Below, in pieces: positions 1 through 64,000 of a stretch of DNA of 64,000 nucleotides; the stretch's first letter is position 1; each line of letters starts with the position of its first letter. The notes beneath the pieces were generated by a model that did no database searches, was not told the DNA's origin, and saw nothing but the letters and a program-made list of their open reading frames with translations. Source of the stretch: Endocalyx cinctus (lineage: Eukaryota > Ascomycota > Sordariomycetes > Amphisphaeriales > Apiosporaceae); the NCBI GenBank assembly GCA_001600455.1, contig BCKC01000006.1, positions 2,976,001-3,040,000 on the forward strand. Direction: 5' to 3'. Made by a program: the position numbers and the translations under genes.

Positions 1-1616
1 TTGGTGATCTATATAATAACTTTGGCCCCATTTTAGATGACACCGAGTTTGGTGCTGATAATCGCGACCCTGTTTAGGTCGTAATTCTTCTTGTCGGCAG
101 TTCTCGCCCTGTTGGTGCTGAGTTTACAATCCCGTTCGGTTGGGTATGAAATTTAAATCAAGAGACTGGAAATATCTACCAAAATTATAGAGCTAGGAGT
201 TTTCATTAACTTGCAGGTTTGAGAGCAGTCGTGCGAGGCCACAGGTATATGAACTGTGTAATTAGTGGCATTTTACACATGTAGCTGTTGGTAAAAGTTT
301 ATATGTAGAATTGATCGGTCTTGCGGTTTTCCCATGTACGTGGGGAGTAAATAATTTGCACTTATTACGCAATAGCGAATGAGTATCTTACTGAGTGTTG
401 TAATTGTAACATCTCTCTATTTACTTTTTTATATAGAGAAAGTAATTATCAAACACTAAAGTACTTAATAGATTGAACATCTTGAGCCCAAGCTCTGGGA
501 ACATTCACAAAGATAAGACTCAAGGTGACTCATGATTTCTATGCACAGTGATTGGAAAGGATAGATATCTGTAGGAGTAAAAAATATACCAGTCAGTATA
601 TTTGTCATCACCTTAAATGACTGAGACGGAAAATTGCCCTTCCGTAATACTTACAGATGTAGATGACTGTCTTTATTCTCAATCCAGCGCGTTAAACACC
701 TAAGTTATGCCTTGGTTATAAATAGAGCATCTGCTACTCCTAAGCGATATCATTTTCTTCTTGAATAAAAAACCAAAANAANAATCTCAGTTAGGGGCCA
801 AAAAAAAAAAAAAAAAAAGAAGAAGAAAGGCTTCATAACTTAGGAGTGTATACTAATACTCTGCTTACATCTCATCCTATTACACATATTTCATTCACAA
901 ACAATAACAAAGGGTTTGGAGAGGCCCTTTAAGAGAATGACGATAGAAGCTGGAATATTCAATATAGCTATATACTTACCTAAGTTTACACAGGCTGTCC
1001 TATTAAATGACTTAACCGACATTAATTTAACCACCCATTAAAAGATAAATTGGAAGCATATACGTGTGATTCTTAGATTTCATATAACTAAAGGTTTATT
1101 TAATAATACCATTGTTCCTGCATTAGTACTGCTCAATACCATTCAGTTGCTTAACATATTGAAGTTTTATAAAATGTATTCTCTGCCTTTGTTTATTAGC
1201 CCCGCCAATTAGTGAATTAAGCATGTATCAAACCAAGTAAATAAAATCATCGCGTCGCGTGTCATACCTTCACGTGTCATACCGTCGTGTGTTGATACAA
1301 TTGAGCCAACCTAGACCGCAATTCTACTTATTTGCGAAATTTGTTCTTTACCTGCACCCAACTCGATGATACCATACCACTACCAGAAGAAACCTATAAA
1401 TATATCTAAAGCTGAAGCCGATCCATTTTTCCTCCCCACCCTAGACATAACGAAGACCTTCTGAATTGGATTTATACCGTCCAAATTCCGGTACCACCCC
1501 CCTTGAAAGATTGAAATATCTAATGATAGTTTTGCTAACTTTGTCACTATCAGAATATCAATCTCCTCTACCACCATACATCCACAACTTCTCGAACATA
1601 TCAAGCATTTCCCGAG
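1..1616. other. AT-rich intergenic region, no gene seen
   Basis: I find no reading frame with family resemblance here. The stretch is AT-rich and contains two single ambiguous bases near 779-781 and an A-run of about 18 at roughly 801-818, both typical of a hard-to-assemble spacer. The last 250 bases are the likely promoter and leader of the zinc-finger gene at 1617. No tRNA, repeat pair or long inverted repeat was recognised. Confidence 0.5.
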
Positions 1617-2051
1617 ATGTCTTCATCAGCCGCTTCTACACACCAGGTCCAGCCCAACGGCCAAGGAGAACGTTTTGCCTGTTTCGAATGTGGAAAAGAG
1701 TTCTCCGGAAAAGCCAGTCTTCAACTACACGAAGACTCGGTTCACGTCGGGCTTGTCTGCCACTGGCGAGGGTGTGGTACGACATTGGAAACCCACCAAC
1801 AGCACCATGAACACCTCCGAGACCATAATCGAGAAGCCGCAGCGGCAGCAGGCTTGCGCGGCAATAGGGCGAGAGTCTGTTTTTACGAGCTGGGATGTCG
1901 GGAGCGCTTTAACACTTGGGAAAAGTTGCACCGACATCTTCGATGCCATGCCGTAAAGCAACGTCGTGAAGTGGAGAACGTTGTCGAAAACGCTCTCAGG
2001 GCTGCCGAGGCTCATGCAGAGGGGGGAGAGGAGGAGGAAGAAGAGCAATAG
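1617..2051 (+). CDS. Small C2H2 zinc-finger protein (three fingers)
   Basis: A 144-residue single-exon protein. Three C2H2-type fingers can be read directly: C22-x2-C25-x12-H38-x4-H43, C48-x4-C53-x12-H66-x3-H70 and C88-x5-C94-x12-H107-x3-H111. A basic KQRR patch follows the third finger and the protein ends in a run of glutamates. Such proteins are usually nucleic-acid binding, and the spacing of fingers 2 and 3 (long Cys-Cys loops) is common in fungal proteins of unknown role. The ATG at 1617 gives a protein that starts shortly before finger 1. Overlapping frames on both strands are shadows. The target is unknown. It could be a local transcription factor, but nothing in the sequence links it to the neighbouring genes. 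Confidence 0.7.
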   Translation: MSSSAASTHQVQPNGQGERFACFECGKEFSGKASLQLHEDSVHVGLVCHWRGCGTTLETHQQHHEHLRDHNREAAAAAGLRGNRARVCFYELGCRERFNTWEKLHRHLRCHAVKQRREVENVVENALRAAEAHAEGGEEEEEEQ

Positions 2052-2775
2052 AAATAACACTTTTTAGGTACGAGGATTTGGTTTCTTTTTCTTTTCCACT
2101 ACACCACTGACTAACTTGTACACATAGTGAATCTCTGCCCGGAGTTTATTCATAGAGATGGAAATAAGTTTTCGACATGGCTACGGGGTGTATTTCTATA
2201 ATTATACGACTATTAATACAAAGATACAAATACTATAAGTCAAGTATATACAATAGTAAAACCGCTTGAAAATCAAATGATACGTGTAAATCGGTGCTTT
2301 CAAATGCGCAAAGTTATAAGTTGTCACGTGCTGCTGTTTCGTATGGGCTTTTCCAAAAATAAATCCATAAGCGATAAAAAGACAAATGATTATATCGGTA
2401 ATTAACAATCAGACCACCATCCACCCAGAGGACATATTCCAAGACATAACAGTACGAGAGACGGAGACAGCAAACATGCTGATATTTTTCGATTTTCTAA
2501 AAAGTTACCAGTTTTGATGTGATTAGTTAATAGATGGAGTGGAGGCCATACCACCTAACCACTTATTTCTGAATGATTCTGATTAGCTGACTCAGTGATA
2601 CTTTTACATCATAGCTAATCTATTTTATTGGACCATTTTCTCGGCAGCTCAGGAACAGTACGAGTTTGACCCAACAGAGCTATCGTAACTCCATCCGTCG
2701 ACTACTTATGCTTTCATAGGCATAGACATACCCGGCAATTCGGTGAGCCCTATAGGTAGAGGTTAGCACTTTTGA
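2052..2775. other. Intergenic, no gene seen
   Basis: This AT-rich spacer lies between the 3' ends of the zinc-finger gene and the convergently oriented DUF1996 gene. I see no coding potential, RNA gene or repeat in it. Confidence 0.45.
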
Positions 2776-3959
2776 TCAGAAATAATTAACGGGGCGTAAG
2801 AAATTCTCACATCCTTCGACCACCTCGCCAACCATATCCTCAACCGTGCACTGGTTGGCCACGCTCATAGCTTGCTTTGTAATAGAACCACAGCCATCGT
2901 AGAAGCATTCGGGCTCGTCCATCGCGCGCTGGAGGGCATCGTCTTTCCATCCAAACATGTAGTCGGCGTGGGTACCGTACCCGTTGCCTTCGAAGCTCCA
3001 CACGAATGGGTTGGGTGCGCCGGATGGCCACATATCATTGAACTTGGCGGTGTCCCTAAAGGTAATACATGGTCAGTATCCCAGTTGTATTAGGACGTAA
3101 AGCTAGATGCCCAACGTACCAGGTAGTCTCGAAGGTCACTTGTGGGACTCGAACAGGGTGAGAGGCGGGACAAGCTGGGGCGTTGATGAAATAGTCCGTC
3201 TCGACGGTATTGTACATGTGGGATTGGTGATCGGGGCTGTCGAGGTTCTTGCCATCCCAGCAGCTGATACAAATTATGTTAGCAATATAATCTCAGGAGT
3301 ACATGAGGCGACATGGATAACTAACGGAGGGAAATGATGCGTGGTGAAAAGTCCGCCAGAACACGGTTTGTCAGGCATGTTAGACTGTATTGCGCCTCTG
3401 CTATAGCCGGACATGCACTGATAACTGAGACCGATGTGTTCCCGCTCAGTAGCCGTGGGAGTGCCGACGGTCATGCGGAAGCCCTACACATGTTTTAGTG
3501 ATAACTTTAAACAGCTTCTAGGCAGAAATAAAAACTTACGGGTGGAAAGCTCTTGACCGGTTGCTGTCCAAGATTATCCCGGTTCAGATCAAACTGCGTG
3601 TAGTAGACAGTGAGTCCGCCCTGGGCGCCGTTGGAGCCTCCCAATAGGGGCTGAACAGGAAATGCCGGCACGCGGTGGTAAGATCCGTTAGTGGGGTGTT
3701 TGAAATATAATTGGGCGGTCCAGTAGTTGGAAAAGTCTTCAGACATTTGGCAGGTGGTGCAGGTAGCCCGAGCACCGACGTCGCCGGTCATGGTGGTGTT
3801 GAAGGCATTTCCGCCAACGATGTGGTGGACATGGGAAGACGGGTTCGAGCCGGGCTCGCCGGCGGGATCAAGTCGCTGAACGGTCAAGGTAGAGCATGGG
3901 AAACGAAGACCGGCTTGGACAAGAGTCACAAGTGAGAGAAATGTGGCAAAGCCTTTCAT
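2776..3959 (-). CDS. Secreted DUF1996 domain protein
   Basis: Four exons join in frame on the minus strand (3959-3540, 3483-3326, 3263-3120, 3055-2776) to give about 333 residues. The introns have GT and AG ends, for example GTAAGT at 3539. A signal peptide is evident (hydrophobic start, likely cut after VQA). The mature protein begins with GLRFPCSTLTVQRLDP, then HVHHIVGGNAFN, CTTC...SEDFSNYW, a CWDGKNLDSPDHQSH segment and NPFVWSFEGNGYGTHADY: the ordered landmarks of the fungal DUF1996 family, with many conserved His and Cys residues. Family members are extracellular or wall-associated; the biochemical role is not established. The length fits a single-domain member without a WSC tail. There is no sign of damage. 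Confidence 0.88.
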
Positions 3960-4813
3960 AGTTGCGATAGGATCTGACGCTGACCGTACTAACTACCTCG
4001 TAATGATGAGCTGGAGACCAGTATACTCTGAAGAGTAATAGTAAAGACAAGTCGTCTTGATCGAAAAAGATCATCTACAGTTTTTATAATATGCATGATA
4101 AACCACCCCTTTAGGGTTGAAAAGTGGAGTCTTCAGAAGGTGATAATGAAAAGGAAAATGCAGCCCATATCAACTGCCAATCAACACTCAAATGATGTTA
4201 TCCGGCTATATGGTAAGCTCCCAATCATGTTTAGAACCAAAGATACATGCACGTATCCTGGATTAACATGATGCCGGCAGATACCATAACTATATCTCGC
4301 TTATGACCCGCTATCCGCTTATTGGACATCGGAAAAAATGTGAGTCCGGCAATTGGGACATAGCTGCATTTTTCTACGAATAGTAGTTAAGCCGAAGACT
4401 TAATCATAATCATATCAATTATAGTAGCATATTACTCGAAGTTTTACATGTTCTGGACCTCGATGTACCTCTAAACTCACTTCTTTCTGACGTGTGACGT
4501 CAAAATTCTTCCAGTGCGGCAAATTTTATACCTTTTGTGAGTAGATATACTAGATCAAGGTGTAGAAAATTAGCTTGTGATTATTAGGATTATTAATTGT
4601 TAATATCTACTCCCATCTTACCCCCGTCATCGTCTTGAGATTTGTTGATGGTGTGAATCAATAGGTGAAGTACATTAAATAGCCAGATCAAATCACAGTT
4701 ACTAATTAGTATAGATCAAAAGCACTTTATTAGGGTTATATTAGACGAAATGTGGGAAAACTTAGAACGTTATTATTCATAATGGCTAATTATATGTCGT
4801 TATATCTGCTGAG
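3960..4813. other. AT-rich intergenic region, no gene seen
   Basis: The first part is the presumed promoter of the DUF1996 gene (minus strand). The rest is AT-rich DNA between two minus-strand genes. No coding region, repeat or RNA gene was recognised. Confidence 0.45.
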
Positions 4814-6353
4814 CTAGAAATTGTGTCCTTGGTAGTAAAGCATCCATAGCGCTCCAGAGACAAAGAGCGGCGAAACTATAGCAACAAGGCCAAACACGAA
4901 AACACCAAAATAGAATGCCTCTACAGGTCTAAGCAGTATACCTCTATTGACCGATTCTCGCCCGCTACTCTCCTTTCTAGTCTTTATTCCCTCGTTTGGC
5001 TTATATTTGAACTCGAACTTAGACGCCCCTTTCAGTCCACTCTGGATAACTGCAGAATGCAACAGTTTCCTCCATCTCTGTATAACTTATTATGTAAGCA
5101 TTTCCGTGCATTCTATCTTAAGGGGTTAATGATTAATAATAGTAGAACTTACGTCGATCACCCAGGCATCGAATGCTGGACTTAAGCGTTGAGCTACTGC
5201 GAGACTAGAGACCAGCCAACAGTGCCCCTTGAAGCACAGATAAGGTAACCATCCGGGCCGATCCAACTCTAGCTCATCGCATAAATCATCTCCGTTAAGC
5301 ACTCGGCTACCTGCGACGATGAAGTCCCGCGAAACATTGAATGGCGGCAGGTCTACCAGGCAACTGATGAAGTTATAACATACGATATGACTCGTCTTGG
5401 TAACGTTCAGTTCGTGAACCAGCATCGACTCCATCGTGGCCTTGGCCTGGTCAACAGTGCAAAAAAACTCATTGGGGGTACTTAGGAGATACCCCAGATA
5501 GCGGAACAGGGCGATATAATCCTGCTTCTCTTGTTCCGTGGGTTGGATTCCCATTCGCGGGAGTTGCAGCCACATATGATTACAGGAAAACGTCGCTATG
5601 GAGTGAATATTGTCTAGCGTGTTTGCGGGTACGCCATACGTTTGCACATCGTAGTATTCAGGTCTGCTTTGAGTGAGCTTCATAATACGTTGGCGGACCG
5701 ACGCGTGAAGTAAGCGAATGCAAACAGTCGATATATGTCCGGAGCCTCCAGGCTTGATCGCAGATAAGGACTCCGTTACTTGGAGTAGCCATTGAAAGGT
5801 TTCTAGTAAACGATGCAAGAGAATCCGGGTTGAGAAGCCACCAGTCCTTACGAGCACCTCTACAACTCCAGACTATGGGACGAAACGATACGTCAGTTTA
5901 TTCTCATTCTGTTCATCGGACGTGAACTCTGTGAGATGGGAGAGAGATTGATATTGTTCAACTTACAGCCGCACTGTTTTCGCCCACGAAGCCTTGTAAG
6001 GCAAATCCCATAAGATTGGCAGCAGCGTACCGATAGAAAAAGCGCTGACCGCGCTCCAATTGCTCCCAGTCTACCCAATTAGGAACGGTATGCATCTCAG
6101 TCCATAATTTAGAAAGCACTTCATCATCTCCGTGATTCTGAGCTAAAATTTGGTAGAGATCAGGCCTCTTGCGCGGGTCGTCTGAGAGCCCCTTTTCTTT
6201 CGCGAGGCACTGGAGCCTATCTAAGGCTTTATCAGCCGTTACATCGTACTGGTGGCGCAGCGGGTCCGTGGTTTTACGCGGCAAGTGCAGCTCTGTCCAT
6301 TTGAATGTGTAAGGACCCGAACGTTGTTCTGATCCAATCTTTTCTTCGGTCAT
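4814..6353 (-). CDS. mpaB/DUF2236-type (Lcp-like) membrane oxygenase
   Basis: Three exons on the minus strand (6353-5967, 5872-5153, 5077-4814), all split in phase 0, give about 456 residues. The protein matches the family of ER-bound oxygenase MpaB and bacterial rubber oxygenase (DUF2236): an early YRYAAANLMGFALQGFV segment, VLVRTGGFS, the signature LLHASVRQRIMK with the presumed heme-ligand His and nearby Arg, and a C-terminal WVIDRWRKLLH region. A hydrophobic stretch (FYFGVFVFGLVAIVSPLF) near the C-terminus is a probable membrane anchor. Family members cleave or oxidise hydrophobic isoprenoid chains; MpaB acts in mycophenolic acid synthesis. With a terpene synthase 1 kb away, a terpenoid-tailoring role is a reasonable inference, but the substrate cannot be read from sequence. 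Confidence 0.85.
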
Positions 6354-7427
6354 GTCTACCTCAAGGATGGCTGTTCGTCTTTTGCAACTGAGGAAGTCTC
6401 AGTATTAACTAGACTTTTAGAATATAGGATAACCTTTCTCTAGATGTACGGAAAAAAGAGAATCTGAGCAGAGCGGACGTCTTCGAGAAGGCAGCTCCAG
6501 GGTTGCAAGATTTATGAGTGCAAAGTGTTCGGAATCCGATCTAGTAATATGGATTAATCATATGTAGTTTTCTGGTCAGACTTATGTCTGATGATATGAG
6601 TGACTCAGATGCGTAAGACGAACTAGTGAGGTTGCTTGTCCACAGTTCATATAAGCATTAGCTACTTGTTTATTGGCTTGGCACTCGCACTCGGTCACTG
6701 GATAGATGATATTGGGGGGGGGGGGGGGGGGGGTAATTATATCCACTTTTCTAGGGTCCGTATAGAACAATCCAAGCCTCATACACGAGAAAGAGTGGAC
6801 TTGCTTAATCGAATAAGATTCTTTTTTATTTTCATTATGTGTACCCCCGGCAGAGTCGGGAATTCTAGCGCAATGCCACTTGAAGTCATTCGTGATAGCT
6901 TCATCTTCCTCTGGCATATTATTCTAAGCTGCTTCGCGAGTACCAGCATACTGTATATCACTAACATGATTGACTACGGTATAATTAGGCATAAAGCTGA
7001 CGATCAGGCAGGTCTCCAGGTACGGACATCCACCTCATATATCATCAATGAGGTTCCACCTCCTAGTTATCTAGTCAGCTGTAAGCTGATCATCAGCTCA
7101 ATATAATTGTGTGGGTCAGTCAATAATTTACTCCATTCCGCTGACACCAATTCGGTGAAATTCTCGGGCGGCATAGAGTAGCTCCCGAGCGGTTCAGCCC
7201 ATTTAGTTAACTTTGAGAATAATGGTGAGTACGCTCGTTGGTGGATGATTGGGTCCCTTCAATGGTTAGTATATTATTAAGTATTGCCCTATTCCATCTT
7301 GAACTAATTAACATATCCGTAAGTTCAAATTAGACTACCTCCCTCATTCCAATATCTTCCCTCTCCCGCTACCCCCCCCCCCCCCCCTTTTTTTTTTGAG
7401 AGAGAGATATAATAATCAAATCTCAAA
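6354..7427. other. Divergent promoter region with G20 and C16T10 tracts
   Basis: This spacer separates the mpaB-like gene (minus) from the terpene synthase (plus), so it likely holds both promoters. It contains a run of 20 G at 6714-6733 and, just upstream of the terpene synthase start, 16 C followed by 10 T at 7372-7397. Open frames here (for example 6636-7106) run through the G-tract, encode poly-glycine and look spurious. I recognise no defined transcription-factor site. Confidence 0.5.
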
Positions 7428-9068
7428 ATGTCAAACGATACAGACTCTATCTGGACGACTGTGAGAATCCCAGATATGTTCGTCTCATTTCTCGCAGAAC
7501 CTCCAAGACTAAACCCGAATTACGATCATGTGAAGGCGGAATCAGAAGAATGCATCGCTGAGTATGAGCTGATCTCCATCGCACAATCAAGCCGCTAACA
7601 AAGTACTATATCATAGATTCTGTGACTTTGAAGAGAGTATGTCTAAAATAATTACCAAGTGCGACTTTTCCTATTTCATGGCTATTTCCGCTCCTGAAGC
7701 AACTGAAGAAAGATATCGAACTCTGTGCGACTGGGGTAATTGGGTAAGTAAAATTAGGCCAAAAGTAAGTCTGTTGACATTAATATTCCTCGTAGGTGTT
7801 CCCCTACGATGACAGTACGTACCTATCCCACTGTAGACAAACTCTATTTCAAGATATCTACTGACACAGGGTTTCCCATCAGTGTTCGATAACGGTCACC
7901 TCCGGAACAATCCAGCAGCGGCAGCGGCTGTAATGCAGGAATTAATGGAGCCTATGACTCGAGCGAAAACTTCACGTAGACTCTCGAAATCAACAATGCC
8001 GGTAATATTGTTCCATGATACTGTGTGGGAGAGGCTTCAACATGTTAGTTATTTCTTTCGCAGTGGGTACAATCAGGACACTGACGGACTATAAATAGCA
8101 TTCGCCCCTTGGTTCGTGAATATAGATTACTATAAGAGAATTAGGCCTGACCATACTCACAGGTACACAGAAGCGATTCGTCAAGGAGATGGCAAATTAT
8201 TGCAAAGGTGCTGTTATACAGGTTGAAGACTCTTCACAGAAGAGGGTTTTGACCCCGGAAGAAGTATTAGTGAGGAGGCAAATTTCAGCAGGTGCAGGAC
8301 CAATCTACCCACTAGTCGAATATGCTCACAACATAAACATTCCTGATTACGTGTTTGAAGATCCAGTCATTCGAGAATTTGAGCAGCTCAGTACCGACTT
8401 TGTGTTGATGTGAGTCAAAAACAAGGGTATACTATTGATGTCTTAACGAAGCTGATGCCAAGGAATAGAATAAACGATATACTTTCATACAAGAAAGAAG
8501 AAGTGAGTCGAGATATAGCTAATCTATGAAATCACGCAAAGAGAAGTCTTACATATTCTCTCTACATAGGCAGAACTCGTACCTCACAATATGGTAGCCG
8601 CTGCTCGCTTGAGTGGTCTCGGGGCTCAAGATGCTTTCAATTATATTGGCAGCATGCTTGAAAGCAGACATAGACGTTGGGACGCGGCACTGCAAAATTT
8701 ACCCTCGTGGGGCAGTTCCATTGACTATCAAGTCAATAGATATATTCAAGGCGTCGCCAATGTTGCAAGAGCCAACTTGTTTTGGAGGTAAGTCAACATG
8801 GACTCGGCTTTATCATATTATCTCAATAAGTTAATGCATCACTGATGCTTACATGAAATTATGTAGCTTTCGGTCAGAACGTTACCTCGGAAAACATGGA
8901 CCCAACATCCGAAAAAGTGGCTACATAGAAGTTTTACGATCACCCGAGTTCTTGAAGCGAGATACACCACAAATTGGACAATTCCAAAAAGCCTTCGAGT
9001 GGATACGACAGGTATTCGACAACGTCGCAGCATCTTTTACATCATATATATTATTCCACCAGGCTTAA
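7428..9068 (+). CDS. Class I terpene synthase (sesquiterpene-cyclase-like)
   Basis: Eight exons join in frame (7428-7561, 7617-7743, 7796-7814, 7883-8062, 8163-8409, 8469-8502, 8570-8787, 8867-9068) to give about 386 residues, a normal fungal length. The aspartate-rich motif DDMFD (residues 92-96, after VFPY) and the NSE triad N238-D239-x2-S242-x3-E246 (NDILSYKKE) are both complete, and an RY pair at 325-326 matches the conserved C-terminal pair. These residues bind Mg2+ and the diphosphate of a prenyl substrate, most often farnesyl diphosphate in this size class. Exon 3 is only 19 nt and its junction splits the DDMFD motif. Exon 4's end is the least certain join (donor GTGGGT at 8063). The product cannot be predicted. 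It is probably the core enzyme of the surrounding cluster. Confidence 0.9.
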
Positions 9069-9394
9069 GTCAGAACCAGTCCTTCTATCCGTATTCTCCG
9101 GCTTTAAGCAGGGTCAGGGGACTCATAGTATGAGCTAGGAAGGATACTGAAAATTTTAAAATGACTTTCTATTTTGCCATAGATAGTTTAACATAATCGC
9201 TTTTTTCGCATGTTGTATTTCACAAAAGTTGCCCTCGCCAATCCTGGCCAGCTGCTCAGTCCGTCGCCTCTTGACTCAGGCACTACTTACGTACTGCTCA
9301 GGGAATGCTCAGGCACGCTCAGGAGAATCGCCAAAATCGGTTTAATCGTCTACTAATTTTTTATGACAAGCTTAGTATTATGTTCATCTCAATC

Positions 9395-9471
9395 CATAAA
9401 TAGTACTACGCGTGGCGCCTTATTATGGCCAGTTTCAGTCCACACGATGTAGACAAGAAGTACTATTTATG
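9395..9471. repeat. 13-bp perfect inverted repeat
   Basis: CATAAATAGTACT at 9395-9407 is the exact reverse complement of the bases at 9459-9471, with a 51-base spacer. It could form a hairpin or mark the ends of a very small inverted-repeat element. I see no target duplication. Confidence 0.55.
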
Positions 9472-9632
9472 TATTACATATGCCATGTATAACTTTGTCT
9501 ATAAATTAACGCGTGCCCTCACTTTTGTAACATTTTTTTAATATTGTTTCCTATTTCTATTGAAGTAAGTTCTGTAAATTTCAGACTATAGCAATTTATT
9601 TTCTTTATGCTTAATTATTGAGGTACTAACCG

Positions 9633-9837
9633 CCGCGGCCAAACATAAAACTAGATTTCCTAGTTAGCAGCAGATTTCTTGACGCAATTCGAGGTGTTGT
9701 AATGTTTACCATCATGAGCACCAATGCTATAAGTAACCCGAGCACGGGTTGACAAAATCCGATTCGACGCCCGGAGGTGGTGGGAGGATCGGAATACAGG
9801 AGAAATCGATTTGTGAAAGAGTGTTAGAAAGATCCAT
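9633..9837 (-). pseudogene. Relic of SAT4-type membrane protein N-terminus
   Basis: Reading the minus strand from ATG at 9837 gives a start of the type MDLSN...IPILPPPPGVESDFVNP, then a stop at about 9738. One frame over, a hydrophobic segment continues (LLIALVLMMVNIT) and stops at about 9633. The proline-rich PPPGV-x3-FVNP opening followed by a first membrane helix is how many fungal SAT4 (rhodopsin-like) proteins begin; compare GAPPNFVDPPS in the intact copy at 31 kb. No downstream part is visible. The call rests on a short stretch and is tentative. Confidence 0.35.
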
Positions 9838-11108
9838 GGTCAAGGATAAGCGTCGACCGTAAAAGTTGTATTCAGTTACGAAGGTGCGGTTATCAGATTA
9901 TTTTGGAATAGAGCCAGCTAAGTAAAGACCTTGACAGATGCTGTATGGGTAATAATTAGAATTCCGCCATAATGAACAATATAGAACAGACTCAAGTCGG
10001 CGAACGAACGTGATGTAAATTTAAAACGTGGGTGAAGGGTCTTACCCTCCAGTATGTTTTGCATCATACTATCATGGCATGAGAATAGGTTCTCGGGGCG
10101 TTTACCGAAAGCGTGTTGACTGTAATCTGGTTGGTTGTTCTATTTTGAGCACTCGAACTTGGTACTTGGTATATTCGCCAGGAGTAACTGTTTGAAGACA
10201 GGCTACATTTCAGATGGTGTACAAGTCCACTTCGCGATTGGCTCGTAAACCGGTGTGATGCTGACATGGTATAGTGTGACTGGTAGAAGCGATACCGATC
10301 AAGAATTGGGGAAAAGGACTCCAGGGTGTGGATTTAGGATTTTAGATTAGCTTAGTTTACAAGCCTAAAGGGACCCACACTGTGAGGGTTGTACACACCC
10401 CCTTTACACCTTTACAACACCAACTTCAGTGGCATAGCCGTATCGAATACGTATTGTAAAAAATTCTTTTCCCACCCGCCATCCCTCTAGAATAAAACGA
10501 AGAAAATAAGGGATATCACCAGGGAGAAAGACCATTTGTTTTTTAGAAGTTAGGCTGCTTTACGGGCTATATTCGGACCGACGGCGAGGTGTATTATGTA
10601 ACACCAGCATACTATTAAGGGGGGATTCGGTATTATTACACAACATGAATTTACAGTGGGAATTGGTATTCTCAAGTACATATACCTCCAAATTTAGGTA
10701 AACACGAGCTTTGCTACTCTTCAATATTGAATATCTAGGGTAGAAATATTGAGTTGAGTGGCATTAGCCATTAAGTTTACATGAGAGGGGGGGAACACCC
10801 CACCAATGGTCACTGGCACAGTATGGGTGGGGCGAGGGGTTATCTAAATCCTTTCATTCAGGCTTTCCGTTGCAACGTCGATATAACACATCCTAAAATG
10901 CGTAATCACGCAATGTAAGTATCTATGGTTTACTCTAATTTTCTTTTTTTTTTCTTTGCCTTTTTGGTGTAAATTATGCCGCAGTTGGGGGCTGAGTAGT
11001 AGTCAAGTCCAAAGTTCTACATTGTATTTATATGTGGGCGTAATGTACTGTAGGAATAAACCAGCAAGCAAGTGGCAGCCTTTGGTAGAAATAATTTAAA
11101 CGACATCT

Positions 11109-12891
11109 TCACACCCCTTTCCTACTTGAAGCAAGATGTGCGATCTCGCGAGCTGCGAATTTCTGTCCAGGACTATTTCGGGCCAATTCTTTCAATTGGT
11201 CTGCTTTTTGAAGCATGGGTTGGCTGGATTCGCCTTTGATCACTTTGAGTAGGGCATCCCTAAGGCACTCAGCTGTCCAATAAGGGCTTGTTTCTTGACA
11301 TGCCCAAGTACCAACACCAACATCTTCCGTTAACTGTGCGAAATTATACAGATCAAACCACTGTGGTAGCACCACTTGAGGTACGCCGGCTCTGATTAGG
11401 AATATATAGTTAGATATTGCTTCGCGGAGAAACTGAAGGGAGTGAAAGAAGATGAATACAGAGTAGATGCAATAACCTACTCAATGGCTTCATGATAGCA
11501 ACCTGAGCCGCCATGATGAACCGAGGCGACAATATACCCCGTCTTAAGTAGAGCGGGAGGATCGGCTTTTAGCCACGATTCAATTTTCACGCGATTATCC
11601 TTTAAAAAGGGACGCAGTGGTTGAAAAAACGCGTCAGTATGGCTGAAGCTAGGCTTTTTGTGGTCTGCTGCATCTTCCGTATCTTTACGGAACTTCCAAA
11701 CGACTTGTACGTCGGTCTGTTCTAGTACATGGGCTAAGGCCGCAGCCATAATTGCCGCATTCGACTCTGTCCATGTGAATCCGCTTCCAAAATTGATCAG
11801 TATTGTCGGCTTACGAGCCAACCACTTTACTATATCCGGGTCCTGTTCTGATGCTTCTGCAAGAGAAACAGACATCGGTCCAAGGCAGCTGACATTCTGT
11901 GGGATGGTATAAAGAGGTACAGATGCCCCGGGAAGAGTCTGCGTAAACCAAGGTACGTCGGGACGGTGGAGGTTATAAAAGTTGATAGGGTCTGAAAGAC
12001 CTTTGGACTTGAGAAAGGCCTGCTTTTCTTTAATTTCGGTCATAAAAATGACATTGTAGATGAATCGGAAGGTCAAATAGATATTTTCCGGTATCCTTTT
12101 CCAAGGGACGGGATATGGAATACCCGATGCCGTGCTGCGTGATACAAGATTAACATAGGGTTATGTTCAGATAGTTCTGGGTATTTTTCTTTTCCTTCAT
12201 TTATTTATTGGATACATCGACGCCAAGTATGCACTTATAGTGGATATTTCCAAAACATGCTTCCATAGGGTTGGACCATAGCAAAGTTATCGATTAGTGT
12301 ATTAGGCGAGATAAAAGCGTGTAATCTGTTTCGCTCACGTGTCGCGTCGATAGCAGGGCGAAAGACGGTGTCTAGGACGACTATTGCGGGGTCTACCTTG
12401 TCAATAATATCGATGAGCTCTTGATACAGAACATAGTGATCTTCACCAGTCCAAGGAGATATATAAAATTGAATATCTCTGCATATCTGGTCAATACCAC
12501 CCAAACCAGGTCGATGCACCATGTTGGACATTGTCCTTCCAGACATTTTGATAGCACTTGTCAACGTCAGATCGGAAAGCTGATGAAATTTGATATCTAG
12601 GGCTGAAGGACTTTTAGTATGACTGTATGATGAAACGCGGTCCAGTTGAGGTGCTATAGGTGCAAATGACGCGAAATGTACTTCCACCTCGGGGTGATGT
12701 TCCAGCAAAGCTTGCGCTGTTGACACGAGCACATTCGACAAGCCGGGTTCGCTGTTGGAGAGAAACAAGACAACATTTTGGAGACCAATAATAGGGGAAG
12801 GTTTCTCGGAACCTAATGTTATGATTCGGCTTAGAAAGGCTGCTGTTATGGCTAGCGAAACAGAGACGCCGAAAAAAAACCGTCTAGACAT
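11109..12891 (-). CDS. UDP-glycosyltransferase (GT1-like) with an odd first splice donor
   Basis: Three exons on the minus strand (12891-12239, 12134-11481, 11391-11109) give about 529 residues. An N-terminal hydrophobic segment may be a signal anchor. The C-terminal half carries the GT1 landmarks INFGSGFTWTE, VWKF, the SWLKADPPALL acceptor/donor region and [32 protein letters not shown], the usual UDP-sugar binding region including the HGG-x-G-x3-E part of the family signature. Such enzymes move a sugar to a small hydrophobic acceptor, often a terpenoid or sterol. Oddity: the first intron should begin at 12238, but the bases there read ATAAGT rather than GTAAGT. Left unspliced, an in-frame TAA at 12237-12235 ends the protein after 218 residues. 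The downstream exons are intact. Confidence 0.78.
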
Positions 12892-12918
12892 TTTGCAAGA
12901 TACCTTGCAGTCTTGACT

Positions 12919-12926
12919 TATTTATA
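12919..12926 (-). promoter_or_regulatory. TATA-like box of the glycosyltransferase gene
   Basis: On the minus strand the sequence TATAAATA lies 28 bases upstream of the proposed ATG at 12891. This is so close that the leader would be very short, or the true start may be a later Met. It is recognised by sequence only. Confidence 0.35.
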
Positions 12927-12960
12927 AGTGGTTCTGTGGGCTGAAGTATTCTTTTTTTTC

Positions 12961-12987
12961 CTCTCTCTTTCTCTCTCTCTCTCTCTC
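12961..12987. repeat. CT microsatellite
   Basis: An almost pure CT-rich tract with one TTT interruption, upstream of the glycosyltransferase gene. A 62-codon frame through it is low-complexity and was not called as a gene. Confidence 0.7.
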
Positions 12988-13301
12988 GTTTACGTGCTGT
13001 TATGTGAAGGGGAAAATCAAATGCAGAAATATGCTAAAATTTGGAGTAGGGAAATCAATTTCAAAGTAGAGGAGGAATCAGAAGATCAGATTGAGCAGCC
13101 AGAGGAGAATGGCTGATGCGGATAAATAATCTTTATAATTATGCAATAGTTTACTGCATGCATTAAAAGGGTAAGTGAAGGACAAAATGGCAGAAAATGA
13201 TCCGTAGAATCGATCGGCTGAGAGAGATCTCGCCCCCAAAACCCCCCTTACATTGCCTCCCTGTCAGGGATATTAGGTGGAGCAGTTGTTGCAAGCGTGG
13301 C

Positions 13302-13458
13302 TACGGCTACCCTCCGAGTAGCCCCCGTAGAATAGGTCTATATAAGGAGGGGCTTCCTCCCCTCGAGAGAGATAGAGAAAATAAAGAATTAATAAGATAT
13401 ATTATTAGGCTCTTAGAACTATACTGCTAAGCTCTGGCTACGTAACTGCGCGACCCTA
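13302..13458. repeat. Dispersed diverged repeat, copy 1
   Basis: This stretch shares ordered words with 49291-49458: TACGGCTACCC, TCTATATA-AGG, a CTCGA-rich block, TTATT-GGCTCT and CTGCTAAGCTCT followed by CTACGTA-CTGCGC. The copies differ by many substitutions and small gaps, so it is an old element. The internal TATATAAGG would suit a solo LTR, but I found no clear terminal repeats or target duplications. Confidence 0.5.
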
Positions 13459-13545
13459 TACTCCAACGTACCCCCTTTTCTCACACTCCCGATATTGACC
13501 TGTAGAACATATATTTTCATACGCATGCTTGTATGGACCTTCTTA

Positions 13546-14640
13546 CTATCTCCGTTTGATTCGACAAGCAATAGGACGTTTCAGCTTCCTCATCCCAAAC
13601 CCAAACCCATTTGTGTTGATTTCCCTAGACTTGTCTAATATTTCGATGTCAAAATCTCTAGCCAGAAAAGCGCAAATCAAATTAATTTCGTGTTTGTCAA
13701 TAAACTGACCTGGACAAATAATACCGCCTCCTGTAATTCTGATTAGCGACGAGTCCATAAGCTCCCAACGGGAGGACAAATGGGCCGGAGAGTTTCAAGG
13801 TGATATTTACCTCCGTATGGTATCCACGCCGATTCAAGACCATCAATACTGAAGTAAGGCTGGTCGCTCATAGGCTTATGCCGACGCAACGTCTCTATAG
13901 GACTTTTGCTATCAGAATCTTGTAGTTTCAATAGGTCACTCGATGGATCGGTTGGGTTCGTTATGAATCGATCGGACCAGAATGAATCCAGGGGATGAAT
14001 ACCACTTTTGGTATTCCAAAAACCATTGTTCATGTGTGAAATCTCGGAATTAATGAGGGCGACACTTCCTTTAGGTAGTTCCCATTTCCCAAGAGGAATA
14101 TCTGTGTGGAGAGTTGATGATTGTGTACGTGCTTACGTATAGGCGGAGCGTTTCGGCATAGATTGAAGACAGAATCACATTATTTGAAAGCCGTTTTGCG
14201 CCAACCTCGGTCAACGATTGCTTGTCTATCGTCGAGCTAACCTCTCGGCGAACGCGCTCCAGGAGTTCCTTGGTTTCGGCTATATGAAACAATGCCATAA
14301 TCGCGCAGTTAACCGTATTCTCAATTGCCCCGTTTGAACGTATGAGCCGATATACAGACCTAATTAATTATTAAAAATTACGACTTACCCAAAAGCAACC
14401 CCAAGGTCCAGTGCGGCAAGGGCGTCGTCATCCTGAATTGGGGTGAGCAGCTTCTGCCGACGTCTCATCCAAGTGGATCCCCAGACTGGGTCTCCATCGG
14501 CTTTCTCAGCCTCTTCCCGTCCTTCCGAGCACTCCCTTGCGTACTTATACCAGCGCTGGAAAGATTCGTGAAGCTTTTCGTCGCACGTAGTATGGCCTGG
14601 GTCTCAGAATCTCCGGTACGCCCATAGCAAGCCATGGCAA
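13546..14640 (-). pseudogene. Cytochrome P450 pseudogene (5' part missing)
   Basis: Pieces of one P450 can be followed on the minus strand. PWLAMGVPE (near 14635) is followed, one frame over, by DEKLHESFQRWYKYARE and DDDALAALDLGVAFG. After an intron come NGAIENTVN...ELLERVRREV and the ExxR helix IYAETLRLY (about 14150). Another frame change near 14095-14110 leads to PLGKWELPKGSVALINSE, HPLDSFWSDRF and WIPYGG. A normal 70-nt intron (13810-13741) then joins to GGGIICPGQFIDKHEI, the heme-cysteine region ending at 13546. At least two single-base frameshifts (about 14590 and about 14100) plus absence of the N-terminal 200 or so residues show it is dead. The family resembles P450s with a FSIDGLE-x-WIPYGG-x4-CPG signature. 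Confidence 0.8.
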
Positions 14641-14940
14641 GTTATCAAAGTGTTAGAGCTTATGGAGGTGGATTGGGAGCTTGGCAATCATATCAAGTGT
14701 ACTATGTAAATATCTCATTGAATTAGGGCTTAAGGAACTATCTACTTCTATCAATCGAACGGGAGCTCAGCACCTTATTTATAATGCTTCCGGAGCTAGT
14801 GGATACGTAATTACAGCATTAGTTAATCACTCAGACCGGGTCAGTAAGCTTGATTCCACCCCTTAATTTAACGCCTCCGATACCAGGTCCCATTCAGTCC
14901 CACTTCTCCGTCACAATCTTCATAGAATCTGTACATAATC
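14641..14940. other. Short spacer, possible eroded P450 5' end
   Basis: On the minus strand a P450-like HFDN-LPWLAMG run continues a few codons into this spacer and then meets a TAA. Beyond that I recognise nothing. It also contains the 3' flank of the gene ending at 14941. Confidence 0.35.
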
Positions 14941-17722
14941 TCACAATGGTCTGTACTCCTTTCTAACCCGAGGAGCAATTTTTTGTCTTTCGCGTAACTC
15001 ATCTACCCATTTCGTGAGATCCGAAGCTTCTCTTGCAGTGCAGGAATGAAATACACTCCCTCTATTCCACATCACGACTCCGTCATTGTTGTTTAGCTTG
15101 CTGACGCTTGGTTCAGACGGGTGAAGTATGCTGTGGTATATCATATTGTCGTGCAAATAATCTTCAACTATTGTCCTGATCGAGATCTCTTCCTCCAACT
15201 TTGGTCCTTCTCCTAGTATGAATAAGCAGAAATCATTGCGCTGCTGTCGTATAGTACCATCTGAGTCTCTCTTCAGTGCTTGCACCAACATTGTGTTGTG
15301 CGTAGAAGGTGGTGCACGAAGAGGACCCCAATTAGCACCGAGTCCGGCGATAGAATATTGAGCACCCTCGACAAGAATTTGGAGGATTTCTTCTCGGCTC
15401 TTTTCGCATCTCCGGCATGAAGATGAGTGTTCGCGCTGATCCATCACGTGAACTTTCCGGTATGATTCTCGTGCAAAAGACCGGTTAGCCGTTCTACGAC
15501 GATATAGAGATTCCCAAGCCTTTATTTTGCCTTTTACATCAGCAGCAGACATCCTAGAACCTCTCTTCAGCAAAATTTCACGTTGCTCCAATAAAGATTT
15601 TGGCTGTGTATTCTCAGGTACTCGCCGTCGCTTAGCGTCAGAGTATTTTTTCACTATATGCGTGATTGAAGAACGAGGCAAGTTTTTGAAACTGAGGTAC
15701 TGGATTGTTGGGCTTGCGACCGATTTGTCTTCGTTCACTCCAATGGACATGAGCGTACTCGATACGGCGGAATGGGTAACTTGAGAGGGAGAGTCAGAAA
15801 GAAGGCACTCGATTGCTTCGTGGAGCACCGTGCTTGCACAGCTTGATATTCTTGGCAGCTCCTTGCTTTTGAACTTCGAGTTAGTCGCAGCACATTCTTG
15901 GATAATTGCGAGGGCTGGCTTCGCAACAGCGAAACAGGTTAGTTCTCTGACAATGTCCCAAGATGTGTTGAAAAAGCAGCGATACTCAAGTATAACGTAG
16001 AGTTCTATGTCCGATGGCCTGGTAAACACCGAGTTGTACGTCCTCTTCTCACCAGTCCACATATACTCTATTTCATCTAGAGCATACTGACTGGTAGCTA
16101 TCAAAGCTCCCGGGGAGCATAACTTAGTCTCCAATTCAAGAGCGTGGGATGTGCTTTGCGTAAGGGCTTCGGTAGGTCCTCCAATCAGGATCAGAAGACT
16201 TTCAACATTGTCTTCCGTAATGCAAAGACAGTTGAAATGGAAATTGATCTGGGACGCCGATCGAATATGACCAAGTGTCGTATCTGGTATGTCCATGGAA
16301 ATAATGTTTCGGTGCGTCAACAGTGCAGGATCAACATCAGCTGTTTGGGCGGTAGACTCATCCGTTTCGGAAATGCTTCCCACGTCCTCTGCATTGTCAA
16401 ATTGACTTGAAGGCTGATGCATCCACTCAAATACCCTATTTCTATTTCTCGCGGCTGAGGAGTAGTAACTTTCAAGATCCACGCTGACATCGTCGGCATC
16501 TCTTCCAGTTTCCAAAGACTTCAGCGCTCTGAGGACAGAAGGTCTGTATGTATCCCTTGCCCAGTCGACAATATAATCGATGATGAGTATGAGCTGCAAG
16601 GTTCCGTTCATTGTCGTCAAATCTCCACTCCAGAGGGGATGGATCTTGTAGAGTGTTTTGCAGTTATTCGGGTCGATATAACACCCGTAGACTTTCCAAT
16701 CACTGCCTCTGTTTCCAAGAAACCATACTAATGATTCTTCATTAGCACCTCCTGTGGCGACGCGGAAATTCCGTTGGAGGTTCAATAGTTTCCGGATTGG
16801 AAAAGCAGTTTGCATTCCCATGTCATGGAAGCCATCTTTGCTGGTGTCGGATTTTGCTTCTAGAACAAGAAAAGGGAGAACTGATGGATTCTTTTTGCAT
16901 TTGAAGGGACTGTAGGCCATAAGATGACCTCTTCCGTTTGTGGCTCCGTGGAGTCCCATCAACAGTTTCTCCACTGTCCCCGTGTGCTTCAAACCAATGA
17001 TGCGATCCGGGCTTCTGTTTCTCAGTAAACCTTTAAGTTCGTCATCAAGCATAACGACTTCTTCAACACGGTCATCAAACAGTGGACTGAGACCCGACTC
17101 GTAGCTGTGGACTGTGTTAGTATGCAATCTGGTTAGAACGGAAGTGATGTAATTATATACTGGTCTTGAGGACGCATTTCCGGGGGGCAACGGCATGGTT
17201 GACGATGTTCTCTGCGTTCTTCCAAGTCTTTCATCCATTTGCTCTCCTTGGATAAATGGCCGGAGGTCTCAATTTCTGATCTCCAGACTCGTTCGCGGCA
17301 ATTGGGGCTTTTCTACACGTTAACTAGGCTAATCTCAGGCGTAATAATTGATGCGTATAGGAAAGGGGAACTTGGTTTCAAACTCACCACGCAATCTCCA
17401 CCGAAAACCTATGGAGAATGTCATTTTCGATATGCAAACGCCATCCGCTCTCTTTTGGTCTGACAACCGTTGCCAGTTCGTGTGCCTTTTTCACAATATA
17501 CCGAGTTCGAGCCTTGATCTTTCGGGTCCAGGGTTTTTCGGTCGTGAGCGTGTCCACGTCGTTATAATATGTGTCAAACTGCTTTCTCCCAAGCTCCTGA
17601 ATGTCCCTGAACGAGTTTTTATGGACCTCTGGCCACTTCTCGTTCGATTGCATGAAGATGATCCCGTAAGATTTAGCGAGTCGTCGCAGCATCCGGGACT
17701 CGTCTTCATACTCGTCTGCCAT
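14941..17722 (-). CDS. Large fungal protein with PD-(D/E)XK nuclease-like motif
   Basis: Proposed exons on the minus strand are 17722-17388, 17312-17161 and 17104-14941, about 880 residues in all. The second intron (17160-17105, 56 nt) has GTATAT, TACTAAC and CACAG and joins the frames exactly. Exon 2 carries CRERVWRSEIE, a motif I associate with fungal PD-(D/E)XK-like proteins. Exon 3 holds SPDRIIGL (Asp codon 17007-17005) and LVLEAKS (Glu 16860-16858, Lys 16854-16852), matching the PD...ExK catalytic pattern, followed by QTAFPIRKLL. The long C-terminal part is unrecognised. Problem: the strong donor after GCGTG at 17388 and the acceptor at 17313 leave the frame one base off and create TGA. 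Either another splice site is used, a base has been lost, or the locus is decaying. The function in fungi is unknown; nuclease activity is inferred from the motif only. Confidence 0.65.
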
Positions 17723-18233
17723 AATTAAAATATACGAGTATTTACTTGGTTATTTAAAAAAAAAAAAAAAAAAAAACTTCAGATCATGCATAGACGAGAA
17801 CTACCAAAATGCAAAATGTTGTGTCAAAGCACCTATGTTGCATGAGGTTCACAGTTCTAATAAATTTCGATGGAATCAAATCTAAGCATGCGTCATGGTA
17901 AAATGTTAGCTGCATACTTGTAAATTTCACATGAAACAATGGGGGGGCTGTGCTTACTTTGCTCAGATCAATCACTGGCCACGAAGCGCTGGCCAGGGAT
18001 CCGAATCCCCCAATCCTCTTGCTGCGGCCTTTCTATCCTAGACGTCACACCTGACCAGCCTATCATATGGTGCGATTACAGCTCTCGTGTTGCTACGGCA
18101 GCTACGGCAGCTACGGGTATACAGGATCCATTATTTCAGCGGCTGTTATTGGCCACGGTGCGGACCACCACAAGATATACTGCATGCAACTTTATACCAA
18201 CTGCATAACTTGCAGATGATTGGTAATGCGATC

Positions 18234-18403
18234 TGCTGATGTAACGAGCAGTGATCTCTAGAGCTGTGAGGTAAAGTAGAATAAGACCTGATGTTCTGTT
18301 CTGTATCTAATGTATGTAAAGGAGCGAAGCTCCCTTATATACTATATGTGCTACTAGACTAGGTGGTTCCCTTGGCTCAGGGAAACCCCGTGACTATGTT
18401 ACA
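18234..18403. mobile_element. Solo-LTR-like element flanked by 7-bp direct repeats
   Basis: The element begins TGCTGATGTAACGAGC and ends CTATGTTACA, so both ends carry the inverted TGTAAC/GTTACA words and TG...CA termini. It is directly flanked by TGCGATC on both sides (18227-18233 and 18404-18410), consistent with an insertion-site duplication, although 7 bp is longer than the 4-6 bp usual for LTR elements. Read on the minus strand it contains TATATAAGG followed by a GGAGC/GCTCC hairpin, as expected of an LTR promoter. There is no internal coding region. Confidence 0.55.
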
Positions 18404-18584
18404 TGCGATCATACCATTCTGTGACAGCATATAAGAAATATGGCCAAATTTCAGTATCACTCTCACTTGAGCAGTAAGCAATATTCATACTGATTCTCTG
18501 TTTTCGGCCATACTTGAGACTGGGATGCTTGTTGTTGATTATCCCTGATTTGAAGCATTCCCTGGGTCGCTAGAGGCGGAGCGA

Positions 18585-18753
18585 TTACAGTGAAGGGATG
18601 ACGTTGGCACAGTACCCGGTGGCAAACTCGGGCGAAAGAACCACAGCATGCTCGACATCAAGGCCGACAAAGAGATGCCGATCCACTATCACGCGAGTCT
18701 TTGCCACGGATGTTTCATTGGTGCGCCGGGTAGCAGAAGAGAGCAAGAGCACC
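18585..18753 (-). pseudogene. Possible acyltransferase (BAHD-like) relic
   Basis: An open minus-strand stretch encodes ...SSATRRTNETSVAKTR, then VIVDRHLFVGLDVEHAV and LSPEFATGYCANVIPSL before a stop at 18585. The order resembles the BAHD/trichothecene-type acyltransferase block (Trp/Ser-rich helix, VDVR-x-R, P-x-LP-x-GYFGN), with the canonical residues partly changed. No HxxxD or DFGWG motif is visible nearby. Tentative. Confidence 0.25.
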
Positions 18754-19610
18754 TGCTACCGGTAGCAGGCGGTAGCAAATACGGGAGGTGAGCTTGCAGC
18801 CCACAGAACGTCCTGAGTTTACAATTTTTACTATATTACATAAAAAAGATAAAATAAGAAAACGACAGGGGTTTTTAAAGATAGTTCCGTGGAAGCGTGT
18901 AGAAGACCCTTCGTAAACTCAGGCATAAGGAACGGTTATTTCATATATTTAGTCATTCATTTACTCAGCAGATATCAATCTAAGTTCAACCCTAGCAATA
19001 GGATTAATAAATTAGCAGAAACCTCACTCGAATACCAAGTCAAGCCTCTTTAGTACTTACGTCATTTACTTCTCCAAAGAACACAAACCCATTGGTCAAA
19101 TATCTACTTAGGTGGGTATCTGTTCGTGGCACCTCTTTCGTGGGGTTAGCGAGGGTTCAGAAATACTTAAGTCTTAAATTAGTTATTCTCTTCATGTTTC
19201 GTTACGGCAGCTGAAAGGCCAGGGAAATAAAGGAGCCCGGTAGGATAATAACGGGTAGTAATTTTTTCTTTTTCGGACTTTTATTCTTCTCATTTTCTTC
19301 TTACGGTGGTTTTTAAGATAGCGTAGTTTTTTCTTTTTTTTAAAATGTGCAACGCGAGGACACGTCATGGCAAAATACCTCGGAGTTGTTAGGTTACGGG
19401 GGGTGAAACCTACTTTAACCAAGGCAATCACACCAAAGGTTAATATACATTTCTCCCACCTTTTAAAGTTTACACTCCTCCATCTCTTGATAGTAATGAG
19501 GAGCATATAAATCAATCATTTCCCCATAGTTATTCTCATCCGTGATAAGGCCATTCACTCGCGAGCTTGCTTTATTCAAATCAACTTCAGCGACAAGAGA
19601 GCAAATCGAC

Positions 19611-22600
19611 ATGGAAGATGCAGTGACAAGTGCCCAGCGGGGCCTGTTGATGCGTCCCGTTTTTGGACAGATGCTAACCATCCATCTGAAAGACCATACC
19701 AAAGAGACCGAAGCTGAGCTACGGTCCATCGTGAAGGACTTGGATGCTGTGGTTGAGAACCGTGATTCCCGATGTGGTCTGATCGTTGCGTTCTCACCCA
19801 ACTTATGGAACGAGTGGACGGGTGCAGAAATTCAAATTTCGACAAAGGTGCTTGACGGTAATCCCAACAAATTCTGCAACACGCAAGGGGATGTATTCTT
19901 TTACTTGAAGACCCCAGACCACAAAACCGCAGAAGACCTTTTGAAAGATACGAAAGCACGTCTAGGAAATCTCGCGGGAAAAGACGGCATCGAGACAATC
20001 ATCGCAGGGAAGCGAGAGGATGGTCGGATCGTGGGCGGACGGTACTTGGACGGTACCTCGAACCCGAACGACCCCGTTAGTCTGAGTGAAGATATCCTCT
20101 GTGGGAAGGTGAGTGAAGATATTCTCTGTGGGAAGGCACAAGGCTCGTGCTTTGGTTTTACACAGAAGTTTAAATTAGACTGGCCGAGCATTCTTTCATA
20201 TTCATCAGACAGTCTGAATGAGATCGTTGGCCGCAAGAAGGACGGATCAATCCTTTCACAACATGCTGCACATGGGCACATCCACCGTGCTAATGTGCGT
20301 GATACGAATGGTGATCAGCGCAAATTGATTCGCCAAGCTCTACCCTTCAGCACCACGGAGAAATCATCAGGCCGTGAAGATGGTATTATGTTTTTTGCTT
20401 TCTGCAATGAGCAACAACGGTTCGAAGATATTCTCAAGAACTTACTTGGAGATACAAAGGATATCCCATCTGATCGATTGATGCAACTTGTCTCAGGTGT
20501 CAGCGGCGGTTATTGGTACATTCCCTCGGCAAAAGAACTGGGCACTGCCTCTGTCCAGGGAGTAGAAGATATATACGAAGATCCTCATTGGAAAGTTCGC
20601 AACCCCAAGAATCGATATCTCTTCTACAATACACAGGATTATCTTCATCAAATGGGCCAGAACCTCTATGAAGGTGGCGACCCACCTACGCCTCGTGTTC
20701 TCAGCTTGATGGCAAGATCTTTCAATCACTGGCGTGACGGGTGGGTGCATCGCGCTCACATGGATCGTTTGCCTCATCTCTCCAGTATCCTGGAAGATAC
20801 ATCCATGAGAAAGAGAATGGAAGATGCTTCTGAACAGAAATCTTTAGAACACAGCTCGGTCCCAACTAGAAAGGCAGTGGCCAATTTTATCACGTTGGCA
20901 GACCTCCTTTCAGATCCTGATTCGAAAACCGCTAAGGCTTATAGCCTTGTGAGAATACATAGCAACGAACTAATCGTAGGCCAAATCCCCGACTTCACTT
21001 TCGGTAGAGGCAAAGAAGTTGTCCCATATCTCAACAAGGATGAAACCATTAAATCGTGGCTGAAATTCTCGCTCAATGAGTTTTCAGCCATGGGACATGT
21101 GGTACCAGATTATGAGCACCTTGTCCGGCATGGGTTGCGTTCAATGATCGATGATCTGAAGGAGCGTAGGCACCGAATTCCGGAATCCGCTGATTTCTTC
21201 AACTCTGCGATTACGTCGCTCAGGGGCGTTCAAGAATATCTGAGAAATTGGGCTAGAATTGCGCTTGCTGCAGGTAATCAAATTGATTGTACAAACCAGG
21301 CAAATATGGAGATGGTGGCGCAACGTCTTCACAAACTTGTCGACCAAGCTCCGGAGACGTTTCACGACGCAGTTCAACTCATCTTCTCCTTCCATTGCTG
21401 TTTGCATCTGGTTGGAGAGCTCACACCATTTAGTCGTCTCGACCAAATCCTTTGGCCATTCCTGAACAAGGACAAGGCTGGCCCAACTGCACGGGAGCTA
21501 GTCGACGCCCAAGAGATTATCGATTGCTTATTCCTCAAGATTGGCGAGAATGCCTTTGTCGATCGTGCATTCATATTTGATCATGTAACTTATGGAACAA
21601 CCTCTGTCAACGGCATTGGACATAATTTTTCGCAAGGCGGCGGCATCAATCAATGGTGCCAGCAGATCACGGTTGGAGGATATAAAGCTGAGAACGGAGC
21701 TCCCCAAGATGCCTCAAACCCGGTCACCATGTTGTTCCTGAAGGCAGCTCGTCGTATTCCCGTAAATGCGCCCACGGTTTCTCTTCGCGTTCATAAAGAC
21801 TCCAAGAAAGACATTCTCAAGGAAGCTGCTAAAACGATCCTATCAGGAGGTGCTCAGCCGATCTTATACAATGATGACAAGCTGTGTAAAGGTCTCCACA
21901 AATCTGGTATGTCAACCGATACGGTGAGTGAGGCATGGTCTCGCGATTATGCTGCCGATGGGTGCTTCGAACCTATGTTTGCTGGCGCCTCTGAGTTCAC
22001 TTTCAATAATGTGTCCTTGTTACATGCTCTTGAACAAACGATCAATCGAGGAACGACCTACGGGGCGGCAGGTCCAGAACAGCTCAGCGGCCTCAAACAA
22101 ACATTTCGTTCGCCTGAACCAAGAAACCTGAGCACATTTGAACAGCTCCAAGATGTTTTTCTAGAGCAGCTCGAATGGCTTACCGTACAATGTTACGACT
22201 TAATGCTGAACAACTACGGCAACTTAGCCAATATTTGCCCCAGTCCCCTACTTTCCACATTGATTAACGGTTGCATGGAGAAGGGTCTTGATCACACCAA
22301 TGGCGGTGCACGATTTCATATCATTGCGCCGCTATTCGTGGGCGTATCAAACACAATTGACGCGCTATACTCTATTTGGAAACTTGTGTACGACAATCGT
22401 ACAGCATGCACGACTCTCGAGGAGCTACTGCTCTGCTTGATCACTGATTGGGGGTTCAACATGATTGAGCCTTATCAAAATCAGTTGCTCGGACCTGTCG
22501 AGGCGGCCGAGCGTGCCGAACACTATCGAGAACTCCGTGAGCTAGTGCTTCAGTTCCCGAAGTGGGGAAGCGGCAGCGATGATGCTGATCTTCAGAACAC

Positions 22601-23237
22601 TGGGGAATGGCTCATGAAGAATATCGTTAGGCTAGGACGAGACGTTCTGTGTGATCCACATCCAGCACTTGCTGCCCAGCTGGATGTAATCAAGCAGAAA
22701 CACGGTCATGATTTCCAGTTCACAGTCACGCCCGGCATCGGCACGTTTGAGGGCTATGTTGGCGATGGGGTTGATTGCGGCGCATCTGCCGACGGTCGCC
22801 GGAACGGCGCACCCATTGCCTCGGATCTCTCTCCGGCGCCAGGTGCGCAGGATTTGCCCCCAAATCCAGCCTTCCGCAACATCTATCAGGCAATGAAAAG
22901 CTGTAAATCAGAAGACATTGAGATTGGACTTTCCGACGCAGCACCCGTGGATATGAACATCACAGAAGATTTCCCCCTGGATGATCTGGAAGCTTTCATT
23001 CAGGCATTTGCAGCCGGCACTGTGGGAGGCAACCTCGTAACGCTCACTTGCGGTGATCCAAGAACATATGCAGCAGCAAGCAAGGACCCTGAGAAGTACG
23101 ATCTGCTCCGTGTGCGCATGGGCGGGTGGACCGAGTTCTACTCTACGATGTTCCCGGAGCACCAGAAGCAACATCAGCGGCGTCAGTATTTCACACCCAA
23201 CGACGATACGAAAGACGTCACACAGGAGGGATATTAG
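19611..23237 (+). CDS. DyP-type peroxidase fused to a glycyl radical enzyme
   Basis: An uninterrupted 1208-codon frame with no intron; ATG at 19611 is chosen because the frame upstream has only a GTG. Residues about 1-310 are a DyP-type heme peroxidase: GRYLDGTSNP carries the GxxDG motif (D147), HGHIHRANVRD the presumed proximal His (H223), and GIMFFAFCN follows as in the family. Residues about 340-1208 are a glycyl radical enzyme: NELIVGQ, GGGINQWCQQITVGG, the thiyl Cys785 in DGCFEPMFAG, ADGRRNGAPIASDLSPAPG, and the C-terminal glycyl loop RVRMGGW with Gly1172. The Cys-x-Glu pattern resembles the dehydratase/lyase branch rather than true pyruvate formate-lyase, which has Cys-Cys. All key residues are present. 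A 27-bp tandem duplication sits in the DyP part. No activase is seen nearby. The substrate is unknown. Confidence 0.9.
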   Translation: MEDAVTSAQRGLLMRPVFGQMLTIHLKDHTKETEAELRSIVKDLDAVVENRDSRCGLIVAFSPNLWNEWTGAEIQISTKVLDGNPNKFCNTQGDVFFYLKTPDHKTAEDLLKDTKARLGNLAGKDGIETIIAGKREDGRIVGGRYLDGTSNPNDPVSLSEDILCGKVSEDILCGKAQGSCFGFTQKFKLDWPSILSYSSDSLNEIVGRKKDGSILSQHAAHGHIHRANVRDTNGDQRKLIRQALPFSTTEKSSGREDGIMFFAFCNEQQRFEDILKNLLGDTKDIPSDRLMQLVSGVSGGYWYIPSAKELGTASVQGVEDIYEDPHWKVRNPKNRYLFYNTQDYLHQMGQNLYEGGDPPTPRVLSLMARSFNHWRDGWVHRAHMDRLPHLSSILEDTSMRKRMEDASEQKSLEHSSVPTRKAVANFITLADLLSDPDSKTAKAYSLVRIHSNELIVGQIPDFTFGRGKEVVPYLNKDETIKSWLKFSLNEFSAMGHVVPDYEHLVRHGLRSMIDDLKERRHRIPESADFFNSAITSLRGVQEYLRNWARIALAAGNQIDCTNQANMEMVAQRLHKLVDQAPETFHDAVQLIFSFHCCLHLVGELTPFSRLDQILWPFLNKDKAGPTARELVDAQEIIDCLFLKIGENAFVDRAFIFDHVTYGTTSVNGIGHNFSQGGGINQWCQQITVGGYKAENGAPQDASNPVTMLFLKAARRIPVNAPTVSLRVHKDSKKDILKEAAKTILSGGAQPILYNDDKLCKGLHKSGMSTDTVSEAWSRDYAADGCFEPMFAGASEFTFNNVSLLHALEQTINRGTTYGAAGPEQLSGLKQTFRSPEPRNLSTFEQLQDVFLEQLEWLTVQCYDLMLNNYGNLANICPSPLLSTLINGCMEKGLDHTNGGARFHIIAPLFVGVSNTIDALYSIWKLVYDNRTACTTLEELLLCLITDWGFNMIEPYQNQLLGPVEAAERAEHYRELRELVLQFPKWGSGSDDADLQNTGEWLMKNIVRLGRDVLCDPHPALAAQLDVIKQKHGHDFQFTVTPGIGTFEGYVGDGVDCGASADGRRNGAPIASDLSPAPGAQDLPPNPAFRNIYQAMKSCKSEDIEIGLSDAAPVDMNITEDFPLDDLEAFIQAFAAGTVGGNLVTLTCGDPRTYAAASKDPEKYDLLRVRMGGWTEFYSTMFPEHQKQHQRRQYFTPNDDTKDVTQEGY
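20083..20136 (+). repeat. 27-bp tandem duplication inside the DyP domain
   Basis: Two adjacent 27-bp units (20083-20109 and 20110-20136) differ at one base and encode SEDILCGK-V and SEDILCGK-A in a row. The duplication lies 11 residues after the GxxDG motif, keeps the frame, and adds nine residues that ordinary DyP peroxidases would not be expected to have. Confidence 0.9.
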
Positions 23238-23512
23238 GGTTAGGTAAACGTAAATCCGGGTGCTGCAGATTACATGGTGCGATATACTAGGGGATGTCTT
23301 GTTTGAGGGGGTATAAAACGTAGGTGATTGGCTTATTTGCAAAGGGTTTGATTTTGAACACAGAAGTTGGCCCATTCAACAGGGCAAGGGTATTGACATA
23401 TTCAGTTATGGGATAATGCTTAAGATCAACAGATCACATAGACCATCAACGGTCTTGGCATACCAAAATGCCTAAAGGGATCTTAATGGTGCCTCTAACT
23501 AACTCAGTGGTC

Positions 23513-23533
23513 TATATATAGCCCCTATAAATA
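23513..23533 (+). promoter_or_regulatory. Promoter-like TATA region without a gene
   Basis: Two TATA-like words flank GCCCCT. The 13-base word ATATATAGCCCCT also occurs about 80 bases upstream of the BBE-like gene at 34140. Only a 19-codon frame (ATG about 23594) follows, so the gene it served may have been lost. Inference from word sharing only. Confidence 0.3.
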
Positions 23534-24170
23534 TTGTCCTTCAGACTAGGAGCAGACCCAATTTCAAGCATATTCATTTCATTCCAAGACTAAATGATAT
23601 CTAGTCGGTGTTCTTGCTTATTTAAATTTCATCCGGTTTTATGTCTTTTTTAATCTAAAAATTGAAATACGTCTTCGCGTATGTAACATCCCTAGTCTTC
23701 AGCTGAGCGTCACTTCTGGATAAGGGGAGTTTTATCAGATCTATTATCTGACATATAAAGGTTTGAAGGTCAAGACGGGATGGCCGAGATTAGGACGTAA
23801 TTAATGTCTCTGCTTCCCACGATCCACGCTCTCTCCCCCATGTTGTGACTGAACTATACCGGCGAGTAAGTATATTTAAATAAACCTAAGATATAGGGGA
23901 TCTAGTAATCAAAACTATACGAAAAGGGTCTTGAGATACGCAAATAGTACCGATAAGGGAATATATTTTTAAGCAACAATAGTCTTAGATCTGGTAAAAA
24001 TAATAGTACTATGCATATAGAACTATTTATAATTATATTGGAAATTTACTTTTCTATATACCAAAAGTAAAAATAAGCAGTTTATAACTTTCCATATACA
24101 TAATAGTAACAAATATGGACCTAAAAAAAAACTTCAGATTAAAAAAGTTTCAAATAACTTTCAGCTCTTC

Positions 24171-24436
24171 GACTTAGTAAAGCGTAAATCATATTTAATA
24201 TTATAATATAAGATAAAATCGGCTTTATACCATAACTATAAAATATATCCATTTTAGAACTCGCCAATAAGGCAAGCTATCTCCGTTCGCGGAGCTCGGC
24301 TCAATCAATATAAGGGCAGCTTAGGCCAGCTTAGCTTACTTACTAAGGCCGTACCTTAAAGTAGCAGGTTACTCAGATTCCAATCCGGAAAAAAATTTTG
24401 GGGGCGCCAGATTAACGCGGTATAATGGGCTGTTAT
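24171..24436. repeat. 266-bp repeat, heavily RIP-mutated copy
   Basis: Aligns over its full length, without gaps, to 36775-37040. By my count about 25 positions differ and all are transitions; this copy has the T or A in about 22 of them. That one-sided C-to-T and G-to-A pattern is the classical outcome of RIP. The repeat has no coding capacity. Confidence 0.85.
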
Positions 24437-24451
24437 ACCACGTTAATCTGG
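24407..24451. repeat. 19-bp inverted repeat (hairpin)
   Basis: The arm at 24407-24425 and its inverted partner at 24433-24451 pair over 19 bases with one mismatch around a 7-base loop. The first arm is the end of the 266-bp repeat. The second copy at 37040 stops inside the loop, so the hairpin may mark the element boundary. Confidence 0.7.
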
Positions 24452-25170
24452 TCACTTGACGTTATAGGATCCCTCGCTGCTTTTGCTCAGGCTGGGCTCA
24501 GGTTAGCTTAGGCTGGCTCAAGGACAGCTTAAAGCAGCTTAGTTTTCTTATTACGATGTCGGAATTGTAGCGGGTAATGAGTCGGCGTTCCCGAAGTCCA
24601 TAAGTAGCTGGGATAAATATGGATGCGAGCGTAAAAATAAGCTCGGTTTCGTAATAATCTCTTTTAAGTCATAATTAGACTTTATACGCTCTTAGAGGAC
24701 CATAAATGGACGTTTGTAAATATTCTTAAGTCTTAACTCATTATTTTTCTATTTTTTCATTAATACTTCATAATCTATTCGTATTTTCATGATTATCTGT
24801 TTTACTACCTGTTCATAATATTCCTTGATGCTACTCCCGCGAAGATGACGGGCCGTATTTACTTTAACATCGAGGAAGCAATGAATAGTCGAAAGTTTTT
24901 TATCAGATGACAGATTGACAATAAGTGCAGAGAAGTACTCATAGAATTCCGACTGCGAGCATTACAAGTAGGATAATCTTGTTCTTTAACCCAAGGCGGA
25001 GATATTTGAGGTACGGGAAATTTAATCTTTAGGATTAATTAAAGGTAGGAAGGTTCATAGAAATGTTACCAACCTAGAGGCAGGTAAGATAAAATGAGTC
25101 CCACCTACCTTTCCTGATTCATGTGGTAGGTTATTGCCTTCTGTCAATCTCTCAGCCTCACAAGGAGAGT

Positions 25171-26930
25171 CTATCTCTTCTCATGCTCTTCCTGCCGCCT
25201 CGTGAGCTTGATTTGAAGATCCTGACCAGCTTGGACATCAACTAAGCCGATGGAGGGCTTTCCATCTGCGGGACGAGGGAAGGGTTGATGAGGAGGATCT
25301 AGGGTAACGTCAAAGGTGTGCAGTACCATCGTCAGAAAGGCAAGAGTCGTTTGTCTTGCCAAATTCCGCCCCGGGCACATCGTCATCCCCCCACCAAACG
25401 GCCTAAAGCTTGGGCTCCTCCGAAGTGTTGGATCCTTCAGGAAGCGGTCAGGCGTGAATTTACCTACGTCATGGCCGAATGCCGACTCGCTGAAGTGCAA
25501 TTGTCTTTGTGGCATAATTATGCGGTTTCCCTTGCGTAGTCTTTTCCCACCGAGGTTAAGATCACAGGTGAGGAAACGAACAGATGCTGCAAAAGCGGTC
25601 ATGCGGATAGTTTCGTCCCATATGTTATTTAAATTCGGACAAGCCTGTGAGTCAACAAGATATTCCACGTCAACGCTTTCGGTACGCATAGCTGGCAAAG
25701 TCTCCTCTCGAATGACGTCGACAAGTGGCGGGTTGAAAAGCATATAACATAACATCCAAAAGGGGGCTTTTCGAGTGTTTCCGTTGATACTACTCATGGT
25801 TATTAAACTGTGATAAGAATAACACGGCACCTAATCATACCTCCAAAACAATTGAAAGAAGAAGATGGCTCGGTCGGCCGGCTCTATCTGGAGACGCTCC
25901 ATTTCATCCTCAATCTGGAAAACGAACCATGAAGCGTCGTTTCTTTTCTCCTTTGGCGCAACAAAATACGCGGTCATGGCCCTCTGTATCACTTCCTTGG
26001 CCTTTAACATGTCCCCACAAAAGAATCTTGGGTATTGGTACATGGCTTTCCAAGAAAGGGACTCGAAGGCCATGAAAGATTGAATGATAGTAGGCTCGAT
26101 TTCCTGAAGTAACTTACCAAAGTAGGCCATTGTACCGAAGTCGATAAAGAGATCCGAAACCCATTGGTATAAGGGAAGAACCACAGAGTCGACATCTTTT
26201 CGATGACCATACCATGCGTTATGCAGGAGAGCTCCCGCACTCATGCGCATCTGCATCCGGTCAATTGCCGGCTTGACCAATTGGTTAAGACGACTTCCTG
26301 GCGAGAGCTGTTCGAGTTGATACTCCTTGCAGAGTCTCACGAGGTGTTTGCGCGAGGTACTTTTGCTGCCATTTTTGCTGATCTCGCACTCTTGAAAAGC
26401 CTTTTTAATGCCTTCTGGTGAAATCCCAACCATTCGCATGACTTCTACGGCGAATATATCATATGACAACGAGCCGTTGTCGATCTTGTAGGTCGAGGTG
26501 ACGTCTTCAGCTTTGGTAATGATGTACCACTTTTGTCCGGCAACAGTGAGGGCGAAGGGCTCCCTCGTATTGTTGAAGTATAGACTATAGGTGGTGTTTA
26601 GCCAATGACAGAAGAACATTGTTTTCTTGATTCTTACATCGCCTCGGAAATCAAGTCGGTTGAATTTTTATAGAACGAATGAAGATGGCCTTTTCCATAA
26701 TATCAGTTAGTCTACGCCATGAAGCTCTTTTCTTCTATCCTGACAGTGTACTGACCAATACCGGGAAGCCAGTAAGGGTATTCTTTTGGTTCATCGGGGT
26801 GGAGCAATGGGAGCACAGTAAAAGAAAGAAGTCTCCATAGAAGAAGGCAGAGCAGCATCACGGCTAGGGTGTACAAGTGACTGTCCCATAGGGCAGCAAC
26901 CACCATATTCCAAGCATAGTTAGATCCCAT
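25171..26930 (-). CDS. Cytochrome P450 (CYP7/8-like layout), intact
   Basis: Three exons on the minus strand (26930-26745, 26625-25841, 25792-25171) give about 530 residues. An N-terminal membrane anchor (YTLAVMLLCLLLWRLLSF) is followed by the hinge PYWLPGIGQ and the NNTREPFALTVAGQKWYI segment. The I-helix region reads NGNTRKAPFWML without the usual acid-Thr pair, as in some CYP7/8-like enzymes. The ExxR is E384-R387. The heme loop is FGGGMTMCPGR with Cys463. An ER monooxygenase is expected; the substrate is unknown, but it lies beside a BBE-like oxidase transcribed the other way, sharing about 700 bp of promoter. The first intron's donor (GTCAGG) is weak, but joining there gives the family's normal spacing between the hinge and the NTREPF motif. 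Confidence 0.88.
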
Positions 26931-27640
26931 GGTTGATGTAACAAGTAGAAGCGAAGGCCGAGTGAGGTTTTATGAGACAGAAGAGAAAGTCGGGGCAGCA
27001 AAGGTACGAATGCTTATCATAAATAATAATACAATATGGCGGTGAATTAGACGCTCAAGTTGAATTGCCGTTATGAATTCGTCACTTTTCATTTGGGTGC
27101 ATCGACATTTCTAATTAAAGTCTGTTGGTGCATGTTACGGTGCTTATGCACCTGTAATATTTCGAATGCAACAACCTTGCAGCTTGTTGTCAAGCAAGTA
27201 CATTCTTCTCTGCATGGGGCTCAGGTACCCAGTGCGTCCGCACCGTTTCCCCCACCTTCGTCTCTTTCTTTTCTTTCTTTCTTTCTTTTTTTTTTTTTTT
27301 TTTTTTTATGTAGTTTTGGGGTTTTGTGGCACAATGACACTTTTGGCCAAACTGACATTGCGCAGAAGCCCTTCTCACTCCTACTCCCTACCCTCTCCCC
27401 CTCTCTCTAGCGTTGCCCTCTTTCATCCTCCAAAATTTCCCGTCATCTCCCCAGAGATTCGCGGGAGAAATAGACGTGGAAAAGTATAAATAACGGTCAT
27501 TCTGTGTAACTCCCCAATTATCGTCAAACTAATTTTCTGCATTATCTTCTGCCACACATTACTCACGCTTCAATCTCTACTTTGACACACCCTCTTTCCA
27601 GATTCCCACTAGCACTAATCGACGTGATTTCACTATCAAC
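26931..27640. promoter_or_regulatory. Divergent promoter, P450 and BBE-like gene
   Basis: About 700 bp between the start codons of the two divergent genes. It contains a CTTT/T-rich tract (27263-27307) and a TATA-like word TATAAATA at 27486-27493, about 150 bases before the BBE-like ATG. Shared control is plausible but not shown. Confidence 0.5.
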
Positions 27641-29127
27641 ATGCAGCCCCTCTCTACTGTGTTGTCCGCCATCCTCCCGGGCTCACTTCTACAGCCCGGG
27701 AGCGAAGAATACGATTCAAGCAACTGTTCATACTTTAGCGCGTTCGAAAGCGATATCAAGCCCTCGTATATCGTGGCCCCGAAGAGTGTCGATGAAGTTC
27801 GGGCATTGGTCACGACACTCCGTCCTCTGATTCTTTCGGGGGATTGCCGAATCGCAATCCGGGGTGCAGGTCATTCTCCTGTATCAGGAAGTGCCAATAT
27901 CCAAGACGGTGTCACCATCGACCTCAGGAGACTCAAGGGGATTATGCTGAGCGAGGATAGATCATCTGCCAAGATTGGATCCGGTGAGACGTGGGGAAAC
28001 GTGTATGCGACCTTGTCAGAGAGCGGTCTAACCGCAGCGGGTGCACGCGATGCGAGTATTGGCGTTTCTGGCTATCTGCTGGGTGGTGGGTTATCCATGT
28101 TCTCATCGCAGACCGGGTTTGCCTGTGATTCTGTGCTGGAATTTGAAATTGTCCTTGCATCCGGAGAGATTGTATATGCCAGCGCCGACAAAAATGCGGA
28201 TCTTTGGTTTGCTCTGAAGGGTGGCCTGAACAACTTCGGCATTGTAACATCTTTCAGGATCAAAGTGTTCAACTCTCCCAAAATCTGGGGAGGACTTACC
28301 TATTACATGCCCGACAGGTTCCCTCAGCTTCTCCGAAGTACTTACGACTTCGTCCACGACGAGACAGACAATGACATTCACGTCATGTGCAGTATCGGCT
28401 ATGGTTTTGGACATCAAGCCGCCACATGTATTATGTGGCACACCCAGGGTAAGGAAAACCCACCGCCTCTCCGGCGATTTACCGAAATCGAGCCGCAGAT
28501 TCCACAAATGTGCACCATGAGAACATCTACACATCTCGATTTCTGCGAGGAGCTAGCCAAGTTCGGCGAAATCGGTCTGCGGTAAGCTTTCCTTCAAGAT
28601 GCTTCAATTTTAAATGAACTGACAATTTCTTTCCCAAAACTAGGCAATACTGGGCCTCAATTACCATTAAACCAGACCTTTCCCTGATGGAGAAGTTTCA
28701 CAAGAAGTGGGAGGAGGCGCTCGAAACTATTAAAGATGCCGAAAGATTTACGTTCGCGTTTGGGTTTCATCCCCTTACCAAGTCCCTGTTGAGTACTTCG
28801 GTGAATACCGGAGGGAATGCGATGTCCATCGATCCGTCAGATGGACCGCTATTTGTAGTGCTCATCAATCCTGTTTGGAGACTCCAGATTGACGATGATC
28901 GGATTTGTAAGGCCGTTGACAGCCTCGTCGCAGAGCTCCGCCAGCTTGCCAAAGATAGTGGCGCACTGCACCGCTACATCTTTACCAACTACGGCCATAG
29001 GACAGATGACATCATTGCGGGCTATGGAGAAGAAAGTCTGGTCAAGCTCAGAGCAACTAGTCAAAAGTATGACCCAGATGGCATTTTTCAGCACGGTGTT
29101 CCTGGTGGCTTCAAAATCATTACCTGA
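27641..29127 (+). CDS. BBE-like FAD-dependent oxidoreductase
   Basis: Two exons (27641-28581 and 28644-29127) give about 474 residues. The FAD-binding (PCMH) domain begins with KPSYIVAPKSVDEV. The flavin-attachment His is in RGAGHSP (H78), followed by GVSGYLLGGGLSMFSSQTGFACD, where a second covalent Cys in the usual position is absent, so one-point attachment is likely. The C-terminal YDPDGIFQHGVPGGFKI is the normal BBE ending. No clear signal peptide is seen, unlike the second BBE-like gene at 34 kb. The family oxidises alcohols, amines or ring carbons in many fungal pathways; the substrate here is unknown. No damage is visible and the intron has clean GTAAGC...CTAG ends. Confidence 0.88.
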
Positions 29128-29705
29128 TTTCAGTGCGTATTCTTGTACTCAGATTGAGTGGACATAAGTTGCCTTGTTATTTAACCTTTGAGATTCAATT
29201 GTGTCGTCTGAACTACTGTAAATGTCTCCGCTGCTATTGCTCTTTATAGTTTCTTAGTCTCCATGGCTTCTATTTTCATAATAACTCACATTGGAGAAAT
29301 AACCCGGTCATTGTGATATTCTTCCATCCGTGAAAATTACGGCAGAGCAGGAATATGTATTGTCTACTTTGGAGAGTTGGCTAGTGTCCAAGGCATGAAC
29401 ATGAGTTGGGCACGGTGCAAACAGCGATAAAACGTCTCACAGTTCTCATAAGAGCCACGGCATGATAGTTGAAGTGCGGCTTACGCCTCGTCTTGAAAAC
29501 TAACGACTAAGAAAAAAGAAGGAGAAAACCTGCATCCCATGAATATCTGGTTCTACCATCACGAGCCTCCCCAATGAAACAATGGTCATGGGCTTTGATT
29601 CGATTGACTTCCTCACAAACATCTTTCTCTCAAAAGCTACCGGTATCTTCCAGCCACTTCTGGCCGTTCATATCAGATCCAAAAGAAGATGCATTCTTCC
29701 ATTCC
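29128..29705. other. Intergenic, no gene seen
   Basis: This is the spacer between the convergent 3' ends of the BBE-like gene and the SAT4-type gene. Nothing is recognised apart from likely 3' untranslated sequence. Confidence 0.45.
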
Positions 29706-31225
29706 TCAGCCCTCAAGTCTATTCGGGTTAATATTCTTGGTGGAGCTACCTAGTCCCGCTGAGCTGAGCTCAAATGTCGTCGTTTTATAGATGCCCCATC
29801 TGCCGTATTGCTGAGCGTCGGAATCGCTTAGGCGGCTAATGTCTTCATAGCTTCGTCTAACAGGAGCCATAGTGAGTTCGCGTCTCCCAGCTGTAGTTTG
29901 ACTACCTTTAGAAGTTGTGATATCTTTCACGAGAGAAAGAAGGGACTTAATACTCTTGTAAAATCGGTTATCGGTAAAGTTGGCTATCCAAGGTTTGGCG
30001 ATAAATGGCATGCAGGCTACAGATATCGAAATGAAAATTTCGGTTTCGCTAAATTGATATTGGGCAGCCAATATGGGTTAGCCAGTAAGGGATGGAAGTA
30101 GACCAAGTGTTGCACACTCACATAAGGATATACGTCTGCGCCCCTGACCACGTCGCGTCATAGCCTCTGATAATTGCAACCCGATAGTATATAGTCAAAA
30201 CGCTAGCAAACAAGGCACTGGTCGAATGATTAGCAAAGCCCCATGCAAAATGATGTCAAAACTTCATACAAGAAACCAGTAGCAAAAATACCACCAACAG
30301 CTATTTTCCTCGCTTTGGGCATTTGAAGCTTATGGATTATCGGAAGAGGCAGGAAGAAAATGGCAATGTCGGCAGCTATATTGATACCACCCTGTACCAA
30401 GCCGGGAGTCGCTAAGTGATTACAGTTTGAAAGTACCGCAAAATCCCAAGGTCGGCCGTCGTGTGGCATGCAGTAGTTGAAGCACAGAGGAACTAGGAAA
30501 TGTGTCAGCATTTACAGCGTTTGTGTCGAACCAGGCTAGCTTGTTCGAGTTACCCGTGATGAAATAAGTGCCGACAAGCACCACCATTATAGCGTATATC
30601 GAGAGTCTGAGCCACCGTGTCGGGCTGAACATCCGATGGTACAGGATCAGAATGGATGCTTTGGCGAAGAATAGCATAGGACCGTAGAATAGGCTGGTGA
30701 CGAAAAGTTTCTAAGCAGCGCGGGTCTGTCAGCTTTAGGAGGCAAGGTGAATTATGACCCAACTATGGTGGCTCACCTTGACATAGTCGGCATCGAGGAA
30801 AGACACAGGGGTGTCCCAGGCATGTAGGGACACCTCTTCCACTGTAAAGAAGACTCGATCAGTCGAGAAAGGGATGAATGGTGTGTAAACGGGAACGTAT
30901 GAACGTACTAGTGTATAAGATGCCGGTGTAACCACTACCGAGTAAGAAGGCGAGAACAATGAAGACTTGAATACTCGTTAGTGTTATTGCTCCAAATTAG
31001 GAGTCAAATGTGAATACCATCATCAGCCCCAAAGGGGCGCTTTACTCGAAGACAAACAACGATTCTTGTGACCACTAGAGCCAAGGCGATCAACCCGAGA
31101 CTGATGCCAACTCCGCGGACGGCAGAGATAAGGGACGGTGGATCGACGAAGTTCGGAGGTGCTCCTGTCGGATTTCCTGCAAGCGGCACTTGGGAAAGAT
31201 TTGTGCCAGGTAGTAGAGCATCCAT
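29706..31225 (-). CDS. SAT4-type (rhodopsin-like) seven-helix membrane protein
   Basis: Seven exons on the minus strand (31225-31018, 30965-30909, 30841-30777, 30710-30554, 30492-30270, 30217-30122, 30048-29706) join in frame to about 382 residues. The start is typical for the family (PTGAPPNFVDPPS), then a helix (GISLGLIALALVVTRIVVCL), PFGADD, a FLDADYVKKLFV loop, FFAKASILILYHRMF, and GLVQGGINIAADIAIFFLPLP followed by LQMPKARKIAVGGIFATGF. The cytoplasmic tail is polar. Exons 2 and 3 are only 57 and 65 nt. Family members (also called DUF3112/CFEM-receptor-like) are plasma-membrane proteins of mostly unknown ligand, and are common next to secondary-metabolite genes. I see no damage. Confidence 0.83.
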
Positions 31226-32227
31226 GGTACCAAACTAGAATTGCGAGGTTTTGAATTGCCAGACGAAATAATTTGAAAGAGCGCGGTTGATCGTGAGAAG
31301 AATAGATGAGATGACAATGGGGAAATCCAGCTTTCTGTACCCAGTAGGATAGATTATTTGATAATTACAAGGAAGGGTAAGTTTTCGGCCTCCATATTTA
31401 CCGAGATACCCAAAGGGGTGAGCCGAGCACGAAATCTTTACTGGCGTTGCATTTGTTCTCGCCCCCATGCTTGGTGTTGGTTCTAGTGCTGCAATTCCAG
31501 CATAACGGCGAAGTCCCACATATAATTGGCTTGCAAGTAGTGCACTAGGCAGGCTGCCCGACGGGGACGGTTGGCTAAGGCACGACCTGCAAGGGTGTTG
31601 CATTTTACTTAAGAATGATCTGCATAAGTCATTGGGACTACCTGCCGAGGAATATGTTGGTGCACTTTCGGCTTTGTTACTCGTCAATCGAATTAATCAA
31701 GAGCTCTTAATCAAAGGGGACAGCGTATATATGTGCTTGGTACAATTCCTCTCCCTTGTCCCATGTATCTTAAAGCACCGCGCGTAGTATCATTTGATGG
31801 CTTCTATTGGAGTTGCAGATCGCTTGTCTGCGCGTAATTTTGGTATCAGGGGCAATTACGGGATACAAATGCAGACATCTACCTTATAGCACGAAGAGCC
31901 TGAACAATAGGTGATGGGTGATACGCAGCTCTTGTATACAATTGTACCCTTTGTTCACATGTACCACCATGTACTCTTATGCTCCCCTTGACAGGTGGTA
32001 TTCTCCCCATATAAGATGTTTCACGTCTTAACTGCTACGTTTAAATACACATGTAGTACTATGACCTTCCTCCTATTGACGAGAGTAATTACGATCTGAG
32101 AAGGCTCTTTTCCGAGGAAACTGAGATAAGTTACATTCCAGTCTTTGGTGTAGGAGAACAGAGAAACCACATTCTAAAACATTGGGCTTTTATCTCAACG
32201 TACAATCATCTCATTGTCTTTTCCAAT
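31226..32227. other. Intergenic, no gene seen
   Basis: Holds the upstream region of the SAT4-type gene (minus) and of the truncated P450 (plus). A 150-codon minus frame at 31235-31687 has no family features and overlaps the promoter, so I treat it as chance. Confidence 0.45.
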
Positions 32228-33333
32228 ATGCTTCTTGATACACGTCTTCAGACCTGGCTGCCTTTGATATGGCTGTCGCTCGTTCTTGTCGTTTTGGTAT
32301 GCAATTGCAGCATCTACACTAGTGTGATCTCTCGTCGCTAAAAACATTTCCAATACTCCGCAGAAAATTCTTAGCCAGGAGCCATTTCGCTCCGTCATGT
32401 TCAATGTATCGAAGTATGTAAGAGGTCAATGGGATTTGGTGGTCTATCCCTTGACTGCCAACGCCAATATCAATAAAGCATACAAAGAGGTAATAAAGAC
32501 TGCTCAATTTAATTCAGTTTAGCATCGGCTTACTTTATTTACTAGATGAATGGCAACCCGATTCGAATGAACTCTCCAGAGAGCTGGATGACCCTTGTAT
32601 CATCTTGCGAGATGATTAACGACATCGGTGCTGCTTCCAACGATCAGCTTTCTCTTCACGCAGCCGCAAAAGAAGTATAATTCATTGATAAGCTCTTCTT
32701 ATTGCATAGCAACTGATGATTGCAGATACTCCAGCCCAGCTACACAATGAACGGCTTCAACTGGCATGACCAACGTGGTATCGAAGGCATCGGTTTCGTT
32801 AAGACTCTCCGGACCCTGTTGACCCTCCACTTGCCACAACTAACTCCAGGCACTCGGGGCATCATTGATCGGACCTTCTGCCGTGATGTTGGTCGCGTGA
32901 AAGGCGTTCATGGTATGATTTAGGCAGGCTTTATACTCATAGGAGATATGCTGATATTTGTGCAAGTCTTGAACCTTTGCAAGAAAATCATCACTAAAAT
33001 TAGCGCATACGCTTTTTTTGGCCTAGACTATGGTATGCCATTCTCACCAATCTCTCTACTGATGCGTAGCTGATGGTTAGAAGTGGAGAACGACGAGTTC
33101 ATCGATGCCGCCTATTACTACAATGAGGATGTGCTCTATGGGTCAGAGTTGTTACGCATGACTCCTACTCTTTTTGTTCCGTAAGAATATGAGCCGAACG
33201 ATATAATACAGTGCTTACTATTTACAGATTGGTGGGAAAAGTCATACCGTTTTTCCTAAAGCGACAACGTATATTTTTTCACGGGGCAAAGGCTTGTGTC
33301 ATGGCTAGGGGTCCCCAGACATTTGTGTCGTAA
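32228..33333 (+). pseudogene. Truncated cytochrome P450 (N-terminal half only)
   Basis: Seven exons keep frame (32228-32296, 32364-32489, 32546-32674, 32726-32912, 32967-33032, 33081-33180, 33228-33333), coding 260 residues. It starts with a membrane anchor (LPLIWLSLVLVVL), then MFNVSKYVRGQWD, ESWMTLVSS, QPSYTMNGFNWHDQRG, VKTLRTLLTLHLPQLTP, CKKIITKISAYAFFGLDY and PLVGKVIPFFLKRQR, which is the ordered N-terminal half of a fungal P450. It stops just there: I-helix, ExxR and heme-Cys are missing, and the last 25 or so codons are antisense to the SDR fragment. All splice sites remain good, so the loss seems to be one recent event rather than gradual decay. Confidence 0.75.
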
Positions 33334-33647
33334 AGTTGCTTGCCGGCATCGATGTCTTGATCCAGCAGCGGCATGAAGTAATTTCGAGCGGCACAGTTGA
33401 TGAGGTACGTCAGCTTCCCGTTAGTTTCTTGACTAACCGCTTCTTTCGCCGCTTGGATGTCGGATGGCTTGGTCACATCAAGCTGAAGTAGTCTTACGTT
33501 GGGGAGATGTTCTACCTTGGACATTGTACTAATATTGCGGGAAGTGGCAAACACTCGATAGCCCCGGTCCTGGAAGGTCATTACCATTGCAGATCCGGCT
33601 CCCCCATCACTGCATCCAGTGATCAAGACAGTTCCCTGGTGGGTCAT
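33279..33647 (-). pseudogene. Truncated short-chain dehydrogenase/reductase
   Basis: A 122-residue minus-strand frame carries the SDR Rossmann start VLITGCSDGGAGSAM, the LDVTKPSDI strand, INCAARN and NVWGPLAMTQAFAP, then a stop. This is the first half of an AYR1-type SDR. The catalytic Ser and Tyr-x3-Lys are absent because the sequence ends where the P450 fragment begins. The Rossmann glycines are intact. The gene cannot make a working reductase as it stands. Confidence 0.75.
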
Positions 33648-34139
33648 GCTGAAATATCGAAAGAGGCGATGTTATTTCTAGAGAGTGGGTGCGTGCTGAA
33701 ATCAAGCTGCAGTGAAGAGCTCTTTGGATGATAGCCTGCGTATAAAACAGAAGGTAGATACACAAGATATCCTGTTCCATTTATACTGTGGTTGCGGGCG
33801 AAAGAAAGGTAACCCTGTCAGGTACTCGTGGGGCGGGCGAGGCATGGGTTTTCCCCTACGCGTTTTCATAAAAATATGCCAACAGGCGGTAGATTTACCA
33901 ATAAATTGTGAAGCAGATCGACCCTGGCCTTGTTCAGTACCGGCCCACGGTACCTTTTTTACCCATCGCACCAAGTAATCTCACGTCGGCCTCAACAGTG
34001 GGGTCCGCACCCGATAATTGCATCATATCCTACCCCGCAATATGCATATATAGCCCCTGATACCACGCAGCCATAAAAATACGGCTCGAAGTTCTGAGCC
34101 AAGAACCCATTACAATAACACACACACGTATCGATCAAT
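33648..34139 (+). promoter_or_regulatory. Promoter region between SDR fragment and BBE-like gene
   Basis: This is the divergent upstream region of the SDR fragment and the BBE-like gene. ATATATAGCCCCT ends at 34058, about 80 bases before the BBE start, and repeats the word found at 23514. No coding region was found. Confidence 0.4.
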
Positions 34140-35787
34140 ATGCTCTTACAAAAAATCACCCTACACGCTATGGTACTGATGACATCATATGTCGTATTCG
34201 CAGTCAGCACATATACCCCCTCTCCTTGTGAGAGACTAGCCTCTAGCCTCCTGGGACGGGTCTCATATCCCGGAGACGAGGCTTACAATGCGTCTGTTTC
34301 TTCGTATGCTTATGCACAGCAGCAAATACAGACTCCGCTGTGTGTTGTTCAGCCTTCCAGTGCGCTTGATGTATCTGTCCTGGTAAACCAGCTTAGAAAA
34401 ACTCCTTTGTCAACCTTTGCTATTAGGAGCGGAGGGCATAGTACAAATCGCGGGTTCTCTAATATTGACGGGGGCATAACGGTTGATTTGACATTAATCA
34501 ACAGTGTTGATATCCTCGAAGATGGCGTCACTGTTGCAATTGGCAGTGGGGCTTCATGGGACGCCGTGTATTCTGTCCTTGATAGCCGCAATCGGTCATT
34601 AAACGGCGGCCGCGCGTCGGGTGTTGGAGTGAGCGGATTCCTTTCTGGAGGTAAGGCATTATCAGTTCGCTTATTACTGAAATTATTCTAATTGAACACA
34701 GGTGGAATTGGCTTTTTTGCTCTCCAACATGGTTTTGGGTGTGATGCAGTGGTGAATGTTGAAATTGTGCTCTCCGACGGGGCCGTCATCAATGCTAACC
34801 GCACATCTTACCCTGATTTATTCACATCATTAAAGGGAGGACAAAATAACTTCGGGATTGTCACTAGGTGGGATATCAACACAATCTCCAAAGGCAAAAT
34901 CTGGGGAGGAAGTGTTGTATACCCGGGTTCAACTACGGCCAGCCAGCTGGAAGCTTTCACTAACTGGAAGAATCCCAAGAATTTTGACCCTCTCACCTCC
35001 GTAGAGCAAAGTCACGTATATCTCGGGTCTCTCAACACATCCGTTGTCTCTAATAGTATTTTCTACACAGAGCCAAGTGTCTTCCCACGAAGTTTAAGAG
35101 GGTTTACGGATATTCAACCTCAATCTTCTAATACGCTTCGGTTTTCTAATGTGACAGATTTCGCAGAAGAAGTTCAGTCTTTCAGCACCCCGAATCAATT
35201 GTAAGTAGCCCATCATTACTATTGCTATCAATATATCCATTTTCCTACAACGCTATCCCGATAATTATGCGCGATCGATATCACGCTAACTGGGGTGAAT
35301 TAGCACTGTCTTTGCAACGACAACTTTCAGAATCTCGCCAACAATTCTCTCCAAGGTTCATAATCTCTGGAAAAACTCCACCATGACCGTAGCGCGAAAT
35401 TCCACCATAACATCATCTCTTACCCTACAATCGATTCCGGCTCCGGTTCTGGACCCATCGCAACCCAACAGTCTAGGTTTCGAACCTTGATCCACTCCAC
35501 AGAAGGACCTCGTTTTGGTTCTTATTTCAATATTCTGGGAAGACCGCGGAATAAATGAGCTCATTCATAGGTCGGCTAGGCAGTTTATCAACGAGGTTGA
35601 TCAAGTTGCTGAGGAAGAGGGAGTTGCACATATGTTTCGATATATGAACTATGCCGCTGCAAGTTTCCAACTGCCATTACAGAGTACTGGTCACATTGAG
35701 GACCTAAGGCGCACTGCTGCCAAGTACGACCCATCACAAATGTTTCAAAAGCAGGCAATTGGAGGTTGGAAGCTATCTCATGCATAG
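34140..35787 (+). pseudogene. Secreted BBE-like FAD oxidase with in-frame stop
   Basis: Three exons: 34140-34650, 34702-35200 and 35304-35787. An N-terminal signal peptide is followed by the FAD domain with the attachment His in AIRSGGHST (H100), GVGVSGFLSGG, FFALQHGFGCD, a second half with FATTTFRISP, and the normal ending KYDPSQMFQKQAIGGWKL. A TGA at 35488-35490 interrupts exon 3 between NSLGFEP and QKDLVLVLIS, exactly where the family continues, so the product would stop at 398 instead of about 497 residues. No GT-AG intron can remove it. Both flanks of the stop are well conserved, so the mutation is probably recent and could be a RIP-type CGA to TGA change. Natural read-through cannot be excluded. 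Confidence 0.75.
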
Positions 35788-36774
35788 TTTTACTCTCGGT
35801 AACTGGGGACAGCTGGAATAAACCTCTACGGCGCAAGGCTGAACTTTGGCTTTTAGCTGCAGACTTGATATGACCAAGACGTCGTTGCCCACAACATTTA
35901 TTGAGGGAAATGGGGACACACTAAAGCACCCCACTTCCCAAGATATATATTACACCTTAGCACTCCAGCAACCTCCATCATCTCTACAACTTCAATCAAC
36001 TATTATTTTAGCTACACTCATTGACCAAGGACTGGTTTAATTTGATATAACGAATTGAAAGAGTTGTGCTAAATAGTTAATTGATCACGTTTACGTTGTT
36101 CTCAATTTTTCTGTTCGAAGTGACCACGATAGCATTCTCCTCTAGTCACACCCCCTGTTACGAGTCTCCCTAGAACTAAAAGGGGGAAAAGAGGAGCCTC
36201 ATAAAGCTTTAGCCAGTTCGTGTAGGCATCAACAAAAAATGAACATGCATGCAGGGCACCAACGGTCGTGTCCCTTTCATACTAGTACTTTACACAGAGT
36301 TACTTAGATTACGGTAATAAATGTACCCTGCTACCACATATTACTCTCAATTTCCAACATTCAACAGGCTGCATGCCGTTTGATTGAAAGTAGGTCCACC
36401 AAGTACCGAGCGAGTCGACACCAGTAATTTTAATTCTAAGTACAAATGTTAAGGTACTTATTTACAGTGACGCCTAGCCGATTATTCCATAAAAAACCAT
36501 CCGTGGGATTTAATCTTGAATAAATGCTTTTCAAATTGGATTTACTCTTAGTTTAAAGAAGGATATTTATAAGGGCTATATATGGACTATTAAGGGAAGC
36601 TCGTTAGAAATGGAGCAGAGCTTTTGGACGTGGGTGTGAAGGTCGAAAGTGCTCAGGGGAGGTTAGCCGCCCGTTTTCGTTGCGAGGAAGTTGAGTATTG
36701 CGGCGGGCGTGGTGGGACCCGTTATGGCCTAAGGAAAGAACGAGACTTCTTTCGATACGTAAAATATAACGTTA

Positions 36775-37040
36775 GACTTAATAAAGCGTAAATCATATTT
36801 AACATTATAATATAAGATAAAATCGGCTTTATGCCATAACTATAAAATATATCCATTTTGGGACTCGCCAATAGGGCAAGCCGTCTCCGTTCGCGGAGCT
36901 CGGCTCAGTCGATATAAGGGCAGCTCAGGCCAGCTCAGCTTGCTCATTGAGGCCGCACCTCAAAGCAGCAGGTTGCTCAGGTTCCAATCCGGAAAGGAAT
37001 TTTGGGGGCGCTAGATTGACGCGGTATAATGGGCTGTTAT
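36775..37040. repeat. 266-bp repeat, less mutated copy
   Basis: The partner of 24171-24436 in the same orientation, of identical length with only transition differences. It retains C or G at most of the differing sites and so is closer to the original sequence. It ends in the middle of what is a hairpin loop in the other copy. Confidence 0.85.
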
Positions 37041-38010
37041 CGAAGGATCCATAATCTCATACTGTCTATTATCATCGTTGTCGTCATCGTACGCTATGGC
37101 CACTCCCGCCGGGCTGCACTAACGCCGTTTGACGTATGATCGAAGGATGCTTGATGTAGTAGCTCGGCTGATAAATACTGAAATACGCACGCAGTGCATG
37201 TAATTGTTAGCTACACCGCCTCCGAATTTTAGAAAGAGAAAGCCTCAGTCAAGTGGTTGCATTCACCCACCTTACATGCCAACTGCATTTCTGAAATGCT
37301 TTAATACCACCGTCAGAGCTACGTTGGTTAATATATAAGTAGTATCTCTTTACGCACATGCATAATTCCGTACTGGAGCGAATTACATTTTCTCTCTATC
37401 GCCTACTATTCTAGCCGAAGGGGTCGACTGGTGCCTGTACGCATTGTAGCTTTATGTCTCTTCAAGTTCCCCGAGTAGAGCCTGAGAAAGGCCGAGTGGG
37501 CACATAGGGTTCCATCGAGCGCATTGTTACCAAACCCAAACCAACATTCGTATGGCCGCCGCCGCCCACGAGGCTAAGGCAGCTATGGATATCTCAGGGG
37601 ACGGGTCAGAGACATACGGCAACCAACAACGTTTGACACACTCCTAGTCTCCAGACGGAGAGAAATCTACCTATGCCTGTTTTACTATGAAAGGGTACCT
37701 GCTGCGCATTCCTGACGAGGTAATTAATGGTGTCTAGCGCATCAGCTGGGGCTATCGTTACACGTCACAACATTTCCATGCGGGTGTCGCGGCTATGGAT
37801 CTCTCCTTTCGCGCGCAGGCCGAGTTCCTCGTCTCGGCTATCGTTTTTCCGCATCCTATAAGTGAGCACCGGTTCATGTCGCCGTCCAAGGAGGACTTTA
37901 AAGATACAAAGGACTTAAGACTCAAAACATAAATTTCATAAATTTTCCATCGGACTACGTCCTGAAATGGCAAGTAACGTACTTCGAGATCCAAAATAAA
38001 GCAACTTGGT

Positions 38011-38332
38011 CATATATCCCTGACCGATCAAGCTCAGCTCGGCTCACCCCGGCTCACCTACGGCTCAAGTTAAAGCGGCACCGTCTCAGGATCATGCACG
38101 ACAAAGGAAATTGCCGAGGGCAACTCTTGGGAAAGACATAAAGCTGTTCTTTGCTCCTCGTCGTTTCAAGCTGAAAGATTAGCATCTTTATCGACTAGGA
38201 AGTTGGCGCATCTCTCTGCCTTCGGTGCATCGCTTGTCCTCCGGCCTTACTGCTCAATTGTACGATGGTATGATCCTGAGCCGGTGCCGCTTTAACCTAA
38301 CTCGAGCTGAGCTTGATTAATCAGCGATATAT
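38011..38332. mobile_element. MITE-like element with long terminal inverted repeats
   Basis: The left arm (38011-38097) and the reverse complement of the right arm (38268-38332) share CATATATC-CTGA, ATCAAGCTCAGCTCG and, further in, GTTAAAGCGGCACCG followed by CTCAGGATCAT, 26 of 28 positions in the inner block. The left arm carries about 20 extra bases of GGCTCACC-type tandem words. About 170 bp lie between and encode nothing. ATATAT at both outer edges could hide a TA-type target duplication. This fits a non-autonomous DNA transposon. Confidence 0.7.
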
Positions 38333-39083
38333 GGCTAAAGTATTTCATTTCGAGTCGCGAAATATATTACCTATTGTTTTAAAACGTACTCGTGATGAAG
38401 AAAGAAGAAGAGAGTATATGCAACTATACGGTCAAAGAGATGCCCTTACATGTAATTATGCCTGTCCTTTTCCGTAAGTTGTTAAGGTAAATTAGATTCG
38501 GCATAGTCCGAGATCGTCAAATTACCCCAACTCTCTGAAACCTCGGTCTACGCTAGCTTATATTTGTTTACAGAGTAATTGTATGGTCAATCGCTGTAGG
38601 TTGTTGCATTCGATCAACTATGAGTGAAGTGTACAGGCCGTTATGTATGTTCCTACTATCTAATCTAACAATATGTAATTACTGCGTAGAACTGAATACG
38701 AAGACCTCGGGTTCAACCCGAACTATTTTACCCAATCGGATTAAATATGCAAATGTAACTAGATCTCATCTAAAATAATTAGTAATGTTAATCTCATCTT
38801 ATGCGGTCAATTGCAGTCAATGTACTGTGCCGGCGTTGGCTGCGTCTCCAGGCAGGCCACCGTCTCGGCATGCCTGTCGTATTCGGATATTCTCGGGTGA
38901 TACGAACGACCCATATTTACCCTTTTTCCAGCTTATCCGATATTGATCAAAATCGACATATAGGGCGTTAGCCTCCAAGTAATGCATGGCTTAGATTTAT
39001 TTTTTTTTAAATTAGAATTGTTTCCATATGGAAAGTAATCTACATATAACAAGAGGAATTCTCTGATATTAGTGGGCTGTTCA

Positions 39084-39104
39084 ATATATATATATATATA
39101 TATA
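39084..39104. repeat. AT microsatellite
   Basis: About ten AT dinucleotides in a row, some 115 bases upstream of the GH79 start codon. Confidence 0.8.
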
Positions 39105-39217
39105 CCTATACACAAGGAGTAATTTGAACTATTCATTATCGATCCCCTCATCTGTAACATCATAGTTGATGCCATCATATATTATCTACGGAAGCAACAA
39201 TACGAAAAGCAGTCAAA

Positions 39218-41032
39218 ATGCCAGGTCAATACATTTCTACCGCGGCCTTTGCGAGTGTTGTTCTTGGTACTTATGCTGGGTGTACCCAAGCCGGATCTGT
39301 AAATCATGCCCTCCCGGCTCAAGCTCCCTCTGAAGCGTCCGATTTAGACGCCACGCCCATCGGAGCATCGTATGTCATTAGTTACTTTACCCTCTTTTAA
39401 CGTCATGTTCTCACCGTATCTCCCAGGTTTGAGTTCAATGTTTGGCCAACGTATATGCTCAACCTAAGCCATGGGCTACAGTGTATAGACCATCTTACGC
39501 CGTTATACCACGGGACCAAAATGCCGATTCGAATTGGTGGCACCACGCAGGATGCAGCTACATATGTTGCAGACTTTAAAGACTACATCTATAAATTTCC
39601 CGACGAGCCGTTGCGGAGCATCTATGGCACAAAGTATATCGATTTAATAAGTAAGTCTGAACAATCTCACTGCATATGGGAAAAAGAAAAACGGCTAATA
39701 ATAGTAATAAAATAGGCACATATGCCGGTGAAACAACACTTGGTACGTATTACGTGATAAATTACATTATTTATGTCTTAGAGAAAAAAAAATATATTTA
39801 ACTTCTACTCTACAGGATTGAATCGGGGTGATAACAACATTACCAACACTCTTGAGGCAGCTCTAGTAGCCAAATCGCGAGTCTCGCCATACTTGTGGGC
39901 ACTTGAGCTTGGGAATGAGCCAGATCGTAAGCATCACATCCTCAACCTACCGGAACTGAAAAACTGCTGACCGTTTAGTTTATTACTCAACGTGGAACAA
40001 GACCGTCGCCGTCGCCCCTTGGAACCAAACTCAGGAAGGCGACAACCAAGCCGATTGGGCTCAAACCTTATTTGATGTGTGGGGAGAGCCCAAGCGTATC
40101 CTATCCGCAGGAAATTACGCGGTGCCGATCGCACTGACACCGGCATATCCCAGCACCGACTACCTCATAGACGATGCTTTCAACTCGAGCGTAAAAGACG
40201 GCGTCAAAGTCTACAGTACACATGCCTACGCTCTGTCCGCGCAAAACGCCACGCTCCCCGGCGAGATGGCCCACTCCAAGACCGTCGCCGACTTAACCAA
40301 CTATGTCGACAAGATAGAACTTGCTAAGTCCATCGGCCGCTCTTACGTCTTCGGTGAGGCTGGTTTCCACGGCCTCGAGACGTCACAAGATGCCACCTTC
40401 GGTAGCGCGATCCAGATCGTCGATAAGATTATGTACTCTCTATCCATCGGGGTCCAACGCTTGTACTTTCACCAGGGCAGTCTCGGTCAGGATCAGGCCT
40501 CTTTCAACTGGTGGCACCCGGAGAGGGTCGAAGCTCCTTTCTACGGAGCCTACTTCTCCACGCTCGCAATATCTAGCGGCGATAAAATCATTGCCCTCGA
40601 CGCCGGTAACGACACGTACGCGCAATACCTCATCTTCCGGGACGGAGCGCCGTATAAGGCGGTGCTGGTTAATACCGACTACTTCTCGGGAGAAGGCAAC
40701 CGTACTTCTACTACCTTCTCCCTCACCGGTGTATCGGCTTCGCAGGTGAAGGTTTTGCGCATGACCGCGGCGTCCAGCGAGGTTACCATCGCCGCTGACT
40801 ACGAGACTTCCGCTCAGCCAACTATCGGTGGTAAGTTTCCTGCGAGGCATCTTATTAAATATACCGACTAATCATTTTATGTTTCTATATAGGGATATCC
40901 TTTAAGAACAGCGACTGTGCGGTTGTTGGTACCCAGTCATTTGAGGAAGTGGAGACTGTGGATGGAGAGATACAAATTTCTCTCAAAGCCTCGGAAGCTG
41001 TTATTGTCTATCTCAATCCAAATGATCTTTAA
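39218..41032 (+). CDS. Secreted GH79-type glycosidase (beta-glucuronidase-like)
   Basis: Six exons (39218-39369, 39427-39650, 39716-39742, 39816-39926, 39979-40830, 40893-41032) join in frame to about 501 residues. A signal peptide of the type MPGQYISTAAFASVVLG opens the protein. Early GGTTQD and LNRGDNN segments lead to LELGNEPD (E169, acid/base) and YVFGEAGFHG (E298, nucleophile), the two glutamates of the GH-A fold as found in GH79. HPERVEAPFYGAYFS and a C-terminal beta domain ending AVIVYLNPNDL complete the family layout. Several N-glycosylation sequons are present. Fungal GH79 enzymes cut glucuronic-type sugars from glycans or glycosides. Exon 3 is only 27 nt. Whether it acts on cell-wall material or on a glycosylated metabolite from the neighbouring glycosyltransferase is open. 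Confidence 0.88.
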
Positions 41033-42353
41033 GTATATCTAGAAGAGGATAAACACGGGCTAGACACTGGCAACCGCTTCGCTAAATGAACTACTTTCTA
41101 CATCGGTTTGTTGGATTAAAACTTATGTATGACTTTGGTAAATTTGGAAAAAAAAAAAAAAAAGGTTATCACATGCTTAATTGAAAAGAAAAATAAATCG
41201 TGAGGAGTAAACAGTTCAAAATATTTTTGTCCAGATTAATTAATACTACTGTCACCTCGTGCGATGCTACCCTCTCCTCACTCTCCAACACACCAAAACA
41301 ATCGTTCTCGACAGCTGACATAGCTTTTCTTCCCTTTCTTCTTTAAAAAAATAAAAAATAAAAATAAAAATAAAAATAAAGCAAACATTCACTCATCACA
41401 GGTACCATTGCTATACAAAACACCGGTTTCAATATTTTTCCAGCGCTTGTTTCCGGCCGCTTAACGTATCAGTTACTCGGCTAATAAACCAGCCCTTGGC
41501 CAAAACTCATGCTGCTTCTTGACTCTCTATGCACCGTACTATTCGACCAGCTTGCATCAATTTCAAGCCATTCCCGTGAAATACTATCAGCAGAAATATC
41601 ACTCTTGTGCCAATTACCTCTATGCCCGGCCAACTCACATGCCATCTATCATACCGCTCGAATTTCATTTTTCATACTTGGCTGTGCGTTAAATCTTTGC
41701 TGCCTTGAATTAAAATCATTCGAAATATATTATATTTAAGAAACATGATTCCGAATATTGCGGTAGCATTGTGGACATGTCCCAGAAATCGGAGCATGGA
41801 AATACAAAGTAGCAGATTGTCGGTATTCGCCGACTCATTCTTAATTATGCCGTCCCGCCATTTTCAAGGGTTCTTTTAGGCGCAAACGTTCCAGAGTTAC
41901 TAAGTGAAAGAAGAAAAAGAAATGGGTGGTGCGAGAAGAAGATCCGGATCAAGAGTCAGCACGATATATACCATAGTAATATTACCGATCTTGATCATCG
42001 ATCTTGCATCCGCATCCATCCTATTGGTAATGCGACGGAAATATCTCATGCTGGCCGGCTAGCTCGGCTGTTCACGCCTACGATGTAACATGAAGTTGGA
42101 TACAAAAGATACCTTACATTTGTGCAAGAATACCACCACCTTGGCACCCTCTTGTTTCATCTACCCCTCACTCCGAGGAACATCAAAACTTTCCTACAAG
42201 CCAACATCGACTAATCGGCGTAAAAATAGATCTCAGATCCCTCCATATAATGATGAAGAAACTAATAATCCTAAAGACAACATATTTCTATTGCAGTCCG
42301 AATCTTTTTCTCAATTGATACTATTTTCTCTGTTTAAAATCATCCCCTGCATC
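41033..42353. other. Intergenic with AAAAT-rich repeat
   Basis: An A-run at about 41150-41163, an AAAAT-type tandem tract at 41344-41380 and the upstream region of the esterase gene. The open frame from 42090 to 42353 joins the esterase frame but has no family match, so I regard it as leader sequence. Confidence 0.45.
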
Positions 42354-43472
42354 ATGCTTTCCGCCACCAACAGCCATCCTTTTATCTCCTATCAGCCCTT
42401 CAGGCTCGTCTTCCAATTAATATATATCAGCACGATTCTCGTCCGACTCCCGCTCTGGATTCTTGTCTCTTCAATCCGTCGCTTACGGCCTGATCCGGAA
42501 TGGACTACCAAGCAGACGTTCATGATGCGCTTGACTTACGCCATGGTGGACATGGGTAGCCGCATCGGAATCACGCCGACGCTTACCGCCGAGCCAAAGA
42601 AAGAGGGCAGTCGATTTCGGCTCATAACGCCTTTGCCGCAGGGCTTCTTCCAGGGATCCCTCGAATCGAACGTCAAGCCGGAGCCGGTCGGAGGAACCTG
42701 GTATCCGCAGGCTCCTTCTACTTCTGATTTAACCTCCAAGATTGTGGTTCTCCATCTGCACGGGGGTGCTTTCGTCATCGGAAACGGTAGAACCGAGAAC
42801 TGCGGGTTCCTGGCAAATACGATCATTGAGAAAGGAAAAGTCGATTACGTTTTCTGCCTTCAGTATCGACTATCCGGCTACCGTGGCCAGAATCCGTTTC
42901 CGGCCGCGGTCCAGGACGGCTTTGCTGCCTACATGTATCTTCTCAAAGACCTCAAGATATCACCTGGACAGATCGTTATATCCGGAGACAGCGCCGGGGG
43001 CAACCTCGCAATTGCCATGTTACGATACATTGAGGAAGAGAGAGAAAAGCTCGCCATCCCCAAGCCTCGATGCGCTACCCTGATCTCGCCGTGGGTATTT
43101 CTAACGGACTACGACACTCACCTTAATCGTAATTTCGGCACGGATTTTTTACCGTCCTCCTTTCTGAGATGGGGTGTGCGGGCGTACGCAGGCCATGTCC
43201 CCAACGCCGATTCGCACTCATACATTACGCCTCTGGGAAACCCTTTCGGGACGTCGGTGCCGATTTTCGTCAATGCTGGGTCTGCCGAACTATTTTATGA
43301 CGTCAACATCAAGTGGGTCGATGAGATGAAAGGGGTAAAGGGTAATATTATCGAACTACACCACGAGCATGGTGCCCCCCACGATACTATTCTAATCGGT
43401 GCCATAACTGGTTTTGAATCTACTGCTCGTGATGTCGCTGTGAGCATGGGAAATTTTATACAGAGGTGGTAG
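42354..43472 (+). CDS. HSL-type alpha/beta hydrolase (esterase/lipase family 4-like)
   Basis: From ATG 42354 the protein has 372 residues; the frame is open back to 42090 but the extra 88 codons are of unlikely composition. An N-terminal hydrophobic stretch (LVFQLIYISTILVRLPLWIL) may anchor it to a membrane. The oxyanion motif HLHGGAF (H136-G137-G138), the nucleophile elbow GDSAGG (S213), the acid in AELFYD (D316) and the His in GAPHD (H343) form a complete alpha/beta hydrolase-3 catalytic set. Such enzymes hydrolyse acyl or acetyl esters of small hydrophobic molecules. There is no intron. It is preceded by GH79 on the same strand but more than 1.3 kb away, so it is not an obvious functional unit. 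Confidence 0.85.
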   Translation: MLSATNSHPFISYQPFRLVFQLIYISTILVRLPLWILVSSIRRLRPDPEWTTKQTFMMRLTYAMVDMGSRIGITPTLTAEPKKEGSRFRLITPLPQGFFQGSLESNVKPEPVGGTWYPQAPSTSDLTSKIVVLHLHGGAFVIGNGRTENCGFLANTIIEKGKVDYVFCLQYRLSGYRGQNPFPAAVQDGFAAYMYLLKDLKISPGQIVISGDSAGGNLAIAMLRYIEEEREKLAIPKPRCATLISPWVFLTDYDTHLNRNFGTDFLPSSFLRWGVRAYAGHVPNADSHSYITPLGNPFGTSVPIFVNAGSAELFYDVNIKWVDEMKGVKGNIIELHHEHGAPHDTILIGAITGFESTARDVAVSMGNFIQRW

Positions 43473-44802
43473 AAATCTTTTATTGGAGATATTAGTTTAA
43501 CTATTGAGAAGCAATTTTCTTTCAACCAAGCTAAAAGTCGTACGGTTTCTAGTGCTTAAAAATGAAGGTAAATGTGATGAATTGGTAATGTCAAAGTATG
43601 AATGATTATACTAATCAGAATCATTCGGAAGTGAGTAGTATAACTAGTGTAAAGGCCAACTGCCCATATACCACATTCAATAGCTTAAGGTTGATGATGT
43701 AGCTTTTATGGTTTCCACTATAAGTTATCTATTAACTAATTACATCAACATATTTATATATAGACACAATGATAGAAGTTGTCTTCAAAGTAGCCCTATC
43801 GGCCGAACTGGCGACAAGAGTTATCCGCTTCTACTCCCGTCGCCTGTGCTGCAATGAAGCTTAGCCGAAGTGTACTATCTACCCAACCAGCTCATGATAT
43901 ATCTAATCGGATAAATACTAAGTGTAACTGCATGCAAAAGCACCTTATGAAAGCTTACGTATCAGATATTTTATTCTTTCCTAGGAGCAGGATACGTCTT
44001 TTTACACAAAACAAAATAGGCAGTTTCTATCTACTCCATAGTGAACGGTGCGTTCATCAAGCCCCTCAATCCTTCAAATCCTTCAAGGGTTTCTGGACCG
44101 AGACCTCAATCACGCTTGACCTAATCAGGTTGGGTTTAAATACACCCCATAGATCCATAACTGTCACTTTTGAAGGTGTACTTCTACCTTCGAAACTACT
44201 TTTGGGAGCATGTAGATAACAGAAACAAGAATCTTATACACAGAACAATACACAGAAGAGTAGATGAGCTTCCAGAAACGGCCCCTGACGGCTAGAACTT
44301 ACCCCTCATGAGTTGAGCAAAAGTAAGGGGGGGGGGGGGGGTTAAATTCACTCAATAGTTAGTTTTCACAAATACTAAACTTGAAAACATTACAGAAAAA
44401 GTGATAGAATGGTAAATGCATCATGCTATTTACTTTTACAGGTTAAAGATAGATAATGTAACTTGCGTACAACGAATAGTGCAAAACCCCGCCTTCGGCG
44501 GCAGTGTGCTTACAATGTACGGACTCGATAGATGCCCGCTCGAACATAATAGGTTGAGAATAGCTACTGAACCAGGAGGCATGTCGTCGAGGAATGGAGA
44601 ATAGGCAGCGAGAATATTAAGCTTCTGTTTACGCGCGGTGTGACTAATGATCTGTTAAATCGGGACCGAGCGGTCCAAGATTATCTATGTATGGGCATTA
44701 CATGGGCTTCCTACTTGGCATTAGTTAGCGTAGACCGCTAGAGAATTAACTACAAGGGGTGCGCCATAAGAGTTGACGGTGAGCGGAGGATAACTAGATC
44801 CC
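43473..44802. other. Intergenic with G15 tract and short GC-rich palindrome
   Basis: AT-rich except for a run of 15 G (44327-44341) and a CCGCCTTCGGCGG palindrome at about 44491-44503. The 121-codon frame at 43854-44219 has no family features. No RNA gene was recognised. Confidence 0.45.
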
Positions 44803-45969
44803 ATGGCACGCACTCTTAAACCCTCTACTCTCTTCTTTCTTTCTCAATTGCCGTTTTCAAGACGATTTCAGAAGACAATGTCTGGTGCAGATAAGATCCA
44901 AAAACTCCCAACGGTGCCGGAGGATGTCACCGCAGCCTGGCTCGGCAGCGTTCTGAAACAGAGCGTGAAGTCGATTGAGTTCACCAACACGGTTCTGAAC
45001 CAGACAACCGGCAAATTATTTCTCGCCATCACTTACGAAGATGAAGATACGACCAAACCCAGGCCGAGTCACGTCTGTATCAAGGGCAGCTTTAACCCCG
45101 CCATGCTCGCAATGGAGGGCTATCGGGAGATCTTAATCGACATGTACACGCGCGAAGTCAACTTCTACAACATTCTGGTCCCCAAAATCGAGAGTCACGT
45201 GTCTCTGCCCAAGTCTTGGTGGGCGGGCGCTGATCGAGCGCAGAGCCAAGCCATCGTGATAATGGAGGATCTGGAGCAGTCAGGTGTCACTTTCGGCGAA
45301 CCTACCCTGACCTGGCCCATCGAGCGCGTTCTAGTCGGCGTCGAACAGCTCGCCGGCGTGCACGCCGGCACTTGGAACATGTCTCTGGCGGACGAGCCGT
45401 GGTTGACGCCCGCTTACGAAGAAGTCATCGTCGGTCTGACGATGATGTGGGACGCCGTGGTCCTGGCAGCCGACCGTCCTCCGGTGCCGGACGTCATCCG
45501 CAACGAGCAGCGCACGAGGGCGGCCATCCAGAAGCACTTCGCCACCAAGAACCCCAAGTTCAGGTGCCTCCTTCACGGGGACCCGCACACCGGCAACGCG
45601 TATACCACCCGGGAAGGGAAGCCCCACTTCCTCGATTGGCAGACCGTGCACATCGGTTCTTGCTTCCACGATCTCACTTATTTCGTCATCGGCGCCCTGT
45701 CCATCGAGGATCGCAGAGCTCACGAGATGGAGATCCTAGACCACTACTTGCGAACTCTTGCTAAGCTCGGCGCGCCGTCGTTCTCGTCGAAGGACGAGGA
45801 CGTTATCACGGAATATCGCAAGTCCGCCATGTCTGGAATCGGCTGGGTACTCACCCCCTATGCCATGCAGAAGAAGGAGCGCGTCGTCGCCATGGGTGCG
45901 CGTTACTGCGCGGCCATGGTAGACCATAAGACGATTGAGCTTATCGAGTCACTGCCAAATCCTCAGTAG
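44803..45969 (+). CDS. Aminoglycoside-phosphotransferase/CHK-like kinase
   Basis: A single-exon protein of 388 residues from ATG 44803; an internal ATG at 44878 would give 363. The kinase core is clear: an N-lobe with VCIKGSF (Lys), IVIMEDL at the hinge, the Brenner-type catalytic loop LLHGDPHTGN (D260, N265) and the metal-binding FLDWQ (D278), followed by GSCFHDLTYF. This is the APH/CHK (ecdysteroid-kinase-like) fold, whose fungal members phosphorylate unknown small molecules. The first 25 residues are rich in Arg, Lys, Ser and Phe with no acids and resemble a mitochondrial presequence, so the two ATGs could give two locations. Base composition is GC-richer than the surroundings. Confidence 0.83.
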   Translation: MARTLKPSTLFFLSQLPFSRRFQKTMSGADKIQKLPTVPEDVTAAWLGSVLKQSVKSIEFTNTVLNQTTGKLFLAITYEDEDTTKPRPSHVCIKGSFNPAMLAMEGYREILIDMYTREVNFYNILVPKIESHVSLPKSWWAGADRAQSQAIVIMEDLEQSGVTFGEPTLTWPIERVLVGVEQLAGVHAGTWNMSLADEPWLTPAYEEVIVGLTMMWDAVVLAADRPPVPDVIRNEQRTRAAIQKHFATKNPKFRCLLHGDPHTGNAYTTREGKPHFLDWQTVHIGSCFHDLTYFVIGALSIEDRRAHEMEILDHYLRTLAKLGAPSFSSKDEDVITEYRKSAMSGIGWVLTPYAMQKKERVVAMGARYCAAMVDHKTIELIESLPNPQ

Positions 45970-46941
45970 GAAAGGATAAAGGAGTCATTTTAAACTATTA
46001 GGGATCTAGACAATGGTGAGGATGTCACTGTGTGAGAAAATAGGTTCTCACCAGATACTTCTAATAACATAGCTACATTTTCTGAAACTCAGAGTCTGCA
46101 AGTAGCTCTAGTTGATCATAATCAAGGTTCAATTCAGCAGGTTTATATAACAGACGGGGTCTTGATTTAATTATCGAATACTGGTTAACTTCCTTTCCGA
46201 TTCTTTATGAATTGTTACATGTTTAGCCTGTACCCAGTAAGCTATGAATAATTTTCCAATTTAGCTAATACTCTAATCTAGTAATTATATAGAGTGTCTT
46301 TCATTGATATGAATTGTAATTTACGTACATAATTAAGATTAAATAATGAAAGTAATATCGTTTTTACCTAGACCTTTTTTTTTTTTTTTTTTTGAAAAAA
46401 AAAAAATTGTATTAGTACATATAAAAAATAGTACGACTCTACGGGCTCCTAGCTCACTTCCCGTCGTATAATATCTGGATATTTTGATAGGCCACTGTAA
46501 AAAATCTTGGAGATTTAGCTGACAACCTGTTTGCACTGGGGCTTTTGGAAGTTGGGGGATGGATGATGTGTAGGCGCTCGTACTACCTGATTATCTATCA
46601 TTAGAAGGTGGCGTCCAATCTGTATGCCATATTTATTAATAATGATTGGATGCTTTTACCAATTTGTACCCAATGAACATGTCTTCATTAACGTGGCTGT
46701 GGCTCAGCGTGTTCATAATTTGGGGTTTCGCGGTTTCACGATATGTAGTATGGTTCCTCACTTTCGCTTGATGGCGTGATACTTTTCATTATTAATAGTA
46801 AATACATCGTTTGGCATAAGAAAGCATGGTCTGTCCAGCCTGTGATGAGTTTCGAGGAAAATAAAATAATAACCAAGTTCAATCTCACTCAAATTCCGCC
46901 TGTAAACCAAATTCTCAACCACATTTCTTCTTAGGATCAAA
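45970..46941. other. AT-rich intergenic region, no gene seen
   Basis: Contains T and A runs near 46374-46408 and the upstream region of the DUF3176 gene. No coding potential was recognised. Confidence 0.45.
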
Positions 46942-49090
46942 ATGGGACTTATGATGGACCATTTAGATCAGGAACAAGATCCCCTCTTTCGTACCACTCA
47001 TTTTCCAGTCGCCGGTCAGACTACGAATAGACCTATCCCGGTATCTACGACTCAGACTATACCTGTCTCTAATTACTTTTCTTATCAGCCGGGTTATTCA
47101 ATTCCCTTAGGAGACTATTCGCAGAATACGCCTATATATTCTCATGTTTTCGCGGAGTCGATTTCCTCGAAAACGTTAATAGCCCCTTTAGAAGCGCATC
47201 CCGCCAAATTGTATGCTACATCGAATCGCGGGTCGACGTGGGCGTGGGAGTACGCTGGGCTATTTCTCGCGACAAGTTCGATGGTTTCTTTGCTCGCCGT
47301 GTTGAGTCATATACACGGTTTGCGTCTAGCCGACTGGAAGTCTCCCCTCTCGCCTAATACCGTGGTGTCTATCCTTGCGGCCATTTCTCGAGCTTCTCTC
47401 GGATTCGCCATTAGTTCCTGCCTCGGGCAAGCTAAATGGAACTGGTTCAAGAAAAGACCCGATCGCTTGCTCGCGTTCGACAGGTTTGACGATGCCAGTC
47501 GTGGACCGTGGGGGAGTTTTGGACTCATTATTTGGGTCAAAGCCCAGTGCGTTTCAAGATTCCGCGTAACAAACGAACTCATGATTCTAATATCATATAA
47601 ATAGTCATTCGGTGGCTATCGGAGCCGCCATTACTATCGCACTCCTCGGTTTCGAACCATTTTTACAGTCTATACTATCCCTGGTCGGCAGCATCGACAC
47701 GGCGGAAGTTTCTCCCGCGGCGCAATTCGGTCGCAGCCAGGCTCTCGATGTCGGCACATACTTCACCGACGCAAATTCCGGCCTTTTCTTTATGGAACTC
47801 CCGGGAAACATATCGGCCGCGTTTGAATCGCTTATTCATCAGCCGGACCTCGGGATGTCATCCGCGCTCACCAACGGCTTTTACAATTCTACCGCTACGT
47901 CCAAGCAAACGGTTTCGTTCTCTTGCCCTACCGCAAATTGCACCTGGTCGCCCTTTGCCACTTTAGCTGTATGTAATGCATGCAGCAATATTACAAGTCA
48001 TGTAAAACGCTACACAGTAAATGGAGCGAACCTCGGAACACTCGGATCTCACGTTCAAGTAGGGAGGAATATGGATTATACTATCAATTCGTTGCCTCTA
48101 GTAAATATTAGTAACCCTGCTGATTTTGATGGCTCTAGTTCATACTCAGCTTATCTGTCTGCTACGAGGATCACCAATTATCGGAACACCATCTCGTTTC
48201 AAAACCTCAGTAATATGATCACCGCCGTGGAGATCATCAAGGCCGACGATAGATATGAAAACGAAGGATTAAAATGGAAAGATACGCCGGTCATAGCTAT
48301 AGAATGTGCCCTCTATTTCTGCATCAACATTTACGACTCCAGAGTCCAACAGGGAATTTTAGAGGAGGACGTAGCTCTATCATGGTCCGAACGCGAGATG
48401 ACGAGTTACGTCGATATTCGCAAAGACGGTTTCCATACGGATGCTTTCGACAACTGGAATAATCATTCTCTATACACAGGGAGGGGCGATGCGGAAAGAA
48501 GCGATCTGGTGCTTGTGGTACCCCGAGAAAAGATCCGAGGCATCCTACCATACAACAACTCATTACGATTTAACTTAACGCAGAGCACGGTTGGTAGCAC
48601 GGTCAAATATTTTAATGACGAGTTCTTCGCGGAGAATATGGCATGGCCCTTAATCGGCGACTCAGCTTCTAATGCACCTCCAGTTATACAGTCTCTGTAC
48701 AAAAGCAAAGATCTTGGCGCTACCTTCGACAGAGTTTCTCAGAGCCTCACCAACTGGATACGCGATCAGTCCAACGAAACCCATTCGGGGACAGCACAAG
48801 AATGGGTGACCCGATACAAGGTCGAGTGGCCTTACGTTACGCTTCCCGTTCTGACGCTGGTCCTCGGCCTGTTTTTCTGCTTGTTTTCGATCTTCGAAAC
48901 TCGTACGTTGGGGTTAAATCCCTGGAAAACAGATTCCATCGCTACCATCGCCCATTCCGTAGATCCCGATGCCAGAGCCCAGCTCAGAGACGCACATAGG
49001 AATGGGTACTTGGGTAACGCCGTGCGGGTCATGAGGGTAGCGCTTGAGGACACAGGTGGTGGGCTCGAACTCAAAACAAAGATGGACTAA
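46942..49090 (+). CDS. DUF3176 family membrane protein
   Basis: Two exons (46942-47546 and 47605-49090) give about 696 residues. The N-terminal 95 residues are polar and low-complexity. Then come two or three membrane helices (YAGLFLATSSMVSLLAVLSH; VVSILAAISRASLGFAISS; IGAAITIALLGFEPFLQ) with WNWF-KKRPDRLLAFDRFDDASRGPWGS between, the hallmark of DUF3176. A long extracytoplasmic part has paired Cys (FSCPTANCTWSPFATLAVCNAC) and many sequons, and a final helix (LPVLTLVLGLFFCLFSIFE) precedes a short tail. The family is widespread in Pezizomycotina and its function is unknown. The intron ends are GTGCGT and TAG. No defects are visible. Confidence 0.85.
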
Positions 49091-49290
49091 ATACCAAACC
49101 CTTAAACCTAGGATCAAAGTGGTAACAACTTTCAGCACACGCGCTCCCTGGCAGTATATGATCCCTTGTTATTATCATTAATTTCTCTTTAACTGTTGAA
49201 GAATACGCAAAGGAGCCAGGTGAATTCAAGACGTTGATGGGATGCTGATTGTCAGGGGTTCTAGTTATGATGGGATCTAAGATGCGTACT

Positions 49291-49458
49291 TACGGCTACC
49301 CGGAGTATGACCCGAGCAGAACATATCTATATATAAAGGCAACACCTTCGCCTCGAAGATATAATGGACATCTCAAGAATCAAAACAATAGTTATTTGGC
49401 TCTGAACCACGCCCTTGGCCCCACTGCTAAGCTCTATCTACGTAGCTGCGCTACCTTA
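49291..49458. repeat. Dispersed diverged repeat, copy 2
   Basis: Partner of 13302-13458 in the same orientation, with the same ordered words (TACGGCTACCC, TCTATATATAAAGG, CCTCGAAGATAT, GCTAAGCTCT, CTACGTAGCTGCGC). No terminal repeats or flanking duplication were identified. Confidence 0.5.
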
Positions 49459-52400
49459 CCTTCATCCCTTACACTAGAATATCTCCAGCACAACTCGTCT
49501 CGGCGCACTAGCAAACGAAGGAGAACCCAGTGCAGGGTGACCGAATCGTTTACTCGGACTTCGAGTGGAATGGCACGCAGGAGGTCGAGCGCATTTACTA
49601 ACCTGGCCAGTGAGGCTGCATTAACTTGCGCGGGGACGAAGGATGCTCGTTGAAGAACGCTACGTGCTTGATTGACACCTAAATGACACCGCCTCCTACT
49701 CTCTTTCAAACCTACAAGGATATTGGCAGCCTAGTAATATAGTGTGCTTGAAAAGAATATCATTTGTTGACGAGAAGAGGTTGGAGCTGATAACTGAGAA
49801 AGGGATATCTTCTTGTTTGTGTTATTGTTATGTATCGCTAGATTATAAATGAACCGCATTGACAAATAGCCATCATTTTTTTCAACCGAGCTTTGAACCT
49901 CCACGACAGTTTCATTATATGTACTACGTTAAAATAATAAGTGTATATCCTAATCTAGGTAAAAGGAGTCGAGATAACTCTGTGTGCGTGTAAATATACT
50001 CGCTCACATATCCACCCACGATGTTACACCCAGACGAACTTAGCTAGATAAGTAAATGCTTCAATTTACAAGACGGTAGAGACGAGTTAAAAGGGGACGC
50101 AAGATATCGTCCTTCGGTGAGGACAATTGTCAACGACGACTTGATATTCATCAGACAAGTCAAAATAGGGGTGCATAAACCACGTGACTATCAACGGAGT
50201 ATCAATAGTTCAACCTTATGTACTCCGTACTCCATACACAATAAAGTTCAAAGAAAAAAAAAACCCCTGCGACTTTAAACCCCTCACTATACCGCATTAG
50301 TCGAGTACGACAATTCTGCACGTGTATACTAATCTAGAGATCTGATTGGTGGTATTATCTATCTCCAAGTGCCACAACAGGAACGCCACAGGTGCAGCCG
50401 ACGACTCCCCCAACTCTGGAAGCTCGCGGGGTTTTTTTTGGTAGCAAACGAAAAAAAAAAAAACTAAAGGAGGCAGGATTTCGGTTAAGCACGAGAGAGA
50501 GAGGGGAAGGAGGGGCAGAGAGAGACATAGAGATAAAGAGAGCGTGACGAAAAAAAAAGAAAAGCCTCTTTGATGGGAATGATCAAGGAGGTGGTGCGAA
50601 ATGTTGACGATCGCGGTACGAGATGCTTCATCCAGCCCGTCTGAACAACAACAAGGAAAAAAAAAAGATTTTCCTAAAAAGAAAATAATAAAAAACTGTG
50701 GCTTCGCGCCTCAATATCGAGTAAGCTCTCGGCATGCTCGCCGATCCGGATGTTTGCTAGTAAAAAAAAGAAAGGAAGATAAGTATCATCACAGGCTAAA
50801 ATCAAACCGAGTAATTATGATCCCCAACCCTTTTTTTTTTTTTGTCTTGTCTCTTTACAACCCTACACTACGATTGAAAAAGATAAATAATAAATAAATA
50901 AATTCTATACTATTTGGGGAACGGGAACTAAATCAACATTACCCACAATAGCCTCGTACTATCGTCGGTAGAGACCCCATTTCAGCTGGATTATGGATTA
51001 TAGAGAGGAGCGGAAGAGTATAATATTAGTATACAATTATGTAGCAGCGACAGCATTACGAGAGATTATAGTATAGTTGTGCTACGCGCATACATGCAAT
51101 AGCACACATGCAGTAAGAAGTGAGAAAACGAGAATAAAAAAACACGTTTTTTTTCTCTGTTTCTCGAAATAGGAACCTTGAACGCAGGAACCTATTGGAA
51201 AATGAAACCGAAGAGGGTGGGCAAACTATGAAGTTTTTATTTTCTTCCTTCATTCGTTCATTCGTCCCATCTTTTTGACGTTGCGGGGTACGAAGTACGT
51301 AAATGGTCTGACTTGATTTGAGCCCTTTTTTTTTCTCCTTCTTTAGAAAGAGGGGTAAGTAAGTGAGTGTTTTCAGGTTGCATAAAATTACTGCATACTG
51401 CATAGAGAATATACTATTTTGATCCGCGAAGGTTACTATAAAGACCATTATGGGAAAAGCGCGGATATACACTACCTCTCTTTTTGCACCTTTTTTTTTT
51501 CCTTAACTGCGCATTCCCACGGGACTGTGCCGCAATATGGGACCGAGAGAGAGAATACACGTTTATTGAAGCGCAGCGATATTGCTACTATTCCCTCAGC
51601 CCCCAAATACAACCAACCTTCACTGCCGGGGGTTGGTTATATGTATGTATGTCTTAAAAAAACGAACCAGGTTGGTTCTTTGGAAGTGATCTCAGCCCGT
51701 TAGCGAAAAAGCAAAAGAAGAGAGAAGAGTGAGAAGAAAAAGGTAGGTAGGTAATACGATCCCCACCACCCCCCTGGTCTTCATCGCGGCTCCTAAACCC
51801 GTGATAGTGGCTGTTTTTTCCGCATCGGAATTAGGCGCTCGGGATGCGCCATCAATACACGCCATCAACCAACAAGAGATGACCCCCCCAGCCTCGGAAA
51901 CTGAAAGATTGGTGATAACAAAAGGTAGATCGGCGTGACAAATCGTATCATTTTACCTTCCACGTAGATGCGACTCGTCTCCTCGGTTGAGCGTTGTTGG
52001 TGGTAGAACAACGAACAGCCCGTACGCCGTATAGGTAACGATAAAAGTCCTATAGGAAGGGAAAGACGATGGATGTGGTCGCGTACTAGCCTACCCGGTC
52101 ATAACATACCATATTATCATGATATCTATCATGCAAACACTACAACCAACATTGAACACACTACGGAAATAAACCCTACGCGTATTACTTGTATTACCTA
52201 CTTGTATTATTGTTATTGTTTTTTTTTTCAGGTACGGGAGAAAAAGCAAAGAGGATAAAAAATAACACCGAGTTCAAGGATTTTTTATGTTCCATTTTGA
52301 TTAAACAGAATGGTCTCAGCTACCCACCGTGCAATCACCAGAAAAATAAAAGAAATGATAGAAAATAATAATAATTATTATTATTATTTATTGAAAGGAT

Positions 52401-53644
52401 TTTATCATCCAAGGCTGGGCTGTAAGATTCCTTTTTTTTTCCTCCCTCGTTATTTTGATGTATACACCCCTGTACACGATCTCACAAGCCACAACCGCAC
52501 AGTATTCGCGGTATCTCGATAAATCTTCTTACGTTCGTACTATATTTCCTATGCATACCTAAGATATAGAAATGAATAGAATGAAAATGTGTTGTATTGT
52601 ATAGTCGTATTGTCTCCCATGCTTTCATCAGCTTACATTTTGTTTTACGATGAAATGGTTCGTGTCAAGGCAGTCATACATTTATTTTACTCGACAATAA
52701 ATTCACTTCTGTTTTTTTTTTTTTTTTTTCTCCTGCTGCGGCCGCATCCTCTTTCACCAAAAATAATAGAGATAGATAAAATATTCCGACTGGCTAAGCA
52801 TTTTTTTTTGTATGTTCAAATTCCTTACCAATGATCAGTAAGGAAGAGGGAAGAAAAAGCTCGTGTAACTCCTTCGTCTAGGAGCGGAAGCCTGACTCAG
52901 CTCCTTCTCCTCCCCATGTATCCCAATATAATGGATGTGAGTAGTATTTTACAAACTGACTAAGCTGATGCTTGACGATGACGATACAAGTAGATTCTCC
53001 ATTATAAAATATAAAATAAATGGAGGAGGTAGGAATTGGCAAATGAGAAGACAGTGTACTTTACTCCGTATACTATACTAGAAAGGGATCAGACGAAACA
53101 AGGATAAACGAGACACAGACGACCAAAAAAAAGGAATCCCATGTGAAAAATACCAAGAGAGAGCAAGGGGTTTCAAGAAACAAACTAAAAAGAATTTTGA
53201 TGCCTAAGGGGGATCGACGATACCTCAAGTTTGACTTCTACGGTACGCTAGAAGGACAGAAAAAAACATAGTAAAAATAAATAACACAGACCTGCAAATA
53301 AATCAAAACCCGCGTTCCTGCGCACGGATGAGACTACGGTTCTACGCATACACTGCTTTGTTCCCTCGCTAGTTGAGCCTGTCGGAATCTTAGCTGCGAC
53401 AAGACAGAGAGAGAGAGGGGAGGAGGAAAAAAAAAAAAAAAAAGACACCCCTGAAAATTAATTTGAATCCCCTACCACATATTGATAACCCAACCTCCCT
53501 CCCCCTGCTTCCTCACAAATTCTCATCCTTATACTAAAAGAGAAAATATTGTAACCCTATCAAACCCTAAATGTGGCTTCACCATTCTTTTTTTTTTTGT
53601 TTCGTTTCATAGACCAGACCGAGCCGAACGGCAAAAGAAGGAAA

Positions 53645-53680
53645 GAAGAAGAAGAAGAAGAAGAAGAAGAAGAAAAAAAA
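53645..53680. repeat. GAA microsatellite
   Basis: About eleven GAA/AAG trinucleotides followed by an A-run. A spurious 87-codon frame reads it as poly-arginine. Confidence 0.8.
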
Positions 53681-56175
53681 GAGTCAGAGCAATTTTTCTT
53701 TTACCCCCTCATGTCTTGTCTCTTGAGTTCAAAAGGGGAAATTGAGTAGGCATTTCACTCCTCGGTGGGTGTAAATCATGAGCAGAGTTGAGTAAAGTAT
53801 CAATTAAGCCTGGTTGGAAAAACTTTTTCCAGTTATTGACTTTCCTCTTCTCGCAAGTTTATTTATTCATTATGCCAACCTCTTTTTTTTTTCTCCTTCT
53901 TTCCCACGAAATGTGTGTTTGCTTGTGTGTGCGTGCCAATTAATATTTCTCTCTGTGTGCTATTATATTATGATTTATGTGTGAGTGGGAATTATCAATT
54001 TAACGAAACTAGTAATTTCCAATCTCCTTGTCTCCATCCATCCATATTTTCCCTTTTTCTTCTTTCTGCCCCCCCTTTAATCCATGTCAATGCGGCGGAA
54101 AATTTTTTCTTCCTTCTCTTCCTTCTCCTCCTTGACTCATACCGCACACACAATACACAAGGGTTAAAAAAAAAAAAAAGAATTAAAATATTAACTAAGT
54201 CAAATTAACTTCTCTACTAAGGGATAGGTGCGGAAATTTGAACCGCGTGTTTAGGAAAGAAAAAAAAAATTATTAATCGTCTTTTTTTTTTTTTTTTCAT
54301 GTTGACGCGAAACTAGATTTAAAAATAACATTTCAGAATACCCTACTATGTAAACTCATACGCCATTCGTTATTGATATATTGATTAATCTGTCTGCCTA
54401 CACCAGGTCATTCCCTGAAAACAAATAAGTCTCCCTTTTCTCTGTATCCTAATGGGTCAGAATTCCAGGCTGTGATCTGTGTGATGTAGTATAGTAGTAG
54501 CGTTGGTGTGTGTGCGTGTGCTTGCAGTACACACTAAACCCCAATTAAGAAAAAAAAAAGATATCAGTGCATTCATTACATCGGGCCAGAGAAAAAAGTC
54601 TATACATAGCAACACATATGCAATGCACATAGTCTGAGTGTTTAAACCCTCCTTGGCACACGCAAAATAAATCATCACACCCAAAGCTGTCGACAAATTA
54701 GGATAGCTACCATTATACAGGATCGTAAAAGAGCAAAAATAAGCCTTGCATGAGTAGGGATATCTTGTCTTGACCGTCGTCTTTTTTTGTCTTGTTTCTG
54801 TATAGCCTCATCTAACTCCAAATTCCCATTTCTAGTAGTACCCGTCTCGGCCGAATTATCTCACATATGCAGGACCATCGTACATTGTAGCCCTATGCGA
54901 TGCCCCTCTCTACCTGGAAGGCCACGCGACCCGGCCGCTAGAATCTTTCTAGCAGTACCGCTTTACATTGTATCGAGCATCGTCGTCATAAATTATTGAA
55001 CGGCACAAATGGAGTAATGTTTCAAAAGTCATTTCTTAGGTTGCAAGGTTTTAATTGGAATAATAGCTAATAGATGTAAACATATATGATTGAAAGGGGG
55101 TATAAATGACGATATCACCCAGTGAATCTCCTTTAACAATAAAAATAAAAAGGCCATATTCTCAGAACGCTCAGGACACCAGCACTCTTCTATAGTAATG
55201 CGTTGCCGTAACAAGAAAAATAAATAAGATAGAGTCGAGTTTCGAAAATCGACCGGTTCGAACGCCCAGCGGAAATGAAAATCCCGTATCCGGAGTGCTC
55301 CGCGCAAGAGATCGTATCCGAAAAGCAAATAGTTAGAAAAGCAGATAAAAGCAGAAAAAGCAAAACAATAAACAAAGACCCATCCATTCTAATCAACTCA
55401 TTAATTCTCTTAGACATTTCCCATGGTATGCCAGGACAATAATCCTTTCAGACCAACAATAATAACATTTCAAATAACAAATCCCAATTCCATCGATCGA
55501 TGTCGAAGTGTCGCCGAGCGCGTGGCGCATCTTTTACGCTCGGAGACGCGCACAGGTAAAAAAAAAAAAACTAACAGCAAATAAATTCAAATAAACGCAA
55601 TTCCAACTTTTCAGATCCAGTAGTAGCCTGTCCAAATATCGTGACAGACAAAGGTATTTCTTTGTCGCATGCCTCGGCGACATTGCTTTGTGCGAGCGAA
55701 CGCGAATTCTTATCGTCTTCTCCCCGAATTTTTGATATCTTTAGGTAATGGGTATCTCAGTGAAACTGAAAAGCGACAAGAAAAAAATAAAAATAAAATA
55801 AAAAACGGAAAGTCCTCAAACCCCCTTCTTTCCCTTTCATGCTAGGTTGCCCCGGTGTATGTATTATAACAAGACGTAAGAAACGGAATCCGAGAGTAGA
55901 TAGAAAATCCCGTGGAAAAAAATGATGACCAATCCTGGGGAAACGATAGATATAACCAGACAGTCCGGGATGGGTTCATCAAAAAATCCTAATATTACAT
56001 GGTGTTTGGTTCCATTTTTTTCTTGGTTTTTAGTTTTTTATAGTATGGTATATGGTAGGGTACGGTATAATGGTAATGGGGATCCGCGGATAGTATAGGC
56101 CCAAATGGAGAGAGAGAGGTATAGATATAAAAGAGAAATCCGCTGGAAATCCATGGGCAGTGGGGCAGTGGCAGC

Positions 56176-57411
56176 CTATTGGGTAGGTCTCTTCAACACA
56201 TCCTCGCAGTTGGCATCAAAACGGAGGTTCCAAAGACGGACTTGTTGCATGAAACGTTCGGTCCGCTCCAACTCCCGGTCATGTCCAAAGAGGGTTTCGA
56301 CGAACTCGATACCAGAGTTCTTGCCAAGCTGGGACTCCTTCTTTTTGCTGGCCCTAAGCATGGGGGCCTCGCATCGCTTCAGGAGTTGGCGAAGCTTGTC
56401 CGTGAGGCGCTCACCAGATTCAATGAAATCCTCGATCATCTCACGGTTCTCCGGGGTCCTGACCTGGGGGACGACCTCCTCGGCTCGCTTTATCTTGCCC
56501 GATAGCTGAATGAGGAGCAACCAAAGCTCACCCGAGACTTCCGCCATGGGGGTAGACGGTCCGTGGTGGTAGACGGTCCAGTCGTAGATCCACTTGCCCA
56601 GGGAGTTGGCGTCGAAGACACTACCCAACAACATGATCGGCTCCTCGGAAGGATCCCAGTTCTTAAGCGAGTATCCGGGAGGGATGCGATGCTTCTTGGC
56701 ATCCGCCTCCGTCGCCTTGGCCACCGTGGGCGGGGTCTTCTTGTGAGAACTGGAAGGTCGCGCCGTGGAGGAGCGCTGAACGGGAACGGTTCCGGACGGA
56801 CGTCGAGAGTGGTGACCTACTCGAGTAGCCGATCGGGCCGGCGTATCCTCGTAGCGAGGATACTCGCTCTTCTCCTGCTTGTCGTAGAACGGAAAAGTTC
56901 CCTGCTTGTAGTAGTGATAATCAGTGCCACGTCCCGGACGAACAGTATACATGTGGTAATCTTCGAAATCCCTCCGCCGCGGCTGAGCCCGCAAGATGTA
57001 CGTAACACCGTCGACCTCGACGACCTCATCCTCGTCGGAATCCCCATGGGGGGTCCGATTGTAGGAATAAGAGCTGCGGCGCTCTCGCATCGGCGCTTGT
57101 TGATGAACGTGATGATGAACCGACCCCTTTGAGAAACTTTGCTTTCGCGAACTCACTTTGGGGCTAGGCGCAGAGGCAGTGCCATATTCGCCGGTACTCT
57201 TGTATCGGGGAGAGAAAGCGGTCGACGGTCGGAATTCGGCGTAGCCGGTGCTGGTGCCGCGATGATGGGCTCGAGTCGCCGGTCGCTGGGGGGTCTTTGC
57301 TGAGTAAAATGGGTAGTGATGAGGTGAAGGAGTTGGCGAGGGGCTATTCACGTCGTAGTAGTAACCCTGCTCACCTCCTCTATGAGGCGAATAATAAGGC
57401 GAGTGACTCAT
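56176..57411 (-). CDS. Conserved gp1-like hypothetical protein
   Basis: A single-exon 411-residue minus-strand protein. The N-terminal 240 residues are low-complexity, basic and rich in Pro, Ser, Tyr and His (disordered), with an acidic DSDEDEVVEVDG island followed by VTYILRAQPRRRDFEDYHMYTV. The C-terminal 165 residues form a compact conserved domain: GYSLKNWDPSEEPIMLLGSV, FDANSLGKWIYDWTVYHHG, GELWLLLIQLSGKIKRAEE, IEDFIESGERLTDKLRQLLKRCE and NLRFDANCEDVLKRPTQ. From memory this matches proteins annotated in sordariomycetes as vegetative cell wall protein gp1, a name taken from the Pro-rich part and not evidence of a wall role. No signal peptide is present, so it is probably intracellular. Function unknown. 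It stands alone in 14 kb of non-coding DNA. Confidence 0.8.
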   Translation of the reverse strand: MSHSPYYSPHRGGEQGYYYDVNSPSPTPSPHHYPFYSAKTPQRPATRAHHRGTSTGYAEFRPSTAFSPRYKSTGEYGTASAPSPKVSSRKQSFSKGSVHHHVHQQAPMRERRSSYSYNRTPHGDSDEDEVVEVDGVTYILRAQPRRRDFEDYHMYTVRPGRGTDYHYYKQGTFPFYDKQEKSEYPRYEDTPARSATRVGHHSRRPSGTVPVQRSSTARPSSSHKKTPPTVAKATEADAKKHRIPPGYSLKNWDPSEEPIMLLGSVFDANSLGKWIYDWTVYHHGPSTPMAEVSGELWLLLIQLSGKIKRAEEVVPQVRTPENREMIEDFIESGERLTDKLRQLLKRCEAPMLRASKKKESQLGKNSGIEFVETLFGHDRELERTERFMQQVRLWNLRFDANCEDVLKRPTQ

Positions 57412-59926
57412 CTTGCCTGAGACTCTTTTCTTCTTTCTTTTCTAAAATCGCAATTTCTTTCTTTCTTTTTTTTTCGAGTGTTTCCCGCGAGAATAACACC
57501 ACAGACGTCGCCCCCCGATGCGACGTCTTTAAACAAATCTTATGGGGATATTTTTTTTTTAACTTTTTCTCAAATTCTCTGAAGATTCAGGTCTGTGTCG
57601 AGACGCTGGAGGAAATAGATGACACCCGTCACCTTGGTATGCGGTCGGTAGGAAGAGGAGAGGAAAATCGTCTTCTTTGTGAGTACATGTCAAGATATGG
57701 TGTATATAACCTCCAGGAAGGTTATTGGGGGCCAAAGTCGAGTTATGTCGACTTTGTTTATTAAATATAGTAGAAAGAACTGGACTCTTCTATTGAAATC
57801 CAGTTTGTAATCCGTGTCGGATAAAAATTGTATGAATAATAATTGTCGAGCAGTGAATCGAGTCCAAAGGACAGCAAAAGTTGAATAAAAGAGATGAATC
57901 AAGAGGTGGTTGGGAGCGAGGTGCGGATGCGGTCCTTTTGTATCTTCCTAATAAAACAATAGGAAAAAAAAAATATTTTTTTCCCTTGGGTTAAGTGCGC
58001 TGCGGTTGGGAATTAGGACACAGAAGCCCAATAAATTTTTTTTTTCCTTCGGTCAAGGGTGGTAAAAAAACAAAGACAGGGGTTGACACCATCCCCTGTC
58101 AAAGTTGATAGTCCTTCAATAACCAACTAACCAAATACGGTAACTCTTTTATAGTGTCATATTATGAATGACAAGGGAGGATAGGGTGTATATAAAAGGT
58201 AAAATAGAGGGTGTAGGGATTAAGGATTGATGGGAAAAGGGACCCGGTTGAAGTGTTAGTCACTGTAAAAAAAGAGACTCAGCCACAACGTCCCAGAAGC
58301 TTCCCTTTCGCACTTTGTAATATTCTTTTAACTGGTAAACTGACCAATCACCGATTGATCGCAAAGACCACTATTAAATTTCAAATTTATAGTGGTTTAA
58401 GCCCTTGAAAATCCACTGACTCGGATTTCAATTAGTGTACTCAGTAGCATCAAGTTGTAGCGTATCGGCAGTGGTATTGGTAGTGTACTTGTAAAATCGG
58501 TTGTTTAGGGAATTTACTTGTAGGTAGTCGACGAATCGAGTTTTTTCGGTGTCGGCTTCTCCAGTAAAATGCTTGAAAATTCCTTCACATTAAACCTAAT
58601 TCCGATTTGATGATAATGGAATTATAACAGAGTTCGGTCACGGAAAACCATCCCTTGCTTTTCGGTGAATCCGGATGATCCGTGAAGTGATATGAAATTA
58701 TATGACTCTTCAGAAGTTCGATAACTCCTTATCAATCGAGATAATAGTCATCTGCAAAATATCTGCAATATTCTTCTTCCAAGAAAGCCGTAGATAATTC
58801 TGAATCATCACAGCCTCACTGGAATCCAGAGGTTAAATTAGTCACTTGAATTGTTGTTGTTGACGTATGATTTTTTTAATGATTGATCAGTTAATTCGAT
58901 GAGCTTCCATTCTCGAGGATCGAAATTTTGCGTATCCCTGGCTAATTCCCTGGTAAGAGTTTTTTTTTTTTTTTTTTTTTTTTGTTGCTTTGCTTTTCTC
59001 AGGGAAGAAAAAAAAAATTGTTAAAGTGGTTTTAATGATAATATCTCTCCGAATTGCTAGGATTGCCCTAGATTGTTCCCAGTTTTGAGGCCGGTCGGCT
59101 TGGTTCAAGGAGTGTTTGGTAAATTTGATTTCGCGCTTAGCGAAATTGAACTTCTTGTGACACGGGCCGTGTACAAGGGAAAGAATACAAGATAAAATAG
59201 AATGCTAGTGAAAAGAATGAAAATTCTTTTCCGGGTTTGAGTCTCAGGGGATATAATGACAATAATAATAATCAAACGACTAAAAAAGAATTATCCATGA
59301 AATTCGTCGGCGAAAATAAATGTCAATGCTGTCAATTGTCAATCGCGATAACCCGGACCAAGGTGAGGTCTGGTCGCGAGTAAAGCCACGCAATACTCCG
59401 GTTATTTAATCAATCAGGTGGATAGTGGCAAGGTGGAATACGAATGCCGCAATCGCTAAATCGTAAATGCGCGCGATACGGTATTTCAAAATTGGGGGGC
59501 GTTTTCCGATCGATTTGTGAAAAAGGAAGATGAATTAAGAATGAGTTGATCTGACTTAAGCCACAAAATTACTTAGGATTCGTGTTTACCAACAGGATTG
59601 GCTAGGTTAGGTCAATTGCAATCAGCAAAATGAAGAAGACCTTGCGAGTATCGTCTCTCAGAAATCCCGAGGATAGAAAGAGAGAGAAAAAGAGAGAGAT
59701 AAAGTTCTTAGAAATGAAACTTTTCAAACTATGCCGACAAACAAGATATGGTAAAAGATCATGTAGACGGCAACTTGTTCTTAGGAAAAACCCGCTCTGT
59801 GAAGTCTGTTCATGTGTGATGACGGCTCCTACGGGTATTTGCAGAATGCGAAGCAGATCTCTGTTTGCGCGACGACTCAAATATCCCGCTTCGCTAACAG
59901 ATCAGGAAGCCGATCTTTTTTTTTTT

Positions 59927-59969
<43 letters not shown>

Positions 59970-60079
59970 NNNNNNNNNNNNNNNNNNNNNNNNNNNNNNN
60001 NNNNNNNNNNNNNNNNNNNNNNNNNNNNNNNNNNNNNNNNNNNNNNNNNNNNNNNNNNNNNNNNNNNNNNNNNNNNNNN
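59970..60079. other. Assembly gap (run of N)
   Basis: 110 undetermined bases directly follow a 41-base T-run (59929-59969). The gap is probably a failure to sequence through the homopolymer; its true size is unknown. Frames that span it are artefacts. Confidence 0.95.
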
Positions 60080-61084
60080 GGTGGTTGGTTAGTATTTGAG
60101 TGATTTGGGATGAGGTGAGAAAGTTCGTCATCAATCCCTCTGCCTGCCTAGGGGGGGAAGAGTGACAAAAAAAAGAAAATGGTTATCAATCGGAAAAGTT
60201 GGAAGGCGACAAGGCTTATGTGGTCTTCAGTCGGCCCCCCGGCTAGATCTTCATCATATCTTCCCCGCCGTCGCTCCTATCTATTATGTATAATAATTGA
60301 AGATGAAGGAGGGGAGGGGTAAGGCTCGTAGTGGATAGTGGTACATGCGTATCCGTCAATTTGTGTCGGTCTCTCTTTTTGACTCCTCAGACAATTGAGT
60401 TTCTTTAATTTACCACCTACGCGTGTACACCCATTTCGTATCTCATTTACCAACCTCGTTTCCTATATATTCCAATTTACTCACCTACTTCCGAGTCATT
60501 TGACGGGGCTGGATTGGGTCTACCTTCGGCAATCACCTACATACACCTACCTATTTCCTTCTCGGATGTTCTTCTACACTAAATGGAGGGTTGCAACCTA
60601 TTAGGTTAGGTAAGTAACAGCGCCGTCTTACCACACCACCCACTCAATATGTAGGGTGCCATTCAGCGCTTCGAAACTCGTACGACGTCACTCATTACTA
60701 TTTGAGCGATATCTGAGAACAGCCGTTCCCCGATGGGGCTGGGAAAGAGATATTTTAAGTCTCGCACCATGTACGCTTTGTACACCATGTAACACACCTT
60801 TTTCGTTCATCACGTTCGTGACCAAATGTGATTTCTATTTAATGTTCATGTTCCAGTTTCTCTACAATCTTCCCGGCGAGAGCGAAAGGGAACCGGTGAC
60901 TGGCGAATCGACCCATACGAACCCCTTCGCTGGAGAGAGTTCGTTCCGGGAAAGGTCATATGCACTTCTCCTTGCATGGCGGGGTGTTAGCGGGGGGAGG
61001 AGCCAGAAAAAACGTGGAGATAATCACTAAAAAGTTCCCACTCATGTCTCCAATCGAGTTTATCCATGGGTATACATATACTAG

Positions 61085-61123
61085 GTATGTATGTATGTAC
61101 GATGGATGTATGTATGTATGATG
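61085..61123. repeat. TATG/TGTA tetranucleotide repeat
   Basis: An imperfect tandem of ATGT units interrupted by CGATGG. Low-complexity spacer sequence. Confidence 0.7.
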
Positions 61124-64000
61124 TCGTCGAACAAGTCTAGATCGATTATCTACCGAATTAGATCAACCGTCTTCTGCATTGGGTCAGATAAAGTTTATAT
61201 TCGGTTTCCTTCTTTTTATCTCTCTCTCTTCAACTACACGACTCGCTCAAATCCATTGCCTGTGATATTTCACATGTTTGATTATCTTAAGCTACTAAGC
61301 TAAGTAGTTCGGTTACCTCTGTATGAAAGTGTCGATATCGTCATGAATCAAGTAATCTTTTGATTAACAAGCACGTACATAATCAATTCTTATTTGTTCC
61401 TTTATACCTTACCAAGTATGCGCGAAAAGATAGTTGAAAGTAGTTAAGATAACATTATGACCAACGCAAAGAAGATTATAAGCCGCCAACTATAGTTTTG
61501 AATTATGCATGACTACGCCAGGATCCTTCTCCCATTCAATGATTCGCCGGCTTGGTGCTAAATCCGTTCCTGAGTATTTCAGCCTCAAATGCCACGAGCA
61601 TAAATAGTAATTGGTATAGGTCAAAACTTGTTTGTCGAATAGGAAGATTTACGTTCCTTGCCTTCGAATCATTAGTTAACAAGTTAACTTTCACCGAGGG
61701 ATCCAAACCTAGCACAACGATATTACACAACATAAAAAATCTTAATTAAAATTGTGTTAGACAAGAAAACAAAAGACCACCAAAATGTGCTTTGTCTTAC
61801 GCGACTTCTTGTTTCGGCCTTATTTTCTTACTTGATTACGAGAATCCCAATCCCTTGGAGGTCGGTCCATCGCGCCATGATCCTACGATATAGAATTAGC
61901 TTACTACGGATAATCTATACTAAATCAATCCAGTGGAGGGATCGTTAATGTAAAGACAACTTTTTTTTTTTTTTAAACACTACTATGTACTTCTTTTTTG
62001 CCACCAGACATTACGCGTATGTCACATGTCCGTGCCTCAGTTACACAACCATCATTGAAAGAAAGAAATTTATTCCCATGTTCCAGAGATCTACTTGCGC
62101 TAACTAATAATTCGGAAAAGGAAGAGAGGCAACCTGCCGAGCTTGTGGACATTGAACTCCCGAAACATAAAAATTAAAGAAAAATCACTAATGTAAAGAT
62201 CAACAACGATTCTTCCATACATATACAAATAGGTTTTAAAGTCAAGTCTCCATACAGTATTTGTGAAACTGTCCCAAGAGACGAACAAGCCCCATCTTGT
62301 GTGTTGATGGCGGAAATTACATCCACTGCCACGGGTCAGTCCAAAAGATGCAGATGTGGATCTAGAGAGAGAGAGGGAGGGAGAAAAAAAAATAACAGTG
62401 ATAATATGCGTACACTACTCCGTACACTATGTGTACTACTCTCTTCCTTCGTTGCACTAATTCTTGGCCTCCTTTTTAAACCCATGTCGCCATATGGACA
62501 TTATTTATTTCCTCCTTCTAGCGGCGTAGGATTCCTCTCCGGACAGCCGTTCTGACCCTGAGCAGTGGAACCTTATTTACCAGTACGCTATGCTAAATGG
62601 TCTACACCTTGGCTGCTTCAAGATGTAATACAAGGTAAACTCTTACCACCCTGCACCTATCCCGCCAATCAAAAGCCTTGTTATTACAGAATCCTCGCCC
62701 ACCCCCTATTTCGGGTAACTCTCCTCCTCTTCCGCCCGCGCCGGTTTAAGAGATTGTCATCATCAATAAAGTGTAGCGCACCTTCTAATTTCGATACGAA
62801 TTATATTGACTGAGAAAAAAAAATATACATATATTTTATTCACTCTCTTATTTATTTTTCTATTAAGAAAAAAAAAAGTTTTTCTATTATCGTAATTGAG
62901 AGGTAACCAAGACTAATGTTACTATGATAATAACATATTAAGAATATAGCCGATATCGTCTGTTTCAAAATAAGATGATGATGAGTCACAGCACACACAC
63001 AAAAATAAAGGAAGTAAAAAAAATAAAGCATCCTTATGTCCTGCTGCCCAGCGGTGTATGATGTCTTGCTGTACAGAAATGCAATGCTGTCCAATATTTT
63101 GTGGGCTGAAATATGAATGCACGAGATGGAATGGTCAATGGGCGCCTTACTTACTACAGGGTGGATGCTGCATGAAGTATTGCAATACCCGATTGGATGG
63201 ACGTCAACGGCCACGCTCTATAAGCGAGAGGATCTACTTTTTTCATTTTTTTTTTATTTATTATCCCTAACCCAAGTACTTAACTTAACCTAAGTAGTTA
63301 CCAGTAGTTACCAGTATTTACCAAAGGTTCCGACCACTCGTTTCCGCCGATTGAAAAGATGTAGTATACACTACGTAGTATACAGAGTATGCTATTCGCA
63401 TATCATATATACTAATAGCAGCACGACCCCACTAAATTATCAACATCATCAACAAAGCCATTGTCCATAGATAACCTTGATCAAAAAGTAGGTAAAGACA
63501 CCTGCCATGATTTCTTCGGTCTACCAGGAGACTCTGGCACGATTGTCAAGTAGATCACCCTCTCCGGTCAAACACACCGACTCTTCATATCCTAGAGGAT
63601 ATATTCAAAAGAGAGATAGAGATCAGTCAATGATGCATGATATACCTGGGCGATTTATTCATGCCTTACATGCGGCGAGGGGGAAAAAAATATTCACAAC
63701 CAAAAAACCTGGTCAGGTCGGTCGATATTTGACCGTGACGTAGGACAACGCACAAAATCCAGCAAATAAAATATTTATTAAAAAATAAAAAGTGTGTCCC
63801 GAATATTAATAATTTCCCCTCCCCCCTTTTTTTTTTCTTTTTGAAGTATTTTGTAAACAAAACCCCTCATGTTCCCTAAAGAGCTCAAAATTTTACCCCT
63901 CCTCAACTCGTAACCGGACATGATGCAGGTCGAATAATGGTAAATTAGGGCAGAAGATATCAATCTTGGATTCAACTTAAACAGCTCGACGAAAAGGGTA

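Follow-up and report, generated by a model that had tools for sequence, protein, structure and literature searches.

In the 64,000 nucleotides of Endocalyx cinctus DNA that we analysed (the window), one gene joins a DyP peroxidase to a glycyl radical enzyme (GRE). The expected radical residues are conserved in every relative aligned, related GREs are recurrently paired with DyPs of differing class, and for the majority of the bacterial hosts that we examined no dedicated activase was detected. From the sequences, we propose that the fusion may have come ready-made from bacteria and may be a two-domain radical enzyme in which the DyP replaces the radical SAM activase: we give this reading a probability of roughly one in three.

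The gene is a complete open reading frame without introns on the forward strand (19611..23237; ATG at 19611, stop at 23237), which encodes 1208 amino acids; the frame between stops spans 19530-23237, or 1235 codons. A B/P-type DyP peroxidase domain (residues ~5-312, 19623..20546) is followed by a linker (residues 313-352, 20547..20666), which lies outside both matched folds and is left uncovered by most fold matches, then by a GRE fold (residues ~353-1178, 20667..23144) and by a C-terminal tail (residues 1179-1208, 23145..23234) of the type FPxHQxQHxRR in place of the canonical ending. AlphaFold gave a pTM of 0.90 for the whole fusion. Pfam recognises Dyp_perox_C at residues 145-308 (E 9e-20) and a PFL-like domain at 484-993 (E 6e-95). 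This bears out, by frame, Pfam and fold, the first-pass annotation, which had described a single intronless frame of 1208 codons holding both enzymes. The protein belongs to the DyP superfamily by fold and by sequence, and it scores above the cut-off of the NCBIfam model Dyp_perox_fam (116.7 versus 100.5 bits). The PFL-type fold is present and complete in the C-terminal half; the NCBIfam GRE models (PFL, CutC, HypD and others) nevertheless all score far below their cut-offs, the best being TIGR01774 with 185.9 versus 678.2 bits. Pfam Gly_radical (PF01228) has no match in the fusion at E<=1e-3, although the RVRMGGW motif itself aligns, which means that the C-terminal region is divergent. The window protein is thus made of a predicted heme-binding peroxidase half and a predicted glycyl-radical half, and it fits the published DyP-B/PFL family: an N-terminal B-type DyP and a C-terminal PFL-like domain in one open reading frame.

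A protein search with the fusion returned 222 matches at E<=1e-3; the closest among the 120 of them that were listed is a protein of Neoarthrinium moseri (1197 amino acids, 85% identity, query coverage 100%). These 222 proteins, including that relative which covers the whole query, rule out a misassembly or a chance frame. The same two-domain order, for which a search of other proteomes had been suggested, was found in ascomycetes, in beta-proteobacteria and in Chloroflexota. A first alignment comprised the window protein and 107 of the 120 listed proteins (at least 1100 amino acids long), a second one of 110 rows added two distant fusions to it, and a structure alignment had 66 rows. The counts that follow refer to the 110 rows.

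On the DyP side, the motif GRYLDG (residues 143-148) contains Asp147 (20049..20051), which we take to be the distal heme residue, and HIHRAN (223-228) begins with His223 (20277..20279), presumably the proximal heme ligand and present in 109 rows with one gap; Arg241 (20331..20333), which we assume to be the distal Arg, is found in all. The window protein has the complete triad. The first-pass annotation was right that every key residue is present, but Asp147 is not universal: it is Asp in 104 rows and is replaced in six relatives, by Glu in five and by Asn in one. On the GRE side, DGCFEP (783-788) holds the expected thiyl-radical cysteine, Cys785 (21963..21965), and Glu787 (21969..21971), at the position where dehydratase-type GREs have their general base. 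Alignment with the G of RVAGY (canonical VRVAGY) points to the second G of RVRMGGW (1167-1173), Gly1172 (23124..23126), as the glycine expected to carry the radical, and His496 (21096..21098) aligns with the His of the GHV motif in glycerol dehydratase. Cys785, Glu787, Gly1171, Gly1172 and His496 are, like Arg241, invariant (110/110), so that both the active-site Cys and the C-terminal radical Gly of a GRE are there in every row. Trp191, Tyr303, Trp374 and Trp378 are also found in 110/110 each; in the linker, residue 327 is aromatic in 110/110 and residue 339 is a Tyr in 108/110.

The pairing of a GRE with a DyP is not confined to this family. At the locus L144, a protein of 1304 amino acids fuses a GRE to a DyP whose nearest structures are Alr1585 and DyP2 and which we assign to type C/D (class letters are our own assumption, save those taken from structure titles or papers). 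Its GRE groups with that of L145 and apart from the window family (100/100) in a tree of 48 hand-picked rows, where the midpoint root serves for drawing only and where the canonical branches are long and of unsure placement. Immediately upstream of L145 lies a GRE activase (TIGR02494, 184.1 bits for a cut-off of 174.35), where L144 has its DyP fusion instead. A search of plasmids for relatives of the clade led to Hymenobacter and Asticcacaulis, and one scan of viral_contigs found none. On the Hymenobacter plasmid, a GRE of the window clade is followed by a separate DyP gene, both being broken or split; a second DyP piece scores best with DyP2 rather than with deferrochelatase, its class being unsure. 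The evidence from L144 and Hymenobacter is that of the loci themselves. Solo GREs also exist within the clade of the fusion, hence the DyP may not be needed throughout it; five of these rows (P0254, P0258, P0259, P0273, P0275) are possibly cut at contig ends. As for the surroundings, a comparison of the loci among themselves gave, outside four Collimonas-like ones, scattered matches shared by one to three loci each; among these, L081 and L144 both carry a PF03781 gene on the upstream side of their fusions. A scan of 16 other open reading frames of the window, some of them in two forms, did not support a biosynthetic cluster around the fusion: the families matched were P450, FAD_binding_4, alpha/beta hydrolase, ecdysteroid-kinase-like, GH79C, DUF3176 and MPAB_Lcp, and the remaining frames matched no family, fungal exons being visible here as open frames only.

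We looked for activases in 11 fusion-bearing bacterial genomes, nine of which have an uninterrupted full-length frame; the other two are G238, where the match is to the last 303 residues only, and a Kordia MAG with a frame-broken copy. No GRE activase was detected beside the fusion in any of the nine, while one adjoins the GRE in the positive controls L083, L084, L145 and a Moraxella plasmid. In six of the nine (G001, G002, G900, G913, G984, G991), the best match of the PFLA model in the genome reaches 21.6-32.1 bits. For G001 this match is PqqE, for the remaining genomes it is MoaA, and all six score above the cut-off of their own families. G208 and G995 have NrdG2-type activases above that family's cut-off, with no PFLA match above cut-off and, in G208, the one of the two searched with TIGR02494, none of that model either; in G382, a PflA adjoins a canonical pflB on a contig other than that of the fusion. 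NrdG2 or PflA might therefore work in trans in three of the nine genomes. In a PF04055 search of seven of the nine, the closest radical SAM match is at least 47 kb away from the fusion. Among the 12 radical SAM matches of G002 there is no GRE activase: ten are above the cut-off of another family, and the remaining two, one like a SPASM peptide maturase and one like a B12-dependent protein, are below cut-offs. SPASM-type radical SAM proteins are present in G002 and L040. G002, G900, G913 and G991 have flanking genes in common and count as about one lineage, which means that about three lineages stand behind the activase-negative evidence; G001 and G002, among the six genomes concerned, are drafts, and these absences are HMM-based, so that an unfamiliar type of activase could be missed.

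One radical SAM candidate, L012, is encoded in the genome of E. cinctus itself; its PFLA score is weak (28.4 bits), yet it could act as the activase of the fusion. Relatives of L012 carry a PFL activase annotation. Its type matches at E<=1e-10 in nine of 399 genomes and in none of the four fusion-bearing ones among these (one of them with a remnant only); this co-occurrence does not support L012 as a dedicated activase. Among the best 120 of its 7996 matches, L012-type fungi include Trichoderma, Neurospora, Colletotrichum and Claviceps, genera absent from the names given for the 120 of 222 fusion matches listed, many of which are unnamed. By sequence, the "PFL activase" reported for fungi appears to belong to a different type of radical SAM protein, widespread in fungi and without a match in the four fusion-bearing bacterial genomes.

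The architecture itself, of which the first-pass annotation could not say whether it had been described, is already published: in the available portions of PMC5041501 and PMC8469222, the fusion is mentioned without a function. Chaetomium cochliodes dyprx is such a DyP-B/PFL fusion, with the same domains in the same order as in the window gene and with no introns listed in the available part of PMC5041501, where a bacterial origin by transfer and a putative PFL activase are proposed and where induction of the gene reaches 3-fold with H2O2 and 18.5-fold with peracetic acid. Xylaria grammica g1956, a DyP-B/PFL fusion as well, shares both domains (PMC8469222, available part). In these portions, PMC5041501 takes a PFL activase as given, and the independent DyP pairings and the activase-free hosts are in neither paper; new here are the survey of bacterial activases, the re-reading of the fungal "PFL activase" and the DyP pairings of related GREs. 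Among known systems, the B12-independent glycerol dehydratase (1r8w) and other dehydratase-type GREs have in common with the fusion the whole fold, the GCxE motif, the GH(V) His and the radical-site Gly. Compared to 1r8w, the window protein has the fused DyP, RVRMGGW for RVAGY and another C-terminal ending, and it has Glu and Leu at the substrate-side positions which we take to be H281 and S282 in the numbering of glycerol dehydratase. The B/P-type DyPs YfeX, KpDyP and DtpB resemble the fusion in fold and heme-side residues but stand alone, without a GRE. In pairs of the PflB-PflA type the GRE half is alike, whereas no dedicated activase is detected alongside the fusion.

The first-pass annotation had suggested that the DyP may clear peroxide from the vicinity of the radical. 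The fusion would then be a classical GRE, its radical SAM activase being encoded elsewhere, and the DyP would scavenge H2O2 and protect the enzyme in an aerobic cell. L012, the NrdG2 or PflA of three genomes out of nine, the activase proposed in Chaetomium and the peroxide induction of its gene (PMC5041501, available part) all agree with it. But it needs the classical activase, which is undetected in six of nine genomes and was seen near the fusion in none of the nine, and L012-type proteins follow the fusion neither in the four fusion-bearing genomes among the 399 nor, among the matches listed, in their fungal genera; we hold it to be unlikely. The missing activase, together with the divergent C-terminal region, fits the other suggestion made then, a chemistry without a classical glycyl radical, where the GRE fold would bind a substrate or a partner for oxidation by the DyP, or would carry out a non-radical elimination. 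The completeness of the fold and the invariance of Cys785, Glu787 and Gly1172 would be hard to account for without radical chemistry, and we consider this rather improbable too.

Gene fusions commonly join consecutive steps, and one could imagine that the DyP oxidises a substrate of which the GRE half, activated by any means, takes the product. The occurrence of at least two DyP classes as partners of GREs in this group speaks for it, yet different DyP classes would have to deliver one product, and known DyPs are broad one-electron oxidants: there is little to expect from this explanation.

Activation by the DyP half, a reading absent from the first-pass annotation, would proceed as follows. 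The gene would have come into the fungus from bacteria, already fused, and its GRE half, closest to the dehydratases among known types by its GCxE motif, retains the parts for glycyl/thiyl radical chemistry. Oxidised by H2O2, the DyP heme would become high-valent, the hole would travel across the conserved Trp/Tyr residues, and Gly1172, or Cys785 directly, would be oxidised, at which point catalysis would begin. We infer the radical formation by the DyP, the hole route and the type of reaction. In favour of this reading we count the invariant radical and heme-side residues, the conserved Trp and Tyr positions, the independent DyP pairings, the bacterial hosts in which an activase goes undetected and the peroxide induction of the C. 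cochliodes gene. With its activator attached, the enzyme could use peroxide to restore a radical that O2 had destroyed. There is a parallel in the ribonucleotide reductases, where class I works with an oxygen-dependent cofactor and class III, the anaerobic one, with a glycyl radical. By analogy, one may tentatively, and with some doubt, suppose that DyP and H2O2 install a GRE radical which can be restarted in aerobic cells, and that this replacement arose more than once, with differing DyP classes. H2O2 and O2 harm known GREs; this damage and the variability of Asp147 count against activation by the DyP. A literature search, with subscription journals and preprints outside its scope, showed no peroxidase-activated GRE in its listings.

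GREs are a class of enzymes held to operate solely without oxygen. This view is challenged by a GRE that has stayed intact in ascomycetes and in several bacterial groups, that is repeatedly tied to a heme peroxidase and for which an activase often cannot be detected. If it is true that a peroxidase can start a GRE, hard radical chemistry could be carried out in air and triggered by H2O2, and the substrate of the fusion would become a tractable question.

The combination of a DyP peroxidase with a glycyl-radical-enzyme (GRE) fold is not new, since the fusion is already in print: passages of PMC5041501 report it for Chaetomium cochliodes and propose a bacterial ancestry, and a passage of PMC8469222 describes a Xylaria grammica gene which probably encodes a PFL-like domain as well as a DyP. 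Among the matches listed, the named taxa carrying the fusion include Sordariomycetes, lichen fungi, Andreprevotia, Chromobacterium, Collimonas, Janthinobacterium, Massilia and Chloroflexota, and a distant fusion is found on an Asticcacaulis plasmid. Few bacteria carry the fusion: a match was present in 4 of the 399 genomes from the Collimonas order and in 6 of 392 from the Collimonas family, counting the centre genome each time. For one of the four in the order, G238, the match is confined to the final 303 residues of the fusion; it lies away from the contig end (C9:91735-92634; L050, L085), and this genome has its own PflB and PflA. We built a maximum-likelihood tree from 48 GRE halves: its 9 fungal rows group together beside the 5 beta-proteobacterial fusions, and other bacterial rows fall outside both. 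This topology is in line with the published transfer of the fusion from bacteria. Solo GREs of the RVRMGGW clade come from marine Ruegeria and Roseobacter records and from one eukaryote transcript collection (rows P0282, P0289, P0293 and similar).

In an alignment of 110 proteins, Cys785, Glu787, Gly1171, Gly1172, His496 and Arg241 (numbering of the window protein) are invariant; His223 is found in 109, the remaining row having a gap there, and at residue 147 an Asp is present in 104 proteins, with Glu in 5 others and Asn in the last. The G of the canonical RVAGY aligns with Gly1172, the predicted radical glycine. The C-terminal ending is unlike that of canonical GREs, and PF01228 has no match in the window protein at E<=1e-3. 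The segment 313-352, which falls outside both folds, contains conserved aromatic residues.

The ordinary GREs that we met adjoin their own activase: the pflB-pflA pairs of loci L083 and L084, the GRE L145 and a GRE on a Moraxella plasmid. We ran the PFLA model against the 11 bacterial genomes with a fusion match, 9 of which have an uninterrupted full-length ORF. Its cut-off was passed in two, G238 (remnant fusion) and G382, and in both PflA adjoins a canonical pflB; NrdG2-type activases occur in three (G208, G995, G238). No activase was found with this model in six of the nine full-length genomes (G001, G002, G900, G913, G984, G991), where the top match scores 21.6 to 32.1 bits and proves to be MoaA in five genomes and PqqE in G001. 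The radical SAM profile PF04055 gave no match less than 47 kb from the fusion in these six genomes or in G995 (7/9). Gene by gene, 10 of the 12 radical SAM matches of Collimonas humicola (G002) pass the cut-offs of families other than GRE activases, and the remaining two resemble SPASM peptide maturases (L040) and B12-dependent types (L046). The assemblies of G900, G913 and G984 are near-closed, with contigs as long as the genome size given for each. As the flanking genes of G991, G900 and G913 are common with those of G002, these four make one lineage, and the six negatives, which also include Azohydromonas (G001) and G984, amount to about three.

A putative PFL activase is named for the C. 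cochliodes fusion in a passage of PMC5041501, and we infer that L012 of the window genome corresponds to this gene. A profile search of this genome gave seven radical SAM matches: MoaA, LipA, BioB and ELP3 above family cut-offs, a TYW1-like and an aminomutase-like protein below, and L012; the locus L013 is a lysine 2,3-aminomutase-like radical SAM protein. L012, which we take to be of the PflX/COG1313 type, scores 28.4 bits with PFLA and 41.8 bits with NrdG2 (cut-off 131). Its type is widespread in fungi, judging from the best 120 of 7996 matches. Within the Collimonas order, 9 of 399 genomes encode a protein of this type, but not one of the four with a fusion match does. Given these weak scores, this wide spread and this absence, the activase proposed in print is unproven at best.

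A further fusion, L144, is a 1304-aa protein from a genome of the phylum of Kordia. For its DyP part, Alr1585 and DyP2 are the nearest structures, and its GRE part groups with L145 (100/100, 48-row tree), which has a GRE activase directly upstream where L144 has a DyP instead. A Hymenobacter plasmid carries a window-clade GRE, split into two ORFs, and after it a DyP gene with a broken frame; the first piece of this DyP gene resembles deferrochelatase, and the second matches DyP2 best and deferrochelatase next. Together with the window family, these cases link related GREs to DyPs of two, perhaps three classes. This diversity, and the DyP standing in place of the cousin's activase, point to functional coupling rather than to an accident of fusion.

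As to neighboring genes, two distant branches (Asticcacaulis plasmid, L081:10381-11388; L144:5800-6759) have a PF03781 (SUMF1/EgtB-type) gene a little upstream of the fusion, and in Azohydromonas the fusion and a manganese catalase gene (L002:6119-7105) are about 3 kb apart. The broken Kordia fusion has a PF04185 phosphoesterase gene just upstream (L004:8062-9693) and an eCIS_core protein downstream. In Hymenobacter (L082:10043-13999), the ends of the split-GRE ORFs overlap and a PLD-like gene comes after the broken DyP gene. The minus strand of the window holds a 765-aa ORF without Pfam match (14941-17238).

According to a passage of PMC5041501, H2O2 induces the C. cochliodes gene 3-fold and peracetic acid induces it 18.5-fold. 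It is doubtful that the GRE half is a GRE fold which carries no radical, and unlikely that the protein is a classical GRE which its DyP half protects; a two-step enzyme, made of DyP and GRE, appears quite improbable. The best single reading of the sequences, to which we give a probability of roughly one in three, is that H2O2 and the DyP half would make or renew the radical of the GRE half. A radical made by the DyP would account for the failure to find an activase, for GRE residues that stay intact, for the repeated pairing of such GREs with DyPs and for the response to peroxide.
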